From assembly GCF_016864555.1 (NCBI RefSeq), contig NZ_CP044011.1, forward strand, positions 1,035,001-1,099,000: a stretch of 64,000 nucleotides of DNA, written 5' to 3'. Shown here piece after piece: positions 1 to 64,000 of this stretch (position 1 is its first letter; each line of letters starts with the position of its first letter). The stretch comes from Sinorhizobium sp. BG8 (GTDB lineage: Bacteria > Pseudomonadota > Alphaproteobacteria > Rhizobiales > Rhizobiaceae). Under the pieces are notes generated by a model that was not told the DNA's origin, searched no databases, and saw only the letters and a program-made list of their open reading frames with translations. The translations under genes were made by a program, and so were the position numbers.

Positions 1-1230
<1,230 letters not shown>

Positions 1231-1277
1231 GCACCATTCCTTGCGAGCATCGGCCGACGCCAACCCAGACCAGCGCC

Positions 1278-2201
1278 TCAGACCCGGGCAGAAACCTCTC
1301 GCGCAGCTTCCCTGATCGTCTGCATCAGCATCGATTGCGGCATTGAGGGCGAGGCATCGGTGCGTACCGTCAGACCGACCGGTCCGCGGGTCTCGCTGGT
1401 ATCGATGGGCAACGCGACGAGCGTTCCATCTTCGATGTCGTCGGCAACGACGCCCGCCGAGATGATCCAGACGGCATCGCTGGAGCGCACGAAGGCGCGG
1501 CCGAACGAATCGGACACCGTTTCGATGTGGTTCGGCAAACCGGCAATGCCGTTGGCAATCAGGAAACGCTCGACGAAGGGGCGGATGATGGAGGCTCGCG
1601 TCGGCATCAGGACCGGATAGGCTCCCAGCCCGGAGAAAACCGACCGGGGCGTCGAGAGAAGGGGATGCCCGGCGCGCACGCAGAAGACGACCTGCTCGGA
1701 GTAGAGGTGCTCGAAGGAGAAGCCGGTCATCTTGTCGGGCGCTGCAAGACGTCCCACGACAAGATCGAGATCGCCGACGCGCAGCTGCTCCAGAAGGACG
1801 GCGTTCTCCCCCGTGACGATCTTGATACGCGCGCCGGTTTCCTCCTTGAGGAAGAGCGAGATCGCACGCGGCATGATGCGGGTCGAAACCGTCGGCAGTG
1901 CCCCGACACGCACGGGTATCCCGTCTCCCTGCCGCTCCTGCGAAATGGAATCAAAGCCCTGGCGAAGCGCGGATAGGGCCGCCCCGGCATGCTTGAGGAA
2001 CACTTCGCCATATCGCGTGATCTTGATGCCGCGTCCGTCGCGCTCGAAAACGGCGACGCCCAGTACCTCTTCGAGTTCACGGATGGTCTTGGTCACCGCC
2101 GGCTGGCTCACATGCAGGAGCCCTGCAGCCTTCATCACGCTCTTCTGTCGCGCGACTTCCACGAATGTCTGCAGATGACGGAACTTGATGCGGCTGTCCA
2201 T
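1278..2201 (-). CDS. pcaQ: LysR-type regulator of protocatechuate catabolism, PcaQ
   Basis: A 307-residue LysR-family regulator. The N-terminal winged helix-turn-helix is at about residues 5-65 (SVMKAAGLLHVSQPAVTKTI), followed by the periplasmic-binding-protein-like effector domain. In rhizobia PcaQ activates pcaDCHGB and the pcaMNVWX transporter in response to a pca pathway intermediate. Placement supports that role: it is divergent from pcaD across a 97-bp spacer carrying an ATAACC-N4-AGTTAA box only 10 bp from its own start. The box should therefore serve autoregulation as well as pcaD activation. The product name rests on sequence character and this conserved synteny. Confidence 0.93.
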   Translation of the reverse strand: MDSRIKFRHLQTFVEVARQKSVMKAAGLLHVSQPAVTKTIRELEEVLGVAVFERDGRGIKITRYGEVFLKHAGAALSALRQGFDSISQERQGDGIPVRVGALPTVSTRIMPRAISLFLKEETGARIKIVTGENAVLLEQLRVGDLDLVVGRLAAPDKMTGFSFEHLYSEQVVFCVRAGHPLLSTPRSVFSGLGAYPVLMPTRASIIRPFVERFLIANGIAGLPNHIETVSDSFGRAFVRSSDAVWIISAGVVADDIEDGTLVALPIDTSETRGPVGLTVRTDASPSMPQSMLMQTIREAAREVSARV

Positions 2202-2211
2202 CGCGGTACAT

Positions 2212-2227
2212 ATAACCCATCAGTTAA
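2212..2227 (+). promoter_or_regulatory. PcaQ operator between pcaQ and pcaD
   Basis: The sequence ATAACC-CATC-AGTTAA is an interrupted palindrome that differs by one base from the PcaQ box known in Sinorhizobium and Agrobacterium (ATAACC-N4-GGTTAA). It lies 10 bp before the pcaQ start and 71 bp before the pcaD start. A near copy precedes pcaM at 6049-6064. Binding is inferred. Confidence 0.85.
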
Positions 2228-2243
2228 TGAATGGGCAGAAAAT

Positions 2244-2259
2244 ATCATTTTACCTAACC
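2244..2259 (+). promoter_or_regulatory. Second conserved block of the pcaD promoter
   Basis: ATCATTTTACCTAACC begins 32 bp after the first base of the PcaQ box. The pcaM promoter has TTCATTTTACATTACC at the same place (33 bp after its box), 13 of 16 bases identical. It could be the LysR activation half-site or part of the core promoter; the sequence alone does not decide. Confidence 0.6.
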
Positions 2260-2298
2260 AGATCAAGCTAGCAATCTGCGGATGGGAGGAGAGATCTC

Positions 2299-3111
2299 GT
2301 GCAATTCGCTCGTATCAACGACATCACCCTGCATTATCAGGTCATTGGCGGTCCGGCGGACAAGCCGGTCATCGTCTTCGTAAACTCGCTGGGCACCGAC
2401 TTCCGCATCTGGCGGGATGTCATTGTTCGCCTTGCGGGAGACTATGCGATCCTCGCCTATGACAAGCGCGGCCATGGCCTATCGGATATCGGGCGTGTGC
2501 CCTACGCGATCGAGGACCACGTCAACGACCTCGCGGCGCTTCTCGACCTGCATGCGATCAAGGGCGCTATCATCTGCGGCCTTTCCGTCGGCGGCCTGAT
2601 CGCCCAGGGGCTTTCCGCCGCCCGGCCGGACCTCGTGAGGGCGCTCGTGCTTTGCGACACGGCCCACAAGATCGGTACTGCGGAAACCTGGAACGCCCGC
2701 ATCGCCGCTGTGGAAAGCGGGGGGCTAGAGCCGATCGCCGACGCCATCATGGAGCGGTGGTTTACCCCGTCCTTCCGCCGTCCGGAAAACACCGCCTATG
2801 CCGGCTACTGGAACATGCTGGTGCGCCAGCCCCCGGTCGGATATGCGGCGACCTGCGCGGCGATACGCGATGCCGATTTCACCGCCGTTGCGCGCTCCAT
2901 CGCCGTGCCAACCCTTTGCGTCGTGGGGGATCAGGACGGATCCACCCCGCCCGATCTCGTGCTTTCGACAGCGAAGCTGATCCCCGGCGCCCGCTACGAA
3001 GTCATTGCCGACGCGGGACACATCCCCTGCGTCGAGCAGCCGGAAGCGCTGACAGCGGTGCTGCGCGCCTTCCTCGATCCGCTCTTGCATGGAGACACGC
3101 CAAATGGCTGA
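2299..3111 (+). CDS. pcaD: beta-ketoadipate enol-lactone hydrolase
   Basis: An alpha/beta hydrolase of 270 residues that converts beta-ketoadipate enol-lactone to beta-ketoadipate in the cytoplasm. The nucleophile elbow is CGLSVGG with Ser96; the acid is probably Asp211 or Asp213 (VGDQDGS) and the base His241 (ADAGHIPC). The start is GTG at 2299, chosen because a GGGAGGA ribosome site sits 8 bases upstream. It is the first gene of pcaDCHGB, directly behind the PcaQ box, and its end overlaps pcaC by 8 bases. Confidence 0.95.
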   Translation: MQFARINDITLHYQVIGGPADKPVIVFVNSLGTDFRIWRDVIVRLAGDYAILAYDKRGHGLSDIGRVPYAIEDHVNDLAALLDLHAIKGAIICGLSVGGLIAQGLSAARPDLVRALVLCDTAHKIGTAETWNARIAAVESGGLEPIADAIMERWFTPSFRRPENTAYAGYWNMLVRQPPVGYAATCAAIRDADFTAVARSIAVPTLCVVGDQDGSTPPDLVLSTAKLIPGARYEVIADAGHIPCVEQPEALTAVLRAFLDPLLHGDTPNG

Positions 3112-3508
3112 TGCGCATACTTTTTCCGACCGCTATCGACAGGGCATGCTGACGCGCCGCTCGGTCCTCGGAGACAGCCACGTGGATCGTGCCCAGTCGT
3201 CTGCCACGCCTTTCGACGAGCCCTTCCAGGAGCTCATCACGGAGGCCGCGTGGGGAAATGTCTGGTCCCGGCCAACCTGGACGAAGCGGGAGCGGTCGAT
3301 GGTGACCATTGCGCTGCTCGCGGCGCTGGGCCACGACGAGGAAGTGGCAATGCATGTGCGGGCCACCGCCAACACCGGCGCGAGCCGCGCCGATATCGGC
3401 GAGGCGTTGCTGCACGTCGCTATTTACGCGGGCGTTCCGGCGGCTAATCGGGCGATCAAGATCGCCAAGCACGTTTTTGAGGAAATGGACGCCGGAAAGG
3501 CTGCCTGA
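3104..3508 (+). CDS. pcaC: 4-carboxymuconolactone decarboxylase
   Basis: A 134-residue protein of the carboxymuconolactone decarboxylase/AhpD fold; the length is normal for PcaC. It decarboxylates gamma-carboxymuconolactone to beta-ketoadipate enol-lactone, the substrate of PcaD. The conserved stretch with WTKRERSMVTIALLAALG and the HVRATANTGAS segment near residues 80-90 fit the family. The start at 3104 lies inside the end of pcaD, which suggests translational coupling. An ATG 15 bases upstream in frame is possible but has no better ribosome site. Confidence 0.94.
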   Translation: MADAHTFSDRYRQGMLTRRSVLGDSHVDRAQSSATPFDEPFQELITEAAWGNVWSRPTWTKRERSMVTIALLAALGHDEEVAMHVRATANTGASRADIGEALLHVAIYAGVPAANRAIKIAKHVFEEMDAGKAA

Positions 3509-4266
<758 letters not shown>

Positions 4267-4267
<1 letters not shown>

Positions 4268-4884
4268 TGGTTCAGTCGCTTGGCTACCTGAAGGAAACAC
4301 CTTCTCAGACCGCCGGACCCTACGTCCACATAGGGCTCACGCCCAATTTCTGCGCGATCGAAGGCGTCTACGAGAGCGATCTCGGGCGCCAGATGGTGAA
4401 CGGAAAGACGAAGGGCGAGAGGATCACGATCACCGGTTCGGTCATGGATGGTACCGGTACGCCGCTGAAGGATGTGCTGATCGAGATCTGGCAGGCCGAC
4501 AGCGCAGGCCTCTACAACAGCCCGTCCGAGATGCGGGGATCTGCCGATCCGAACTTTACCGGTTGGGGTCGCTGCGCCGCCGACGGCACAACCGGCGAGT
4601 TCGTCTTCGAAACGGTCAAACCCGGCCGCGTTCCATTCAAGGACGGACGTCTGATGGCGCCGCACATCAGCTTCTGGATCGTTGCCCGAGGCATCAACGT
4701 CGGCCTCAATACCCGGATGTATTTCGGTGACGAGCAGGCCTCCAATGCTGAGGATCCGGTGCTTGCCCGCATCGAGCATCGCACGCGGGTCGCAACCCTG
4801 ATCGCCGAGGCGACAGGACCTTCGAGCTATCGCTTCGACATCCACCTCCAGGGGGACAAGGAGACGGTATTCTTCGACGTCTGA
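4267..4884 (+). CDS. pcaG: protocatechuate 3,4-dioxygenase, alpha subunit
   Basis: The 205-residue partner of PcaH, with the same fold but without the complete metal site. The N-terminus contains TPSQTAGPYVHIGL, and the central EIWQADSAGLY and GWGRCAADG segments match the alpha subunits. It starts on the last base of the pcaH stop codon. It is followed by a 100-bp gap with a strong hairpin (4935-4957) before pcaB. Confidence 0.96.
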
Positions 4885-4934
4885 GGCTCGCGAGCACTCT
4901 TGATGTTGGATTGGCCGCGTCCTGTCGTGATAGT

Positions 4935-4957
4935 CTGGGCCGCTGTCTGCGGCCCAG
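4935..4957 (+). other. Intercistronic hairpin between pcaG and pcaB
   Basis: CTGGGCCGC and GCGGCCCAG form a perfect 9-bp stem around a 5-base loop (TGTCT). No T-run follows, so a simple terminator is unlikely. It may stabilise the upstream transcript or set the ratio of dioxygenase to cycloisomerase; that is inference. Confidence 0.5.
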
Positions 4958-4984
4958 GATGGATGCCGCCACGAGAAAAGAACA

Positions 4985-6052
4985 ATGACCGTTTCGCCCT
5001 TCGACCACCCCTATCTTTCCGGATTGCTCGGAGACGAGGAGATTGCTGCGCAGTTTTCCGTTGTCGCCGAGATCGAGGCGATGCTTGCCTTCGAACGAGC
5101 GCTGGCGGAAGTCGAGGCCGTTCACGGCTTGATCCCGGCCGCGGCCGCGGAGCGTATAGCCGAAGCAGTCGCGCGCTTCGCGCCGGACGTTTCGGCACTT
5201 CGCACTGCCACCCAGCGGGACGGCGTTGTCGTGCCGGAACTTGTTCGGCAGTTGCGCGCTGCCGTCGGTGACGACCACGGCGCCCATGTGCATTTCGGCG
5301 CTACCAGCCAGGATGTTGTCGATACCGGTTTCATGCTGCGGGCAAGCCGCATTGCCCACATCCTCCTCGGGCGCGTCATGGATCTCGTCGACCGTCTGAA
5401 CGGGCTCGCAGACAGGTTCGGTGCCAATTCCCTCATGGGCAAGACGCGCATGCAGGCGGCGATCGAGATCTCTGCCGCCGATCGCATCGCCGCATGGCGC
5501 CAACCACTTGAAAGACACGTGGAGAGGCTTAAGGACCTGCTGGCGAACGGCTTTGCGCTCCAGTTCGGCGGGGCGGCCGGAACACTCGAAAAGCTTGGTC
5601 TCGATGCCTCCGCCGTTCGCGCCGGTCTCGCGAATGCGCTCGGTCTCGTGGACGCACCCCAATGGCAATCCCAGCGCGATCGAGTGGCGGAACTGGCAGG
5701 CGTGCTCTCGATGATCACGGGCAGTTTAGGGAAGATCGGCCAGGACCTTGCGCTCATGGCGCTTGAGGGTGGGGAGGTCACCCTCTCCGGTGGAGGCGGC
5801 TCTTCCGCCATGCCACACAAGCAGAACCCGGTCGCCGCGGAGGTGCTGGTCACTCTCGCACGCTTCAACGCGACACTGCTCGCTGGCGCGCATCAGGCCC
5901 TCGTGCACGAACAGGAGCGTTCCGGTAGCGCCTGGACTCTGGAGTGGCTCATCCTTCCGCAGATGGCCGTGTGCACCGGCGCTTCGATGCGACGGGCGGA
6001 AGCGGTTCTCTCCGCCATCGAATCCTTCGGTGTTGCAAAAGCCGATTCATAA
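4985..6052 (+). CDS. pcaB: 3-carboxy-cis,cis-muconate cycloisomerase
   Basis: A fumarase/aspartase-superfamily enzyme that closes 3-carboxymuconate to gamma-carboxymuconolactone, the step between PcaHG and PcaC. The superfamily signature GGGGSSAMPHKQNPV lies near residues 268-282, with the catalytic-loop serine and the MPHKQN core. The 355-residue length matches the short rhizobial form rather than the roughly 450-residue Pseudomonas form. It is the last gene of pcaDCHGB. Its final codons overlap the PcaQ box that starts the next unit (6049-6064). Confidence 0.94.
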   Translation: MTVSPFDHPYLSGLLGDEEIAAQFSVVAEIEAMLAFERALAEVEAVHGLIPAAAAERIAEAVARFAPDVSALRTATQRDGVVVPELVRQLRAAVGDDHGAHVHFGATSQDVVDTGFMLRASRIAHILLGRVMDLVDRLNGLADRFGANSLMGKTRMQAAIEISAADRIAAWRQPLERHVERLKDLLANGFALQFGGAAGTLEKLGLDASAVRAGLANALGLVDAPQWQSQRDRVAELAGVLSMITGSLGKIGQDLALMALEGGEVTLSGGGGSSAMPHKQNPVAAEVLVTLARFNATLLAGAHQALVHEQERSGSAWTLEWLILPQMAVCTGASMRRAEAVLSAIESFGVAKADS

Positions 6053-6064
6053 CCTTTGTGTTAT
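6049..6064 (+). promoter_or_regulatory. PcaQ operator upstream of pcaM
   Basis: ATAACC-TTTG-TGTTAT sits at the stop codon of pcaB and 120 bp before pcaM. With one flanking base on each side it contains a perfect inverted repeat, CATAAC-N6-GTTATG. It matches the box at 2212-2227 and the known PcaQ consensus, so the transporter should be co-induced with the ring-cleavage genes. Binding is inferred. Confidence 0.82.
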
Positions 6065-6081
6065 GGGAGTGGCCGATAGAT

Positions 6082-6097
6082 TTCATTTTACATTACC
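6082..6097 (+). promoter_or_regulatory. Second conserved block of the pcaM promoter
   Basis: TTCATTTTACATTACC begins 33 bp after the first base of the PcaQ box and matches the block at 2244-2259 in 13 of 16 bases. The spacing in the two promoters differs by only one base, which argues for a shared function such as an activation site or -35 region. Confidence 0.6.
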
Positions 6098-6184
6098 TTC
6101 TCATCTGTCAATTTTCCCTGCGGTAGCTGGACCACTATCTGGAGTATGTGACCGGCCGCGGGCTGGTCCCAAAGGGAGGAAATC

Positions 6185-7357
6185 ATGAAGAACTTTGCGA
6201 TCGCCGCGGTCGCGGCCGCTCTTATGGCCGGTGTTGCACATGCCGATACCATCAAGGTCGGCGTCATCGGTCCCTTCTCGGGCCCATTCGCCCTGCAGGG
6301 CAAGAATTTCAAGGCCGGTATAGACGCCTACATGGCTCTCAACGGCTCGACCGTCGGCGACGACACCATCGAGGTGGTCTACCGCGACGTTCCTACCCCT
6401 GATCCCGCGCAATCCAAGGCGCTCTCGCAGGAACTCGTGGTCAAGGAAGGCGTGCAGTACCTGGCGGGCTACTATTTCACCCCCGATGCGATGGCCGCGA
6501 CGCCGCTGCTGGAGCAGGGCAATGTCCCCATGGTGGTGATGAATGCCGCAACATCGGCGATCGTGACGAAGAGCCCCTACGTCGTGCGCACCTCCTTCAC
6601 CACCTGGCAGACGTCAACGCCCATGGCCAAGGTCGCCTTTGACAGCGGCGTGAAGAAAATCATCACGGTGGTGAGCGACTATGGTCCGGGCGTCGATGCG
6701 GAGAATGCCTTCAAGGCAGGGTTCACTGCCGCGGGCGGTGAGATCGTCGAATCGATCCGCATGCCGCTTGCGACGAATGATTTCTCCCCGATCATGCAGC
6801 GTATCAAGGATTCGGGCGCTACCGGTGCTTTCGTGTTCCTTCCGTCCGGTCCGACGACGCTCGGCTTCGTCAAGTCGTTCAACGAGAACGGCCTGAAGGA
6901 TGCCGGTATCAAGTTCTTCGCGCCTGGCGATCTTACGCAGGAGTCCGATCTTCCCGCGCTCGGTGATGCCGCGCTCGGCCTGCAGACCACCTTCCATTAT
7001 GCGGTGTCGCACGATTCTGCCGAGAACAAGAAGTTCGTCGAGGCAGCAGGCAAGGCGATTGGCAATCCAGCCGAACTCTCTTTCCCCGCGGTCGGCGCCT
7101 ATGATGGGATGCACGTCATCTACAAGATGATTGAGGCGACCGAAGGCGAGCAGGATGCCGCCAAGGCCGTCGAGGCGGTGAAAGGCCTCTCCTGGGAGAG
7201 CCCGCGCGGTCCCGTGACAATCGATGCGGAGACGCGCCACATTACCCAGAACATTTACCTGCGTGAGGTTTCGAAAGCCGCTGACGGCACCTACTACAAC
7301 AAGGAAGTTCAGACTTTCGAGAAGCAGGGCGATCCCGGACTGGCCGCCGCGAAGTAA
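6185..7357 (+). CDS. pcaM: Periplasmic binding protein of the protocatechuate ABC importer, PcaM
   Basis: A 390-residue branched-chain-amino-acid-type (LivK-like) solute-binding protein. A clear Sec signal peptide (MKNFAIAAVAAALMAGVAHA) is followed by DTIKVGVIGPFSGPFA, the usual start of the mature fold. GGGAGGA lies 5 bases before the ATG. The name comes from context: it has its own PcaQ-type operator and directly follows pcaB, as expected of the PcaQ-regulated PcaMNVWX importer of rhizobia. The fold alone would not tell protocatechuate from other aromatic acids or amino acids. Confidence 0.85.
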   Translation: MKNFAIAAVAAALMAGVAHADTIKVGVIGPFSGPFALQGKNFKAGIDAYMALNGSTVGDDTIEVVYRDVPTPDPAQSKALSQELVVKEGVQYLAGYYFTPDAMAATPLLEQGNVPMVVMNAATSAIVTKSPYVVRTSFTTWQTSTPMAKVAFDSGVKKIITVVSDYGPGVDAENAFKAGFTAAGGEIVESIRMPLATNDFSPIMQRIKDSGATGAFVFLPSGPTTLGFVKSFNENGLKDAGIKFFAPGDLTQESDLPALGDAALGLQTTFHYAVSHDSAENKKFVEAAGKAIGNPAELSFPAVGAYDGMHVIYKMIEATEGEQDAAKAVEAVKGLSWESPRGPVTIDAETRHITQNIYLREVSKAADGTYYNKEVQTFEKQGDPGLAAAK

Positions 7358-7396
7358 GGGCGCCCAGCCGGTCGGGCAACCCGATCCCGTTGACAT

Positions 7397-7424
7397 TCTT
7401 CCCCTCGGCTTGACGGGGGGAAGA
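7397..7424 (+). other. Intercistronic hairpin between pcaM and pcaN
   Basis: TCTTCCCC and GGGGAAGA form a perfect 8-bp stem around a 12-base loop in the 164-bp gap between the binding protein and the permeases. Such hairpins often protect the binding-protein mRNA and lower expression of the membrane genes. The surrounding GC-rich sequence looks like a worn copy of the palindromic repeats common between rhizobial genes; I cannot test that here. Confidence 0.45.
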
Positions 7425-7521
7425 TGGCGGCACGCAAGACGGGCGGCTCTGCCGCATCCTCTTCCGGCTTCCGGGACAGAGGGAGTGCGGGCAAAGGATA
7501 GACGAATTCAGGACAATCACT

Positions 7522-8388
7522 ATGCAAACGGTTTTCAGCATAGCCATCGATGCTCTCGCCTATGGCATGGTGCTCTTCGTGATCTCCATCGGCCTTTCGG
7601 TCACCATGGGGCTCATGCGCGTCGTCAATCTCGCGCACGGTGCCTTCGCGATGATCGGAGGATACATCGCCTCCTATGCGGCGCGTGACCTTGGCATTGC
7701 CTACGGCTTTGCCGTCATGATCGCGGTTGCCGGAACGATCCTGATCGCGATACCGATCGAACGGTTTCTGTATCGCCGCATCTATGGTGCCCCGGAACTG
7801 ACCCAGGTTCTGATGACCATCGGCATCACCTTTTGCATCATCGGCATTGCCAACTACGTTTTCGGTCCGACCCTGAAGACGATTCCGCTTCCCGATGAAA
7901 TGCGCCAGTCCGTTGGAATAGGCTTCCGTTCCATTGCCGCCCACCGACTGTTTGCGATCGCATGCGGTCTGGTTGTCGCCGTCGGCCTCTGGTTTTTCAT
8001 CGAACGCACAGCCTTCGGCGTGAAACTGAGAGCCGCGGTCGACAATGCCGCCATGGCGGCCGCCCTCGGGGTGCGGACCCAGATCGTCTACGCGATCAGC
8101 TTCGCCGTGGCGGTGGGACTCGCTGCCTTCGGCGGTGTCGTCGGCGCTGAGCTGCTGCCGATCGAGCCCTACTACGCGCTCCGCTACATGGTGACCTTCC
8201 TCGTCGTCGTCTCCGTTGGCGGCGCAGGCTCCATTCCCGGTGCGCTCGTTGCCTGTCTGCTGCTCGGCGGCATCGACACCACCGGCCGTTATCTCATGCC
8301 GGAATATGGCGAATTCTTCTTCTACCTTGCCGTGATCGTGATCATCTGCCTGTTCCCGCGCGGCCTTGCCGGGAGGCTCAAACAATGA
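7522..8388 (+). CDS. pcaN: ABC transporter permease, LivH type, PcaN
   Basis: A 288-residue inner-membrane permease of the LivH family with about eight hydrophobic segments. The GLMRVVNLAHGAFAMIGGY stretch near residues 30-48 is typical of LivH. It forms the channel with PcaV. The 4-base overlap with pcaV (ATGA) shows tight operon packing. Substrate is assigned from context only. Confidence 0.85.
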   Translation: MQTVFSIAIDALAYGMVLFVISIGLSVTMGLMRVVNLAHGAFAMIGGYIASYAARDLGIAYGFAVMIAVAGTILIAIPIERFLYRRIYGAPELTQVLMTIGITFCIIGIANYVFGPTLKTIPLPDEMRQSVGIGFRSIAAHRLFAIACGLVVAVGLWFFIERTAFGVKLRAAVDNAAMAAALGVRTQIVYAISFAVAVGLAAFGGVVGAELLPIEPYYALRYMVTFLVVVSVGGAGSIPGALVACLLLGGIDTTGRYLMPEYGEFFFYLAVIVIICLFPRGLAGRLKQ

Positions 8389-9392
8389 CCATTCCCTTGA
8401 GCTCTTCCCTCGCCAGCGCAGGGTCCGGCCGCCGCGGGCGCCTCACCCGCGATGGCATCGGCGTTCTCGCAATTGTCGTGATCGCTGTCGGCGGATACTT
8501 CCTGTTTCCCAATAACCTCGCGCTGTTGACCCGGATCACCTCGATTGCGCTGCTTGTGCTGTCGCTCGATCTCGTCACCGGCTACTGCGGCGTGGCGACG
8601 CTCGGCCACGCGGCACTGTTCGGTGCCGGCGCCTATGGAGCGGGGATCGCAGCAGTCAGCTTCGGCATCACCGATCCGATCGCCATGCTGGCGTGCGGGA
8701 TCGTTGCGGGGCTGGCCGCCGGCCTGATCTCGGGTGTTGTCATCCTGCGCGCCCACGGGCTTCCGCAACTGGTCCTGTCGATCGCCATCATTCACCTGGC
8801 ACACGAGGCCGCCAACAAGGCATCCGCCTGGACGGGCGGCAGCGACGGCCTCGCGGGCATATCGCCCGATGCCGTCTTCGGCGTGTTCCAGTTCGACCTG
8901 TGGGGACGGACGGCCTACGTCTTCGGGATCGTGCTCCTTGTCGTCATTTTCGTGATCTTGCGACAGCTTGTTCGTTCTCCCTTCGGCATGCTCTGCCGTG
9001 GCATCAAGCAGGACCCGATCCGCGTAAGGGCCATGGGTGCCTTCGTTCAGGGAACCCTGCTGAAGATGTACGTGATCTCCGGCGCCGTGGCCGGCGCGGG
9101 AGGAGCGCTCAATGCGATATCGACGCAGGTCGTTGGACTCGACAGCCTGTCTTTCACCCTGTCGGCGGAGGCTCTCGTCATGCTGGTCCTCGGCGGCACC
9201 GGCTCGCTCTACGGAGCCCTCGTCGGAACGCTTTCCTTCATGTGGTTCGAGGATGTGGTCTCCGCGGCCAATCCCTTCCACTGGCTCACCATCGTCGGCG
9301 CCCTGCTGATCGCCGTGGTCCTGTTCGCTCCGAAGGGGCTGTTCGGCACCGCTTCTGCTTTCTTCGCTGCACGCAAGGGGAAGGGCCTATGA
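8385..9392 (+). CDS. pcaV: ABC transporter permease, LivM type, PcaV
   Basis: A 335-residue second permease of the LivM family. It has many hydrophobic helices and the GYCGVATLGHAALFGAGAYG stretch near residues 65-84. The C-terminal part contains LVLGGTGSLYGALVG, the loop that contacts the ATPases. It overlaps pcaN by 4 bases and pcaW by 4 bases. Confidence 0.85.
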   Translation: MTIPLSSSLASAGSGRRGRLTRDGIGVLAIVVIAVGGYFLFPNNLALLTRITSIALLVLSLDLVTGYCGVATLGHAALFGAGAYGAGIAAVSFGITDPIAMLACGIVAGLAAGLISGVVILRAHGLPQLVLSIAIIHLAHEAANKASAWTGGSDGLAGISPDAVFGVFQFDLWGRTAYVFGIVLLVVIFVILRQLVRSPFGMLCRGIKQDPIRVRAMGAFVQGTLLKMYVISGAVAGAGGALNAISTQVVGLDSLSFTLSAEALVMLVLGGTGSLYGALVGTLSFMWFEDVVSAANPFHWLTIVGALLIAVVLFAPKGLFGTASAFFAARKGKGL

Positions 9393-10153
9393 CGGCAATC
9401 TTCGAAGTCCGGAACCTGAAGAAGACCTTCGGTGGTCTTCACGTCACCAATGACGTTTCCATCTCCATGTCGCCCGGTGACCGCGTCGCTCTGATCGGGC
9501 CGAACGGGGCGGGAAAGACCACCTTCGTCAATCTCGTGACGGGAAATCTCAAGGCCAGTTCCGGTAGCGTTCACCTCGCGGGCGACGACGTCACGCGGCT
9601 CGGCGCAATGGAGCGGGTTCGCCGCGGCCTCGTGCGGTCGTTCCAGGTGACCCGGCTCTTCTCGGAGATGACGCCGGAAGAACATATTGCTCTGGCGATC
9701 CTACAGCGCGAGGGACATTCCGGCCGGATGTTCGGAAGCCATCGCGGTATGCCGTCGGTCGTCGCGGAAACCGAGCACTGGCTTTCGACGCTCGGCATCG
9801 CGCACCTCTCGGAGCGCAAGGTGAGCGAGATTGCCTACGGCCAGCAGAGGCTTCTGGAGCTGGCGCTGGCGCTCGCCCTCAAGCCGAAGGTCTTGCTGCT
9901 CGACGAACCCGCCGCCGGCGTGCCGCAGAGCGATACCGGTCGGATCGAGCAGGCCCTTGCCGAGCTCCCTGCCGACCTTGCCGTGCTGATGATCGAGCAC
10001 GACATGGACCTCGTCTTCCGTTTCGCCCGGCGCGTGGTCGTGCTTGCCGCCGGCGAGATCATTTTTGATGGATTGCCGGCGGACGTCACCAGGGACCCGC
10101 GGGTCCGACAGGCCTACCTCGGGAGCTATGCCGATGACCGCAGCGTCGCTTGA
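9389..10153 (+). CDS. pcaW: ABC transporter ATPase, LivG type, PcaW
   Basis: A 254-residue ATP-binding subunit. Walker A is GPNGAGKT near residue 38. The signature region reads AYGQQRLLELALALA instead of the common LSGGQQ form, as in LivG proteins, and Walker B is LLLDEPAAG. The ATG at 9389 overlaps the stop of pcaV. The frame is open upstream, but that part is a shadow of pcaV. Confidence 0.87.
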   Translation: MTAIFEVRNLKKTFGGLHVTNDVSISMSPGDRVALIGPNGAGKTTFVNLVTGNLKASSGSVHLAGDDVTRLGAMERVRRGLVRSFQVTRLFSEMTPEEHIALAILQREGHSGRMFGSHRGMPSVVAETEHWLSTLGIAHLSERKVSEIAYGQQRLLELALALALKPKVLLLDEPAAGVPQSDTGRIEQALAELPADLAVLMIEHDMDLVFRFARRVVVLAAGEIIFDGLPADVTRDPRVRQAYLGSYADDRSVA

Positions 10154-10850
10154 AATTACTGGCCTCAGCGCCGGCTACGGCCAGACGCGTGTTCTGGAAG
10201 AGATTGCCTTCTCGGTCGAAGCCGGTTCGCGGCTTGCCGTTCTCGGCCGCAACGGCATGGGCAAGTCCACGTTGTTCGCCACGCTGGCCGGCCAAACCCG
10301 TCGCTATGGCGGTGAGATCCGGCTCGGCGGCCAGGATATCACCGGATTAGACAGCTCCTCCCGTGCCTTGAAGGGCCTCGGCTACGTTCCCCAGTCCCGC
10401 GACGTCTTCCCCACCTTGACCGTCGAGGAAAACCTGTTCGTCGGGCTGAAGGATCGACCCCGCTCGGCGCTCGAGGAGGCGTACGCGATGTTTCCGCGGC
10501 TCAAGGAGCGGCGACGGAACCTGGGGTCGCAGCTTTCGGGCGGCGAGCAGCAAATGCTCTCAACGGCAAGGACGATCCTCGGTCGCCCGTCCGTCTTGCT
10601 GCTCGACGAGCCGCTGGAAGGGCTCGCACCTGTCATTTGTGAAGAGCTCATGGCGGCTTTCGGCAAGCTCGCCGCCGAGGGAGCGATGACGATCCTCCTC
10701 GTCGAGCAGCGCATCCAGAGCGCCCTCGATTTCGCCGAGCAGGTCATCGTTCTGGAGCGCGGCCGTATTGTCTGGTCGGGCACGCCGGCGGCGCTCGCCG
10801 CCGACGAGCATGCGATCGAGACGCTTCTCGGGGTCGGCGGTTTGCACTGA
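10134..10850 (+). CDS. pcaX: ABC transporter ATPase, LivF type, PcaX
   Basis: The second ATPase, 238 residues. Walker A is GRNGMGKST, the signature LSGGEQQMLS and Walker B LLLDEPLEG. I chose the ATG at 10134 because a GGGAG ribosome site lies 8 bases upstream; the in-frame ATG at 10128 would be only two bases from that site. It overlaps the end of pcaW by 20 bases and ends the importer operon. Confidence 0.86.
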   Translation: MTAASLEITGLSAGYGQTRVLEEIAFSVEAGSRLAVLGRNGMGKSTLFATLAGQTRRYGGEIRLGGQDITGLDSSSRALKGLGYVPQSRDVFPTLTVEENLFVGLKDRPRSALEEAYAMFPRLKERRRNLGSQLSGGEQQMLSTARTILGRPSVLLLDEPLEGLAPVICEELMAAFGKLAAEGAMTILLVEQRIQSALDFAEQVIVLERGRIVWSGTPAALAADEHAIETLLGVGGLH

Positions 10851-10894
10851 CGCCCTGCCGGCGCGGTCCTAGGGCTTGATCGCAGGGGCTGGCG

Positions 10895-11245
10895 CTAGAG
10901 GCCGAAAGCCTGCGCATAGGCATCCGGCTTGAATCCGGCAAAGTAGCGCCCGTCGAGGTCAAGAATCGGTCGCTTGATCATCGACGGCTGGCCAATCATC
11001 AGCGCGATTGCTTTTGAGGCGTCCAGATTTTCCTTGTCGGAGTCCGGCAGGGCGCGAAATGTCGTGCCCTGCCGGTTGAGAACGCTTTCCCATCCCAGAG
11101 CATCGCTCCAGCGCCGCAGCGAATCGCCGTCGATGCCGGCTGCCTTGTAATCGTGGAACGCATAGCCGATGCCGTGGCTGTCGAGCCAGATCCGGGCCTT
11201 CTTCATCGTGTCGCAGTTCTTGATGCCGTAGATCGTGACGGTCAC
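10895..11245 (-). CDS. ArsC/Spx-family (YffB-like) protein
   Basis: A 116-residue thioredoxin-fold protein. It begins TVTIYGIKNCDTMKKARIW with a single cysteine (Cys11) where ArsC has its catalytic Cys, and has the later MIKRPILDLDG segment. This subgroup (YffB, annotated arsenate-reductase-like) is not shown to reduce arsenate; glutathione-linked thiol chemistry is more likely. The start is GTG, chosen because AAGGAG sits 6-7 bases upstream. It converges with pcaX. Confidence 0.8.
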   Translation of the reverse strand: MTVTIYGIKNCDTMKKARIWLDSHGIGYAFHDYKAAGIDGDSLRRWSDALGWESVLNRQGTTFRALPDSDKENLDASKAIALMIGQPSMIKRPILDLDGRYFAGFKPDAYAQAFGL

Positions 11246-11307
11246 CGATATCTCCTTGAGGATGTCAATGTACGAAGTTGGGTGCGGTTTCCGAAACGGC
11301 CGGGCTG

Positions 11308-12477
11308 TCAGAGGGTCAGGAATTTCTCGATCACCGCATCGACCTCCGCGCTCTTCAGGCCCGCGATGTTGATACGGCCCGACGTCGGCATGTAGATCGC
11401 GTGGTTCGCACGCAGCGCCAAAACGTCGGCTTCCTCCAGCGGCAGAAGCGAAAACATGCCTTCCTGCCCGGCGACTGCCGTCAGCGACTGCCATCGCCGC
11501 GACATGCCGGCGGCCAGTTTGTCGCGTATCGAGGTGATCCGGCCGCGCATGGAGCTCAGCTCAGAGATCCAGTCAGCCTTGAGCGTGTCGTCTCCGAGAA
11601 TGGTGCTGACGACGGCCGCGCCGTGGTCCGGTGGCATCGAATAGCTGACGCGGGCGATGAGCGCGAGATTGCTGCGGGCGATGGACGCGATCTTGTCGGA
11701 TGCGGCGACCGCATAGATCGCGCCGGTGCGTTCGCGGTAAAGTCCGAAGGACTTGGAGCAGGAAACGGCGACAAGCGCCTCGGGCACACGGGTGATCAGC
11801 ATGCGCAGTCCGGCGGCATCCTCTTCGATGCCCTTGCCGAACCCCTGGTAGGCGATATCGATGAGCGGCAGGAGACCGCGGCTTTCGATAATCTCCGTCA
11901 GTTCCTTCCACTGCTCCGGCGCAATTGCCCCACCCGTCGGGTTATGGCAGCTCGCATGCAGCAAGACGGCATCGCCGGGCGCAGCCTTTGCGAGCGCATC
12001 GGCCATGCTCTCGAAGAGAACGGCCTGAGAGGGGACGTCGAAGAAGGGATAGGTGGCGATTTCGAGGCCGGCCGCCTTGAAGATGCTGGCGTGGTTCGGC
12101 CACGTCGGAACGCCCAGCCAGATCTTGCGGCCACCGGCGCGCACGATGAGATCGGCGGCCAGCCGCAATGCTCCCGAACCGCCCGGAGTCTGCACGGCTG
12201 CCGTCGCGAGGCCCCGGCCGGCAGAGCCGGCAGTGAGTTCCCAGAGTCGGTCGAGGAAGACAGGATCGCCTTCGGGACCGACATAGGCCTTGCTTTCCTG
12301 CGTTTCGAGCAGCCTGCGCTCGGCCGCCTTGACGGCGCGGAAAATTGGAGTGGCGCCCTGCTCGTCGCGATAGACGCCGACGCCAAGGTCGACTTTGCCT
12401 TTCCGGTCATCGGTCTTGTAGAGCCCTATGAGGGCGAGCAACGGATCATCCGGCTGGGGGTGGAGGGCATCGAACAT
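11308..12477 (-). CDS. Aromatic amino acid / aspartate aminotransferase
   Basis: A 389-residue class I PLP aminotransferase. The N-terminus (LIGLYKTDDRKGKVDLGVGVY) is typical of the TyrB/AspC group. HNPTGG is the substrate/cofactor loop and the PLP lysine is Lys242 in SCSKSFGLY. Related rhizobial enzymes transaminate tyrosine and phenylalanine; the substrate cannot be fixed from sequence. Its 62-bp distance to the ArsC-like gene on the same strand allows co-transcription. Confidence 0.88.
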   Translation of the reverse strand: MFDALHPQPDDPLLALIGLYKTDDRKGKVDLGVGVYRDEQGATPIFRAVKAAERRLLETQESKAYVGPEGDPVFLDRLWELTAGSAGRGLATAAVQTPGGSGALRLAADLIVRAGGRKIWLGVPTWPNHASIFKAAGLEIATYPFFDVPSQAVLFESMADALAKAAPGDAVLLHASCHNPTGGAIAPEQWKELTEIIESRGLLPLIDIAYQGFGKGIEEDAAGLRMLITRVPEALVAVSCSKSFGLYRERTGAIYAVAASDKIASIARSNLALIARVSYSMPPDHGAAVVSTILGDDTLKADWISELSSMRGRITSIRDKLAAGMSRRWQSLTAVAGQEGMFSLLPLEEADVLALRANHAIYMPTSGRINIAGLKSAEVDAVIEKFLTL

Positions 12478-12667
12478 GGGTCTATCCTTCGCATGGACGC
12501 GGTCCCGATGGTCTAAGGGAAAAGTGCAGAGATTTCGAGATCCTTCTTCGCGGATGTCAACGCACCCCTGTGTTCCCGTGAAGGCGAGGGGAACCTATAT
12601 CGGCCCAGAACAGTTGTCGGTGGGGCGACAATCACCATATGCTGACAGGATCGAGCGAGGGAAACCA

Positions 12668-13534
12668 GTGGACAGCAAGTTTCGTGGAAGACTGAATTCC
12701 GCGGCCATCCTGTCGGCCATCCGCAACAGGCAGGGGCATCGTCCGCTGTCGGCGAACAGACGCGCCGGTGATACGGTGATCGCGTCCTACAACGTCCACA
12801 AGTGCGTGGGCGTCGACCGGAGGTTCGATCCCGTCCGCACCGCCAGCGTGATTGCCGAGATCGATGCGGACCTGATTGCCGTCCAGGAGGCCGACAAGCG
12901 CTTCGGCGAGCGCTCCGGCCTTCTCGATCTCAACGCATTGGAGCGTGAAAGTGGCCTGGTCCCAGTCCCCATAACGGCCCTTTCGAGCACCGGACATGGC
13001 TGGCACGGCAACATGCTGATGATCCGCAAGGGGACGGTGCGCAATGTCCAGCAGCTGAAGCTGCCGGGCGTGGAGCCACGTGGGGCGCTCGTGGTGAACC
13101 TCGAGTTTGCCGTTGGCAGGCTTCGCGTCGTCGCCGCCCATTTCGGCCTGCTGAAACGCTCGCGTGAACAGCAGGCGAAGGCGATCCTGGCGACGCTCGC
13201 CGGCGAGGACTCCGTCCCAACACTTCTGATCGGGGATCTGAACGAGTGGCGCGTCGGCAAGAGATCGTCGCTCGCAAGCCTGCGGCCGGTCTTCGACCCG
13301 ACGTCCGGCGCCGTGCCGAGTTTCCCGTCCCGCTTTCCGGTGCTGGCCCTCGACCGGGCGCTCGGCCATCCCCATGATCTCGTGACAGCGGTCGAGGCCC
13401 ACGACACGCCCCTTGCCCGCGTTGCCTCCGATCACCTTCCCATCAAGGCACATCTCGACCTTCAGTCGGTCTGGAAGCGCGACAGGGAGCAGGTGCTATC
13501 CCCCGCTAGAGATAGGGTGACCCAAGCCAGGTAA
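12668..13534 (+). CDS. Endonuclease/exonuclease/phosphatase-family protein
   Basis: A 288-residue EEP-fold hydrolase. The motifs are in family order: SYNVHKCVG, VQEADKRF (metal Glu), HFGLL, IGDLNEW (Asp/Asn) and SDHLPI (catalytic Asp-His). This set fits either a phosphodiesterase or a nuclease; no secretion signal is obvious. The start is GTG at 12668 with a GCGAGGG ribosome site 7 bases upstream. Its last 29 bases overlap the 3' end of the convergent PLD gene. Confidence 0.8.
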   Translation: MDSKFRGRLNSAAILSAIRNRQGHRPLSANRRAGDTVIASYNVHKCVGVDRRFDPVRTASVIAEIDADLIAVQEADKRFGERSGLLDLNALERESGLVPVPITALSSTGHGWHGNMLMIRKGTVRNVQQLKLPGVEPRGALVVNLEFAVGRLRVVAAHFGLLKRSREQQAKAILATLAGEDSVPTLLIGDLNEWRVGKRSSLASLRPVFDPTSGAVPSFPSRFPVLALDRALGHPHDLVTAVEAHDTPLARVASDHLPIKAHLDLQSVWKRDREQVLSPARDRVTQAR

Positions 13535-14965
13535 TCCGCTCGATCAGCCGACGAATGAAGGGGCGGTTGCGCCACCCGTCAAGGTCGACAACGGTGGCGC
13601 CGGCGAGCGCGTCGTGGATCCGTGTCTCGATCTCGGTCGCGAAGGCGGGATCGATCACCTCGATGTCGACCTCGAAGTTCAGCCTGAGGGAGCGAGGATC
13701 GAGGTTCGACGAACCGATGTAGGACCATGTGCCGTCGATCACGGTGAGCTTGGAGTGGTTGAACACGCCGGCCGCGCGCCAGATCCTGCAGCCGTGCTTC
13801 AGAAGCTGGTCGAACTGGGCCGTCATCGCGAGGTCGACGAGCTTGAGATTGTTGGAGCCGGGAACCACGATGTCGATTGCGACGCCGCGGCGGGCGGCCG
13901 TCGCCAGCGCGCTGATGAGTTCCCGATCCGGGAGGAAATAGGGCGACATGATGCGAATGTAGTGCTTGGCGACCGAGAAGGCGCCGATCAGCATGCGCTG
14001 GTTCGATTCGAGGCTTCTGTCCGGCCCGGAGGGAATGACGCGGGCGAAGAGGCCGCTGCCGGGCTCTTCTGCAGGCGGGGCGATCTGCCAGGTTTCCACG
14101 TTCACCATCTCGCCGCCGGAAAAGCGCCAGTCTTCGTAGGCGATGTGGAACAGGTCTCCGACGGCGGGGCCCGTCACGCGGAAATGGGTGTCCCGCGCCG
14201 GGTCGTCCCCCGACATTTCGCCGGAAAAGGCGGCGCGGATGTTCAGGCCGCCGGTGAAGGCCACCCGCCCGTCGACAACGAGAATCTTGCGGTGGGTTCT
14301 GAGGTTCGCATAGGGCAGCCTGAGCCCCATCACGATGTTGCCGTTGAAAATCTCCACGGGAATGCCGCGCTTCTGGAGCTCTCCCACGACGCTGGGAATG
14401 GAGTAGCGCGCGCCGACAGCGTCGATGAGGATCCTCACATCCACCCCGCGCTGCTTGGCGGTGGCAAAGGCTTCCACGAACCGGAGGCCGATGGGATCAC
14501 GGTCGAAGATGTAGGTCTCGAGCAGGATGCTGCGTTCGGCGGCATCGATCGCCTCCAGCATCGCCGAATAGGCGGCATCGCCCGTGCCGAGAAGCATGAC
14601 GTCGTTGCCCGTCGTCATGGGAAAGCGGCCGACCGCGTCACCCAGCCGCTTCATGGCGGTGATCGCGCCACCGAAACGCCGCCGTACCTCGTCGGTCGAA
14701 GCGTCGTAGTCCTCGAGGTGGTGCTGGCCGGGGGGATGATGCCTTCGCGCTGGATGTTCAGCGTCTTTCGCCGAATGCGGTTGATCCCGCCGACAGCGTA
14801 TATGACCGCGCCGAGGACCGGCGACAGGACGATGACACCGACCCATCCGATTGCCGCGCGCACCTCTTCCTTGGTCATGGTCGCGTGGATCGCAGCCGGC
14901 ACGCCGAGTATCAGCGACAGGACGATCAGGATATGGGGCCAGTAGTCCGTGAACGTCTGCAGCAT
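13506..14965 (-). CDS. Cardiolipin-synthase-like phospholipase D protein, frameshifted in this sequence
   Basis: Reads as a two-HKD phospholipase D enzyme. The N-terminal part has two membrane segments (from MLQTFTDYWPHILIVLSL onward) and ends REGIIPP. The catalytic part in the next frame resumes with GQHHLEDYD and carries HRKILVVDGR and HSKLTVIDG. The break is at a run of six G (14730-14735; C on the coding strand). Seven would join both parts into a 486-residue protein of normal cardiolipin synthase layout. I therefore treat it as intact with a probable base-call error. Likely role: cardiolipin or related phospholipid synthesis at the inner membrane. Confidence 0.8.
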
Positions 14966-15136
14966 GGATTGGGTTTGGTCTGGGACGCAAAGAGGTCGGT
15001 TTTGAAGATTATTGTGCGAGTATATTGTCAGTTTTTCCGGCAAAGCGAGACCGTTCGACCAAAAAAGTGACGACATTGTTCCAATCGTGCAGGCGTCCTT
15101 TCGCGATAGCGCGCGCAAGGCGCCGGGAGGATGACG

Positions 15137-15643
15137 ATGACGGAAGCAAATGTGGAAATCGCCTCGTCCCTGGTATCAAGGATCATCCCGGCGCCCCGCC
15201 GAAAGGTCTATGGTGCCTTTCTCGATCCGGGAAAGCTCGCCGGCTGGCTCCCTCCGGGTCATATGAACTGCAAGGTTCACAGCTTCGACCCACGGGTCGG
15301 AGGACATTTTCGGCTGTCTCTGTTCTACACCGATCCCGCCGAGGCAGCGCTCGCGAAGTCGAGTGACGAATGCGACACTTTCTGGGGGACGTTCGTCGAG
15401 CTTCATCCGGGCCTGCGGATAGTCGAGACGATTCGCTTCGAGACGAGGCTTGCGGAATTCACCGGAGAAATGAGGATCACCGTCACTTTTCACGACGACG
15501 AGGAGGGAACCGAGGTGCGCGTTCTGTGCGAGAACATTCCGCCTGGCATTCCTCCCGAAAGCAATGAGGCCGGATGGCTCTCCTCGCTCGACAAGCTCCG
15601 GAGGCTTCTGGTCTGCGATGGAACGTCGGGGGGACGCGCTTAG
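15137..15643 (+). CDS. SRPBCC / AHSA1-domain protein
   Basis: A 168-residue START-like hydrophobic-pocket protein. SRIIPAPRRKVYGAFLDPGK and the GGHFRLSLFY segment are typical of the AHSA1 subgroup, and the domain fills the whole protein. The ligand is unknown. I chose the second ATG (15137) because the GGGAGG site directly abuts the first (15131). The end overlaps the convergent gene by 4 bases. Confidence 0.75.
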   Translation: MTEANVEIASSLVSRIIPAPRRKVYGAFLDPGKLAGWLPPGHMNCKVHSFDPRVGGHFRLSLFYTDPAEAALAKSSDECDTFWGTFVELHPGLRIVETIRFETRLAEFTGEMRITVTFHDDEEGTEVRVLCENIPPGIPPESNEAGWLSSLDKLRRLLVCDGTSGGRA

Positions 15644-16698
15644 TCCTCGAGCGTTCCCGGCTTGCGGTTCGCGCTGGTGCGCTCGTTGCAGACGATCTTC
15701 ATGAGGTCGCCGCCGCGGCGTACGAAACGGTCGGATGTGCGTGTGGCAATGAGGCCCGGGCGGGCCGCCCTTACCTCTATGGTGACATCGTCCATGCCGG
15801 GACGTGTGACGATCTCTGCCAGAAGGTCCCCGGTCTCGATGCGTTCGCCCACATTGCGATGAAAGAGCACCGTGCCTGGTTCGGCTGCGCGGATCATCTC
15901 GATGTTGTCGAGCGGAACGGCCGGTCCGCGATAGGCCGCGAGCGAGACGGCAGGATCAGCCACAACGCCGCGGGAGGCGAGGAAGCGCCAAAGGCCGTCT
16001 GCATCCTTCCGGGCCATTTGCGGATAGACGTCACGCGTGCCGCGCAGCTCCAGCGTCACGGCCAGCTTGTCCGTCACCCGTTTGAGTTTCTCCCCACCCC
16101 GGCGCTTGAAGGCATAGCCGACAGCCTCCTCGAAGGCAGTGCTCTCGCCGTCGGACAGGAATACGGCTTCCATCTCCAATGCCGAGGCGAGATCGGCCGC
16201 ATCCGGCCAGAAGACTTCGTCGATATAGGCATACTGCACCGACTCGTCGTCGCAGTGGAGATCGAGCACAAGATCGGCTCCGAGTGCCAAGTGCAGGAGC
16301 GTACGTTTCAACCGGTTGGTAGCGGTTAGTCTGGAGAAGTCCTCGAGCAGGCTCTCGCGCTCGGCGAGTGCGACCAGCGGAAACTCCCGATTGAAATTCG
16401 TGCGCGAGCCGAGTTCGAAGCGACCCTGCATCTCGCCGAAATGTGACTGGGCGAGGCCGATGGGATTGGCCTGGGGAACGATGGTGATTTCGCCGAGAAT
16501 GTCTCCCCTGGCCTCGGCCTCCCGCAGCCGCGCGCACAGGAAGTGGATCAGCGCCGTTCCGGGAAGCTCGTTGGCGTGGAGGGCCGCCTGGATATAGACC
16601 TTGGGGGCCGAAGCAGAACCGCCTTCGAATGTTACGACCGGCATGCGCCACTCGATGCCCGGCGTATCCCCCGCGATCGCAATCTCGGAGACCTTCAA
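15640..16698 (-). CDS. Succinylglutamate desuccinylase/aspartoacylase-family deacylase
   Basis: A 352-residue zinc deacylase of the M14-like AstE/ASPA group. Probable zinc ligands are His41 and Glu44 (ALHANELPG) and His148 (LDLHCDDES). The C-terminal region has the barrel-like AEPGTVLFHRNVGERIETGD segment seen in ectoine-type deacylases (DoeB group). Substrate is open: an N-acyl amino acid or acetyl-diaminobutyrate are candidates. It starts 4 bases after guaA ends and is probably co-transcribed with it. Confidence 0.8.
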   Translation of the reverse strand: MKVSEIAIAGDTPGIEWRMPVVTFEGGSASAPKVYIQAALHANELPGTALIHFLCARLREAEARGDILGEITIVPQANPIGLAQSHFGEMQGRFELGSRTNFNREFPLVALAERESLLEDFSRLTATNRLKRTLLHLALGADLVLDLHCDDESVQYAYIDEVFWPDAADLASALEMEAVFLSDGESTAFEEAVGYAFKRRGGEKLKRVTDKLAVTLELRGTRDVYPQMARKDADGLWRFLASRGVVADPAVSLAAYRGPAVPLDNIEMIRAAEPGTVLFHRNVGERIETGDLLAEIVTRPGMDDVTIEVRAARPGLIATRTSDRFVRRGGDLMKIVCNERTSANRKPGTLED

Positions 16699-16702
16699 GC
16701 GA

Positions 16703-18265
16703 TCACTCCCACTCGATCGTGCCCGGCGGTTTCGACGTCACGTCGTAGACCACCCGGTTGATCCCGCGGACCTCATTGATGATGCGGGTCGCAGCGCGGC
16801 CGAGGAAATTCATGTCGTAGTGGTAGAAATCGGCTGTCATGCCGTCGACCGAAGTCACCGCCCGAAGCGCGCAAACGAATTCGTACGTGCGCCCGTCGCC
16901 CATCACGCCGACAGTCTGAACCGGCAGGAGAACTGCGAAGGCCTGCCAGATCTTGTCGTAGAGGCCTGCCTTGCGGATTTCATCGAGATAGATGGCATCC
17001 GCCTCGCGCAGGATCTCGAGCTTGTCGCGTGAGATGCCGCCCGGGCAGCGGATGGCAAGGCCCGGACCCGGGAAGGGGTGGCGACCGATGAAGCTGTCGG
17101 GCAGTCCGAGTTCGCGGCCGAGGACGCGTACCTCGTCCTTGAACAGTTCGCGAAGCGGCTCCACGAGCTTCATGTTCATGCGCTCGGGCAGGCCGCCGAC
17201 ATTGTGGTGCGACTTGATCGTGACCGACGGGCCGCCGGTGAAGGAAACGCTTTCGATCACATCCGGATAGAGCGTGCCCTGCGCCAGGAATTCTGCACCG
17301 CCAAGCTTCTTCGCTTCGTCCTCGAATACCTCGATGAAGAGGCGGCCGATGATCTTGCGCTTGGTTTCCGGATCGCTCACGCCCTCAAGTTCGCCGATGA
17401 AGCGGTCGGAGGCATCGACGTGGATGAGATGCAGGTTGTAGTGCTCGCGGAACATGGCGACGACATCCGCCGCCTCGTTCTTGCGCATCAGGCCGTGGTC
17501 GACCAGGATGCAGGTCAGCTGGTCACCGACGGCTTCATGGATGAGAAGGGCCGCCACGGAGGAGTCGACACCACCCGACAGCGCGCAGATGACCCGCTTG
17601 TCGCCGACTTCCTTGCGGATGGCTTCGACGGCCTTTGACCGGTAGGCGGACATCGACCAGTCGCCCTTGATGCCGGCAATCTTGTGTACGAAGTTCGACA
17701 GAAGCTTCGCGCCATCAGGCGTGTGCACCACTTCCGGATGGAACATCGTCGTATAGTAGCGCTTGGCTTCGTTGACGCAGATCGCGAATGGCGCGTTCTC
17801 GGACGTCCCGATGATCTCGAAGCCTTCAGGTGCGACGGTAACGCGGTCGCCGTGGCTCATCCAGACCGGGTATTTCTTGCCGACTTCCCAGAAACCCTCG
17901 AAAAGCGGGCTCGCCTTCAGGATTTCGACGTCCGCCCGTCCGAATTCGCGGGCGTGTCCGCCTTCCACCTTGCCGCCGAGCTGGGTCGCCAGCGTCTGCT
18001 GGCCGTAACAGATCGCCAGGATGGGCAACCCGGATTCGAACGCGATCTGCGGCGCGCGCGGACTGCCGTGGTCAAGGACGGAAGCTGGCCCGCCAGAGAA
18101 GATGATCGCTTTCGGCTTGAGGCGCCTGTAGCCTTCTTCTGCGGATTGGAAGGGAACGATTTCGCAATAGACGCCTGCTTCGCGCACGCGCCGCCCGATG
18201 AGCTGTGTCACCTGGCTGCCGAAATCGATGATGAGGACGGTGTCGGGATGGGCTGTCTGGGTCAT
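16703..18265 (-). CDS. guaA: GMP synthase (glutamine-hydrolysing)
   Basis: Converts XMP to GMP with glutamine and ATP. The 520 residues show the class I amidotransferase triad Cys86 (AICYGQQ), His176 and Glu178 (FHPEVV). They also show the PP-loop SGGVDS at 230-235 and the C-terminal dimerisation domain ending in [10 protein letters not shown]. Length and termini are normal for the family. The ATG is supported by the conserved N-terminus. Confidence 0.97.
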
Positions 18266-18375
18266 GGCGAGCCTTTAAAGAAAAACGCTCTGACGCGCAA
18301 CGGGGGAGGCCGGAAATTCCGCGTTTCCGGCGCGGGCGAGCCTTCTCTCCCTCCCGGTTGCCGCTCTTTACCCGA

Positions 18376-19014
18376 TCAGGGCGTGATCGTGCCTTCGCGC
18401 AGCCCGCCTTCGAGCGTGTCGATGACGTCAGAAAGCTTTTCATCGATGATGTGAAGGTACTCGGTCCAGTCGCCGATATGCTTCAGCTCGGCCTTGCCGT
18501 CGGAAATGCCGCGCAGCCCGACGAGCTTGACGTCATAGGCCTGGCAGGCACGCAGCACGGCGAATGTCTCCATCTCGACCATGTCCGCATCGATTGTCGC
18601 GTAGGCGTTCCCGGAGACAATGTTCGCGCCGGTCGAAAGACGTGCCTCCGGAACACCCGGTATCCGGATGGGCAGCGGGACCGTGACAGGTAGGTCGAGG
18701 AAGGGTGTCGCGCCCTTCTCGAAGCCGAGGGGCGAGGCGTCCATGTCGCGATAGGAGACCGAGGTCGCCTGATAGACTTCCGCCTGTTCCAGCTTTGCCG
18801 ATCCGGCGGAACCGAGGCAGACGACCAGGTCGGGCAGAGTGTTGCGGGCATGGAGCTCGGCAAGCGCGCGGGTCACGCTGACGGCCGCCTCGACAGGCCC
18901 TACGCCGGTCATCAGCGGTCGTATCCGCGCCCGCAGATGCGGGCCATACTCGGCTACGGCGGCCATGACGTAGAGCAGCCGGAAGGGGGCCACCTTCTTC
19001 AATTCATAGGTCAT
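18376..19014 (-). CDS. 5'-methylthioadenosine/S-adenosylhomocysteine nucleosidase family protein
   Basis: A 212-residue PNP/MTAN-fold enzyme. The catalytic features are present in order: Glu in MAAVAEYG, the ribose-binding VEMETF and the acid Asp in RGISDGK. It should cleave methylthioadenosine or S-adenosylhomocysteine to adenine in methionine salvage and AI-2-type recycling. It is a little shorter than E. coli MtnN (about 232). It overlaps the thioesterase gene upstream by 4 bases (ATGA), so the two are co-translated. Confidence 0.85.
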   Translation of the reverse strand: MTYELKKVAPFRLLYVMAAVAEYGPHLRARIRPLMTGVGPVEAAVSVTRALAELHARNTLPDLVVCLGSAGSAKLEQAEVYQATSVSYRDMDASPLGFEKGATPFLDLPVTVPLPIRIPGVPEARLSTGANIVSGNAYATIDADMVEMETFAVLRACQAYDVKLVGLRGISDGKAELKHIGDWTEYLHIIDEKLSDVIDTLEGGLREGTITP

Positions 19015-19460
19015 CCGGCAATGCCCTCGCGTCCCCTTACCACCATCATCGTGCCGGTCATGGAGGCGATCAGCTTGGCCGGTCCCTCGGTCAACGCATA
19101 ACCCCGCCCGTCCGCAACGATGATGGTCGTGCCGGGCTTCGTCACCTCGCCGCGAAAGAGAAAGCGCTCCCCTCGACCCGGGGACATGAGGTTTACCTTG
19201 AATTCGATGGTGAGGATCGACGCATCGGGATCGATCATGGTGTAGGCCGCTAGGCCGCAGGCGGAGTCGAGCGCCGCCGAAATCACGCCGGCATGCAATA
19301 TGCCGTGCTGCTGTGTGAGCTCGTCATTGAAGGGGAGCTCAATCTCGATGGTGCCGTGTTCGATGCGTGTGAGTTCGGCACCGATGAGGCGCATCGCTCC
19401 CTGTCTGGCAAAGCCGTCCGTCACACGTTGATGGAAATCCGCTGAAGGAAAATCTGTCAT
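19011..19460 (-). CDS. PaaI-family hotdog thioesterase
   Basis: A 149-residue hotdog-fold protein. QQHGILHAGVISAALDSACG contains the HG(x)LHGG-like active-site loop with the helix following, as in PaaI/YdiI thioesterases. It should hydrolyse an acyl-CoA of unknown identity. It overlaps the nucleosidase gene that follows by 4 bases. Confidence 0.8.
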   Translation of the reverse strand: MTDFPSADFHQRVTDGFARQGAMRLIGAELTRIEHGTIEIELPFNDELTQQHGILHAGVISAALDSACGLAAYTMIDPDASILTIEFKVNLMSPGRGERFLFRGEVTKPGTTIIVADGRGYALTEGPAKLIASMTGTMMVVRGREGIAG

Positions 19461-19577
19461 GCTACATGCATTCGCTTTCGCCGGGAAACCACGGCTCGCT
19501 TCGTTCGATGCGGCAACCTCGCACGGCTTTCCCTTCGCCGCAAGTTTAGCCGTTGCCGCACCATTCCCGGACCCGTT

Positions 19578-20033
19578 TCAGTTCAGCATGACGACCGCGG
19601 CATTGAGGGCCGTCGCAAAGGCGACCCACAGAAGATAGGGGATGAAGAGAACGGCCGATGGCCGGTCGTCGTGCCACGAGGCGGCGATGAACAGCGCGAC
19701 CGCGAACAGCAGGCCGAGGATGATGATCAGCGCCATGGCGGGTTCCTGCCATCCGAAGAAGGCGGGCGACCAGGCGAAGTTCAAGACGAGTTGTGCGAAC
19801 CACAGCCGCATTGCCCTTGATCGCCGCCGCGTCAGCCAGGTGCGCGCGCCGGCAAAGGCGATCATGACGTAGAGAATGCTCCAGGCAGGTGCGAACAGCC
19901 AGTTCGGGGGAGTGAACGACGGTTTGGACAGGGACCGGTACCACTCTCCAGGCACGTTGTTCGCCCCGATGAGTAGACCGCCGCCGAGAACGAGAATGAT
20001 AAAGACGAGATAAGTGGGAGATTTGTTGTTCAT
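19578..20033 (-). CDS. tspO: TspO/MBR-family tryptophan-rich sensory protein
   Basis: A 151-residue membrane protein with five hydrophobic helices. The family hallmarks are PSFTPPNWLFAPAWSILYV and LVLNFAWSPAFFGW. TspO proteins bind porphyrins and act in oxygen, light or stress responses; in Sinorhizobium a homologue affects stress-controlled genes. The start at 20033 gives the usual length although its ribosome site is weak. Confidence 0.88.
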   Translation of the reverse strand: MNNKSPTYLVFIILVLGGGLLIGANNVPGEWYRSLSKPSFTPPNWLFAPAWSILYVMIAFAGARTWLTRRRSRAMRLWFAQLVLNFAWSPAFFGWQEPAMALIIILGLLFAVALFIAASWHDDRPSAVLFIPYLLWVAFATALNAAVVMLN

Positions 20034-20139
20034 ATACAGGCAGATAGAGCATCGACCGCTCTTGTCCAGTGATGGATTGCCAGTCTGGTCGGCGATCTTC
20101 AAACGTGCGCCGCGGCCTGAACTGCGCTAAGCTCCACGG

Positions 20140-20694
20140 ATGAGGAAGCGCGAGCAGATCGAAATCCGAAAGGGCTGGACGGGCGACGTTTTCAGCATAG
20201 GACGCATCATCGTCGAGACATGGAAGTCAGCATTCCATGGAATTCTCGATGAGGCTTTTCTCGACCGGCTCTCGCCCGCCGAACAGGCGGTCCGCCATCT
20301 TGCGCGCCGCAGCACGCCGGGAGTGCAGCATTTCGTCGCCATCGACGTAGCGACGCAGGAGGCCATCGGTTTCGCCAATTTCGGACCTGCCCGGGCATCG
20401 ATGCCTTCTGACGTGCGCGAACTCTATGCGCTCTACGTTCGCCCCTCCTATCAGGGCAGAGGCGCGGGCGCGGGGCTCGTGCGGCAGGTGGCGCGCCATA
20501 GCCTGGAAACCGGTGCAACCAGGCTCTACGCCTGGGTCCTGGCCGACAATCCCAATCGTGCGTTCTACGAGCGCCTTGGCGCAAACCCCGGGGAGATGAG
20601 CACGATAACGCTTGGCGGCCGAACCTATCAGCAGGTCGCCTATGCATGGGATGACCTGGAGGCGCTCGCAGGCCGTTCCAAGCGGGCCGAATGA
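20140..20694 (+). CDS. GNAT-family N-acetyltransferase
   Basis: A 184-residue acetyltransferase of the RimI-like type. The acetyl-CoA loop is near residues 107-118 (RPSYQGRGAGAGLVRQ), followed by the typical LYAWVLADNPNRAFYERLG. The substrate is unknown. It converges with the DUF1513 gene 23 bp away and is divergent from tspO. Confidence 0.82.
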   Translation: MRKREQIEIRKGWTGDVFSIGRIIVETWKSAFHGILDEAFLDRLSPAEQAVRHLARRSTPGVQHFVAIDVATQEAIGFANFGPARASMPSDVRELYALYVRPSYQGRGAGAGLVRQVARHSLETGATRLYAWVLADNPNRAFYERLGANPGEMSTITLGGRTYQQVAYAWDDLEALAGRSKRAE

Positions 20695-20717
20695 TCCTGA
20701 TCAGAGGCGCCCCAGAA

Positions 20718-21824
20718 TCAGAGGCGTCCGAGACGCACGATATGCTGATCCCACGCGACATTGTCGTGCGCGCCGGCGAAGTACCCCCCATAGGAGGATA
20801 CGGCAAAACCCTGCTGGGCTGGTGCGACCCCGGCGGCATCCGTCACCGTTTCCTGCCGGACGACTGCACCCGTCGCTGCGTCGAGCGTGACGGCAACACT
20901 GCCCTTTGGCGAAGTGATGCCGACGGTATTTTCCCGCCGATTGACGGCGATCGCCCCGACATAGTTCGCAAGCGCCGACGTCGTTTCCTCCGGCAGGTCG
21001 ACGAACGCAATGTCCTCGCCAAGTGAAAACGAGCCGACGAGCGGGGGAAGATCGTTGCGTGCACCCTCATACTGACAGGCAAACCAGATGCGGCCGTCGC
21101 TCCCCAGGTCGACATGGCGCGTCGAAAGCTGCCTGAGCGTTGCCGGCATGTCGTGCTTTTGCACGAGTGCGCCCGTTGCGGCGTCGATGAGCGCCAGCGA
21201 CGGCTCCATGTGGTCGAGATTGAGTTTGGTGCGTCCGAAGTCCGGGTGCGTTTCGATCCCGCCATTGGCCGCGATCAGTGTCCTGCCATCGTCGGAAACG
21301 GCAAGGTCATGCGTTCCGATCCCGTGGGTGTCGAATTCGCCCACCCTTCTAAATCCGTCCCGGGCGTCGTAGAGCCCGATGACGCCGCGATTGGCGTCGA
21401 AGTCGTTCTCGCTCACGTACAGCAAATGCCCGTTCGGCGAAAAACAGCCGTGCCCGAAGAAATGTCGTCCTTCGCGCGCCTGGATGACGATCGGCTCGCC
21501 GGTGCCGCGGGTGTCGATCACCATCGCGGTGGTCCCGGGGCGCCTAGCAAAAGCGACAGCCCTGCCGGAGACGCCGTCGAACGCCATCCCGTGGCCGCGG
21601 GTCGGTAGCGGTACGCGCTCGATGATGTCCCCGCGCTCAGTCACGGTCGCGATCCCGTAGCTGCCGTCCGGATCCCTGAAACCCGATGCATAGACGGCAT
21701 CGGCTCTGTCGAGTGCGAACACCGCCTTAGGAGCGAGCGTCGAAGCCCACGTCGCTCCCGCCATGCGCAGGAAGGCGCGCCGATCGATCAGGGGGCTGCG
21801 CATGGGGTCGAGCCGCGAGCCCAT
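20718..21824 (-). CDS. DUF1513 beta-propeller-like exported protein
   Basis: A 368-residue protein of the DUF1513 family, last gene of the imelysin cassette. The N-terminus has a twin-arginine-like signal (DRRAFLRMAGATWASTLA), which suggests export folded. The body has repeated blades with HGMAF, HFFGHGCFSPNGHLLY, GTHDLAVSDDGRTL and VDLGSDGRIWFACQYEG, as in seven-bladed propellers. The biochemical role is unknown. Its ATG overlaps the stop of the upstream imelysin gene (TGATG), so it belongs to that operon. Confidence 0.82.
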   Translation of the reverse strand: MGSRLDPMRSPLIDRRAFLRMAGATWASTLAPKAVFALDRADAVYASGFRDPDGSYGIATVTERGDIIERVPLPTRGHGMAFDGVSGRAVAFARRPGTTAMVIDTRGTGEPIVIQAREGRHFFGHGCFSPNGHLLYVSENDFDANRGVIGLYDARDGFRRVGEFDTHGIGTHDLAVSDDGRTLIAANGGIETHPDFGRTKLNLDHMEPSLALIDAATGALVQKHDMPATLRQLSTRHVDLGSDGRIWFACQYEGARNDLPPLVGSFSLGEDIAFVDLPEETTSALANYVGAIAVNRRENTVGITSPKGSVAVTLDAATGAVVRQETVTDAAGVAPAQQGFAVSSYGGYFAGAHDNVAWDQHIVRLGRL

Positions 21825-22960
21825 CAGTCGCCGTCCGAGAAGGAGAAGCCCGCGCCCATTCCGATCGCGGCACCATACTCGTCGTTCAGACGGACGATGA
21901 GATCTCGCGTGTTGACGAGAAGGAAGTCGATCTTTGCCCGTTGGTTTTCGTCGCCGACGGCATTCTCGATATCCGGGTCGATGTTGGGGCCGATGCGTGT
22001 CAGCGATTTCATCACGAATTCGATCGAGCCCGCAATCGAGGCCACACCCGGGTCGAGCAGCTGCTCCATCCCCGATTTCGTGAAAAGCGTTTGCAGTCCG
22101 GCAATGTTCGCGTCGATCGATTTCCAGGTGTTGCCGGATCGCCAGTAGATCGCCGATTTCGGCCGCACCGGTTGATCCTTGCCCTTGTAGAAGGTTTCGA
22201 TCCGCTGGTCCCTGACGGTTTCCGCCCCATGGACGAGGATGCCAAGAAGTGCGGTCATGGCCTCTTTGCCGTCGCGGAATTCGGGATTATCAGGTCCGGG
22301 ATGCTTCCAGGCGTCCTGGATGCCGCCGGGCTTCTCCCATTCGGCGACAAGTTCTGCCGCGATGCTTTCGATGTTGGACGCGACCGCTGCCCCGTAGCGG
22401 CAGCGGAAGCTTTCCTTCTCCGACAAAGCTTCCTTGGCACCGGAGCCGTAAAGGACGAATTCGAGGGCTCCAAGGCCCTGCATCGCCACGCTCTTTCCTT
22501 TGAGCGCGGGCGCCTCGGTATCGGCTTCATCCGGCTTTGCGAGCAGTGCCTGCACCTGCTTGAGGCCGGTGCTCTTGCGGTCCGGATAGAAGAGGATACG
22601 CTCGAAGCGATTCTGGGAGAGAACCGGACCGATGCGCACGATCTCGATCATGGACCAGGTGCGGACCACTTCGTCGAAGGCGGCGTGCGCCGCATCTTCC
22701 GTGGAGGCCGATGGTGCCGCGCAGTAGGTTGCCATCGCCTTGGTGAGCGCCTGCGCCGCGCCATGGAAGGTGCGGTAGCCCGGGCGGATGACGTCGTCGA
22801 CCGCACGGCCCATCACCTGCTCGACCTGCGCCTGCGTGAGCGTGACCGGCGCCGGAGCGTTGCCTTCCTGCGCGACGGCGGGCGGCGAGACGGCAAAAGC
22901 CGCAACGGCGAGCGCCAGGCTTGGCAGGAGGCGTGAAAACAGGTGTCGCGGCAAACGCAT
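21824..22960 (-). CDS. Imelysin-family (M75-like) exported protein, second copy
   Basis: A 378-residue helical protein with a Sec signal peptide (residues 1-30, ending PPAVA) and the imelysin fold. The family GxHxxE motif is not intact: residues 162-167 read GLGALE, with Gly replacing the His. The Glu is kept, and RYGAAV and GILVHGAETVRDQRIE follow. It probably serves an iron- or metal-linked periplasmic task together with its neighbours. It starts on the stop codon of the di-haem gene. I chose the start giving a proper signal peptide. Confidence 0.85.
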   Translation of the reverse strand: MRLPRHLFSRLLPSLALAVAAFAVSPPAVAQEGNAPAPVTLTQAQVEQVMGRAVDDVIRPGYRTFHGAAQALTKAMATYCAAPSASTEDAAHAAFDEVVRTWSMIEIVRIGPVLSQNRFERILFYPDRKSTGLKQVQALLAKPDEADTEAPALKGKSVAMQGLGALEFVLYGSGAKEALSEKESFRCRYGAAVASNIESIAAELVAEWEKPGGIQDAWKHPGPDNPEFRDGKEAMTALLGILVHGAETVRDQRIETFYKGKDQPVRPKSAIYWRSGNTWKSIDANIAGLQTLFTKSGMEQLLDPGVASIAGSIEFVMKSLTRIGPNIDPDIENAVGDENQRAKIDFLLVNTRDLIVRLNDEYGAAIGMGAGFSFSDGD

Positions 22961-24486
22961 CAGAGGGACTCCAGGAAAGCCAAAAGTGTGTCTCGATCTG
23001 TCTTTTCGAGCTGCGCAAAGCGGTCGCGTGCCTTCTCGGCCTCGCCACCATGCCAGAGGATCGCCTCCGTCAGGTTTCGGGCTCGGCCGTCGTGCAGGAA
23101 GAATGTGTGTCCGCTCACGGTCTGCGTAAGGCCGATACCCCAAAGCGGCGGCGTGCGCCACTCGCTTCCGCTGGCCGAGCCGACCTGCTGGCCGTCGGCA
23201 AGCCCCTCGCCCATGTCATGCAGCAGGAAATCGGAATAGGGCCAGATGAGCTGGAAGGCTTGTGCCTTGTTGGCCGCATCCCGCCGCGTCACGAATTTCG
23301 GCGTGTGACAGGAAACGCAGCCGATCTCGTAGAAGAGCTTTTTTCCGGCGAGCGTTTGCTCGAAGCTTGCCTTGCGCCGCGCCGGGACCGCGAGGTTCTC
23401 GGCGTAGAACGTGACGAGGTCGAGAACGGGTGCGGGCGCCTCCGTGTCGCCTAGGCGAGGTTGCACGCCGGTCGGAAGCGCGAGGCAGTCGACCTGAGCC
23501 TCGGTGCAATCGCCGTGGGACCGTTTTACCTCCGGGGTGGAGATGCCGATATCGTTGGCGAAGGCCTCGGCGCTCTGGTGGCGGACGGTAGCGTTCTGCG
23601 CCTTCCACCCGAAGCGTCCGAGCGCCGGCTTGCCTGTTGTAGGGTCCTTGACGATAGCGGCGCGGCCGCTGATGCCGTCGCCGTCGAGATCATCAGGATC
23701 GGCTTTGGCGAGGATGTCGACCTCGTGGATGGCCTGGATCAGACCGAGGCCGCTCATCGGTTGGGTGACGCGCGGCGAAAGCGTCGTCGCCTTGTCGAGG
23801 GGGCCATAGGCCAGGTCGGCAACGGAGTAGCGCGGGTGGCGAAGCGAAACGCGTTCGCCGCCCGCAAGTGTGACGCTTTGCTCCTCGTATTCGATGACCA
23901 TGCGACCCTCGCGTGCGAGCCCTGGAACCGCGAGGTCCTGCAGTTGCCTGCCGTATGTGGGGTCGGGAAAATTCAGAACGTCGAGATCGTCGACCCTTGC
24001 CCTCTCTTCCGCACTCGAGGCTTCCCGGGCCAGCCGCAGGAACATCGAGGTCGCGTCCGTACTTCCCTCCGGCGGGCGGCCGCGGCCGTCCTTGAGGTGG
24101 CAGGTGTGGCAGGCGCGGGCATTGAACAGCGGGCCAAGACCGTCGGACGCCTGTGTGGAGGAGGGGGAGGAGACCCAGAGCTTGCGAAACAGCGCGTTGC
24201 CGAGCTTGAAGGCCTCTTCTTCCTTGAACGTAATGTTGGCTGAGAAATGCGAGAAGATGTCCGCATTGATGGGGGCGATCGTCGTCGCCGCGCCGCCGGA
24301 CATTGCTTCATATTGTTCGGGCTTGGAGAAATCGGTCGTGGGCTGCGTCACCCTGGCAACACGCACCCGGTCCTTCGCCGACAGATCGTGCCTTTCAGTC
24401 GGCAACGCCGACATCGATGGCTCGGCCCCGGTGCTGTCCGTCGACCCCAACAGGACCAGAAAAAGGGCCGGAACCAAACGGTGCAT
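22960..24486 (-). CDS. Di-haem oxidoreductase-like cytochrome (DUF1111/DHOR)
   Basis: A 508-residue periplasmic c-type cytochrome, often annotated as thiol oxidoreductase. It has a signal peptide and two CxxCH haem sites, CHTCH at 126-130 and CVSCH near 389. FNARACHTCHLKDGRG and PLWGIGLTQTVSGHTFFLHDGRARNL are typical of the DHOR family, which is related to MauG/CcpA peroxidases. It lies between two imelysin genes. A redox step on iron or a thiol is plausible but unproven. Confidence 0.88.
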   Translation of the reverse strand: MHRLVPALFLVLLGSTDSTGAEPSMSALPTERHDLSAKDRVRVARVTQPTTDFSKPEQYEAMSGGAATTIAPINADIFSHFSANITFKEEEAFKLGNALFRKLWVSSPSSTQASDGLGPLFNARACHTCHLKDGRGRPPEGSTDATSMFLRLAREASSAEERARVDDLDVLNFPDPTYGRQLQDLAVPGLAREGRMVIEYEEQSVTLAGGERVSLRHPRYSVADLAYGPLDKATTLSPRVTQPMSGLGLIQAIHEVDILAKADPDDLDGDGISGRAAIVKDPTTGKPALGRFGWKAQNATVRHQSAEAFANDIGISTPEVKRSHGDCTEAQVDCLALPTGVQPRLGDTEAPAPVLDLVTFYAENLAVPARRKASFEQTLAGKKLFYEIGCVSCHTPKFVTRRDAANKAQAFQLIWPYSDFLLHDMGEGLADGQQVGSASGSEWRTPPLWGIGLTQTVSGHTFFLHDGRARNLTEAILWHGGEAEKARDRFAQLEKTDRDTLLAFLESL

Positions 24487-24510
24487 GGCGAACTCGTCTT
24501 CGCTGGGATC

Positions 24511-24540
24511 GAACCGCGCCCGAAAGATCGGGCGCGGTTC
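24511..24540 (-). other. Strong intercistronic hairpin within the imelysin operon
   Basis: A perfect 13-bp stem (GAACCGCGCCCGA with its complement) closes a 4-base loop in the 65-bp gap between the first imelysin gene and the di-haem gene. No T-run follows on the minus strand, so it looks like an mRNA-stabilising or attenuating element rather than a full terminator. Confidence 0.7.
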
Positions 24541-24551
24541 GTATTGGCGTC

Positions 24552-25832
24552 TTATTGGAAGACGGCGTTAGGATTGTCCAGGCTATCCGAACCTTCAAGT
24601 TCGATCTTTCCGAGGTCGAGTGCCGCGATCACGCGCTCGATGGTCTTGGTCTGGTCGACCAGTCCGTCGATCGCAGCCTGCACGACCGCATTGCCCGCGG
24701 CATTGCCTTCGCCGATCATCTGGTCATAGGCCTCGGTGGTCTCGGCGCGCTTCGCCATGGCCTCCATCGCCGTGACCGTCGTCGCGAGCTTGGTCTTCAT
24801 CTCAGTGTCGAGTGCCCCGTCCTTGGCCGCAAGCAGCTCAGAGAGAGAGGGACCGATCATCTTCGTACCGTCGGTCCGGGTATATTCGCCCGTGTAGACG
24901 GTCTGGATTCCGAGCGCATCGTTGAGGTGCGAATTGTAGGTGTTGTCGGAGAAGCAATCATGCTCCTCTTCCGGATCGTGAAGAAGCAGGCCGAGCTTCA
25001 TGCGTTCGCCGGCGAGCTCGCCATAGGAGAGCGAGCCCATGCCCGTCAGCATCGCCGAGAGGCCGGCCTTCGGATCGGCATTCACGGTATTGGTCGCTTC
25101 ACCTTCCGGCGCCCAAGCGGCAACCATCTCTTCGAGATCCGTCACGAGGAGGGATGAGGCCGCCTTCAGGTAGGCAGCCCGGCGATCGCAATTGCCGCCC
25201 GTGCAATTCTTGGTGTCGTAGTCCGTGGCCGGACGGTTGCCGGCGCCCGGTCCGGTGCCGTTCAGATCCTGGCCCCAGAGGAGGAACTCGATGGCGTGAT
25301 AACCGGTCGCGACGTTGGCTTCCACGCCGGCTGCTTCCTGCAGCGAGCCAGAAAGAAGCTCCGGTGTGATCTTCGAGGCGTCAACGTCCTTGCCGTCGAT
25401 CTTGATGGACGGATTGGCGATGACGTTCGCGACGAATAGCGCGTTCTCGTCGCTTTCCGTGCCATAGCTCGCATCGACATAGTCGATCAGGCCCTCGTCG
25501 AGCGGCCAGGCGTTTACCTTGCCTTCCCACTCGTCGACGATCGCATTGCCGAAGCGGTAGGCCTCGGTCTGCTGGTAGGGAACGCGCGCCTTGATCCAGG
25601 CCGCACGAGCGGCCTTGAGCGTTTCGTCCGTCGGGGTGGCAATCAGCGCGTCGATGGCGGCATCGAGTTCCTTTGCCGTCGCCAGGGAATCGGAGAATTT
25701 CGCGTAGGCAATGTCGGAATAGTGCTTCACGACCGCGGCGGCGTCAGTGGCAGCCGCTGCGGGCTGCACCGCAAGGGCGGAAGTTGCCGCCAGCAGCGCA
25801 AACGCGGCGGCGCGGAGGAGGGAAGTTTTCAT
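24552..25832 (-). CDS. Imelysin-family (M75, IrpA-like) exported protein, first copy
   Basis: A 426-residue protein that opens the cassette. It has a Sec signal peptide (residues 1-27, ending QPAAAA). The intact family motif GYHAIE is at 177-182, followed by FLLWGQDLNGTG. A C-terminal region with HDCFSDNTYNSHLNDALGIQ fits the IrpA subgroup. Homologues are iron-regulated, and the EfeO-like M75 domain is linked to iron uptake. I chose the ATG at 25832 because AGGAG lies 7 bases upstream and a signal peptide follows; the frame is open further upstream without family similarity. Confidence 0.9.
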   Translation of the reverse strand: MKTSLLRAAAFALLAATSALAVQPAAAATDAAAVVKHYSDIAYAKFSDSLATAKELDAAIDALIATPTDETLKAARAAWIKARVPYQQTEAYRFGNAIVDEWEGKVNAWPLDEGLIDYVDASYGTESDENALFVANVIANPSIKIDGKDVDASKITPELLSGSLQEAAGVEANVATGYHAIEFLLWGQDLNGTGPGAGNRPATDYDTKNCTGGNCDRRAAYLKAASSLLVTDLEEMVAAWAPEGEATNTVNADPKAGLSAMLTGMGSLSYGELAGERMKLGLLLHDPEEEHDCFSDNTYNSHLNDALGIQTVYTGEYTRTDGTKMIGPSLSELLAAKDGALDTEMKTKLATTVTAMEAMAKRAETTEAYDQMIGEGNAAGNAVVQAAIDGLVDQTKTIERVIAALDLGKIELEGSDSLDNPNAVFQ

Positions 25833-26186
25833 GGCGACTCCTGGTGTCCCGTTCAGGTGGTGCCCTCCCCATTGCGCCTCCCCTCGGGGCAAAGACATCG
25901 CGGGCGCGAATGCGTTCAGGCTCAAAGTGTCTTGGCGCAAAAACAAACTGGTGTCAAAGCGTATAGTTTAGAACTGTTTGAACCTCGAAAATCTGCCCTT
26001 CGCGTGGGTCGACGTCGCCGGCTCCCGTGCCAATTGGTTGAGGATTTTTCCGGCCAAATCCCTGTAGCGAGAAAACTTTGCCAACGGGAAATGCAACGAA
26101 CAGCGTTTTGGTGCTTTTACTGATCAAAAAATGTGCTGTATGGTCAAATCGTAGCCATTGCCACATACTCTCCCTGCACGGAAAAT
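25833..26186. other. Divergent intergenic region between imelysin and HPP genes
   Basis: A 354-bp region without a supported gene. It should carry the promoters of the imelysin operon (minus) and the HPP gene (plus). The minus strand has a CTTTGACA-like -35 candidate near 25952-25958 (plus-strand coordinates), but no convincing -10 element 17 bp away. The only clear motif is the Irr-like site listed separately. Confidence 0.5.
25966..25983 (-). promoter_or_regulatory. Possible iron-control (Irr/ICE-like) site upstream of the imelysin operon
   Basis: The plus strand reads GTTTAGAACTGTTTGAAC. The left arm contains TTTAGAA, a full half-site of the rhizobial iron control element (TTTAGAA-N3-TTCTAAA). 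The right arm does not form the inverted half; instead it is a near direct repeat (GTTTAGAAC / GTTTGAAC). It lies about 134 bp before the first imelysin start. Treat as a candidate only. Confidence 0.35.
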
Positions 26187-26690
26187 ATGCGTCACCACAT
26201 CAAGCACTTCACGCGCCGCCACGAGCCGCGCGGCCAGTTCATCAACCATGTCAAATCCGGTATTGGCGCGATCGTTTCGCTGGGCGCCGTCGGCTTCCTG
26301 TCCATCGAAACCGGTATGCCGCTTCTGATCGCGCCCTTCGGTGCCAGCGCCGTCCTCTTGTTCGGTCAGCCGAAGAGCCCGCTCGCCCAGCCTGCGAACG
26401 TCGTCGGCGGATACATGATCGCGGCGCTGCTGAGCGTAGCGATCATGCTGGGCTTTCCAGGCGAGCCGGTTGCGGCCGTCATCGCGGTGGGTGTGACGAT
26501 TGCCACGATGCTGGTGTTGCGCGTCACGCATCCGCCGGCGGGAGCCGTTCCGCTCGTTGCCCTCGCTTCACCCTTTCTGCCGACCGAACTTTTCGAGGCG
26601 GTTATGCTGGGCAGCCTGCTCCTGGTGACGCTTGCCGTCCTGCATCACCTGATCCCGCCGCGTGCGCAGTATCCTGTTCGGGTGGAGTGA
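26187..26690 (+). CDS. HPP-family integral membrane protein
   Basis: A 167-residue protein with four hydrophobic segments that carries the family name motif in TMLVLRVTHPPAGAVPL, and the preceding LIAPFGASAVLLFGQPKSPLAQPANVVGG blocks are typical. Plant members transport nitrite; bacterial function is not established. I chose the ATG at 26187, which places the first helix soon after the start; an in-frame start at 26133 is possible. It converges with the rRNA methyltransferase gene. Confidence 0.82.
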   Translation: MRHHIKHFTRRHEPRGQFINHVKSGIGAIVSLGAVGFLSIETGMPLLIAPFGASAVLLFGQPKSPLAQPANVVGGYMIAALLSVAIMLGFPGEPVAAVIAVGVTIATMLVLRVTHPPAGAVPLVALASPFLPTELFEAVMLGSLLLVTLAVLHHLIPPRAQYPVRVE

Positions 26691-26711
26691 CGAGGTCGGG
26701 CGGCAGGGCTG

Positions 26712-27997
26712 TCAGCCCTTGCGGCCCATCGCACAGAAGAAGAATCCGTCCGTATCCGTCGAGGCGGGCGTGAGCGTCACGGTCTTCATGTCGGTGGACC
26801 ATGGTTTGCGCTCGGATCCGCCGAGCAGATCCCCCAGACCTCGGCTGCCGACAGAACCTCGAACTCGGGATTGTCGTCGCAGAAGGCGTAGACCTGGTTC
26901 TCGTTTTCTTCCGGCAGGACCGAGCAGGTCACATAAAGGAGATAGCCGCCGGGCCGCACGTAGGTCGCGGCGTTGGCGAGCGCTTCCTCCTGCTGTGCGA
27001 GCCGTTCCTCTAGGTTCTTTTCCGTCAGTCGCCATTTCGTGTCAGGGCGGCGGCGCCAGGTGCCGGTACCCGTGCAGGGGGCATCGACGAGGACGCGGTC
27101 GAAGCGGCCCGTGAGCGGGGTCAGCGAGGAAAGGCTTTCGTGCACCTGGACATTGCGGGTGCCCGCGCGCTTCAGCCGTTCGATGATCGGCGCGAGACGC
27201 TTTCGGTCGGTATCGTAGGCGTGGACCTGTCCCTTGTTGTTCATCGCGGCAGCCATCGCCAGCGTCTTGCCGCCGCCTCCGGCGCAGAAGTCGAGGACCT
27301 GTTCGCCTTCCTGGGCAAACACAAGGTCGGCAACGATCTGCGATCCTTCGTCCTGCACCTCGAACCAGCCCTTCTGGAAGGAGAGCTCGGCCGTGACGTT
27401 GGGAAGCCGCGACGGGCCTTCACCCGCAGGAATCCGCACCCCATGACGGGCGATAGCCGTTGGTTCCGCACCGTTGCGTTCCAGGGCCTTCAGGACCTTC
27501 TCGCGGCTGGCCTTAAGGGTATTGGCCCGCAGGTCCAGCGTCGGCCGGCCAGCCAATGCCTTCGCCTCTGCCAGCCAGTCATCGGAAAAATTGGCTTCGA
27601 AGGAGGGCTGGACCCACTCGGGAATGTCGCCCTGCACATGGAGGGGCGCGTCTTCCAGCCTTCGGCTTGTAAGGGCTGCAATGTGCTTGGGAGAAAGTTC
27701 TGGAGCGAAGCGGTCGCCATCGAGCTCGGCCGCGATCCCTTCGGGCGAGAGGCCCCACTGGCGGAACATCACCGCGAAGCCCAGGGCGGCAGCGCTGTCG
27801 TCGTCCATCATGTATGCGTGGGACAGTTTCATCCTCAGCGCATCGTAGACGATGTTGCCGATCGCCGCGCGATCGCCGGAGCCGGCGAACCGGTGGGACA
27901 GGCCCCAGTCCTTCAGTGCATCTGCCACCGGGCGCCTGCGCGCCTCTATGTCCGAGAGAACCTCGATGGCTCCTGAAAGCCGTCCACCCAACCGCAT
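26712..27997 (-). CDS. RsmB-type rRNA (cytosine-5) methyltransferase, frameshifted near the C-terminus
   Basis: A SAM-dependent RNA m5C methyltransferase of the RsmB/NOL1 group. The SAM site VLDFCAGGGGKTLAMAAA is present, with VDAPCTGTGTW (motif IV Cys) and YVTCSVLPEENE (motif VI catalytic Cys). Around 26831-26835 the frame shifts at a run of five C (G on the coding strand). One more base gives VWGDLLGGSERKPWS and the conserved ending TVTLTPASTDTDGFFFC-AMGRKG, for 428 residues. As printed, the protein would end in unrelated sequence at 26786. The start has GGAG 7 bases upstream. Confidence 0.85.
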
Positions 27998-28073
27998 TTT
28001 TATACTCCGTTTTCGCCGTGGTAGCCGCGATGTGCCGCCAGAGCAAGCGGTCGACGGGCGAATTCGGAGATCG

Positions 28074-28445
28074 TCAGGAGTTGATGATCTCGTAACAGAT
28101 CTTGGCGTGGCCGGATCGGATCATGCCGATGTTGGATGCCGCAGCCTTGGAGAGGTCGAGCACGCGGCCACGGATGAAGGGACCGCGGTCGTTCACCCTC
28201 ACGATAACGCTCTTGCCATTCCTGGCATTCGTGACGCGCAACTTCGTGCCGAAGCGCAGGCTCCGATGAGCGGCAGTAAGCTTGGTGGGGTTCATGCGTT
28301 CCCCGGATGCAGTGCGCGACGTCAGCGCGTACCAGGAGGCGCCGCCGCAGCCGCTGCTGGCAGCATTCGCATCTGAAATTGATGTGGAGACGGAAGCAAA
28401 GGCCATGAGCGCCGCAATGGCGACAGTAGAGGACTTGATAGCCAT
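28074..28445 (-). CDS. RlpA-like double-psi beta-barrel protein
   Basis: A 123-residue exported protein. A signal peptide (to about residue 28, ending DANA) is followed by one double-psi beta-barrel: [39 protein letters not shown] and [11 protein letters not shown]. RlpA proteins act on glycan strands of peptidoglycan at the septum. This one lacks the SPOR domain, as do several small rhizobial paralogues. Confidence 0.88.
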
Positions 28446-28839
28446 AGTTCTGGTGACCCCTCAGAATTAAACTTAATACTTTTCTGACGAAGATCGCCCT
28501 ATTCGCATCAAAAATGGCGAAAAAGTGCCTCAACCGACTGCACCCTGAGAGGGGTGCCCGGAAGATCCATTTGCAGTGCTAGCGATGTATTTGATGCAAT
28601 GCAGCCATGCGTTCTCAAAAACACTTGAGAATCAGATGCTGCACTGCGTTCATCGCGCGGCAGAGAAATCCCGTGCGACTTCTGAACAACGCGCGGAAAA
28701 AATTTTCAAAAGCGCGCGATTCTCCACCTCAAACCTGTGGTGAAAAAGAGGCAGATCGTCTCCAGGTTGTGGAGAAAGCGCAGGACGGGCCATACCCTAA
28801 CGAATGGAGACGGATATGGTTCCGGATTTATTCGACGCC
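28446..28839. other. Gene-free stretch between rlpA-like and SDR genes
   Basis: 394 bp with lower G+C and no credible reading frame. It must contain the promoter of the RlpA-like gene. It also has two possible hairpins: TTCTCAA-N6-TTGAGAA near 28613-28632, and CGCGCG at 28690-28695 pairing with CGCGCG at 28713-28718 around an A/T-rich loop. Either could end transcription of the SDR gene from the right. I see no tRNA or known small RNA. Confidence 0.5.
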
Positions 28840-29712
28840 TCAGCCGCGCCAGTTGCTGCTGTTCCAAAGCTGCGCCAGCGATCCCCTATAGTCCGGGAAC
28901 AGGAACTGGTAGCCAAGCGAGCGGAGTTTCGAATTGGAAACGCGCTTGTTCTCACCATAAAAGGAACGGGCCATCGGGGAGAGTTCGGCGGTTTCGAAAG
29001 GCACCTCCGGCGGCATTTCAGCGCCCATGATGCGGGCCGCTTCAGCAACGACATCCTGGGGCGGGCCGGGCTCGTGATCGGTGATGTTGAACACGCCGCC
29101 AAGCTTTCGCTCGGCAAGGAATGCAGCCGAAGCAGCAATGTCTTCGACGCGGATGCGGTTGAACACCTGGTCCTTCTTGATGAGACGTCGCGCCGTGCCG
29201 TCTGCAATGTTGCAGAGGGCGTTGCGGCCAGGCCCGTAGATGCCGGAAAGGCGCATCACGGCAACGGGTACGTTCTCCTTGCTGCCGAAGGAAAGCCAGT
29301 TGCTCTCGGCTTCCACGCGCTCGATCGATCGGGTGGATTTGGGGTGCAGGGGCGTGTCTTCGTCGACCCATGCGCCCTGGTGATCGCCGTAGACCCCGAC
29401 GGTCGAAAGATAGGCGACCCATTCGAGCCTGGGCATGAGCGTCGTGATCGGCGGGCTTGCGGGGCGAAACAGCGGGTCGCCGTCACGTCCCGGCGCAATC
29501 GACTGAACCAGGTGCGTGGTGCCCGCCATGAAGGCCGCCAGTTTGGGAGAGATTGTCTCTCCGTCGTAGATGATGCCTTGGATGCCGCTTGCCGAAAGCG
29601 CCTCGGCCTTTGCGGCGGAACGTGTCGTCCCCGCGACCGCGGCGCCCTTGGCGCGAAACGTCGAGGCGATGGCCTTTCCCGAAAATCCGGCTCCGAGTAT
29701 CAGCACCTGCAT
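28840..29712 (-). CDS. SDR-family NAD(P)-dependent oxidoreductase (YeeZ-like)
   Basis: A 290-residue extended/atypical SDR. The nucleotide site MQVLILGAGFSGKAIA is at the extreme N-terminus. YLSTVGVYGDHQG contains the YxxxK-like region (Tyr present, Lys not at the canonical place), and SGIYGPGRN follows. The substrate is unknown. Two adjacent ATGs overlap the queG stop; I took the second, 7 bases after GGAGG. It is translationally coupled to queG. Confidence 0.8.
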   Translation of the reverse strand: MQVLILGAGFSGKAIASTFRAKGAAVAGTTRSAAKAEALSASGIQGIIYDGETISPKLAAFMAGTTHLVQSIAPGRDGDPLFRPASPPITTLMPRLEWVAYLSTVGVYGDHQGAWVDEDTPLHPKSTRSIERVEAESNWLSFGSKENVPVAVMRLSGIYGPGRNALCNIADGTARRLIKKDQVFNRIRVEDIAASAAFLAERKLGGVFNITDHEPGPPQDVVAEAARIMGAEMPPEVPFETAELSPMARSFYGENKRVSNSKLRSLGYQFLFPDYRGSLAQLWNSSNWRG

Positions 29713-30878
29713 CATGCATCCTCCATAAGGCAAAGTTCGTATTCCGCGCGGACCTCCGCGTCCGGCTCCCTCCTTACCCTCTCGGCAAACGCACGGAAAT
29801 CGCCAGGAAGCATCAAGCGGGCACAAGCCCATGCCGCCATCCCGCGCACCACGGGGGAGGGATCGTCCGCAAGTCCTCGGCACAGTGGCAGCAGCGCGCT
29901 GTCGCCGGAATTGCCTGCGGCGATCAGCACGTTGCGAACGAAGCGGTCGCGCCCGATGCGCTTGATCGGCGAACCCGAGAAGAATGTGCGGAAGGACGCA
30001 TCATCCAGCCCGAGAAGGAAGGCGAGGGAGGGCGCCCTCAGGTCGTCGCGCGCGCGCAGCTTCATCTCGGAAGCCGTGGCGGCAAACTTGTTCCAGGGGC
30101 AGGCCGCAAGACAGTCGTCGCAGCCGTAAATCCTGTTGCCGATAAGTGGCCTGAGCTCCGCCGCAATCGGGCCCTTGTGCTCGATGGTGAGGTAGGAAAT
30201 GCAACGCCGGGCGTCGATCCGGTATGGAGCGGGAAAGGCATTGGTCGGGCAGGCGTCGAGGCAGGCTCGGCATGAACCGCAATGGTCCCGTTCCGGGTCG
30301 TCGACGATGAGCTCCGCCGTCGTGAACAGGCTGCCGAGAAACAGCCAGGAGCCGAATTCACGGCTTACTAGGTTCGTATGCTTGCCTTGCCAGCCTAGGC
30401 CCGCCTGCATCGCAAGCGGCTTTTCCATCACTGGCGCCGTGTCCACGAAGACCTTCACGTCCTCGCCGGAGCGGGCGGCGAAACGGGTGGCGATCTCCTT
30501 GAGCTTGCCCTTGATGATGTCGTGATAATCACGGTTACGGGCATAGACAGAGATCGCAGCCCTGTCAGTCTCCGCAAGTATGGCCGTCGGGTCCTCGTCG
30601 GGGCCGTAATTGAGGCCGAACATCACGACGGACCGCACCTCACTCCAGAGCGTGCGAGGATCGGCGCGGCGCTCCTCCGTCTCTTCCATCCACTCCATCG
30701 TTCCGTGGAAACCCGCCCGCAGGAACTCGGCGAGACGACCGGGCGCCTCTGGAATGGAGTCCGGTCGGGTAACGCGACAGATATCGAAGCCTTTGGCTGC
30801 CGCCTCGCTCCTGATGAATTCCGTGAGGCGGATACGCTTCCGGTCATCTCCAGGCAGTGATTTGGGATCGCCCGGCAT
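29712..30878 (-). CDS. queG: Epoxyqueuosine reductase
   Basis: The cobalamin- and iron-sulphur-dependent enzyme for the last step of queuosine synthesis in tRNA. Two [4Fe-4S] clusters are encoded: CGSCRACLDACPTNAF and CDDCLAACPWNKF. The proposed general-acid Asp lies in VFVDTAPVMEKPLA. A HEAT-like C-terminal end (VVRGMAAWACARL) follows, giving 388 residues, normal length. It starts 10 bases after the GST gene ends and overlaps the SDR gene. Confidence 0.95.
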   Translation of the reverse strand: MPGDPKSLPGDDRKRIRLTEFIRSEAAAKGFDICRVTRPDSIPEAPGRLAEFLRAGFHGTMEWMEETEERRADPRTLWSEVRSVVMFGLNYGPDEDPTAILAETDRAAISVYARNRDYHDIIKGKLKEIATRFAARSGEDVKVFVDTAPVMEKPLAMQAGLGWQGKHTNLVSREFGSWLFLGSLFTTAELIVDDPERDHCGSCRACLDACPTNAFPAPYRIDARRCISYLTIEHKGPIAAELRPLIGNRIYGCDDCLAACPWNKFAATASEMKLRARDDLRAPSLAFLLGLDDASFRTFFSGSPIKRIGRDRFVRNVLIAAGNSGDSALLPLCRGLADDPSPVVRGMAAWACARLMLPGDFRAFAERVRREPDAEVRAEYELCLMEDA

Positions 30879-30888
30879 GGCCCGGCTC

Positions 30889-31581
30889 CTAGAAATCGAG
30901 GTCCGCGTAATGCGAAACCGGCGTCACGCCACGAACCCGCTCCGCAAGCAGCGGACGGAAGGAGGGACGGGACTTCAGGCGCTGGTACCATTCCTTGGCC
31001 TGGGGAGCCTCCGCCCAGTTGATCTCGCCGAGATAGTCCAGCACCGAGATCGAGGCCGCGGCCGCGAGATCGGCATAGCTCAGCCGGTCTCCGGCGAGGT
31101 ATGTCCGGGATCCGGCGAGCCAGGAGAGGTATTTCATGTGCTGGCGGATGTTGGCGCGAGCATTTCGAAGAACCTTGCTGTCCGGCGGTCCGCCACCCTG
31201 GTCCGGCGTCATCTGCAGCTTAAAGATCCGCTCGCGTACCAGTGGCCGGGTGACGTCCTGCTCCATCTTCTGCAGGAACCATTCGACCAGACGGCGGATC
31301 TCCGCTCGCTGGAATGGGTCTTCCGCGAGGAGCCGGCGGTCGCGCTTCAAAACACCGTGCGTCTCGTCCACATATTCCGAGATGACCGTTGCCCCGCAGA
31401 GCGCGCGCATGCTGTCGTCGACGTAGACGGGAAGTGTCCCTGCCGGGTTCAACGCCAGGAAGTCGCGGCGATTCTCCCACGGCTGCTCCTCCGCGAAATC
31501 GGTCTGATAGCCGTACTCCGACAGGATCAACCGGACGAACCGGGAAGGAGAGGACATGACATGATGATAGAGTGTCGGCAT
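30889..31581 (-). CDS. Glutathione S-transferase family protein
   Basis: A 230-residue protein. The thioredoxin-fold N-terminal domain has SSPSRFVRLILSEYG (Ser activation site candidate) and ALNPAGTLPVYVDD (cis-Pro loop). The helical C-terminal domain contains YLAGDRLSYADLAAA. The substrate is unknown. It is the first gene of a GST-queG-SDR operon and is divergent from uppP across 171 bp. Confidence 0.88.
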   Translation of the reverse strand: MPTLYHHVMSSPSRFVRLILSEYGYQTDFAEEQPWENRRDFLALNPAGTLPVYVDDSMRALCGATVISEYVDETHGVLKRDRRLLAEDPFQRAEIRRLVEWFLQKMEQDVTRPLVRERIFKLQMTPDQGGGPPDSKVLRNARANIRQHMKYLSWLAGSRTYLAGDRLSYADLAAAASISVLDYLGEINWAEAPQAKEWYQRLKSRPSFRPLLAERVRGVTPVSHYADLDF

Positions 31582-31752
31582 CTAAGATGAGCTTTGTTCG
31601 TGGTCACGGGGAGGATTCTGCAAAGATCAGCCGCGATTCGCTAGTTTGATCTTCGGTTCGTCAAGAAGCTATAGGAAGTTGACGACGCAAACTCAAGCGA
31701 ATCAGCGAAAGCCGTCAACTTCGCCTCTATCCTCCCGTAACAAGGACAATTC

Positions 31753-32559
31753 ATGGCCGACCAGTCGATCGTCAGTGCCCTCATTCTCGGTCTCATTGAG
31801 GGGCTCACCGAATTCATTCCCGTCTCCTCGACAGCCCATGTGCTGTTGGCAGGACACTTCCTGGGGTTCAAGTCGCCCGGGAACACGTTTGCCGTGCTGA
31901 TCCAGCTCGGCGCGATTCTTGCGATCCTCGCGGTCTATGCAAGCAAGTTGATCCAGATCGCCGTGGCTCTGCCCACCAGCGCCCAGGCCAGGCGCTTCGT
32001 TCTCAGCGTCCTGATCGCGTTCCTGCCGGCCGCGGTGATCGGAGCGATCGCTCATGATTTCATCAAGACCGTGCTGTTCGAAACGCCGATGCTCATTTGC
32101 ATCGTGCTGATCGTCGGCGGCATCTTGCTCTATGCCATCGATCACATGCCGTTGAAGCCGCGCTACACCGACATCATGCAGTACCCGCCGTCGCTCGCGC
32201 TCAAGATCGGTCTGTTCCAGTGCCTGGCCATGATTCCCGGCACGTCGCGCTCCGGCGCAACGATCGCCGGGGCGCTCCTGATGGGAACGGACAAGCGGTC
32301 CGCTGCCGAATTCTCGTTCTTCCTGGCCATGCCGACCATGGTCGGCGCCTTCACGCTCGACCTCTACAAGAATCGTGACGCCCTTTCGTTCGATGATTTT
32401 ACGATGGTCGCGGTCGGCTTTGTCGCAGCCTTCATCTCCGGCCTTTTCGTGGTCCGATCCTTGCTCGACTTCGTGTCCCGCCGCGGCTTCACGCCCTTTG
32501 CGTTCTGGCGGATCCTCGTCGGCACCGCCGGGCTGATCGGCCTCTGGCTTTTCGGATGA
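31753..32559 (+). CDS. uppP: Undecaprenyl-diphosphatase (BacA/UppP)
   Basis: An integral membrane phosphatase of 268 residues that recycles undecaprenyl diphosphate for cell-wall synthesis and gives bacitracin tolerance. The active-site pieces are both present: Glu16 and Glu20 with SSTAH at 25-29, and [14 protein letters not shown] in the second repeat. About eight hydrophobic segments are visible. A strong terminator follows at 32598-32639. Confidence 0.96.
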
Positions 32560-32597
32560 CAGTGAGGCGCTCCGGCGCCGCCTATCGATCCACAACG

Positions 32598-32639
32598 AAA
32601 ACGGGCCCGGAACTAGAGAGTTCCGGGCCCGTTTTTTTT
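32598..32639 (+). terminator. Rho-independent terminator of uppP
   Basis: ACGGGCCCGGAAC and GTTCCGGGCCCGT form a perfect 13-bp stem with a 6-base loop, followed on the plus strand by eight T (32632-32639). A run of A precedes the stem, so it could also act weakly on the other strand. Confidence 0.95.
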
Positions 32640-32745
32640 AAAAGCTTGCCGGCGGATTGTCCGCCACAGGCTGTATCACCTTGAATCGCCAATCATGCGC
32701 GCCTCTAAGCGCGGGAGGTGGCGTGGATCAGCTGTTCCTTGGAAA

Positions 32746-32898
32746 CTACCGGACGACCGAGGCGGTCGTGCAGGGATCGACGCCATAGGCGGGCGAGCAA
32801 CCCTGCCGGCCGGCCGAAACCGTCGTCGGGGCAGCAAAGGAACCGGCCAGGATGATCAGCGCGGAACAGCCAAAAAAGATTGCAATTGCCTTGCCCAT
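32746..32898 (-). CDS. Small exported peptide of 50 residues, unknown
   Basis: A short reading frame below usual length cut-offs. It begins MGKAIAIFFGCSALIILAGS, a good Sec signal peptide or membrane anchor, with a cleavage site likely after TTVSA. The mature part is about 21 residues with two cysteines (RQGCSPAYGVDPC) and ends ASVVR. AGAGG lies 9 bases before the ATG. It starts apart from other genes between two terminators, so it would form its own transcript. I do not recognise the family; support is signal-peptide character and ribosome site only. Confidence 0.5.
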   Translation of the reverse strand: MGKAIAIFFGCSALIILAGSFAAPTTVSAGRQGCSPAYGVDPCTTASVVR

Positions 32899-33196
32899 TA
32901 CAGGAAGCCTCTATCAGAAAATCGTTGGCGCGAGAGTCGCTGCGTGACTCATAAACGTGGCGCGAGCGGTGGATATTCGCTGCGCCGGACAACATCAATA
33001 TCCGCTTATGCTGAATTCGCGGTAAACATCGCCGAGCCATATCCACTGAGGCAGAATTGCAACGTTTTGTCTCGCAACCGGGCGAGCCGCATCGTCTTTG
33101 GTCGGTAACGTGTTCCCGCTTGCTGCCTTCCTGGCAATCTTCTTTGTAAAATCAGTGCTGGACGCACGCAGGTCGAGGGCGACATCCCGTGCAACG
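32899..33196. other. Gene-free stretch upstream of the small peptide
   Basis: About 300 bp holding nothing I can support as a gene. Short open frames occur on both strands but lack ribosome sites and family character. It presumably contains the promoter for the 50-residue peptide gene. Confidence 0.4.
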
Positions 33197-33230
33197 AAAA
33201 AGTCGCCGTGCGGTTTTACGCACGGCGACT
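33197..33230 (-). terminator. Rho-independent terminator of the NDUFA9-like gene
   Basis: AGTCGCCGTGCG and CGCACGGCGACT form a perfect 12-bp stem with a 6-base loop at 33201-33230. On the minus strand the stem runs into TTTTT (33201-33197). It lies 34 bp past the end of the gene at 33264. Confidence 0.9.
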
Positions 33231-33263
33231 CCATCATTCCGGAGAAAGCTGTTTCCTCGCCGT

Positions 33264-34244
33264 TCAGGCGGCCCGGCCGCTGCCGGTGAACTGGCCTTGC
33301 GGACGATAGCGAACCAGGTAGGTCGGCAGGATGACCTCGACGAGCGAGGGCGTGATGCCAAAGGCCTGGAGCGTACGGCCTTCCTTCTTGGCTGCGTCGG
33401 AAACGACGTTATCGGTCTTGAGCAGCGTGACCTGGTCGGAGGTGAGCGGTGGCGCCACGAAGGGAATGAGCGAGGACACGGAACCGATGAGCGAGGCAAT
33501 GCCGAACGGCAGTGAAACCAGGCGACGTTTGCGATCCACGACGCGCAGGATCATTTCGAGACACTGACGGAAGGAAAGCATCTCCGGCCCGCCCAGCTCG
33601 TAGATGCGGCCGGTCTCGACCTTGCCTTCGATCGCGCGGGCAACTGCTTCTGCGACGTCAGCCACGTATACGGGCTGGAACTTCGTGTGTCCGCCGCCGA
33701 TCAGCGGCAGTGCCGGTGCGAAGCGGGACATTTCCGCAAACTTGTTGAAGAACCCGTCTTCGGGCCCGAACACGATCGATGGGCGCAGGACGATCGCGTC
33801 GGGGAGCGTTGCGAACACCGCTTTCTCGGCGCGGCCCTTGGTGCGTGCGTACACCGAAGGGGAGTTTTCATCGGCGCCGATCGCCGAGACATGGACCAGT
33901 TTGGCGCCAGCGGCACGGGAGGCTTCCGCCACGGCGCGCGCGCCGAAGTCCTGGACCGCATCGAACGTGTTGCGTCCGCTCTCGAAGAGGATGCCGACGC
34001 AGTTGATAACGTATTGGGCGCCTTCGACCGCGCGGTCGACGGAATTGCGGTAGCGCAGGTTTGCCTGGACGAAGGAGATCTGGCCGACCCCTCCCATCGG
34101 CTGCAGGTAGCCGGCGAGATCAGGACGGCGAACTGCGACCCGGATGCGGTACCCGCGCCGAGCGAGTGCCCGCACGACATGACGGCCGACGAAACCCGAA
34201 CCGCCGAAGACAGTGACGAGCGGTGGAAGGTTGGACAAAGTCAT
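33264..34244 (-). CDS. NDUFA9-like atypical SDR (complex I assembly-type protein)
   Basis: A 326-residue atypical short-chain dehydrogenase close to the mitochondrial complex I subunit NDUFA9. VTVFGGSGFVGRHVVRALARR binds NAD(P)H (shown here in part: VTVFGGSGFVGRHV), followed by YVINCVGILFESGRN, VHVSAIGAD and LRPSIVFGPEDGFFN. Homologues are common beside respiratory or ubiquinone genes in alphaproteobacteria, and their exact job is unsettled. AGGAG lies 7 bases before the ATG; a terminator follows. Confidence 0.88.
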   Translation of the reverse strand: MTLSNLPPLVTVFGGSGFVGRHVVRALARRGYRIRVAVRRPDLAGYLQPMGGVGQISFVQANLRYRNSVDRAVEGAQYVINCVGILFESGRNTFDAVQDFGARAVAEASRAAGAKLVHVSAIGADENSPSVYARTKGRAEKAVFATLPDAIVLRPSIVFGPEDGFFNKFAEMSRFAPALPLIGGGHTKFQPVYVADVAEAVARAIEGKVETGRIYELGGPEMLSFRQCLEMILRVVDRKRRLVSLPFGIASLIGSVSSLIPFVAPPLTSDQVTLLKTDNVVSDAAKKEGRTLQAFGITPSLVEVILPTYLVRYRPQGQFTGSGRAA

Positions 34245-34362
34245 GCGACGGCTCCTGAAAGTCTGATGGTTGCGTGGGTGCTTCATAGCCCAAACCGCAC
34301 CACAGGTGAAGGCTTCTCGCACGCCCGCCGAACAACGTCTACGCGTTCACGAGAACGCTGGT

Positions 34363-34650
34363 TCAGACGCCTTCCACGACGACCATCTCGGCATCCGCAA
34401 CCTCCTGACGGATGGCCGCTGCGATCTGGTATTCGGGTGAATTGTAACAGTCTACCGCCGCCTGGAATGTCGGGAACTCGATGACCACGTTGCGCGCCCG
34501 AACAGGGCCCTCCAGGCGCTCGAACGTCCCTCCACGGGCCAGAAACTTTGCTCCGAACTTTTCGAACGCGGGCGTGGCTGCCGTGACGTAATCCTTGTAG
34601 CGCTCCGTGTCGCGCACGTCGACGCGTGCTATCCAGTATCCTTTGGCCAT
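34363..34650 (-). CDS. DUF1330 domain protein
   Basis: A 95-residue ferredoxin-like-fold protein of the DUF1330 family: KGYWIARVDVRDTERYKDYV at the start and VVIEFPTFQAAVDCYNSPEYQ in the centre, both typical. Function is unknown; related dimeric barrels act as small monooxygenases or scaffolds. It starts 18 bases after pyrF ends and is probably co-transcribed with it. Confidence 0.9.
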   Translation of the reverse strand: MAKGYWIARVDVRDTERYKDYVTAATPAFEKFGAKFLARGGTFERLEGPVRARNVVIEFPTFQAAVDCYNSPEYQIAAAIRQEVADAEMVVVEGV

Positions 34651-34668
34651 GGTGATTCCTCCCTGACG

Positions 34669-35373
34669 TCAGATTTTGCTGGTGATCGTCTCGTCCATCT
34701 CTGCGAGAATTGCGCGCGCGGCACGAAGGGGGTCGGCGGACTCGACGATCGGGCGCGCCACGACGAGGTGCGTCGAGCCGGCGCGAAGCGCTTCGGAAGG
34801 CGTCATGACGCGCTTCTGGTCGCCTTTTTCCGCACCCGCAGGGCGAATGCCGGGTGTCACGATCGCAAGGTGGGGACCGACGATCTCGCGGACGGCACTC
34901 GCTTCCTCGGCGGAACAGACGATGCCGCCCATCCCGGCGGCGCGCGCCTGTTCGGCCCGGCGCAGCACCAGCGTATGCGGATCGTATTCGTAGCCGGCAT
35001 CGATGACGTCCTGCTCGTCCATCGACGTCAGCACCGTCACGCCGAGCAGGCAAAGCCCCGAGCCCTGCGCCGCCTTGACTGCGGCGACCATTGCCTTCGG
35101 ATAGGCGTGCAGCGTCAGCATGGACATGCCCATCTTGGCGATGTTCTCCACGCCCTTCGCAATCGTGTTGTCGATGTCGAGGAGCTTCATGTCGAGAAAC
35201 ACCTTCTTGCCGTCCTGGGCAAGATCGCGGGCGAACTCGAGGCCGCCCGCGAATGCGAGCTGGTAGCCGATCTTGTAGAAGAGAATGTCATCACCCAGGG
35301 CGGTCACCCTGGCTTCAGCCTCCGCGACCGTCGGCACGTCGAGGCCGACGATCAGGCGATCCCGTGCGGTCAT
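34669..35373 (-). CDS. pyrF: Orotidine 5'-phosphate decarboxylase
   Basis: The last enzyme of UMP synthesis. 234 residues, TIM barrel. The catalytic network is in [12 protein letters not shown], with the phosphate-binding [17 protein letters not shown] and [12 protein letters not shown] segments. GAGG precedes the ATG. The gene order pyrF-DUF1330 downstream of pmtA is usual for rhizobia. Confidence 0.96.
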
Positions 35374-35490
35374 GCCAGTATCCTCTGCAGAATTCAATTG
35401 CCGTCCAGTCGCACGTGACACCGCGCTTCGCAAGCCGGGAAGTCAATATTCCCGGCTGATTGCCGTTCTGCGGCAGTAACCCAGGCTTGC

Positions 35491-36092
35491 TCAGTGCGGC
35501 CTGCGGTAGAGCCACAGCTGCGCCGGCGGAATGTTGCGCACGACGAAATCGAGGTGGCTGATCTGGTAGCGATCCGGCATGGCGACCACGGGAGACAGTG
35601 GCCCGTAGGAGATCTGCACGATGGGGCGCCCGGCGGGAATGCGGTCGAGAAGATCTTCGATCAGGCTGACCCGCTTGTGCTGGGGAAGTTCAGCAGCGGA
35701 ACTGCGGAAATCACGCAATCGAACTGTTGGCCGGCTTTCGCTCCGAGGGTCTTCGAAAGATCGAAGGCATCGCCGTTAATGAAATTGACGCCGGGGAAAC
35801 GGGTGAGAAGGTGCTGATAGAATTCGGTGGAATATTCGACGGAGAAGAGCTTTTCGGGAGAAAGGCCCGTCTCCAGGATCGCCTTGGTTATCACGCCGGT
35901 CCCCGGGCCGAGCTCCAGGACGGGCAAGTTCGAGCGCGGCTCGATGATGCTCGCCATCCTGCGGGCCGTGATGGAGGAGGTGGGCAACAGCGCGCCGACT
36001 GCCTTGGTATTGCTCATCCACCCTTTGAAGAAACGGATCTCCTCGTCGAATTTCTTCCCGATCCGTTCCTTGACCTTAACTCGAAAATTCAT
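35491..36092 (-). CDS. pmtA: Phospholipid N-methyltransferase, frameshifted in this sequence
   Basis: A PmtA-type SAM methyltransferase that turns phosphatidylethanolamine stepwise into phosphatidylcholine, a major rhizobial membrane lipid. The N-terminal frame has RFFKGWMSNTKAVGALLPTS and the SAM motif LELGPGTGVITKAIL, and runs to CVISAVPLLNFP. The C-terminal part continues in another frame with QHKRVSLIEDLLDRIP and ends QLWLYRRPH. The break is at GGGG (35682-35685; C on the coding strand). One more base gives a continuous 200-residue protein, the family length. Start is set by GGGGA five bases upstream and the conserved N-terminus. Confidence 0.88.
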
Positions 36093-36367
36093 GTCATTCC
36101 CCAATCCGACTCGAAGCGCTCGATTTATTAATTGTTCCCGTCTGCGGCAAAAACAAGTCATTCTGCGCCACGGATGCGATTCACGAACAGCTGAAATGCG
36201 GCATCGGGCGATCCTCGCCGGTAAATGCGCGCGGTCGTTGTGCGCGTCGTCGCTGCACGTCCGCGCACACGGGTTCCCGTGGTGGGCGTGCGCAAACACC
36301 CCCACCTCCACGGCCGGGTCATCTTACCTGATTTCGAAAATTGCGAGCGGGTCGAAAACGACGTTCG

Positions 36368-37486
36368 TCAGACGCGCATCGGCATCAGCACGTAGAGCGC
36401 GTCGTCTCCCGCCAGATCTCGTACGAGCGTCGGCGAGCCGGGATCGGCCAGCATGAAGACCGCCTCGGAGCCGGAAAGCTGGGCAGTGATGTCGAGAAGG
36501 TACTTCGCATTGAAGCCGATTTCGAGCGGATCACTCTCGTAGCCTACGGGCAGTTCCTCAGTCGCGCTGCCGGAGTCGGGATTGTTGACGGTGAGCGTCA
36601 TCTGGCCTTCCGCAAGGGCTAGTTTCACGGCGCGGCCGCGCTCGGATGAGATCGTGGAGACGCGGTCGACCGCCTGGGCGAAGGACTGGCAATCGATCTT
36701 CAGTTCCTTGTCGTTGTTCGCCGGGATGACGCGCTGGTAGTCCGGGAAGGTACCGTCGATCAGCTTCGACGTCATGACGATCGAACCGATGGTGAACCGG
36801 ATCTTCGCGTCGGAAACTTCGACGGTCACCATCACGTCCGGGTTGTCGACAAGCTTCTGCAATTCGCCAACGGTCTTGCGCGGTATGATGATGCCGGGCA
36901 TGCCTTCCGAGCCGGATGGCGCCTCGACGTCAGCACGCGCGAGACGGTGCCCGTCAGTCGCGACGGCGCGCAGCTTGAGCTGCCCGTCGCTTTCGATCGT
37001 GTGGATGAAGATGCCATTCAGATAGTACCGGGTCTCTTCGGTGGAGATGGCGAACTGCGTCCTGTCGATCAGCATCTTCAGGTCGGTCGCCTTGAGGCGG
37101 AAGGTGTGGGTGAAGCTTCCGGCGGTCAGATCCGGGAAGTCGGATTGCGGCAGGCACTGCAGTGAGAACTTGGACCGGCCGGAGGCGACAGTCATCGTCG
37201 AGCCGTCCGGGTTGGTCGCCAGCAGCACCTCGGCCCCGTCCGGGAGCTTGCGCACGATGTCGTAGAGAAGGTGGGCCGGCACTGTCGTCGCACCCGACTG
37301 TTCCACCTGGGCAGGCGTCGCTTCGGTTATTTCGAGATCGAGGTCGGTCGCCTTCATTTCCAGGCTTGCGCCGTCCGAACGCAGCAGGACGTTCGACAGG
37401 ATCGGGATCGTGTTGCGCCGTTCCACCACGCGGTGAACATGGTTCAGCGACTTCAGAAGGTTGGACCGCTCGAGAGTAATGCGCAT
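36368..37486 (-). CDS. dnaN: DNA polymerase III beta sliding clamp
   Basis: A 372-residue ring-clamp subunit of the replicase. MRITLERSNLLKSLNHVHRVV starts the protein (a short part, SNLLKSLNHVHRVVE, is typical), three similar domains follow, and the C-terminal DDALYVLMPMRV carries the family MPMR ending. As in other Rhizobiales it is not linked to dnaA. The ribosome site is weak; the start is set by homology. Confidence 0.97.
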   Translation of the reverse strand: MRITLERSNLLKSLNHVHRVVERRNTIPILSNVLLRSDGASLEMKATDLDLEITEATPAQVEQSGATTVPAHLLYDIVRKLPDGAEVLLATNPDGSTMTVASGRSKFSLQCLPQSDFPDLTAGSFTHTFRLKATDLKMLIDRTQFAISTEETRYYLNGIFIHTIESDGQLKLRAVATDGHRLARADVEAPSGSEGMPGIIIPRKTVGELQKLVDNPDVMVTVEVSDAKIRFTIGSIVMTSKLIDGTFPDYQRVIPANNDKELKIDCQSFAQAVDRVSTISSERGRAVKLALAEGQMTLTVNNPDSGSATEELPVGYESDPLEIGFNAKYLLDITAQLSGSEAVFMLADPGSPTLVRDLAGDDALYVLMPMRV

Positions 37487-37737
37487 GGAATATACCGCTT
37501 TCGACCGCTGCCTGCCGGAAATCTTCGGACACGGCATATGCTCTGGGTTTCCGGCCGCAGCCGGAAAGATGTGGATGGGCAAAATGGCAGAAATTACTGT
37601 TGCATTGCAAGAGCCATGAACCTTTGCCGCTCATGAAAGTCCAGAATGGTGAAATGGCCGGGGCTTGCAGCGGTGCGACGCCTCCACCATAACGAAAAGC
37701 GTATCGCCCGAGCCAGGGCGAACGGAAGGAATTTCGA

Positions 37738-38654
37738 TTGTCTGACCTCGAAACGAACGGTGACGGCGCTCTCGCAAGAGAGCGTACATTTCGCATCCAT
37801 GATACGCCGGTGCGGGCGCGTCCACTCGAACCCGCGCTCTATCTGGTGGCGACGCCCATCGGCAACCTCGGCGACATCACGCTGCGGGCGCTCGAGACCC
37901 TTGCCGCTGCCGATGTGCTGGCTTGCGAGGATACCCGCGTTACTCGCGTTCTGCTCGACCGCTATGGGATCGTGAACCGGCCGTATTCCTACCACGAGCA
38001 CAATGCCAACGAAGCAGGGCCCCGCCTGCTGGCGGCGCTTTCCGCCGGCAAGTCGGTCGCGCTCGTGTCCGACGCCGGTACGCCGCTCGTGTCCGATCCG
38101 GGATATCGGCTGGGCCAGTTGGCGCTCGAGAGCGGATATAAGGTCGTCCCGGTGCCGGGGGCATCCGCGCCTCTCGCTGCCCTGGTCGGATCGGGCCTGC
38201 CGAACGATGCCTTCCTGTTTGCCGGTTTCCTTCCGACGAAGGACAAGGCGCGCCGCGACCGACTGGCGGAGCTAACAGACATTCCGGCCACCCTCATCTT
38301 CTTCGAATCGCCGCATCGCATTGGCGCAACGCTCGCCGCAGCAGCCGACGTCCTCGGAGCCGGGCGCCCTGCCTGCGTGTGCCGCGAGCTCACCAAGACC
38401 TTCGAGGAGTTCCGCCGCGGGACGCTTGCCGAGCTCGCAGATCGCTATGGTGACGGGCATCCCGTGAAAGGGAGATCGTTCTCGTCGTCGCGCCGCCGGT
38501 ACCCGGTGGACCGCCGGCCGAAGCGGAGGTCGATGCGCTGCTTGCCTCCCTTGTGCGGGACATGCCGGCCGGCCGGGCCGCGACGGAGGCCGCCCGCCAG
38601 ACGGGTCTGTCGCGCAAGGTACTTTATCAGCGGCTGCTGGACATGAAGGGATAG
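37738..38654 (+). CDS. rsmI: 16S rRNA (cytidine-2'-O) methyltransferase, frameshifted in this sequence
   Basis: RsmI methylates C1402 of 16S rRNA. The tetrapyrrole-methylase fold shows [40 protein letters not shown] and [12 protein letters not shown]. At 38470-38472 (AAAGGGAG) the frame shifts. One extra G gives [17 protein letters not shown] and a normal end ([16 protein letters not shown]), 305 residues. The start is TTG at 37738, chosen because AAGGA sits 7 bases upstream and no better ATG exists. The YraN-type gene begins one base after the stop. Confidence 0.9.
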
Positions 38655-38655
38655 G

Positions 38656-39024
38656 ATGGGGACCGACGGACCGAGCCGCGCACGGCTGAGGGCATATCGC
38701 AGGGGCCACCTCGCGGAATATGCGGCCGCCCTCTTTCTGCTCGCAAAGGGCTATCGGATCGTCGGGCTGCGCTATCGAACGAAGATCGGTGAGATCGACA
38801 TCATCGCGCGCAAGCGCGACCTGGTGGCCTGCATCGAGGTAAAGGCGCGCCAGAGCGAGGAAAGCGCCGTGTTTGCGGTATCCGGCACCGCGCAGCGTCG
38901 TATTCGCGCGGCGAGCGATCTCTGGCTGTCGCGTCAGCCGGATGCGCATCGCCTGTCATTGCGCTACGACATCGTTGCGGTCCTGCCCTGGCGCGTTCCC
39001 GTGCATTTGAAGGATGCTTTCTGA
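38656..39024 (+). CDS. YraN/UPF0102 nuclease-like protein
   Basis: A 122-residue protein of the UPF0102 family with a PD-(D/E)XK-like core: [41 protein letters not shown]. It accompanies rsmI in many genomes, and the one-base gap here shows co-transcription. In many rhizobia gshB follows closely; here a cupin gene and an acylase gene lie between. Confidence 0.9.
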
Positions 39025-39186
39025 CCTCAGGCCAGTCCTGTCGACACAGGATATGACGCCTCATACCCTCTTTGCCATTTTCCATTGGCAAAACCTGGAA
39101 TTGCATAAAATTCTAGCTTTTGACTGAACCGGAACCTTACGCGTAACCGCTAGGCTTCTGCCCAAGGGTTACAAGGGGAAGATGCA

Positions 39187-39684
39187 ATGGTTTGGAAACT
39201 GATGCTTGCGAGTGCTGTCGGTATGGCAGTCAAGACGATGCCGATCGCGACAGCCGCGCCGCGCCCGTTGATTGCCGCCTCGTCCGACGCGATGGAGATG
39301 GAACCGGCGCCGATCGAGCCGAGCTGGATCCTGGCCGGCGATCCCAAGGCGCGCCTCGCGCTTCATTCGCGCGCCCATGACGATGCGGCGACGACGGCCA
39401 TCTGGGACTGCACCGCGGGAACATTCCGGTGGTACTTCGGATGGGACGAGACGGTGATGATCCTTGAGGGCGAGGTCCACGTGACGGCTGAGGACGGCAC
39501 GGAGCGGACGCTGAAGGCGGGCGACATCGGATACTTCGCGGGCAACACCTGGGCGACGTGGCATATCGAGACCTATGTCCGCAAGATCGCCTTCTGCCGG
39601 AAGAAGTTCCCGGTGCCGGTGACCATTGCCTACCGCCTCCGGGACATGCTGCGCAGTTCGCCGCGCGGCGGGCTCGCGGCCTGA
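39187..39684 (+). CDS. Cupin (DUF861/EutQ-like) protein
   Basis: A 165-residue protein with a hydrophobic N-terminus (MVWKLMLASAVGMAVK) that could be a signal or anchor. It then has one cupin domain of the DUF861 type: FRWYFGWDETVMILEGEVHV, LKAGDIGYFAGNTWATWHI. The metal-binding histidines of classic cupins are mostly absent, as in EutQ-like members. AGGGGAA lies 6 bases before the ATG. Function is unknown. Confidence 0.78.
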   Translation: MVWKLMLASAVGMAVKTMPIATAAPRPLIAASSDAMEMEPAPIEPSWILAGDPKARLALHSRAHDDAATTAIWDCTAGTFRWYFGWDETVMILEGEVHVTAEDGTERTLKAGDIGYFAGNTWATWHIETYVRKIAFCRKKFPVPVTIAYRLRDMLRSSPRGGLAA

Positions 39685-39755
39685 GGTTCACGAACGGGGC
39701 CTTGAACTGTCCAGGCGGACTTGTATGGTTTGCCGGCAGTTCCAGGAGGAAGCGC

Positions 39756-40829
39756 ATGCCAATGAGACGCACCGCATTCGGTCGATTCTTTTTCCGGACG
39801 CTTCTTGCAGGCATAATGGCGGCCGCGAGCCCCGCCGCTGAGGCGTGCACGCGGTTCGTCTATGTCGGGCCGGACAACCATGTCGTGACCGCACGGTCCA
39901 TGGATTGGAAGCTCGACGTCGCTACCAATCTCTGGATTTTTCCACGCGGGATGAAACGAAACGGGGCCGCGGGGCCGAACTCGATTGAGTGGACCTCCAG
40001 GTATGGGAGCGTGATTGCCACCGGCTATGACGTTTCCACCACGGATGGCATGAACGAAAAGGGCCTCGTCGCCAATGTGCTGTGGCTGGTTGAATCGGAA
40101 TATCCGAAATTCGACGGGAAGAAGCCGGGTCTGACCATTGCGGCCTGGGCCCAGTATGTCCTCGACAACTTCACCAGCGTGGAGGAGGCCGTCGAGGCGC
40201 TTCGCCAGGAGCCGTTCACGATCGTGACCGACAGCGTTCCCGGCGAGGACCGTCTGACCACGCTGCATCTCTCCATATCCGACAAAACGGGCGACAGCGC
40301 GATCGTCGAGTATATTGATGGAAAGCAGGTCATTCACCACGACCGCAAGTATCAGGTGATGACCAATTCGCCGATCTTTGACAAGCAGCTCGCCCTGAAC
40401 GAGTACTGGAAGCAGATTGGTGGCACCGTCATGCTTCCCGGTACCAACCGCGCCGCCGACCGCTTCGCGCGAGCTTCCTTCTACGTGAATGCCATTCCGA
40501 AGGAAGAGGACCTGAACAGGGCGCTTGCGAGTGTCTTCAGCGTGATCCGCAACGTCTCGGTTCCCTTCGGTATCACCACGCCGAATGAGCCAAACATCTC
40601 TTCCACCCGCTGGCGCACGGTCGCCGATCAGAAGCGCGGACTTTATTTCTTCGAGTCTGCGCTCACGCCGAACACATTTTGGGTCGATCTCAACAAGATC
40701 GATTTTTCGGCGGAGACGGGCAAGGTCGCCAAGCTCGACCTCGGCAAGGACCAGGATCATACCTATTCCGGCGATGCAACCGCGGAGTTCCGCCAGAGCG
40801 AGCCCTTCCACTTCCTCGGGTTGGAGTAA
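39756..40829 (+). CDS. Exported choloylglycine hydrolase/penicillin V acylase-family enzyme
   Basis: A 357-residue Ntn hydrolase. A signal peptide of 30 residues ends in SPAAEA, and cleavage exposes Cys31 (ACTRFVY) as the N-terminal nucleophile. Arg47 and Asp50 (ARSMDW) follow, with an Asn-rich LVANVLW region and TNRAADRFARAS as in the Gram-negative penicillin V acylases. Such enzymes from Agrobacterium and Pectobacterium hydrolyse penicillin V and long-chain acyl-homoserine lactones. A bile-salt role is unlikely here. AGGAGGA lies 5 bases before the ATG. It sits alone between a cupin gene and gshB. Confidence 0.87.
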   Translation: MPMRRTAFGRFFFRTLLAGIMAAASPAAEACTRFVYVGPDNHVVTARSMDWKLDVATNLWIFPRGMKRNGAAGPNSIEWTSRYGSVIATGYDVSTTDGMNEKGLVANVLWLVESEYPKFDGKKPGLTIAAWAQYVLDNFTSVEEAVEALRQEPFTIVTDSVPGEDRLTTLHLSISDKTGDSAIVEYIDGKQVIHHDRKYQVMTNSPIFDKQLALNEYWKQIGGTVMLPGTNRAADRFARASFYVNAIPKEEDLNRALASVFSVIRNVSVPFGITTPNEPNISSTRWRTVADQKRGLYFFESALTPNTFWVDLNKIDFSAETGKVAKLDLGKDQDHTYSGDATAEFRQSEPFHFLGLE

Positions 40830-40934
40830 CGGTCTCCATCCCCTATGGCAGTTTGTTGAGATGGCCGTTTCGTCTCCCGTTGCGTTTGCCCGGGCGGCGT
40901 CCTAAATGGTTCTCGATCATCCAGGGAACGGCTC

Positions 40935-41879
40935 ATGGCAAACATCAAGAACGTCGCGGTCCAGATGGACCATGTCTCCTCGATCAGCATCGGAGGCGAC
41001 TCGACCTTTGCAATGAGCCTCGAAGCACAGGCGCGGGGCTACAACCTCTTCCATTACACGCCGGACCGGCTCAGCCTCCGCGACGGCAAGGTCTATGCCA
41101 CCGTCGAGCCGATGTCGCTCCGCGACGTCAAAGGTGATCACTTCACGCTCGGCGAACCCGAGCGCGTCGACCTTTCCACGATGGACGTGGTGCTCCTGCG
41201 CCAGGATCCGCCCTTCGACATGTCGTACATCACCTCGACGCATATGCTCGAACGCATTCATCCGAAGACCCTCGTCGTCAACGATCCGGCCTGGGTGCGC
41301 AATTCTCCGGAGAAGATTTTCGTCACCGAGTTTGCCGATCTGATGCCGGCCACCCTCATCACGCGCGATCCCGGCGAGATCCGGCGCTTCCGAGAGGAAA
41401 TGGGCGACATCATCCTGAAGCCGCTCTACGGAAACGGCGGCGCCGGCGTGTTCCACTCGACCCGCGACGACCGGAACCTGTCGTCTCTGCTGGAGATGTT
41501 CGGGCAGATGTTTCGCGAGCCCTTCATCGCGCAGCAGTATTTGCCCGACGTACGAAAGGGCGACAAGCGCATCATCCTGGTCGACGGCGAGCCGGTCGGC
41601 GCCATCAACCGCGTTCCGGCGGAACACGATTCGCGCTCGAACATGCATGTGGGCGGGCGCGCCGAACCGACCGAACTGACAGCGCGCGAGCGGGAAATCT
41701 GTGATCGTATCGGACCGGCCCTGCGCGAGCGCGGCTTCCTCCTCGTCGGGATCGACGTCATCGGCGACTACATGACCGAGATCAACGTGACGTCTCCGAC
41801 CGGCATTCGCGAGGTGCGCAAGTTCGGCGGAGCCGATATTGCCGCCCTTCTTTGGGATGCGATCGAAAGCAAGCGCTAA
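40935..41879 (+). CDS. gshB: Glutathione synthetase
   Basis: An ATP-grasp ligase of 314 residues that joins gamma-glutamylcysteine and glycine. [19 protein letters not shown] is the substrate-side signature. [13 protein letters not shown] is the glycine-rich loop, and [19 protein letters not shown] holds metal ligands and the ATP pocket. Length is normal. Confidence 0.96.
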
Positions 41880-42094
41880 ATAAAGCCCCTGTGGCGGTTC
41901 TCGGGATCTCGCACTCTGCTCGGGCCTTCAAGTCTTTGACGGGTGGAAAGGCCGGATGCCTGGCGTTCAGGGCTCCTTTCGTCGCCCTTCCGTTCCAACA
42001 ATACAACTCGATGCAACTTCGGCGGTAGAATTTCAATATTTCGTTCGATGATTGTTCTTGTTTTATTCCGTTATCCGTGCAACATTCGGCCCTG

Positions 42095-42111
42095 CAACTC
42101 ATGATGAGTTG
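42095..42111. promoter_or_regulatory. Palindrome upstream of comM
   Basis: CAACTCA-TGA-TGAGTTG is a perfect 7+7-bp inverted repeat 38 bp before the comM start. The size and position suit a protein-binding operator; a hairpin in the leader RNA is the alternative. No family is recognised. Confidence 0.4.
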
Positions 42112-42149
42112 TGGTGCCGCGGCATGATGGGCGGCCTGAGGGGGCACTC

Positions 42150-43682
42150 ATGGTGGCACGAGTCAGCACGGTGGCATTTCAGGGCATAGAGGGCGTTCCT
42201 GTCGATGTGCAGGTGATGGTGGCGCCTGGCAAGGTGAACATGCATATCGTTGGCCTGCCGGACAAGGCGGTCGCCGAAAGTCGCGAACGGGTACAGGCAG
42301 CGCTTCACGCGTCCGGCCTGGCGCTTCCGGCCAAGAAAGTCACGATCAACCTCGCTCCCGCGGATCTGCCGAAGGAAGGCAGCCATTTCGACCTTCCGAT
42401 CGCACTGGGTCTCATGGCCGTGCTCGGCGCGATACCCGCCGATGCGCTGGAAGGTTATGTGGTGATCGGCGAACTCAATCTCGACGGCACGATCGCGGCC
42501 ATTGCGGGTGCACTTCCGGCGGCAATCGGCGCCAACGCGCTCGGCAAGGGCTTGATCTGCCCGGCCGAAAGCGGCGCCGAAGCGGCCTGGGCAGGCGCCG
42601 GGCTCGATATTCTCGCCCCGCGAAGCCTGATTGCGCTTGCCAATCATTTCCGTGGCACGCAGGTCCTTTCGCGGCCCGAGCCCGCGATGCGATCCGCGCC
42701 CGCCGGACTTCCGGATCTTGCCGACATCAAGGGCCAGGAAAGTGCCAAGCGGGCGCTTGAGGTCGCAGCAGCCGGCGGACACAATCTCCTCATGGTCGGG
42801 CCGCCCGGCTCTGGCAAATCCATGCTGGCCGCCCGCCTCCCGTCGATCCTGCCGCCTCTCTCTCCTCCTGAATTGCTCGAAGTGTCGATGATCCATTCGA
42901 TCGCGGGCCAGCTCGCAGGAGGGAAGCTTTCGGACCGGCGCCCCTATCGCACGCCGCATCATTCGGCAACGATGGCGGCCCTCGTCGGCGGCGGTATGCG
43001 CGCAAAACCCGGCGAGGCCTCGCTCGCTCACCACGGTATCCTCTTTCTCGACGAGTTTCCGGAGTTCTCGCCGCAGGTGCTGGATGCGCTGCGGCAGCCG
43101 CTGGAGACCGCAGAGTGCATCATCGCCCGGGCCAACCATAGGGTCACCTATCCGGCCGCATTCCAGCTCGTCGCGGCAATGAACCCCTGCCGGTGCGGCA
43201 TGGCGACGGAGCCGGGGTACAGCTGCGCGCGCGGGCCGCGCTGCATGAGCGACTATCAGGCCCGGATCTCAGGGCCCCTGATGGACCGTATCGACATTCG
43301 CGTCGACGTACCGGCTGTTTCCGCCGTCGATCTCATACGCCCGATCGCAGCGGAACCAAGTGCGGTCGTTGCCGCGCGCGTAGAGCGGGCACGGGCGCTG
43401 CAGGCAGATCGGTTCGCGACGCTCGGCACTTCAGGCGTTTCGGTCAACGCGCGGGCGTCCACGGCTCTCATCGAGCGCATTGCCGCACCTGATCCCGGCG
43501 GGCTCCAGCTCCTTCGCGATGCGGCGGAGCGGATGAAGTTTTCCGCCCGCGGCTATCACCGGGTGTTGAAAGTGGCGCGAACGCTTGCCGATCTCGAGGG
43601 CTGCGAAACGGTCGGACGTATTCATCTGGCGGAGGCAATTTCATATCGCATCGCCGGCGAGCGGCTTGCAGCCGCTGCCTGA
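42150..43682 (+). CDS. comM: Mg-chelatase-like AAA+ ATPase ComM/YifB
   Basis: A 510-residue AAA+ protein that acts as a hexameric branch-migration helicase in natural transformation and recombination. There is an N-terminal Lon-like/ChlI domain (RVSTVAFQGIEGVPVDV, KVTINLAPADLPKEGS), Walker A GPPGSGKS near 221, GILFLDEFPEF (Walker B), and the NPCRCG zinc-ribbon-like insert. The ATG at 42150 follows a GAGGGGG site. Confidence 0.94.
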   Translation: MVARVSTVAFQGIEGVPVDVQVMVAPGKVNMHIVGLPDKAVAESRERVQAALHASGLALPAKKVTINLAPADLPKEGSHFDLPIALGLMAVLGAIPADALEGYVVIGELNLDGTIAAIAGALPAAIGANALGKGLICPAESGAEAAWAGAGLDILAPRSLIALANHFRGTQVLSRPEPAMRSAPAGLPDLADIKGQESAKRALEVAAAGGHNLLMVGPPGSGKSMLAARLPSILPPLSPPELLEVSMIHSIAGQLAGGKLSDRRPYRTPHHSATMAALVGGGMRAKPGEASLAHHGILFLDEFPEFSPQVLDALRQPLETAECIIARANHRVTYPAAFQLVAAMNPCRCGMATEPGYSCARGPRCMSDYQARISGPLMDRIDIRVDVPAVSAVDLIRPIAAEPSAVVAARVERARALQADRFATLGTSGVSVNARASTALIERIAAPDPGGLQLLRDAAERMKFSARGYHRVLKVARTLADLEGCETVGRIHLAEAISYRIAGERLAAAA

Positions 43683-43961
43683 GAGCAAAGCGGCGTTCGG
43701 TCCTGCCTGCAAAAGTGGTCAGTCGATGCGGCTCCTCCGTCCTGGATTGTCGTGCTGCGTCTGTCGCGCGGCCCCGGATCCGAACGTGGCGCGGCAGGGC
43801 GGCCATGAGCGGCGCGGCGCCAGCGGGTCCCTGCATCGGCAAACAGGCCCGCGCGTACCGCCGGTCACATGATGTCTGGGCGCGTTCCGCCGGCGCCCCA
43901 TGGCTCACGCGGTGCGGCGCTCGGAAGTTGTCGATGGGCCGTCGGAAGACGGAGGGGGCGA

Positions 43962-44930
43962 TCAGCCCCCGAGCCCCTCGAAGAGAGCTGTGGAGAGATA
44001 GCGCTCAGCGAAGGAGGGTATGATGACGACGATCGTCTTTCCCTCGTTCTCGGGGCGACTGCCCACCTTGATCGCGGCCGCGAGTGCTGCGCCAGAGGAA
44101 ATGCCGACGGGCACGCCCTCGAGCTTTGCGACCAGGCGCGCGTTCTCGAAGGCTTCCTCGTTGGCGACGGTGACGACCTCGTCATAGACCTTCGTGTCGA
44201 GAATGGCCGGAGCGAAGCCGGCGCCGATACCCTGGATCTTGTGTGGACCAGGGTTGCCGCCTGAAAGCACCGGGCTGTCGGCGGGCTCGACCGCCACGAC
44301 GCGGATCTCCGGCTTCTTCTCCTTGAGCGCCTGTCCTGCACCGGTGATCGTGCCGCCGGTTCCGATACCCGCGACGAGGATGTCGATGCCGCCATCGGTG
44401 TCGTTCCAGATTTCCTCGGCCGTCGTCTTGCGATGGATCTCGGGGTTTGCCGGATTTTCGAACTGTTGCGGAATGACGGCATCCGGGAGTGTCGCGGCCA
44501 GCTCCTCGGCCTTGGCGATCGCACCCTTCATGCCTTTCGGTCCTTCGGTCAACACCAGTTCCGCCCCGAGGAGGGCAAGCATCTTGCGCCGCTCGATCGA
44601 CATGGTCTCCGGCATGGTGAGAATGAGCTTGTAGCCCTTCGCCGCCGCCGCGAAGGCAAGTGCGATGCCGGTGTTGCCCGAGGTCGGTTCGACCAGGGTC
44701 GTCCTTCCGGGCGCGATCCGGCCCTGCGCCTCCATGGATTCGATCATGGCTACGCCGATCCGGTCCTTCACGGACGAGATCGGGTTGAAGAATTCGAGCT
44801 TCGCCAGAAGATTGGCCTTCACACCCTTTTCCTTGGCCAGCTTGTCGAGCCGAACGATCGGCGTGTCGCCGATGGTTTCTGTGATCGACGAATAGATGCG
44901 TCCTCTGCCGGGTTTGCGGATCTCTGGCAT
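43962..44930 (-). CDS. cysK: Cysteine synthase A (O-acetylserine sulfhydrylase)
   Basis: A PLP enzyme of 322 residues that makes cysteine from O-acetylserine and sulphide. The PLP lysine is Lys55 ([10 protein letters not shown]), followed by the substrate loop [10 protein letters not shown] and the phosphate-binding [15 protein letters not shown] lies 7 bases before the chosen ATG. Upstream in-frame sequence has no family similarity. Confidence 0.95.
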
Positions 44931-45368
44931 TTCTGGCTCCCTCTGTTTGTCTCCTGAGAAGAACATAGGTTCAATCGCGTGCGGAAGCCAGAGCACGAGG
45001 AACCGCGTCTCGGTCGAGGTTCAGTCCACCGCCGCCAAGGGGAACCTCGATGGATCGCGCTCTCCTGAAGTGTGTGTCACCGACCTGGGCCGGACGCCGC
45101 TGGCGTTTGCTCCGGACGCGAGTTCTCGCTGCGCCAGGGGCCCGATAGCACCGGCAGCGGTCATCTACCTTGCGTTTTCAGCAAGAGTGTCTCGACATGC
45201 GTACCCAGTCGGGGTGACCATTCTGCGCCGGAGTGAGCGCAGATATCTTCTCCGCATGGAGAGGCCTCGCGGAGGCTGATCTCGCTATGGAACACGCCTG
45301 CAGGTGACCGCCGTGGGTCACTTGGAGAAGCTGGTTGCATTCACTGCGTAATGCCAAGAAATCGGGGG
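44931..45368. other. Gene-free stretch between cysK and the LysE-family gene
   Basis: 438 bp without a credible gene on either strand. It carries the cysK promoter. A small inverted repeat, GTGACC-N6-GGTCAC at 45304-45321, lies just past the end of the LysE-family gene but has no T-run. No RNA gene is recognised. Confidence 0.45.
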
Positions 45369-45986
45369 TCAGGCGGCCCGGGTCGCTATGTAGGCTGCGG
45401 TGCTTGCGAGCACGCCCGCTGCCATCCGGTTCAATGTCTGCAGCGCCCGCGGCTTCTTCAAAAGCAACCGCGCGCGCGATGCCAGCGCCATATAGGGGAT
45501 CAGTACGACGAGCAGAACGAGGAAGGTCGCAGCCAGCAGCGTGGCATATTCCTCCGGACCGATCGACCGAAGATCGATCAAGGTCGGAACCAGCGCGACG
45601 TAGAAGAGCATGGTCTTCGGGTTTCCAAGCGTCACCAGCAGTCCGGACAGAAACGACATCGTGTAGCTCGAAGACTTTTTGGCCTCGATGTTCTGCGGCA
45701 GCAGCCCCGCCGTCCATAGTTTCCAGGCGATAAAGGCAAGATAGATCGCTCCGGCAATCTTGATCACCATGAAGGCGGCGGTAAACGTCTGGGCGATGAA
45801 GGCGAGCCCCAGAATGACCGCGGTCAGGTAGATCATGTCGCCGAGAATAAGGCCGAGCCCCATGAAGAAGGTTTCGCGGAAGCCGGTTCCAAGTGCGCGC
45901 GCCACGATTGCGGTGATCCCTGGCCCTGGAATGGCCGCAGCGATGAAGAGCGCCGCACTGTAGGCGAGTAGCGTGGTGAGCGTCAT
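45369..45986 (-). CDS. LysE/RhtB-family amino acid exporter
   Basis: A 205-residue membrane protein with six hydrophobic helices and the family start AALFIAAAIPGPGITAIVARA, then GFRETFFMGLGLILGDMIYL and SGLLVTLGNPKTMLFYVALV. The exported amino acid is unknown. GGGGA precedes the ATG. An inverted repeat, CCGACA-GG-TGTCGG, at 46135-46148 lies about 150 bp upstream and may be an operator. Confidence 0.88.
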   Translation of the reverse strand: MTLTTLLAYSAALFIAAAIPGPGITAIVARALGTGFRETFFMGLGLILGDMIYLTAVILGLAFIAQTFTAAFMVIKIAGAIYLAFIAWKLWTAGLLPQNIEAKKSSSYTMSFLSGLLVTLGNPKTMLFYVALVPTLIDLRSIGPEEYATLLAATFLVLLVVLIPYMALASRARLLLKKPRALQTLNRMAAGVLASTAAYIATRAA

Positions 45987-46218
45987 GGCGATGTCCCCGA
46001 TAGAGGCGCACCTTCTACTCTTTGACGCGGGCAACTTCAAGACACGGTGTGTGGACGGGCGGGAACGTCCGCGAGCCGCTCGCGCATTTTTCATTTGCTT
46101 CGAACGGGACACCTTACGTTGTGGTGCAAACCGGCCGACAGGTGTCGGTACGTTCCGCCAGGCCCGTTCTACGGAGCAAGTGATCCCGCCCGTTTCGCGC
46201 CAGCCCCGCAGCCGGGAT

Positions 46219-46524
46219 TTATTCGAAAACCGGCCGTAGGAAACTGCGCTCGTAGTGAAGGATGCAGCGGGTTTCCTCGGCATAGGCGAAGGCGGCCTTG
46301 CACTCGGCGTCGGCGGCCATTTCCTGCCGGTAGGTTTCATAGGCCGCGAGACTGGGGAACGTGAAGAGCGCAAGCGCGATGTTGTTCGCTCCCTCATGCG
46401 GCAGGAAGTAGCCGTGATGCGTGCCGCCAAGTCTGTTGACCAGGGGAATCCAGAGCTTCGCGTAGTGCTCGAACTCGGCGAGCTTGTAAGGGTCGATCGT
46501 GTAGCGGAGATAGCAGGTGATCAT
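46219..46524 (-). CDS. NIPSNAP-family protein
   Basis: A 101-residue ferredoxin-like dimeric barrel of the NIPSNAP type: CYLRYTIDPYKLAEFEHYAK, LVNRLGGTHHGYFLPHEGAN. The function in bacteria is unknown. It overlaps the EamA gene by 4 bases (ATGA) and so is translated from the same message. Confidence 0.85.
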   Translation of the reverse strand: MITCYLRYTIDPYKLAEFEHYAKLWIPLVNRLGGTHHGYFLPHEGANNIALALFTFPSLAAYETYRQEMAADAECKAAFAYAEETRCILHYERSFLRPVFE

Positions 46525-47435
46525 CGAGTGCTTTCCTTGGCGAAAATTCTGCTCTTATTGCCCCATGGCCGGATCGTCCAGCCGAGATTCATGCCCGCAG
46601 CGGCCACGAGGATGACCACCGATCCGAGGATCTGGATGACGTGTAGTTCGTGCCCGAAGGCGATGCGGTCGACGACGATTGCGGCAACCGGATAGATGAA
46701 CGAGAGGGCGCCTGTCAGATGCGTGTGGAGCTTCTGGATAGCGCCGTAGAGAAGCACGTACATGATACCGGTGTGAACGACGCCCATTGTCGAAAGACTG
46801 GACCAGGCAACGGCCCCATGCGGCAGCGGGCCCGATACGGCGAATGGAGCAAGCATCAGTACTCCTGTCGAGACCTGGATCAGCGCGATCAGATGCGGCG
46901 GTGTGCCTTTCAGTCCCTTCGCGGCGATCGCCGCGAGCGCATAGAAGAACGCGGCCGCCAGCGCCAGCGCGATCCCGAGCCCATAGCCCGTTCCGCCGCT
47001 GCCCGGGGGCTTGCCCTCGACGATGGCGATCGTCCCCGCAAAGGCGAGGGCAAGCCAGAAAAGCTTGGTTGCTGTTATCCGCTCGCCGAAGAAAACCGCG
47101 CCGAGTGCGAGCAGCATGAAGGGCTGGGTATTGTAGACGGTTGTTGCAATGGAAATGGACGCCAGCGGATAGGCGGCGAAGAGCAGCAGCCAGTTGAGCA
47201 CGATCGCCACACCTCCCGCAGCGGCGAGTGCAAATCGGCGGAGCGTCAATGCATCGAGGCGCAGGAGCCCGAGGGCAAGGCATATGACGAGCAGTGTGGG
47301 CACTGCGAACAGGCATCGCCAGAACACCACCTGCGCGACCGGTTGCCCGGACATGACGACGAACCAGCCGATCGTGCCGGAGATCAGCATCGCTCCGCTC
47401 ATCTCCAGCGTGCCTGCACGAAGTGTCCTGTCCAT
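46521..47435 (-). CDS. EamA/DMT-family transporter
   Basis: A 304-residue membrane protein with ten hydrophobic helices in two EamA repeats: GTIGWFVVMSGQPVAQVVFWR in the first and GLGIALALAAAFFYALAAIA in the second. It probably exports an amino acid or similar metabolite. It is divergent from an Lrp/AsnC regulator across 135 bp carrying a perfect palindrome, so its control by that regulator is likely. Confidence 0.88.
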   Translation of the reverse strand: MDRTLRAGTLEMSGAMLISGTIGWFVVMSGQPVAQVVFWRCLFAVPTLLVICLALGLLRLDALTLRRFALAAAGGVAIVLNWLLLFAAYPLASISIATTVYNTQPFMLLALGAVFFGERITATKLFWLALAFAGTIAIVEGKPPGSGGTGYGLGIALALAAAFFYALAAIAAKGLKGTPPHLIALIQVSTGVLMLAPFAVSGPLPHGAVAWSSLSTMGVVHTGIMYVLLYGAIQKLHTHLTGALSFIYPVAAIVVDRIAFGHELHVIQILGSVVILVAAAGMNLGWTIRPWGNKSRIFAKESTR

Positions 47436-47528
47436 CGTATCCGCGCCTCCTCTGGCAACAGGCGGAAGAATACGAAAGCCTAAGTGGGAAATATATGTTA
47501 TGATTTAGGGGAGGTTGGATTTTTTCCT

Positions 47529-47546
47529 AATATTCTGAGGAATATT
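47529..47546. promoter_or_regulatory. Operator-like palindrome between EamA and Lrp/AsnC genes
   Basis: AATATTC-TGAG-GAATATT is a perfect 7+7-bp inverted repeat in an A/T-rich divergent promoter region, 24 bp before the regulator's start. This is the form of site Lrp/AsnC proteins bind. It is the likely control point of both genes. Confidence 0.65.
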
Positions 47547-47570
47547 CGAGAATTTACCTAAGGGATAGCT

Positions 47571-48005
47571 ATGCTGGACGAGATCGATATCCGCATGCTG
47601 ACACTGTTGTCGAACAATGCCCGTGTCTCGCTGAAAGAACTTGCCGGGGCGGTGGGCCTCTCTTCTCCCAGTGCTGCCGAGAGGCTGAGGAAGTTGGAGG
47701 AGCGGGGCGTTGTCGAGGGGTACGCCGTTGCCATCAATCACGCGGCCGTCGGCTATACGTTGCAGGCAATCGTGCGCGTCCGACCGTTGCCGGGCCAGCT
47801 TCACATCGTCGAGCGATTGATCCAGGAGCTTCCGCAATGCGTGGAATGCGACAAGGTGACCGGCGACGACTGCTTCATCGCCCGGCTGTATCTCCGGTCC
47901 ATGGAGGAACTCGATACCGTGCTGGACGGCATTGCAGAGCGGGCGCAGACCAACACCTCCCTCGTGAAGTCTACCCCGGTCAAGCGCCGCCTGCCGCCGC
48001 TCTGA
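47571..48005 (+). CDS. Lrp/AsnC-family transcriptional regulator
   Basis: A 144-residue regulator with an N-terminal helix-turn-helix (MLDEIDIRMLTLLSNNARVS, then LAGAVGLSSPSAAERLRKLE) and a C-terminal RAM ligand-binding domain (QAIVRVRPLPGQ, VTGDDCFIARLYL). It likely senses an amino acid and controls the divergent EamA-NIPSNAP unit and itself through the palindrome at 47529-47546. Confidence 0.9.
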   Translation: MLDEIDIRMLTLLSNNARVSLKELAGAVGLSSPSAAERLRKLEERGVVEGYAVAINHAAVGYTLQAIVRVRPLPGQLHIVERLIQELPQCVECDKVTGDDCFIARLYLRSMEELDTVLDGIAERAQTNTSLVKSTPVKRRLPPL

Positions 48006-48029
48006 AGCGCAACTCGTCTGCGTTTCGCT

Positions 48030-48920
48030 CTAGAATTCTGCCATCGGCGAAAGGCAGAACGGAGCGTCAGGTACGATTCCTTGCGGGTCGCGTACCATGA
48101 ACACGAGATCACCCGCCTCCTGCTCGGGGACGCCGTCCCATTCCAGGCGGTCTGGCGGAAAATGGACGGTGACCTTTGATGCTGTTGCCGAAAGCGCGCC
48201 CCTTATTTCCGCAAGCGGCGGGATGCGGCTTCCCACGATGTCAAGCAATTCGAAGCGGTCCTCACCCGGATCCCGCCAGGCAATCACTGCCCTCCCGTCG
48301 GCAAGCACATGCAGTCGCACCGAGTCGAGGAGATGCGCATTCAACAGGAACATTTCGGCCTGTCCCAAAACGGAAAAGCGGTCCGACACCGGCGTGCGTA
48401 CCGCAAGCAGTTGTCTGAGAAGGGCAATGTCTGTCGGATCACTGATCTCCAGCGGGCGCGCGGCAGAAACGCTCAGGCTCGCTTGCGGTGCGAAGCCGGC
48501 GAAGTGATGCTGCGGGAGCGTCCGGAACCCGTGCCTCCGGTAGAGGTCAGGCTTGTCGGTATAGAGCACGACGATGTCGAAACCCGCTTCGTCGCACCGT
48601 TGGAGGGTTCGTGATGTCAGTGCACGGAAGAGCCCGCGACCGCGATACTCCGGCCGCACGGCGCCCGATTGCAGCCCGGCTGCCTCAACGCGCTTGCCGT
48701 CAATCAGGAGAGGCATTGCGAATGCGCTGAGATTTGCGACACAGCGTCCAGCCGCGTCGAAATAGGCAGAGGGCATGCTCACCCGCGGCGGACCGCCGAA
48801 CCTGGCGAGCGGGCTGATGTCTATCCCGAAAATGTCGGCGAGCAGGTCCCTGATGGCCGACCAGCCTGCCGGGTTGTTGAAATAGTCTTCCCGGTAGACG
48901 AGGTCGGCGCTGCAGCTCAT
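48030..48920 (-). CDS. GNAT-family N-acetyltransferase with C-terminal extension
   Basis: A 296-residue protein. The acetyltransferase domain is N-terminal ([20 protein letters not shown] gives the acetyl-CoA loop, then [20 protein letters not shown]). About 130 further residues look like the extension of Eis-like enzymes. The substrate is unknown. It overlaps the dut gene by 4 bases and is co-transcribed with it. Confidence 0.8.
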
Positions 48921-49390
48921 GCAGTGCCTGTGGAGCCGAACCCGCCGGCGCCACGCCCGGTCTCGCTTGCCTCGCCAACTTCCGCGATGACCGCCTGAAC
49001 GACAGGTGCGACAACCATCTGCGCGATCCGCATTCCGCGCTCGATGGCGAAATCCTCGTCTCCGAGGTTGATGAGAAGGACCTTGACCTCTCCACGATAG
49101 TCGCTGTCAATCGTGCCGGGCGTATTGAGGCAGGTGATCCCGTGCTTGAAAGCCAGGCCGGAACGCGGACGCACCTGTCCCTCGTAGCCAAGCGGAATCT
49201 CGAAGATGAGGCCTGTCGGCACCAGCGCCCGCGCACCCGGCTTCAGCACCATCCGCTCGCCCTCGGCAAGCGCTGCGCGAAGGTCCATGCCGGCAGCGCC
49301 CGGTGTCTCGTAGGCGGGCAGGTCCAGCCCGGCGCCGTGGGGCTGCCGGACGACGGTGACGTTGGGAAGGGTGGGGATCGGCTTTGTCAT
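48917..49390 (-). CDS. dut: Deoxyuridine 5'-triphosphate nucleotidohydrolase
   Basis: A 157-residue trimeric dUTPase that keeps uracil out of DNA and supplies dUMP. Family motifs run in order: [45 protein letters not shown] and the C-terminal arm [10 protein letters not shown] chose the ATG that gives [11 protein letters not shown], the usual N-terminus; a start 42 bases earlier is also open. Confidence 0.95.
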
Positions 49391-49483
49391 GCAGGGCATA
49401 AGCGGCGCGGCGCTTCCCCTCGTCAATTGCATCTTGCCTTCGGAGACTGTAAAGACGCCGGCAACTCACAGGAATCTCGTCGC

Positions 49484-51067
49484 ATGACTGAAAGTCTGGC
49501 CGAGGCGGTCTCCCGCCGCCGCACATTTGCTATTATCGCGCACCCGGACGCGGGCAAGACCACACTCACCGAGAAGCTGCTGCTTTTCGGGGGAGCGATC
49601 CAGCTCGCCGGCGAGGTCAAGGCGAAGAAGGATCGCATCCAGACCCGCTCGGACTGGATGAAGATCGAGCGCGAGCGCGGCATTTCGGTCGTCACCTCGG
49701 TGATGACGTTCGAGTACGAAGGCAACGTTTTCAACATCCTCGATACGCCCGGTCACGAGGATTTCGCTGACGACACCTATCGCACGCTGACCGCCGTGGA
49801 TGCGGCCGTGATGGTCATCGACGCTGCCAAGGGTATCGAACCGCGTACCTTGAAGCTGTTCGAGGTCTGCCGCATGCGCGATATCCCGATCATCACCTTC
49901 ATCAACAAGATGGACCGCGAGAGCCGCGACCCCTTCGAGATCCTGGACGAGGTCGAGGAGAAGCTGGCGCTCGATTGTGCGCCCATCACCTGGCCGATTG
50001 GCCGCTCGAAGACATTCTGCGGGTCTTACCACCTCTCGACCAACGAAGTCCGCGGCTCCGACACGCAAGAGCGGCTCACCAAGGTCAACGACCCGGAGAT
50101 GGCATCCCATCGCCTGCCGGAAAACGAGCGCGAGACCTTTGTCGACGAGCTTACGCTGGCGATCGAGGCCTGCAAGCCGTTCGACAGGAAGGCCTTCCTG
50201 GAGGGACACCTGACGCCCGTCTTCTTCGGCTCGGCGCTTCGCAACTTCGGCGTCCGCGATCTCATCAACGCGCTCGGATCCTTTGCGCCGCCCCCGCGCG
50301 ACCAGGTCGCCGACACCCGCACCGTCCATGCGGCGGAAGACAGGATGACCGCCTTCGTCTTCAAGATCCAGGCGAACATGGACCCGAACCATCGTGACCG
50401 CATCGCCTTTGCCCGGGTCTGCTCGGGCAAGCTGGAGCGCGGCATGAAGGCAAGGCTTTCGCGCACCGGCAAGCAGCTCGGCCTGACGGCCCCGCAGTTC
50501 TTCTTCGCCTCGCAGCGCCAGCTTGCCGATACGGCCTACGCCGGAGACGTCGTCGGCATCCCCAATCACGGGACGCTGCGCATCGGTGATACTCTGACCG
50601 AAGGCGAGGCGCTCGTTTTCGAGGGCGTGCCGAACTTTTCGCCGGAAATCCTCCGCCGCGTGCGTCTCGAGGATGCGATGAAAGCGAAGAAGCTGAAGGA
50701 AGCCCTTCAGCAGATGGCGGAAGAGGGCGTCGTTCAGCTCTTTTCGCCAGAAGACGGTTCACCGGCAATCGTCGGCGTCGTTGGTGCGCTGCAGCTCGAC
50801 GTGCTCAAGGAGCGCCTGCAGGCGGAGTATGGTCTGCCGGTTTCCTTCGAGATGTCGCGCTTTTCCGTATGCCGTTGGGTATCGGCCGAACAGTCGGCCG
50901 ATCTTGAGAAATTCCTCACCGCGCGGCGCGGCGACATTGCCCGCGATCTGGACGGCGATCCGGTCTTCATGGCCCAGGATGCCTTCTCGCTTCGCTACGA
51001 GGCTGAACGTTACCCGGCTATCAAGATGGTTGCGATCAAGGAGTATCACGTCGCCAAGGCGGCGTGA
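49484..51067 (+). CDS. prfC: Peptide chain release factor 3
   Basis: A translational GTPase of 527 residues that removes RF1/RF2 from the ribosome after termination. G motifs: AHPDAGKTT (G1), DTPGHEDF (G3), NKMDRE (G4). The rest (SRTGKQLGLTAPQFFFASQR, VGVVGALQLDVLKERL) is typical of RF3. AGGAA lies about 9 bases before the ATG. The frame is open further upstream, over the dut gene on the other strand, without similarity. Confidence 0.96.
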   Translation: MTESLAEAVSRRRTFAIIAHPDAGKTTLTEKLLLFGGAIQLAGEVKAKKDRIQTRSDWMKIERERGISVVTSVMTFEYEGNVFNILDTPGHEDFADDTYRTLTAVDAAVMVIDAAKGIEPRTLKLFEVCRMRDIPIITFINKMDRESRDPFEILDEVEEKLALDCAPITWPIGRSKTFCGSYHLSTNEVRGSDTQERLTKVNDPEMASHRLPENERETFVDELTLAIEACKPFDRKAFLEGHLTPVFFGSALRNFGVRDLINALGSFAPPPRDQVADTRTVHAAEDRMTAFVFKIQANMDPNHRDRIAFARVCSGKLERGMKARLSRTGKQLGLTAPQFFFASQRQLADTAYAGDVVGIPNHGTLRIGDTLTEGEALVFEGVPNFSPEILRRVRLEDAMKAKKLKEALQQMAEEGVVQLFSPEDGSPAIVGVVGALQLDVLKERLQAEYGLPVSFEMSRFSVCRWVSAEQSADLEKFLTARRGDIARDLDGDPVFMAQDAFSLRYEAERYPAIKMVAIKEYHVAKAA

Positions 51068-51087
51068 TACCGCGCCGGCAGCAACCG

Positions 51088-52032
51088 TCAGTCCGCCACG
51101 AAAACAAAAGCGCCGTCCTTGCGCTCGGCATGGCCGATTCCCGGATAGGCCCAGTGATATCCGAGCAGCTTCGTGCGGCTGGTCGCCGCTTCCTCGATCA
51201 GGGCCTTGCGGGTCTTGAGCGCGATCTCGGGCTCAGTGTCGAATCCGAAGTGCCAGTCGGGATGTTCGAAGAAGACGATGTTGCTGGTCGCTGCATCGCC
51301 GGTGATGAGCAGTCCGTCGTCCCCGTCCAGCCGCAGTGAAATGTGGCCCGGCGTATGGCCCCGGGTGTCGAGGACATGCATGCCCGGTACAATCTCGTCC
51401 CCTGGCTTCACCAGAGTGAGCCGGTCCTGCACGGCGGACAGATCCCTTTTTGCGCCCTTTGCAAAGCCATGCAGGGCTTCCGGCCGCTTTCTCTCGAAGT
51501 CCGGATCGGCCCAGAACTCCCATTCTGCGGCGCTGACGAAATAATCGGCATTTGGATAAAGCAGCTTTCCCTCCGGCGTCACCGTCGCGCCCGAGTGATC
51601 GGGATGCACATGGGTGAAGACGACCTTGGTGATGGAGGCGGGATCGACGCCTGCCGCCCTGAGGTTGCCGGCGAGCTTTCCGGCACTCTCCTGGAAGTTC
51701 CCTCCTGAACCGATGTCGACCAGGATTAGTTCGTTGCCGGTCCGTATGAGGGGAATGTTGACCTGCACGGGAGCGCTTGCGGCATCGCCTCCAAGGCGCC
51801 TGAGGATTGCCGGCCGCTCTTCGGGTGCGGCATCGGGAAGGATTACTTCCGCCGGCAGGGTGAGAAAACCGTCGCTCAGCACCGTGAGGTCGAATTTGCC
51901 GTGGCTGAGGTGACGTGTTTCTGCGGCGAAGGCACCGGCAGGAATGAGGCTCGTGGCGGCGAGGGAGGCACTGCCGGCAAGAAATGTCCGGCGGTCGAGA
52001 GAGAGATCGGCAAACTTATTGAAACGGGTCAT
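51088..52032 (-). CDS. Tat-exported metallo-beta-lactamase-fold hydrolase
   Basis: A 314-residue protein. The twin-arginine signal is SLDRRTFLAGSASLAATSL. The MBL metal motif is THVHPDHSG, with GHTPGHISLRL and TGDAATSNI supplying further ligands. The subgroup is close to lactonases and other quorum-type or lipid hydrolases, so a lactonase is possible. AAGGAAG lies 6 bases before the chosen ATG. It follows the alpha/beta hydrolase gene on the same strand after 77 bp. Confidence 0.86.
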   Translation of the reverse strand: MTRFNKFADLSLDRRTFLAGSASLAATSLIPAGAFAAETRHLSHGKFDLTVLSDGFLTLPAEVILPDAAPEERPAILRRLGGDAASAPVQVNIPLIRTGNELILVDIGSGGNFQESAGKLAGNLRAAGVDPASITKVVFTHVHPDHSGATVTPEGKLLYPNADYFVSAAEWEFWADPDFERKRPEALHGFAKGAKRDLSAVQDRLTLVKPGDEIVPGMHVLDTRGHTPGHISLRLDGDDGLLITGDAATSNIVFFEHPDWHFGFDTEPEIALKTRKALIEEAATSRTKLLGYHWAYPGIGHAERKDGAFVFVAD

Positions 52033-52109
52033 GGTCGTCTTCCTTGTTCGCAAGAAGAGAAAATTGGCGCCGCCCTGAAGGAAGAGGGCGGCGCCGGCCC
52101 GAGGGAGGA

Positions 52110-53114
52110 TCAGGACTTGGCGAATTCGAGCAGATCGGCGTTCAGTTGCTCCTTGTGCGTGTCGGTAATGCCGTGCGGGGCACCCGGATAGACCTTCAGG
52201 ATGGCATGGGGCACGAGCTTCTTCGAGGCCCGGCCGGCGGCGTCGATCGGCACGATCTGGTCGTCGTCACCGTGGATGATGATCGTCGGAATGTCGAACT
52301 TCTTCAGGTCCTCGGTGAAGTCGGTCTCGGAGAATGCCTTGATGCTGTCGTAGGTATTCTTGTGGCCGCCCGTCATGCCTTGCAGCCAGAAGCTGTCGAT
52401 CATCCCCTGGGAAGCCTTCGCACCCGGGCGGTTGAAGCTGAAGAATGGGCCCGAGGCGATGTCCTTGTAAAGCTGCGAGCGGTCAGCGATGGAGGCGGCG
52501 CGAATGCCGTCGAAGACCTCGATGGGCAGGCCGCCGGGGTTGGCCGCAGTCTTGACCATCAGCGGTGGCACGGCGGAGATCAAGCCCGCCTTTGCAACGC
52601 GGCTCGTCCCGTGCCGGCCGATATAGCGAGTGATCTCGCCGCCGCCGGTGGAGAAGCCGGCCAGGAAGATGCCGTTGAGGTCCAGTTGCTCGATCAGGTC
52701 AGCAAGGTCGTCGGCATAGTGGTCCATGTCGTTGCCGTCCCAGGGTTGGCTGGAGCGTCCATGGCCGCGACGGTCGTGGGTGATGACGCGGAAGCCGTTG
52801 TTGGCGAGGTGGAAGGCCTGCGCCTCCCAGCTGTCGGACGAAAGCGGCCAGCCGTGGCTGAGGATGACCACCGGGCCGTCCTTCGGGCCCCAGTCCTTGT
52901 AGTAGATTTCGACGCCATCGCGGGTGATGATCTTGCTGCCCATAGTCCTTGCTCCTTCTGCGCTCGCCTGAGTGGCTGCTGTTGCTGCCTTTGCGGGGGA
53001 ATTGACTGCGGTGACTGCGGCTGCCGTTGCGGCGGCGCCAAACGCGCCGGCCAGCATGTTGCGGCGGGAAATCGTTGCCGTTGCGATAGCGGTGGTTGCC
53101 TTTGCCTGTGCCAT
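52110..53114 (-). CDS. Tat-exported alpha/beta hydrolase (chloroperoxidase/arylesterase-like)
   Basis: A 334-residue protein. A twin-arginine signal ([20 protein letters not shown]) precedes the hydrolase core: [11 protein letters not shown] (oxyanion loop), [10 protein letters not shown], nucleophile GFSTGGGE, acid in HGDDDQIVP and base in GAPHGIT. The core is that of non-haem chloroperoxidases, which are usually cytoplasmic and have no such signal. It is divergent from a GlxA-type regulator gene across 102 bp. Confidence 0.86.
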
Positions 53115-53216
53115 GACCGTGATCCTTCGTGTGTTGAAACCTGCGCTCCGTTCCGAAGCTGTGATTGAATTGATATTCCCGCCCGCCTAACCTCTCGACT
53201 GGCAAAGCTGACAACG

Positions 53217-54259
53217 ATGGGGGCAGAATTGACAAAGGCGATGACCAACGAGCCGGCCGAGATCGGCATCGTGGTTCACGAGGAAGCGCTCATGTCGGCC
53301 GTCTACGGCCTGACGGACATGTTCAACGTCGCCAACCTCCAGAGCAGCGAGCATCACGGGACGAATGCGCCCCAGCTCAGGGTGAGCCATTGGAAACTCG
53401 GTCAGGACGGCTCGGTGACGCGCGGCTTCGACAGCCATCCCGGACTGCCGGCGGGGACGTTGTCGGCGCTCATCCTGCCGCCGACGCTTTCGGTGGAGTT
53501 GCAGATGAAGCGTGATCTGCGGGAGGTATCCGCGTGGCTTCAGCAGCGTCATGCGGAGGGAACGGTCGTCAGTTCTGTCTGCGGCGGCGCCTATCTCCTG
53601 GCGGAGTCAGGGCTGGTCCAGGGGCGGGCGCTGACGACCCACTGGTCGCATGCCGAGCAGATTGCCCGCCGCTTCCCGCAGGTGCATGTGGATACCGACA
53701 AGTTGATGATCGACGAGGGTGACATCATCACCACCGGGGGGATGATGGCCTGGATCAATCTCGGGCTCAAGATGGTCGACCGCTTCATGGGATCGACCGT
53801 GATGCTGGCCACCGCGCGCTTCATGGTCGTTGATCCCGGGCACGCGAGCAAAGTTACTACAGTGTCTTCGCCCCGCGCATGGATCATGGCGATGCGGTAA
53901 TCCTCAAGATCCAGCACTGGCTGCATGGAGTGAATACGAAGGGTATCACGGTCGAGGCGATGGCTGATAGGGCCGGCCTTGGCGAGCGCACGTTCCTGCG
54001 CCGTTTCCAGAAGGCGACGGGCATCAATCCGACGGAATACTGCCAACGGCTCAGGATCGCGAAATCGCGGGAGCTTCTTGAGCGCTCCTATCTGTCGATC
54101 GAACAGGTGGCCTGGCAGAGCGGCTATGACGACAGCAACGCCTACCGGAAGATCTTTCGCAAAATTCTCGGCATCTCGCCGAGCGAGTACCGCATGCGGT
54201 TCTCGATTGCTGACGGTCCTCGGCATCCGCAACTCGATGGCCCCGCGCTCGCCGTCTGA
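53217..54259 (+). CDS. GlxA-family AraC-type regulator, frameshifted in this sequence
   Basis: The N-terminal half is a DJ-1/PfpI-like domain (SSVCGGAYLLAESG), the C-terminal half an AraC DNA-binding domain with two helix-turn-helix units (ITVEAMADRAGLGERTFLRR, LSIEQVAWQSGYDDSNAYRK). Between them the frame breaks at GGG (53838-53840). One more G gives VVDPGAREQSYYSVFAPRMD and a continuous 347-residue protein of normal layout. The start is uncertain; an ATG at 53241 is also possible. It probably controls the two exported hydrolases opposite. Confidence 0.83.
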
Positions 54260-54285
54260 CACCGGCCATGCGTTGGGCGGTAATC

Positions 54286-54972
54286 CTATGACACCAGCCG
54301 GGAGGCGGCCGCCATCACGTCCTGCGGCTTCGGCACCCCGAACATCAGGCTTCCGCCGCCTTCGGCTTCAGTAAAGGCCCACCGGACGATGCCGTCGCGG
54401 TCGAGCAGGAATTCGCCGATCAGCTGGCCGCCTGCCAGCGTGTTCGTCTTGTCGTCGTCCTCGGTCCAGTCGTAACCGTCCAGCTTATTGAGGTAGGGAG
54501 CTGCCGTCTCAAGATTCATCGGTTCCGGCAGTTCGCCGGGCATGTCGATGCGCATCGATGAGACAGTGGGCATGGAGACCTTCCGGGGCCACTCGTCCTC
54601 ATTCTCGGTGAACTCGAGATTGGGCAGACCAAAGGCCCGATGCGAAATCCGGTCCGGGTCGGAGGCGGCAAGAAAGCTCGGCAGGGGATGATAGCGGAAA
54701 TAGAGCCGCGCGCGGTCCGCGGGCGTGTTCACCACCGTGAGGCTGTCGATGCCTTTTTCCCGCAGCGGACCCGCGAGGTTCGCCATCGCCGCAATCTGTC
54801 GGCGGCAGAACGGACATTGCAATCCACGGAACAGTCCCACGAGAACAGGGGTTTGCCCGCGAAAATCGTCGATTGCGACCGTGCCACCCCGGGTAATGGC
54901 TTCGAGTACGACGTTTGGTGCCCGTTCTCCCAGCTGCAACGGCATCGGTCTTTCCAGCTTCTCTTCGTTCAT
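54286..54972 (-). CDS. Redoxin/peroxiredoxin-like protein
   Basis: A 228-residue AhpC/TSA-type thioredoxin-fold protein. The active-site region is GLFRGLQCPFCRRQIAAMAN, a CPFC pair. GGQLIGEFLLDRDGIVRWAF is the late strand region. It may reduce peroxide or act as a thiol oxidoreductase. It starts 14 bases after the end of the cyclase/NTPase gene, which suggests one transcript. Confidence 0.82.
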   Translation of the reverse strand: MNEEKLERPMPLQLGERAPNVVLEAITRGGTVAIDDFRGQTPVLVGLFRGLQCPFCRRQIAAMANLAGPLREKGIDSLTVVNTPADRARLYFRYHPLPSFLAASDPDRISHRAFGLPNLEFTENEDEWPRKVSMPTVSSMRIDMPGELPEPMNLETAAPYLNKLDGYDWTEDDDKTNTLAGGQLIGEFLLDRDGIVRWAFTEAEGGGSLMFGVPKPQDVMAAASRLVS

Positions 54973-54986
54973 GGGTGGAACCCTCG

Positions 54987-57900
54987 CTAGTCGAGAAACG
55001 GCAGGATCATCAGCGCTTCGGGGTTGAGTCCGTGCTGCGCGCAGATCTCCTGCGCCAGATCGAAGTAGCGCTCGGCCTCCTTTACGTCGTCGCAATCCAG
55101 GCTGAGCGTTGCGAGCCCATCATAGCACGGAAACAGCAGCTGTGCCTCACCGCTGTCGCGGGCGAGCTCGAGCGCCTGCAGATAGTGTTTGCGTGCCAGA
55201 TCAGCCTGCCCGTGGCATTGATAGATCTGCCCGAGCACGAGCATGGGGACGGGGAGGTGATCGCGCTGGTCGAGGTCCTGATCGAGCGCCAGCGCCTCCT
55301 TTGCCGCCGGCAACCCTTCCGTCATGCAGCGGTCCGTGAACGTGCAGTAGGCCACTGCGAGGTTTGTCAGCAGCCGCGCCTGATGTCCTAGATCGCCGAT
55401 CCTCTTCGCCATCGCGTATCCCCTGGTGCAAACGTCGATCGCAAGCGCCGGATCCGTATCGGTGTAGAGGACACTCAGATTGGTGTAGCCCGGCAGGCTG
55501 GGCCGGGCAGGTCCGCATCGAGCGCCGTGTTCACGCCGTTCTCGACTTCCGCGATCGCCTCGCGGTTCCGCCCCATCCGGGCAAGCGCGATCCCCTTGAG
55601 ATTAAGGGCATTCGCAGTGGCAAGCGCCAGTTCCTCCCGGTATGCGGCAGAAGCATCGATCGGGCAGGCCGAAACGCACCGCAGTGCCTTGTCCGCCCAC
55701 TCGACCGCAAGCGCGTACTCCCCGGTGCGGAAGGCCAGATGACCGCGCTCATGCCAGAGCTCCGCCTCTTCGATCGGCGCGTCCGCCTCGTCCAAGAGAC
55801 TGGCGGCTTCGGAGAAATGCGACTGCGCCCGGTCGCGATTGCCAGCGTCAAAGGCAAGTCGGCCGAGCTTGCGCAGGATCCGGGACCCGCTGGCGGGATT
55901 GCCCTGGACCCGATAGGCATCCAGAAGGGCGTTGTAGTGGGCAACGGCGGTGTCGCGGCGGCCCGCCTGCCCCGAAAGATCGGCCAGCCGTTCGCAGGGA
56001 ATGAGCCAGCGATCGTCGGTGCGATCATCGAGGGCGGCCAGCGCCTCGGCGTAGAGCCTGACTGCATCCTCGTTGGCATAGGCCTTGCGGGCGAGATCCC
56101 CTGCCGCGATCAGGTAGGTTGCGCCCTTTGCCTTGGCTGTCGAGCGGACGAAGTGGTAGCCGAGTGCCGCCGTCTGCTCGATGTGATGGGCAAGTGCGCC
56201 CGTTCTGCGCTCCAGCGCCTCGCCCACCAGGCCGTGAAGCTCGCTGCGTCGCTTGACGAGGAGGTTGTCGTAGATGACCTCGTGGAAGAGCTTTTGCCGG
56301 AAGCGATAGCGTGCAAAGGACAACGCCGCGTCATCCGCCGTTTCCTCCAGGATGTCTGCCTCGCAGAGGAGATTGATGCCGCTTTCTAGGTCGCCCTGCC
56401 CAAGCTCAAGGGATCTCAGGAGGCCGATGTCGAAACTGGTGCCGATCACCGCGGCGGCCTGGGCGAGCCTGCGCGCATCGGCCGGCAGGCGATCGAAGCG
56501 GGCGAGTATCAGCGCCTGGATCGTCAGGGGTATCTCGGCCGCCGCGTCTCCTTGAGGGGCCATCGGATTTGTCCCATCCGTTGGAAGAGCTCCCGACTCC
56601 ATCAGATTTCGGAGGATTTCCTCCAGGAAGAATGGGTTTCCGCTGGCGCGCGCCACGATCCGCTCACGCATTTCGTTTGCGGGCGTGCTACCGCCGAGAA
56701 GTGCGGAGAGCAAAGCCGAACTGTCGCTGATCCCGAGCGGGACGAGGCGGATGGTCGTCAGGCTCGCCTTGGCCGAATTCAGGATATCGGTCTCGAATGC
56801 CGGTCGGTGGGTGATGAGAAGCATGAGCCGGTTCCGGCCGAGCCGGTCCATTACGAAGCGAAGGATTTCCAGCGAGGCGACGTCGGCCCAGTGCAAGTCC
56901 TCGATGACCAGGACCAAAGGCGCCTTTTGCAACCGCCGTTCGAAAATCGTGAGGGTCGCGTGGAAGATCTGCCGGCGCAGTTGGTCGGGCTCAAGGTGCG
57001 TGAGTACGCCCTCTGGATCCCCGAACCCCATCGTGAACAGGAAAAGCGGGCGCCATCGTTCGATCTGTTCAGAATCGAGCCCAAGCGAGCCGAGACCCCT
57101 TTCGAGCAGTTGGCGGGAGAGGTCGAGCGATGCCGCCGGATCGATCCCGTAGGCACACCGCAAGATCGAGGCCAGCGTTCCGTAGGATGGGTCGCCGAGT
57201 GAGGAGCAGGCCACCTGACGGACGACCACGTCGGAGAACCTGGGGTCGTCGGCGATGGAGGCAAGGAACTCCTTCACAAGCCTCGTCTTGCCGATCCCGG
57301 CCTCGCCGATCAGCCGAACCAACTGGGTCGCACCGTCGAGCACAAGCTCCAGGCACCGAACCATGGCTGAAAGTTCAGTGTCGCGTCCGATCATGGGAGC
57401 CCGGAGGCCGAGGATCTCCAGTCCCCGCGGTGTCAGCGCTGCCGCGATGCGGTCCTCGAGCCGGTAGACGGCAGTCATTTCGGCCTTTCCCCGGAACGGC
57501 AAGGTTCCGAGACCTTCGAAGGAGAAGGCGTGCCGGGTAAGTCGCTCTGTCACCGCGCCGACCAGTATGTCGCCCGGTCCAGCCATTGCCTGAAGGCGTT
57601 GCGCCGTGTTCACGGTGTCGCCGGTCACCGAATAGGATTTGCTGTCGCCCGCACCGAGCGTGCCGGCAACGACCGGGCCCGTGTTGACGCCTATGTGGAG
57701 TGGCAGGGGTTGGCGCAGTCGGTGGCTCCATAAGCCTTCGATCCGCGCGACCCGGCGCTTCATGTCCAGAGCGGCAAGCAAAGCCCTTTCCGGATCTCCC
57801 TCGTTGGCGACCGGTGCACCGAAGAGCGCAAGCAGCGCATCGCCGATGAACTTGTCGACATAGCCCCCGTATCTGTTCACCGTGTCGTTCAGCTCTTCGA

Positions 57901-58264
57901 AAAGCTCGTTCTGGAGAGCGCGCAGCGTTTCCGGATCCAGTCGCTCGCCGAGCGCGGTGAAGCCGCAGAGATCGGCGAAGAGGACGGTCACGATACGGCG
58001 ATCGGCATCGGCCTGCTTCGGCGAAGCAGCTGTACTTCCCCGCTCAACGATCGCCTGACGTCGCTCCACGGGTTCTGCATGCGCTGGCGTAACGCCGTTG
58101 CCGTTTCCGGGAGGAGCGACGCTCGTTCCGCATTGCGGGCAAAAGGCGAACTCAGGCGGGCAGAGGTATCCGCATGCGGAGCAGGCACGCGCCTGTCTTG
58201 CCCCGCATCGGGGACAAAAGGCAAAACCGCTCTGGATATCGAACCCGCATGCGGCGCAATTCAT
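54987..58264 (-). CDS. Zinc-ribbon class III adenylate cyclase / NTPase / TPR protein, frameshifted near the C-terminus
   Basis: A large signalling protein, 1092 residues after repair. Two zinc ribbons are at the N-terminus (Cys3, 6, 17, 20 and 28, 31, 42, 45). The class III cyclase domain, about 88-270, has metal Asp98 and Asp142 and Asn219/Arg223, so it looks active. Then follow an AAA/STAND-like NTPase with Walker A GEAGIGKT at 320-327 and a long TPR-like helical part. The frame breaks near 55496-55497: the printed frame ends ACRATPI, while the adjacent frame continues LPGYTNLSVLYTDTD to a family-like end. One missing base explains it. The start was placed before the first zinc ribbon; its ribosome site is weak. 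Confidence 0.85.
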
Positions 58265-58431
58265 CGGACTTGGGTCCCGAAAGCCTTGGCCGGCGTGCTC
58301 CGGTTCAAGCGAAGCGCCGACAGTCACGGATAATGAGCCTCGCATTTCCGGTTGGCAAGCGGATGCCATGCATGCCGCTAGTCGAGAAGGCTGCGAATTT
58401 TTGTAATGACAGTGCGGCGCTCATCTGCGAA

Positions 58432-58520
58432 AAGGGGCGCGAGAGACAGGGGCGTTCGTCGCGAGGCGGGCTGAGAAGTACCCTTTGAACCTGAACCAGA
58501 TAATGCTGGCGGAGGGAGTC
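58432..58520 (+). promoter_or_regulatory. TPP (thi-box) riboswitch
   Basis: The conserved thi-box parts are all present in order: GGGGCGC at the 5' side, GGGCTGAGAAGTACCCTTTG, GAACCTGAACCAGATAATGC and TGGCGGAGGGAG. It lies 61 bp before thiM. Control is probably at translation: the leader contains GCCC-GGAAA-GGGC over the ribosome site. The AAAGGG of that site could instead pair with CCCTTT in the aptamer (58481-58486). No terminator stem with T-run is visible. Confidence 0.96.
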
Positions 58521-58581
58521 GCTTGGGGACCCGGCCATCGCTTGTTTCCCCGGTGTTCTTCCCCCGCCCGGAAAGGGCAAG

Positions 58582-59406
58582 ATGGACACCGTATCTTCGA
58601 TCGAATCCGACATCATATCGCCGGGTGCGCTGCTTGCGGAATTGCGCTCGTCGCCACCACTCGTGCAGTGCATCACCAACTTCGTCGCGATGAACATCGC
58701 CGCCAACGTGCTGCTCGCCGTCGGGGCTTCTCCCGCGATGGTCCATGCAGCCGAAGAGGCCGGCGAGTTCGCGCGCATCGCCGGCGGGTTGACGATCAAC
58801 ATCGGCACCATTTCTCCCGCCTGGAGCGACGGGATGAAATCGGCGGCGCAGGCCGCGGTCGCCAATGGAAAGCCCTGGGTGCTCGATCCCGTGGCGCATT
58901 TTGCCACCGCATATCGGCAGAAGATCGTCGCGGAGCTCCTTGCGCTCCGCCCGACCATCATTCGCGGCAACGCCTCCGAAATCATCGCGCTTGCCGGCGG
59001 AAGCTCGAGCGGGCAGGGGGTCGACAGCCGTGACAGCGTGGAGCAGGCGGAAGATGCAGCGCGTTCGCTCGCATCGCAGTCCGGGGCGGTCGTCGCGGTA
59101 ACGGGACGCATCGACTTCGTCACCGACGGCGCAAGAAGCGTCAGGATCGGTGGAGGTTCTGAGCTTATGCCGCGTGTGACAGCGCTTGGCTGCTCGCTCA
59201 CCTGCCTCGTCGGTGCCTTTGCCGCCGTCAGGCCGATGCAGCCCTTCGAAGCCACGGTTGCGGCGCTTGCGACCTTCGCCGTTGCCGGCGAGAACGCCGG
59301 AAAGACGGCCGAGGGACCGGGTTCATTCTCCTGGCGGTTCCTCGATGCTCTTGCGGCACTCGATCCCGCAACGCTCGACGCAGAAGCAAGGTTGAGCAAC
59401 GCATGA
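58582..59406 (+). CDS. thiM: Hydroxyethylthiazole kinase
   Basis: A ribokinase-like kinase of 274 residues that phosphorylates the thiazole moiety in thiamine salvage. VQCITNFVAMNIAANVLLAV, WVLDPVAHFATAYR and VTALGCSLTCLVGAF are family signatures; the catalytic Cys is in GCSLTC. It follows the TPP riboswitch, with AAGGG four bases before the ATG, and overlaps thiE by 4 bases. Confidence 0.95.
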   Translation: MDTVSSIESDIISPGALLAELRSSPPLVQCITNFVAMNIAANVLLAVGASPAMVHAAEEAGEFARIAGGLTINIGTISPAWSDGMKSAAQAAVANGKPWVLDPVAHFATAYRQKIVAELLALRPTIIRGNASEIIALAGGSSSGQGVDSRDSVEQAEDAARSLASQSGAVVAVTGRIDFVTDGARSVRIGGGSELMPRVTALGCSLTCLVGAFAAVRPMQPFEATVAALATFAVAGENAGKTAEGPGSFSWRFLDALAALDPATLDAEARLSNA

Positions 59407-60049
59407 AAAACTTCGATCTCTCCCTGTACCTCGTCCTCGATCCCGTCCTCTGCGCGGGGCTGGGCATGCTGGAAACGACACGCATGGCCGTTGCCGGCGG
59501 TGCCACCATGGTGCAGCTGCGGTCCAAGGACGCGAGGACGTCGGAACGTATCGACCTCGGTCGGGCGCTGAAATCCGCGCTCGCCGGCACCGGCGCAAAG
59601 CTCATCGTCAACGACGATATCGAGGCGGCTCTCGCGATCGGTGCCGACGGTCTGCACGTCGGGCAGACCGACCTGTCGGCTACGACAGCGCGCGAACGCA
59701 TCGGCCGAACCATGATACTCGGTCTTTCCGTGGGTACCGAGCCGCTTGCCGCCGGTATCGACGCGGGCACCGTCGATTATGCCGGCATCGGTCCGATCTT
59801 CGCGACCTCCACGAAGCCCGACCACCAGCCGCCGATCGGCTTCGACGGCCTGCGGGCCATGACGAGGGTATGCCCCGTCCCTGTTGTCGCCATAGGAGGG
59901 TTGAAGGAGATGCATGTGGGCGATGTGTTCCTGGCCGGAGCCGATGGGCTTGCTGTGGTATCGGCCATTTGTGGAACGCCGGATCCTGAGCGCTCGACCC
60001 GCGCAATCGGCAAGTCAATCGCCAATGCGAGACGGGAGGCCTGCGATGA
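59403..60049 (+). CDS. thiE: Thiamine-phosphate synthase, end frameshifted in this sequence
   Basis: Joins thiazole phosphate and HMP diphosphate. TIM barrel with VQLRSKDARTSERI, LIVNDDIEAAL, GADGLHVGQTDL, GIGPIFATSTK and VVAIGGLKEMHVG. The printed frame runs on to 60290, deep inside thiD, with non-family sequence. One extra base near 60034-60041 gives an end ...ARREALR and a stop inside the ATGA that starts thiD. The protein would then have 215 residues and the operon a normal 4-base overlap. I give the repaired end. Confidence 0.88.
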
Positions 60050-60864
60050 TCCGCAACGTCCTCTCCATCGCGGGCTCCGATCCATCCGGCGGGGCCGGCA
60101 TTCAGGCCGACCTCAAGGCGTTCTCGGCGTGCGGCGTCTATGGCATGGCGGCATTGACCGCGCTGACCGCCCAGAATACCCGCGGCGTATCTGCCGTGCA
60201 TCCACTGCCACCGGATTTCGTCGTGGCGCAGATCCGGGCCATCTTCGCCGATATTCGCGTGGATGCGGTGAAGATCGGCATGATCGCTGATGCGGCGATC
60301 GCCGGAGCGGTCGCCGATGCGCTCGCCCCGCATCACGGCATACCCATTGTGATCGACCCCGTGATGATCGCAAAGGGAGGTGCGGCCCTTCTTGTCTCGG
60401 ATGCGATCGATGCACTGACGACGCGGCTCCTGCCTCTTGCAACCGTGCTGACACCGAACCTGCTGGAAGCCGCCGCGCTCCTTGGCGTGGGGGAAGCGAA
60501 GGACAGGGAGACAATGGCGGACCAGGCGAAGCGGCTTCGCGCAATGGGGCCGACCCATGTGCTGGTCAAAGGGGGACACCTCGGCGGCCCCGAGAGCCCC
60601 GATGTGCTCGCGACCCCAGGCGGCTTGTCGTGGTTCGAGGCGAAGCGCATCGAGACCGCGAACACCCATGGGACAGGATGCTCGCTTTCCAGCGCCATTG
60701 CAGCGGAACTCGCAAAGGGTGCGGGGCCGGAAGAAGCCGTTTCATCGGCAAAGGGTTTCCTGGCGGGCGCGGTGGCCGATGCCGGGCAACTATCTGTCGG
60801 GTCCGGCCATGGCCCGGTGCATCATTTCCATCGGCTCTGGGCTGCTGCCGGCATCGGGACCTGA
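60046..60864 (+). CDS. thiD: HMP / HMP-phosphate kinase
   Basis: A 272-residue bifunctional kinase of pyrimidine salvage in the thiamine pathway. It begins RNVLSIAGSDPSGGAGIQAD, the substrate-site signature, and has PIVIDPVMIAKGG, VLTPNLLEAAALL and the anion hole/catalytic TANTHGTGCSLSS. It starts in the overlap with thiE and ends the thiMED operon. Confidence 0.95.
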   Translation: MIRNVLSIAGSDPSGGAGIQADLKAFSACGVYGMAALTALTAQNTRGVSAVHPLPPDFVVAQIRAIFADIRVDAVKIGMIADAAIAGAVADALAPHHGIPIVIDPVMIAKGGAALLVSDAIDALTTRLLPLATVLTPNLLEAAALLGVGEAKDRETMADQAKRLRAMGPTHVLVKGGHLGGPESPDVLATPGGLSWFEAKRIETANTHGTGCSLSSAIAAELAKGAGPEEAVSSAKGFLAGAVADAGQLSVGSGHGPVHHFHRLWAAAGIGT

Positions 60865-60882
60865 TCGCCGTCGAACGGTAAG

Positions 60883-61287
60883 TTACCCCCGCTCATCGCC
60901 CGGCAAGGCCGCGCATTCGCCGAACCAGTTTGCCGCGGAACGGCACCAGATCTGCCTGCTGGGGCGCAGATGCGCACGCTGATTGATGCTGCCCCAGCGG
61001 ATGCCCCAGGTGTCCCCGTCTTCGTCCGTGCCCGTGGTGAAGAGAGGCGAACCGCACTCGGGGCAAAAGTATTGCAGCCTCCTGCGGCCGTTTTCGCCGA
61101 TCTTCACATAGAGCTTCGGCGGATTGCTGCCGATCCGGATCTTGTCGCGTTCGGTGATGGCCGTGACACGATAGGGCGAGCCCGTCATCCGCTGGCAGTC
61201 GGTGCAGTGGCAGAGCGACACCATCCGCGGATCGATCTCCGCTTCATAGGTCACGTGGCCGCAATGGCATTGGCCGTCGATATGCAT
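60883..61287 (-). CDS. GFA-family (CENP-V-like) protein
   Basis: A 134-residue zinc protein of the glutathione-dependent-formaldehyde-activating family. Three cysteine sets are in order: QCHCGHVTY, CHCTDCQRMTG, CPECGSPLF. Most members have no proven formaldehyde role, and function here is unknown. GGAAG lies close before the ATG. It converges on thiD. Confidence 0.88.
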   Translation of the reverse strand: MHIDGQCHCGHVTYEAEIDPRMVSLCHCTDCQRMTGSPYRVTAITERDKIRIGSNPPKLYVKIGENGRRRLQYFCPECGSPLFTTGTDEDGDTWGIRWGSINQRAHLRPSRQIWCRSAANWFGECAALPGDERG

Positions 61288-61402
61288 CCGCTCTTCCCCG
61301 CTTTCGCGTCGTCGATCAGGCCGCGAGCATACCACAGTCTCTTGCGGCATTACCCGGGAAGAGAAGCGGGGAGGCGTGACGCCTCACCGCCTGCCTGCCT
61401 GG

Positions 61403-62314
61403 TCAGTGCGCGGGTTTGATGAACGTTCCATTCTGCAGCTCGCGCATGGCCTGCTGCAGCTCCTCCCGCGTGTTCATCACGATCGGCCCATGCCAGGCGA
61501 CCGGCTCCTGGATAGGCTTGCCTGTCACGAGAAGGAAGCGGATACCCTTCTCGCCGGCCTGGACCGTGATGTGGTCTCCGGTATCGAACACGACCAGGGT
61601 CCGGTCGCCCGAGAGGTCACGGATATTGAGTTCTTCGCCGGCGAACTCCTTCTCGACTTTCACGCCAAACGGCTTGGAAGCATCGCGGAAGGTGCCGGAT
61701 CCGGCAAATATGTAAGCGAATGCTGACCGATAAGCATCGATCGGCAGTGTCTTCTTCTGCCCGGGAGGAACGGAGACATCGAGATAGACTGGTTCTGCCG
61801 CAATCCCGTCGACCGGCCCGGACTTGCCCCAGAAACTGCCGCTGATGATGCGGACAGCGGTGCCGTCGTCATCGACCACGACCGGAATATCGGCCGCTTT
61901 GATGTCCTGGTAGCGCGGTGACGTCATCTTGAGCGACGACGGCAGGTTGGCCCAGAGCTGGAAGCCGTGCATGCGGCCTGCGAAATCTCCCTTGGGCATC
62001 TCCTGATGGAGAATACCGCTCCCCGCCGTCATCCACTGCACGTCGCCGGCCCCCATCAGGCCCCGATTGCCAAGACTGTCGCCGTGCTCGACGGTTCCTG
62101 CAAGCACGTAGGTGATCGTTTCGATGCCGCGATGAGGATGCCACGGGAAGCCCCGGATGTAATCCTTGGGATCGTCGTTGCGGAAATCGTCCATCATGAG
62201 AAAAGGATCGGTCATCGAGGGATCCCCGAAGCCGAAGACGCGGTGCAGCTTCACGCCGGCGCCTTCCATGGTGGGGCGGGCAATACTCTCGTGCTTTACG
62301 GGTCTGAGCGACAT
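61403..62314 (-). CDS. Pirin-family protein
   Basis: A 303-residue bicupin. The N-terminal cupin keeps the metal histidines in FPWHPHRGIETITYV and EHGD, and the MTAGSGILHQEMP segment. Bacterial pirins often act as quercetinases or bind partners in central metabolism; the substrate is unknown. AAAGGA lies 7 bases before the ATG. Confidence 0.9.
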   Translation of the reverse strand: MSLRPVKHESIARPTMEGAGVKLHRVFGFGDPSMTDPFLMMDDFRNDDPKDYIRGFPWHPHRGIETITYVLAGTVEHGDSLGNRGLMGAGDVQWMTAGSGILHQEMPKGDFAGRMHGFQLWANLPSSLKMTSPRYQDIKAADIPVVVDDDGTAVRIISGSFWGKSGPVDGIAAEPVYLDVSVPPGQKKTLPIDAYRSAFAYIFAGSGTFRDASKPFGVKVEKEFAGEELNIRDLSGDRTLVVFDTGDHITVQAGEKGIRFLLVTGKPIQEPVAWHGPIVMNTREELQQAMRELQNGTFIKPAH

Positions 62315-62585
62315 TGAGGTTCCTTTCGCGTGACTTGCTGGCCAATATAGGCTCCGCCATCCGCTTCAGAAACCATGAGCGGCGGAAACGCAGTGTTCAC
62401 GCTCCGCTATAGTTTCGCCAAGATTGGCCTGTCCCTCGTTGCCTGTGAACCGCCCGATTCTTTCCAGGAGTTTACTTTCGTTAACGCATTTTTACCGAAT
62501 ACGCCCGACAATCGGATGCGTCTTATGGTTAATGCCTCATGAATGCGCCGGATTGACGATGTCCGGCGAAGGAAGCGAGAACCTG

Positions 62586-63404
62586 ATGTGCCGCTGGGCA
62601 GCCTACCGCGGAGAACCGCTCTACCTCGAAGAAATTGTTTCCTCGCCTGCACATTCCCTCATCGAACAGTCCCATTGCGCCACGCGCGCAAAGACGGCGA
62701 CGAACGGCGATGGCTTCGGCATCGCCTGGTATGGTGACCACCCCCACCCGGGGCGCTACCGTGACATCCTGCCGGCCTGGTCGGACTGCAATCTGAAGAG
62801 TCTCGCCCGCCAGATCAGATCACCGCTCTTCCTCGCCCACGTGCGCGCCGCCACCGGAGGCGGTACCCGGCGGGACAATTGTCATCCCTTCGTCCACGAT
62901 GTCTGGTCGTTCATGCACAACGGCCAGATTTCGGATTTCGAGCATCTGCGCCGGCCTCTCGAAACCATGCTGGACAACGACCTCTATGCTGCGCGGACCG
63001 GTGCCACCGACTCCGAATTGCTGTTCCTGCTCGCACTGCAGTTCGGGCTCGACCGCGACCCGCTGGGGGCGGTTGCCGAGACGGTTGCCTTTGTGGAACG
63101 TCTGGCGGGCCACCTCGAGCGCAGGGTCCTCGTGCGCTTCACCGCCGCATTCTCGAACGGGCGGAAACTCTATGCCGTCCGCTATGCAACCGATTTCCGG
63201 GCACCCACGCTTTACGCTGCCCCGATGGGTGGCCGCGGCGGCTACTGCCTCGTATCGGAACCCCTCAACGATGATAGCGAGGCCTGGGTGGAAATCCCTG
63301 ATGGCTGCGCAGTGGTTCTTGATGAGGACGGCGTGGATGTTTGCCTGTTCTCACCGGCCGGGCGTCCCGCCGAGGCGATCGAGAAGCTGGCACTGGCGCT
63401 CTAG
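62586..63404 (+). CDS. Class II glutamine amidotransferase
   Basis: A 272-residue Ntn-hydrolase of the EgtC/YafJ group. Cys2 (MCRWAAYRGEP) is the nucleophile after Met removal. KTATNGDGFGIAWYGDHP, AHVRAATGG and FMHNGQISDF line the glutamine pocket. No synthase partner lies nearby, so the ammonia acceptor is unknown. The frame is open upstream to 62424, but only the start giving Cys2 makes sense. Confidence 0.87.
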   Translation: MCRWAAYRGEPLYLEEIVSSPAHSLIEQSHCATRAKTATNGDGFGIAWYGDHPHPGRYRDILPAWSDCNLKSLARQIRSPLFLAHVRAATGGGTRRDNCHPFVHDVWSFMHNGQISDFEHLRRPLETMLDNDLYAARTGATDSELLFLLALQFGLDRDPLGAVAETVAFVERLAGHLERRVLVRFTAAFSNGRKLYAVRYATDFRAPTLYAAPMGGRGGYCLVSEPLNDDSEAWVEIPDGCAVVLDEDGVDVCLFSPAGRPAEAIEKLALAL

Positions 63405-63482
63405 GGCCGAAGCGAGGCGGTGCGGCAACAGATCCGCGGCCGCGGCCAATTTCCGCCCTGAAGCCGTCCCTCGCGGCGCTCC

Positions 63483-64000
63483 TCAGCGGGGCTTCCTCGC
63501 CGCTGGCTCCGTCGTGCGCTCCGCAATCAGCGCCGCCAGACGTTCCGCCACCTCTTCCTTGGCGAGTTCGGGCCACTGTTCGGTGCCGCCGGCCGAAATG
63601 ATCCTGACGCTGTTTCTGGGGCCTCCCATGATGCCGGTCGCTGGAGAGACATCGTTTGCGACGATGAAGTCGGCGCCCTTGCGCTGAAGCTTGGCGCGCC
63701 CGTTCTCCTCCACATTCTGGGTTTCCGCGGCAAAACCGATCACGAGCTTCGGCCGCAGCGCATGATGGCCAATCGTCTTGAGGATGTCCGGGTTCTCCGC
63801 AAGCTGGAGGGCCGGGGGCACGCCGTCGGCCTGTTTCTTCACCTTTTCGGATGCCTCGGAGGCGACGCGCCAGTCCGCGACGGCCGCCACCATGACAGCA
63901 ATGTCGGCGGGAAGTTCGGCGAGCACGGCGTTCAACATTTCCTCCGCGCGCTCGACCCGCACGACGGTGACGCCTTCGGGATCGGGAATGGTCACCGGAC
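63483..64000 (-). CDS. coaBC: Phosphopantothenoylcysteine decarboxylase/synthetase, 3' part
   Basis: The C-terminal part of the CoaB domain; the gene continues past the right edge of the window, so this is a partial entry. IPDPEGVTVVRV, MVAAVADWRV, LAENPDILKTIGHH and VIGFAAETQNVEENGRAKL are characteristic. KGADFIVANDVS carries the catalytic lysine/asparagine region. It makes 4'-phosphopantetheine in coenzyme A synthesis. Confidence 0.95.
   Translation of the reverse strand, partial: PVTIPDPEGVTVVRVERAEEMLNAVLAELPADIAVMVAAVADWRVASEASEKVKKQADGVPPALQLAENPDILKTIGHHALRPKLVIGFAAETQNVEENGRAKLQRKGADFIVANDVSPATGIMGGPRNSVRIISAGGTEQWPELAKEEVAERLAALIAERTTEPAARKPR

Follow-up and report, generated by a model that had tools for sequence, protein, structure and literature searches.

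What kind of task could hold two imelysins, a two-haem protein and a protein of the DUF1513 family together in one exported unit, and is the arrangement found in Sinorhizobium sp. BG8 a new one? We analyzed this question within a stretch of 64,000 nt, here called the window. The first-pass annotation had placed a four-gene cassette at 20718-25832, and this is borne out by the gene calls and by Pfam profile matches to all four families. The four genes are contiguous and run in the same direction on the minus strand from position 25832 down to 20718, in the order M75a, DHOR, M75b and DUF1513. The features of the cassette are as follows.

24552 to 25832, minus strand: M75a, an imelysin of the ICMP/IrpA type, 426 aa (PF09375, 301 bits)
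24510 to 24541, minus strand: a perfect hairpin of 14 bp in the gap between M75a and DHOR (MFE -36.7 kcal/mol, z -5.48)
22960 to 24486, minus strand: DHOR, a di-haem oxidoreductase with two CxxCH motifs, 508 aa (PF06537, 320 bits)
21824 to 22960, minus strand: M75b, an imelysin of the IPPA type, 378 aa (PF09375, 166 bits)
20718 to 21824, minus strand: DUF1513, a Tat-type protein with a predicted seven-bladed beta-propeller fold, 368 aa (PF07433, 374 bits)

Export signals had been claimed for all four products, and inspection agrees with this: the leaders of M75a, DHOR and M75b are of the Sec type and lack a lipobox, and that of DUF1513 is of the twin-arginine type (DRRAFLR). The junctions had been described as "three TGATG-type junctions or a short gap". 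This description is right for the DHOR/M75b and M75b/DUF1513 junctions, which are TGATG overlaps, but the M75a/DHOR junction is a gap of 65 nt which contains the perfect hairpin and has no U-tract. An overlap of 1 or 4 nt between DHOR and M75b is retained in 67 of 78 loci, and stems of at least 8 pairs are found in the M75a-DHOR gap of 29 of the 55 Rhizobiaceae-type relatives. With this hairpin M75a may be made at a different level from the other three proteins, possibly in excess, as one might expect of a protein that binds its substrate. The GC content of the cassette is 0.62-0.65 and the flanks are alike, so that a compositional island is ruled out. PADLOC gave no match, and a link to phage defence is thus unsupported. 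Downstream lie the genes of a TspO homologue and of a GNAT acetyltransferase, and upstream the divergent gene of an HPP-type membrane protein; none of them has a visible tie to the cassette.

The arrangement is not new. It is a rhizobial copy of the known iron-regulated ICMP/IrpA cassette, since operons of this kind have already been published for P. aeruginosa, V. cholerae and Rhodobacter sphaeroides. In P. aeruginosa, the Fur-regulated operon PA4370-4373 encodes a di-haem protein besides two imelysins (Xu et al. 2011, PMC3143127), and in V. cholerae VC1264-1267 change with an iron regulator (PMC7600106). In both PA4370-PA4373 and VC1264-VC1267, as in the window, an imelysin with a GxHxxE motif and one with a GxxxxE motif flank the two-haem protein within an iron-linked operon (PMC3143127, PMC7600106). 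Unlike these Fur-linked operons, the cassette studied here has an Irr-box-like operator and an M75a without a lipobox. The fourth gene of the PA4370-PA4373 and VC1264-VC1267 cassettes is DUF1513. Xu et al. 2011 name the di-haem protein of P. aeruginosa an EfeB homologue; the protein in the window is a DHOR and not a DyP peroxidase.

In R. sphaeroides hemP-irpA-bfd-bfr and RSP_1545-1543 are probably one transcript, which is repressed by IscR (PMC4618611), and without iron irpA goes up 4-fold and bfd 2.7-fold (PMC3413700). This iron-responsive operon agrees with the window in its order of genes, with irpA followed by a two-haem thiol oxidoreductase and by two proteins annotated as hypothetical (PMC4618611), but it also contains hemP, bfd and bfr and is controlled by IscR and the Iron-Rhodo-box and not by Irr. 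From the gene order and from the relative L192 we infer that the two hypothetical proteins are M75b and DUF1513. The earlier statement that related imelysins are iron-regulated therefore stands, as homologous operons are under control by iron, IscR or Fur (PMC3143127, PMC4618611, PMC7600106). The iron response had, however, been treated as open, although it has already been measured for the homologues in R. sphaeroides and V. cholerae.

A survey of the synteny of DUF1513, DHOR and M75 had been proposed, and when it was run the order proved to be kept almost throughout. Among 47 DUF1513-bearing loci fetched from Pseudomonadota, a set which leaves out the window's own locus, 44 have all four genes in the same order. 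The other three have DHOR-M75b-DUF1513 with M75a not adjacent, and DHOR, M75b and DUF1513 occur together in all 47. Two further loci have M75a-DHOR without M75b and DUF1513. A collection scan with M75a as query, chosen because DUF1513 is too weakly conserved for this purpose, gave 80 named loci, that is, relatives close to the M75a of the window, from Rhizobium, Sinorhizobium, Agrobacterium, Shinella and Mesorhizobium and also from Achromobacter; the same order and strand is found in 78 of these, and the remaining two are short contigs. DUF1513 scores above the cut-off in 15 of the 115 genomes of a class-level sample, all 15 with the full M75a-DHOR-M75b-DUF1513 run, and in 55 of 299 Pseudomonadota genomes of a phylum-level sample. 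The arrangement is far beyond chance.

The two imelysins are clearly different from each other. M75a has an intact GxHxxE motif (GYHAIE, 25287-25304) and a C-terminal EGSDSLDNP. It is 57-68% identical to 14 homologues from other families, its nearest solved chain is the ICMP-type 7xrx (E 2e-118), and GYHA[IV]EFLLWG is retained by 78 of the 80 named M75a proteins. In M75b the histidine of the motif is lost and the GxxxxE form remains (GLGALE, 22460-22477); none of 70 scored M75b proteins has a histidine at this position. M75b is only 22-33% identical to its homologues and has few invariant residues, though a C-terminal DGD is present in 78 of 78 loci, and its best solved match is 3pf0 (IPPA, E 8e-4). 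These differences match the split into ICMP-type and IPPA-type imelysins made by Xu et al. Metal sites at HxxE have been described for the related M75 protein EfeM (PMC9174327), whereas Xu et al. found in thermofluor assays no specific binding of ferric ion or haem by two imelysins. In the original reading of ICMP the imelysins are metallopeptidases, and the operon would then degrade peptides. In its favour are the placing in MEROPS family M75 and the name, which is insulin-cleaving metalloproteinase. This reading is very improbable and largely refuted by structure, as the crystal structures contain no peptidase-like site (PMC3143127), and the motif histidine is missing from M75b.

DHOR has its two c-haem sites at Cys126-His130 (24097-24111) and Cys390-His394 (23305-23319), and two CxxCH motifs are present in the DHOR of 78 of 79 named loci. 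Besides the cysteines of the haem motifs C327, C334, H423, H465 and H479 are invariant, and so are Trp and Tyr residues. The nearest solved folds of the AF2 model (pLDDT 79.6) are, weakly, bacterial di-haem cytochrome c peroxidases (E 1.7e-4). Its two haem sites place DHOR with the di-haem CcP/MauG superfamily, and from the fold similarity it may act as a peroxidase or maturase. In the literature searched an enzymatic activity is reported neither for this type of DHOR nor for any DUF1513.

The fold similarity to cytochrome c peroxidases would fit a periplasmic peroxide defence for conditions in which free iron makes peroxide dangerous, with DHOR as the peroxidase and the imelysins sequestering iron. 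A similar set is known from the spirochaete Leptospira, where the LruB cluster LIMLP_14170-14180 has, like the window, a cytochrome c thiol peroxidase between two imelysins; peroxide induces this set, and the two imelysins respond to iron limitation as well (PMC7567364). DUF1513 has not been reported there. Moreover, the bfd gene of the R. sphaeroides operon has been described as OxyR-dependent (PMC3413700). The control that has been measured is, however, mostly exerted by iron regulators, and peroxide defence leaves the strict linkage to DUF1513 unexplained. We consider this alternative unlikely.

DUF1513 is mentioned nowhere in the literature searched. Its AF2 model is a propeller of the seven-bladed type (pLDDT 87.5), and a twin-arginine motif is present in the DUF1513 of 76 of 78 named loci, which predicts export. 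In an alignment of 15 sequences five histidines (H78, H125, H172, H237 and H361) are invariant, which lie on different strands along the chain, together with R76, R94, R236 and D359. The nearest PDB folds are hydrazine synthase chain B, YncE, methylamine dehydrogenase heavy chain and BtuG; with 1349 Foldseek matches at E<=0.001 the propeller similarity is generic. One could imagine that DUF1513 is a metallo-propeller which together with DHOR makes up a new kind of metal oxidoreductase in the periplasm, by which the imelysins are loaded or unloaded. The five invariant histidines would hold the metal centre, and filling of this centre in the cytoplasm would explain the Tat export. We give this speculative reading as a whole a rather small chance.

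The propellers of methylamine dehydrogenase heavy chain and hydrazine synthase chain B partner MauG-like di-haem proteins. DHOR might therefore be a maturase similar to MauG or MbnH, which creates a metal site by covalent modification of an imelysin or of DUF1513 and does not itself oxidize iron in turnover. Its grouping with the di-haem cytochrome c peroxidase folds, its invariant Trp and Tyr residues and a second CCP_MauG gene that follows the cassette in the relative L166 are in line with such a role, as are the nearest folds of DUF1513. Propellers are common, however, and the Foldseek similarity is generic; in addition, the alignment of M75b, with its few invariant residues, offers no obvious conserved Trp or Tyr target pair. 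In our view a maturase is unlikely.

Some relatives carry additional genes within the cassette. A pair of genes, for a bfd-like protein and a bacterioferritin, separates M75a from DHOR in L192 and in 17 named loci, among them those of Mesorhizobium, Ahrensia, Hoeflea and Oryzicola; the bacterioferritin scores above the curated cut-off and the Bfd match is under the gathering score. In three genomes (L063, L066 and L180) a multicopper oxidase takes this position, and both of the oxidases whose complete sequence was examined have a Tat-type leader. The DHORs of these three cassettes share about 44-45% identity among themselves and 37-43% with two DHORs from oxidase-free cassettes, so that they may represent one subtype and not three separate insertions. 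Insertions of these kinds, be it the multicopper oxidase or the bacterioferritin, point to iron handling outside the cytoplasm. The redox step on the metal, which the first-pass annotation had offered as an idea, gains indirect support from the oxidase between M75a and DHOR.

The inserted oxidases could also be taken as a sign that the cassette serves mainly copper, with M75a binding copper and DHOR, occasionally helped by the multicopper oxidase, oxidizing Cu(I). Their best models are indeed CopA/CueO, though under the cut-offs, and the imelysin-like Algp7 has been crystallized with Cu(II) (PMC9174327). But multicopper oxidases are equally able to be ferroxidases, and the context is all iron, namely Irr-box-like sites, bfd-bfr, the hemP-linked operon and control by Fur and IscR. 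A copper cassette appears quite improbable to us.

Upstream of M75a we found two elements which could explain the control of the cassette in Sinorhizobium.

25967 to 25982, plus strand: a candidate operator that resembles the Irr box (ICE), TTTAGAACTGTTTGAA, at a distance of about 135-150 nt upstream from the start of M75a
25929 to 25958, minus strand: a conserved promoter block, TTTGACACCAGTTT, with a putative -35 TTGACA and a weak putative -10 CAAGAC at 17-nt spacing

The ICE of the window is degenerate and imperfect in one half. Even with one mismatch allowed, the Irr-box pattern matches once in the window against 0.09 matches expected; the 5.67-Mb genome has six distinct sites and none for the reversed pattern. 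Other genomic sites include ones next to mbfA, nfu and iscS, as would be expected of an Irr regulon, and IrrA itself is encoded in the genome, with a score above the curated cut-off. In 55 homologous loci of the Rhizobiaceae type TTGACAC is invariant and the block TTTGACAC[CA]AGTTT nearly so. A degenerate ICE lies about 25 nt upstream of the block in roughly 42 of these 55 loci, and an in-register ICE is missing from about 12. A near-perfect ICE is present in 11 Mesorhizobium-type relatives, there upstream of another TTGAC-type promoter. We dropped TTTGACAC[CA]AGTTT as a regulon motif because it occurs only once in the genome at one mismatch. A RirA IRO box (TGA-N9-TCA) is absent upstream of the cassette and present in only 3 of the 55 Rhizobiaceae-type promoters, and a search of the leaders against Rfam had no match.

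If TTGACA is the -35, as we assign it, the centre of the ICE falls near -52, where activators can bind. Whether Irr activates or represses a gene depends on the position of its site (PMC7762939). As the Irr-box-like site lies shortly before the -35, activation by Irr at low iron is probable for this operon. The remaining ICE sites identified in the genome suggest the opposite direction, as they flank the kinds of genes which Irr represses (mbfA and iron-sulphur genes), and from these repression would be predicted. The weak -10 makes the placement ambiguous between activator and repressor. The first prediction of such control in the alpha-proteobacteria was probably that of Rodionov et al. 2006.

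An exported unit with a role in iron is well supported by the invariant gene order, the Irr-box-like sites, bfd-bfr in relatives and the published control by iron, IscR and Fur. The link to iron is strong, and a redox step on the metal is plausible; the single machine of four proteins which the first-pass annotation had suggested is a more tentative idea. As explanation of the whole we favour, with slightly better than even confidence, that this rhizobial ICMP/IrpA cassette captures and oxidizes scarce iron in the periplasm. We suggest that this could proceed in the following steps. Irr would switch the operon on at low iron in Sinorhizobium sp. BG8. M75a with its intact GxHxxE site would then bind ferrous iron in the periplasm, and DHOR would take electrons from the bound metal, or use peroxide, so that the iron is oxidized and becomes fixed on the two imelysins. 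Without its histidine ligand M75b might act as partner or acceptor, and the conserved histidines of the Tat-exported DUF1513 could dock or hold a metal or an electron-transfer partner. Finally the oxidized iron would be passed to a ferric permease encoded elsewhere. The metal oxidation, the partner roles, the direction of Irr action and the hand-over to the permease are steps which we infer; the hand-over has no named partner because the genome encodes no FTR1/EfeU permease.

In its logic the proposed mechanism is similar to EfeUOB and EfeUOB-M, where an M75 imelysin and a periplasmic haem protein are also iron-regulated and a redox step on iron has been proposed. The cassette is nevertheless not a member of EfeUOB, since three defining features are missing: PF03239, the FTR1/EfeU permease family, has no match in the genome or the operon, both imelysins match PF09375 only and have no EfeO-type cupredoxin domain, and a DyP-type EfeB was not found in the cassette. 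Here the PF06537 protein DHOR takes the place of EfeB, and M75b and DUF1513 are extra.

The cassette is iron-regulated where this has been measured, and the variant cassettes and the five invariant histidines now allow specific tests in place of a vague guess. Our analysis adds to the published operons the degenerate Irr-box beside a perfect -35, the near-perfect boxes of the relatives, the bfd-bfr and oxidase insertions and the histidines of DUF1513. In further relatives TonB receptors lie upstream of the cassette (L074 and L176), and ApbE is inserted into the cassette of L181.

Upstream of the cassette, the operon M75a-DHOR-M75b-DUF1513 that encodes two imelysins, a di-haem oxidoreductase and a propeller protein, lies the following element:

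window 25929-25958: promoter block, TTTGACAC[CA]AGTTT

The block is nearly invariant across 55 Rhizobiaceae-type loci and occurs only once in the genome of Sinorhizobium sp. BG8. This degree of conservation exceeds what a plain -35 element would need.

The Mesorhizobium-type loci carry a strongly conserved leader block of 37 nt 5′ of M75a:

about 100-250 nt upstream of M75a, in loci L135, L137, L139, L140, L145, L146, L148, L021, L028 and L033: leader block, CTTTGATGTCTGGGCCTTGAACCCTTTCGATTGGAGG

A short reading frame possibly follows 3′ to this block. The Rfam scan of the leader-block loci gave no family match among the loci scanned. In two other loci (L183 and L192) putative short frames, recognised by eye only, resemble HemP and directly precede M75a, an arrangement similar to that of the published Rhodobacter operon (R. 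sphaeroides hemP-irpA-bfd-bfr-RSP_1545-1543).

A small cytochrome c gene has a further candidate Irr-box-like site (L009, G000:C2:662940-662955) at a distance of about 0.5 kb.

The cassette itself is interrupted in one genome (L181):

L181:5075-6133, + strand: ApbE-family gene (FMN transferase family), between M75a and DHOR

The cassette of locus L164 has a tandem DHOR pair, two adjacent frames upstream of M75b.
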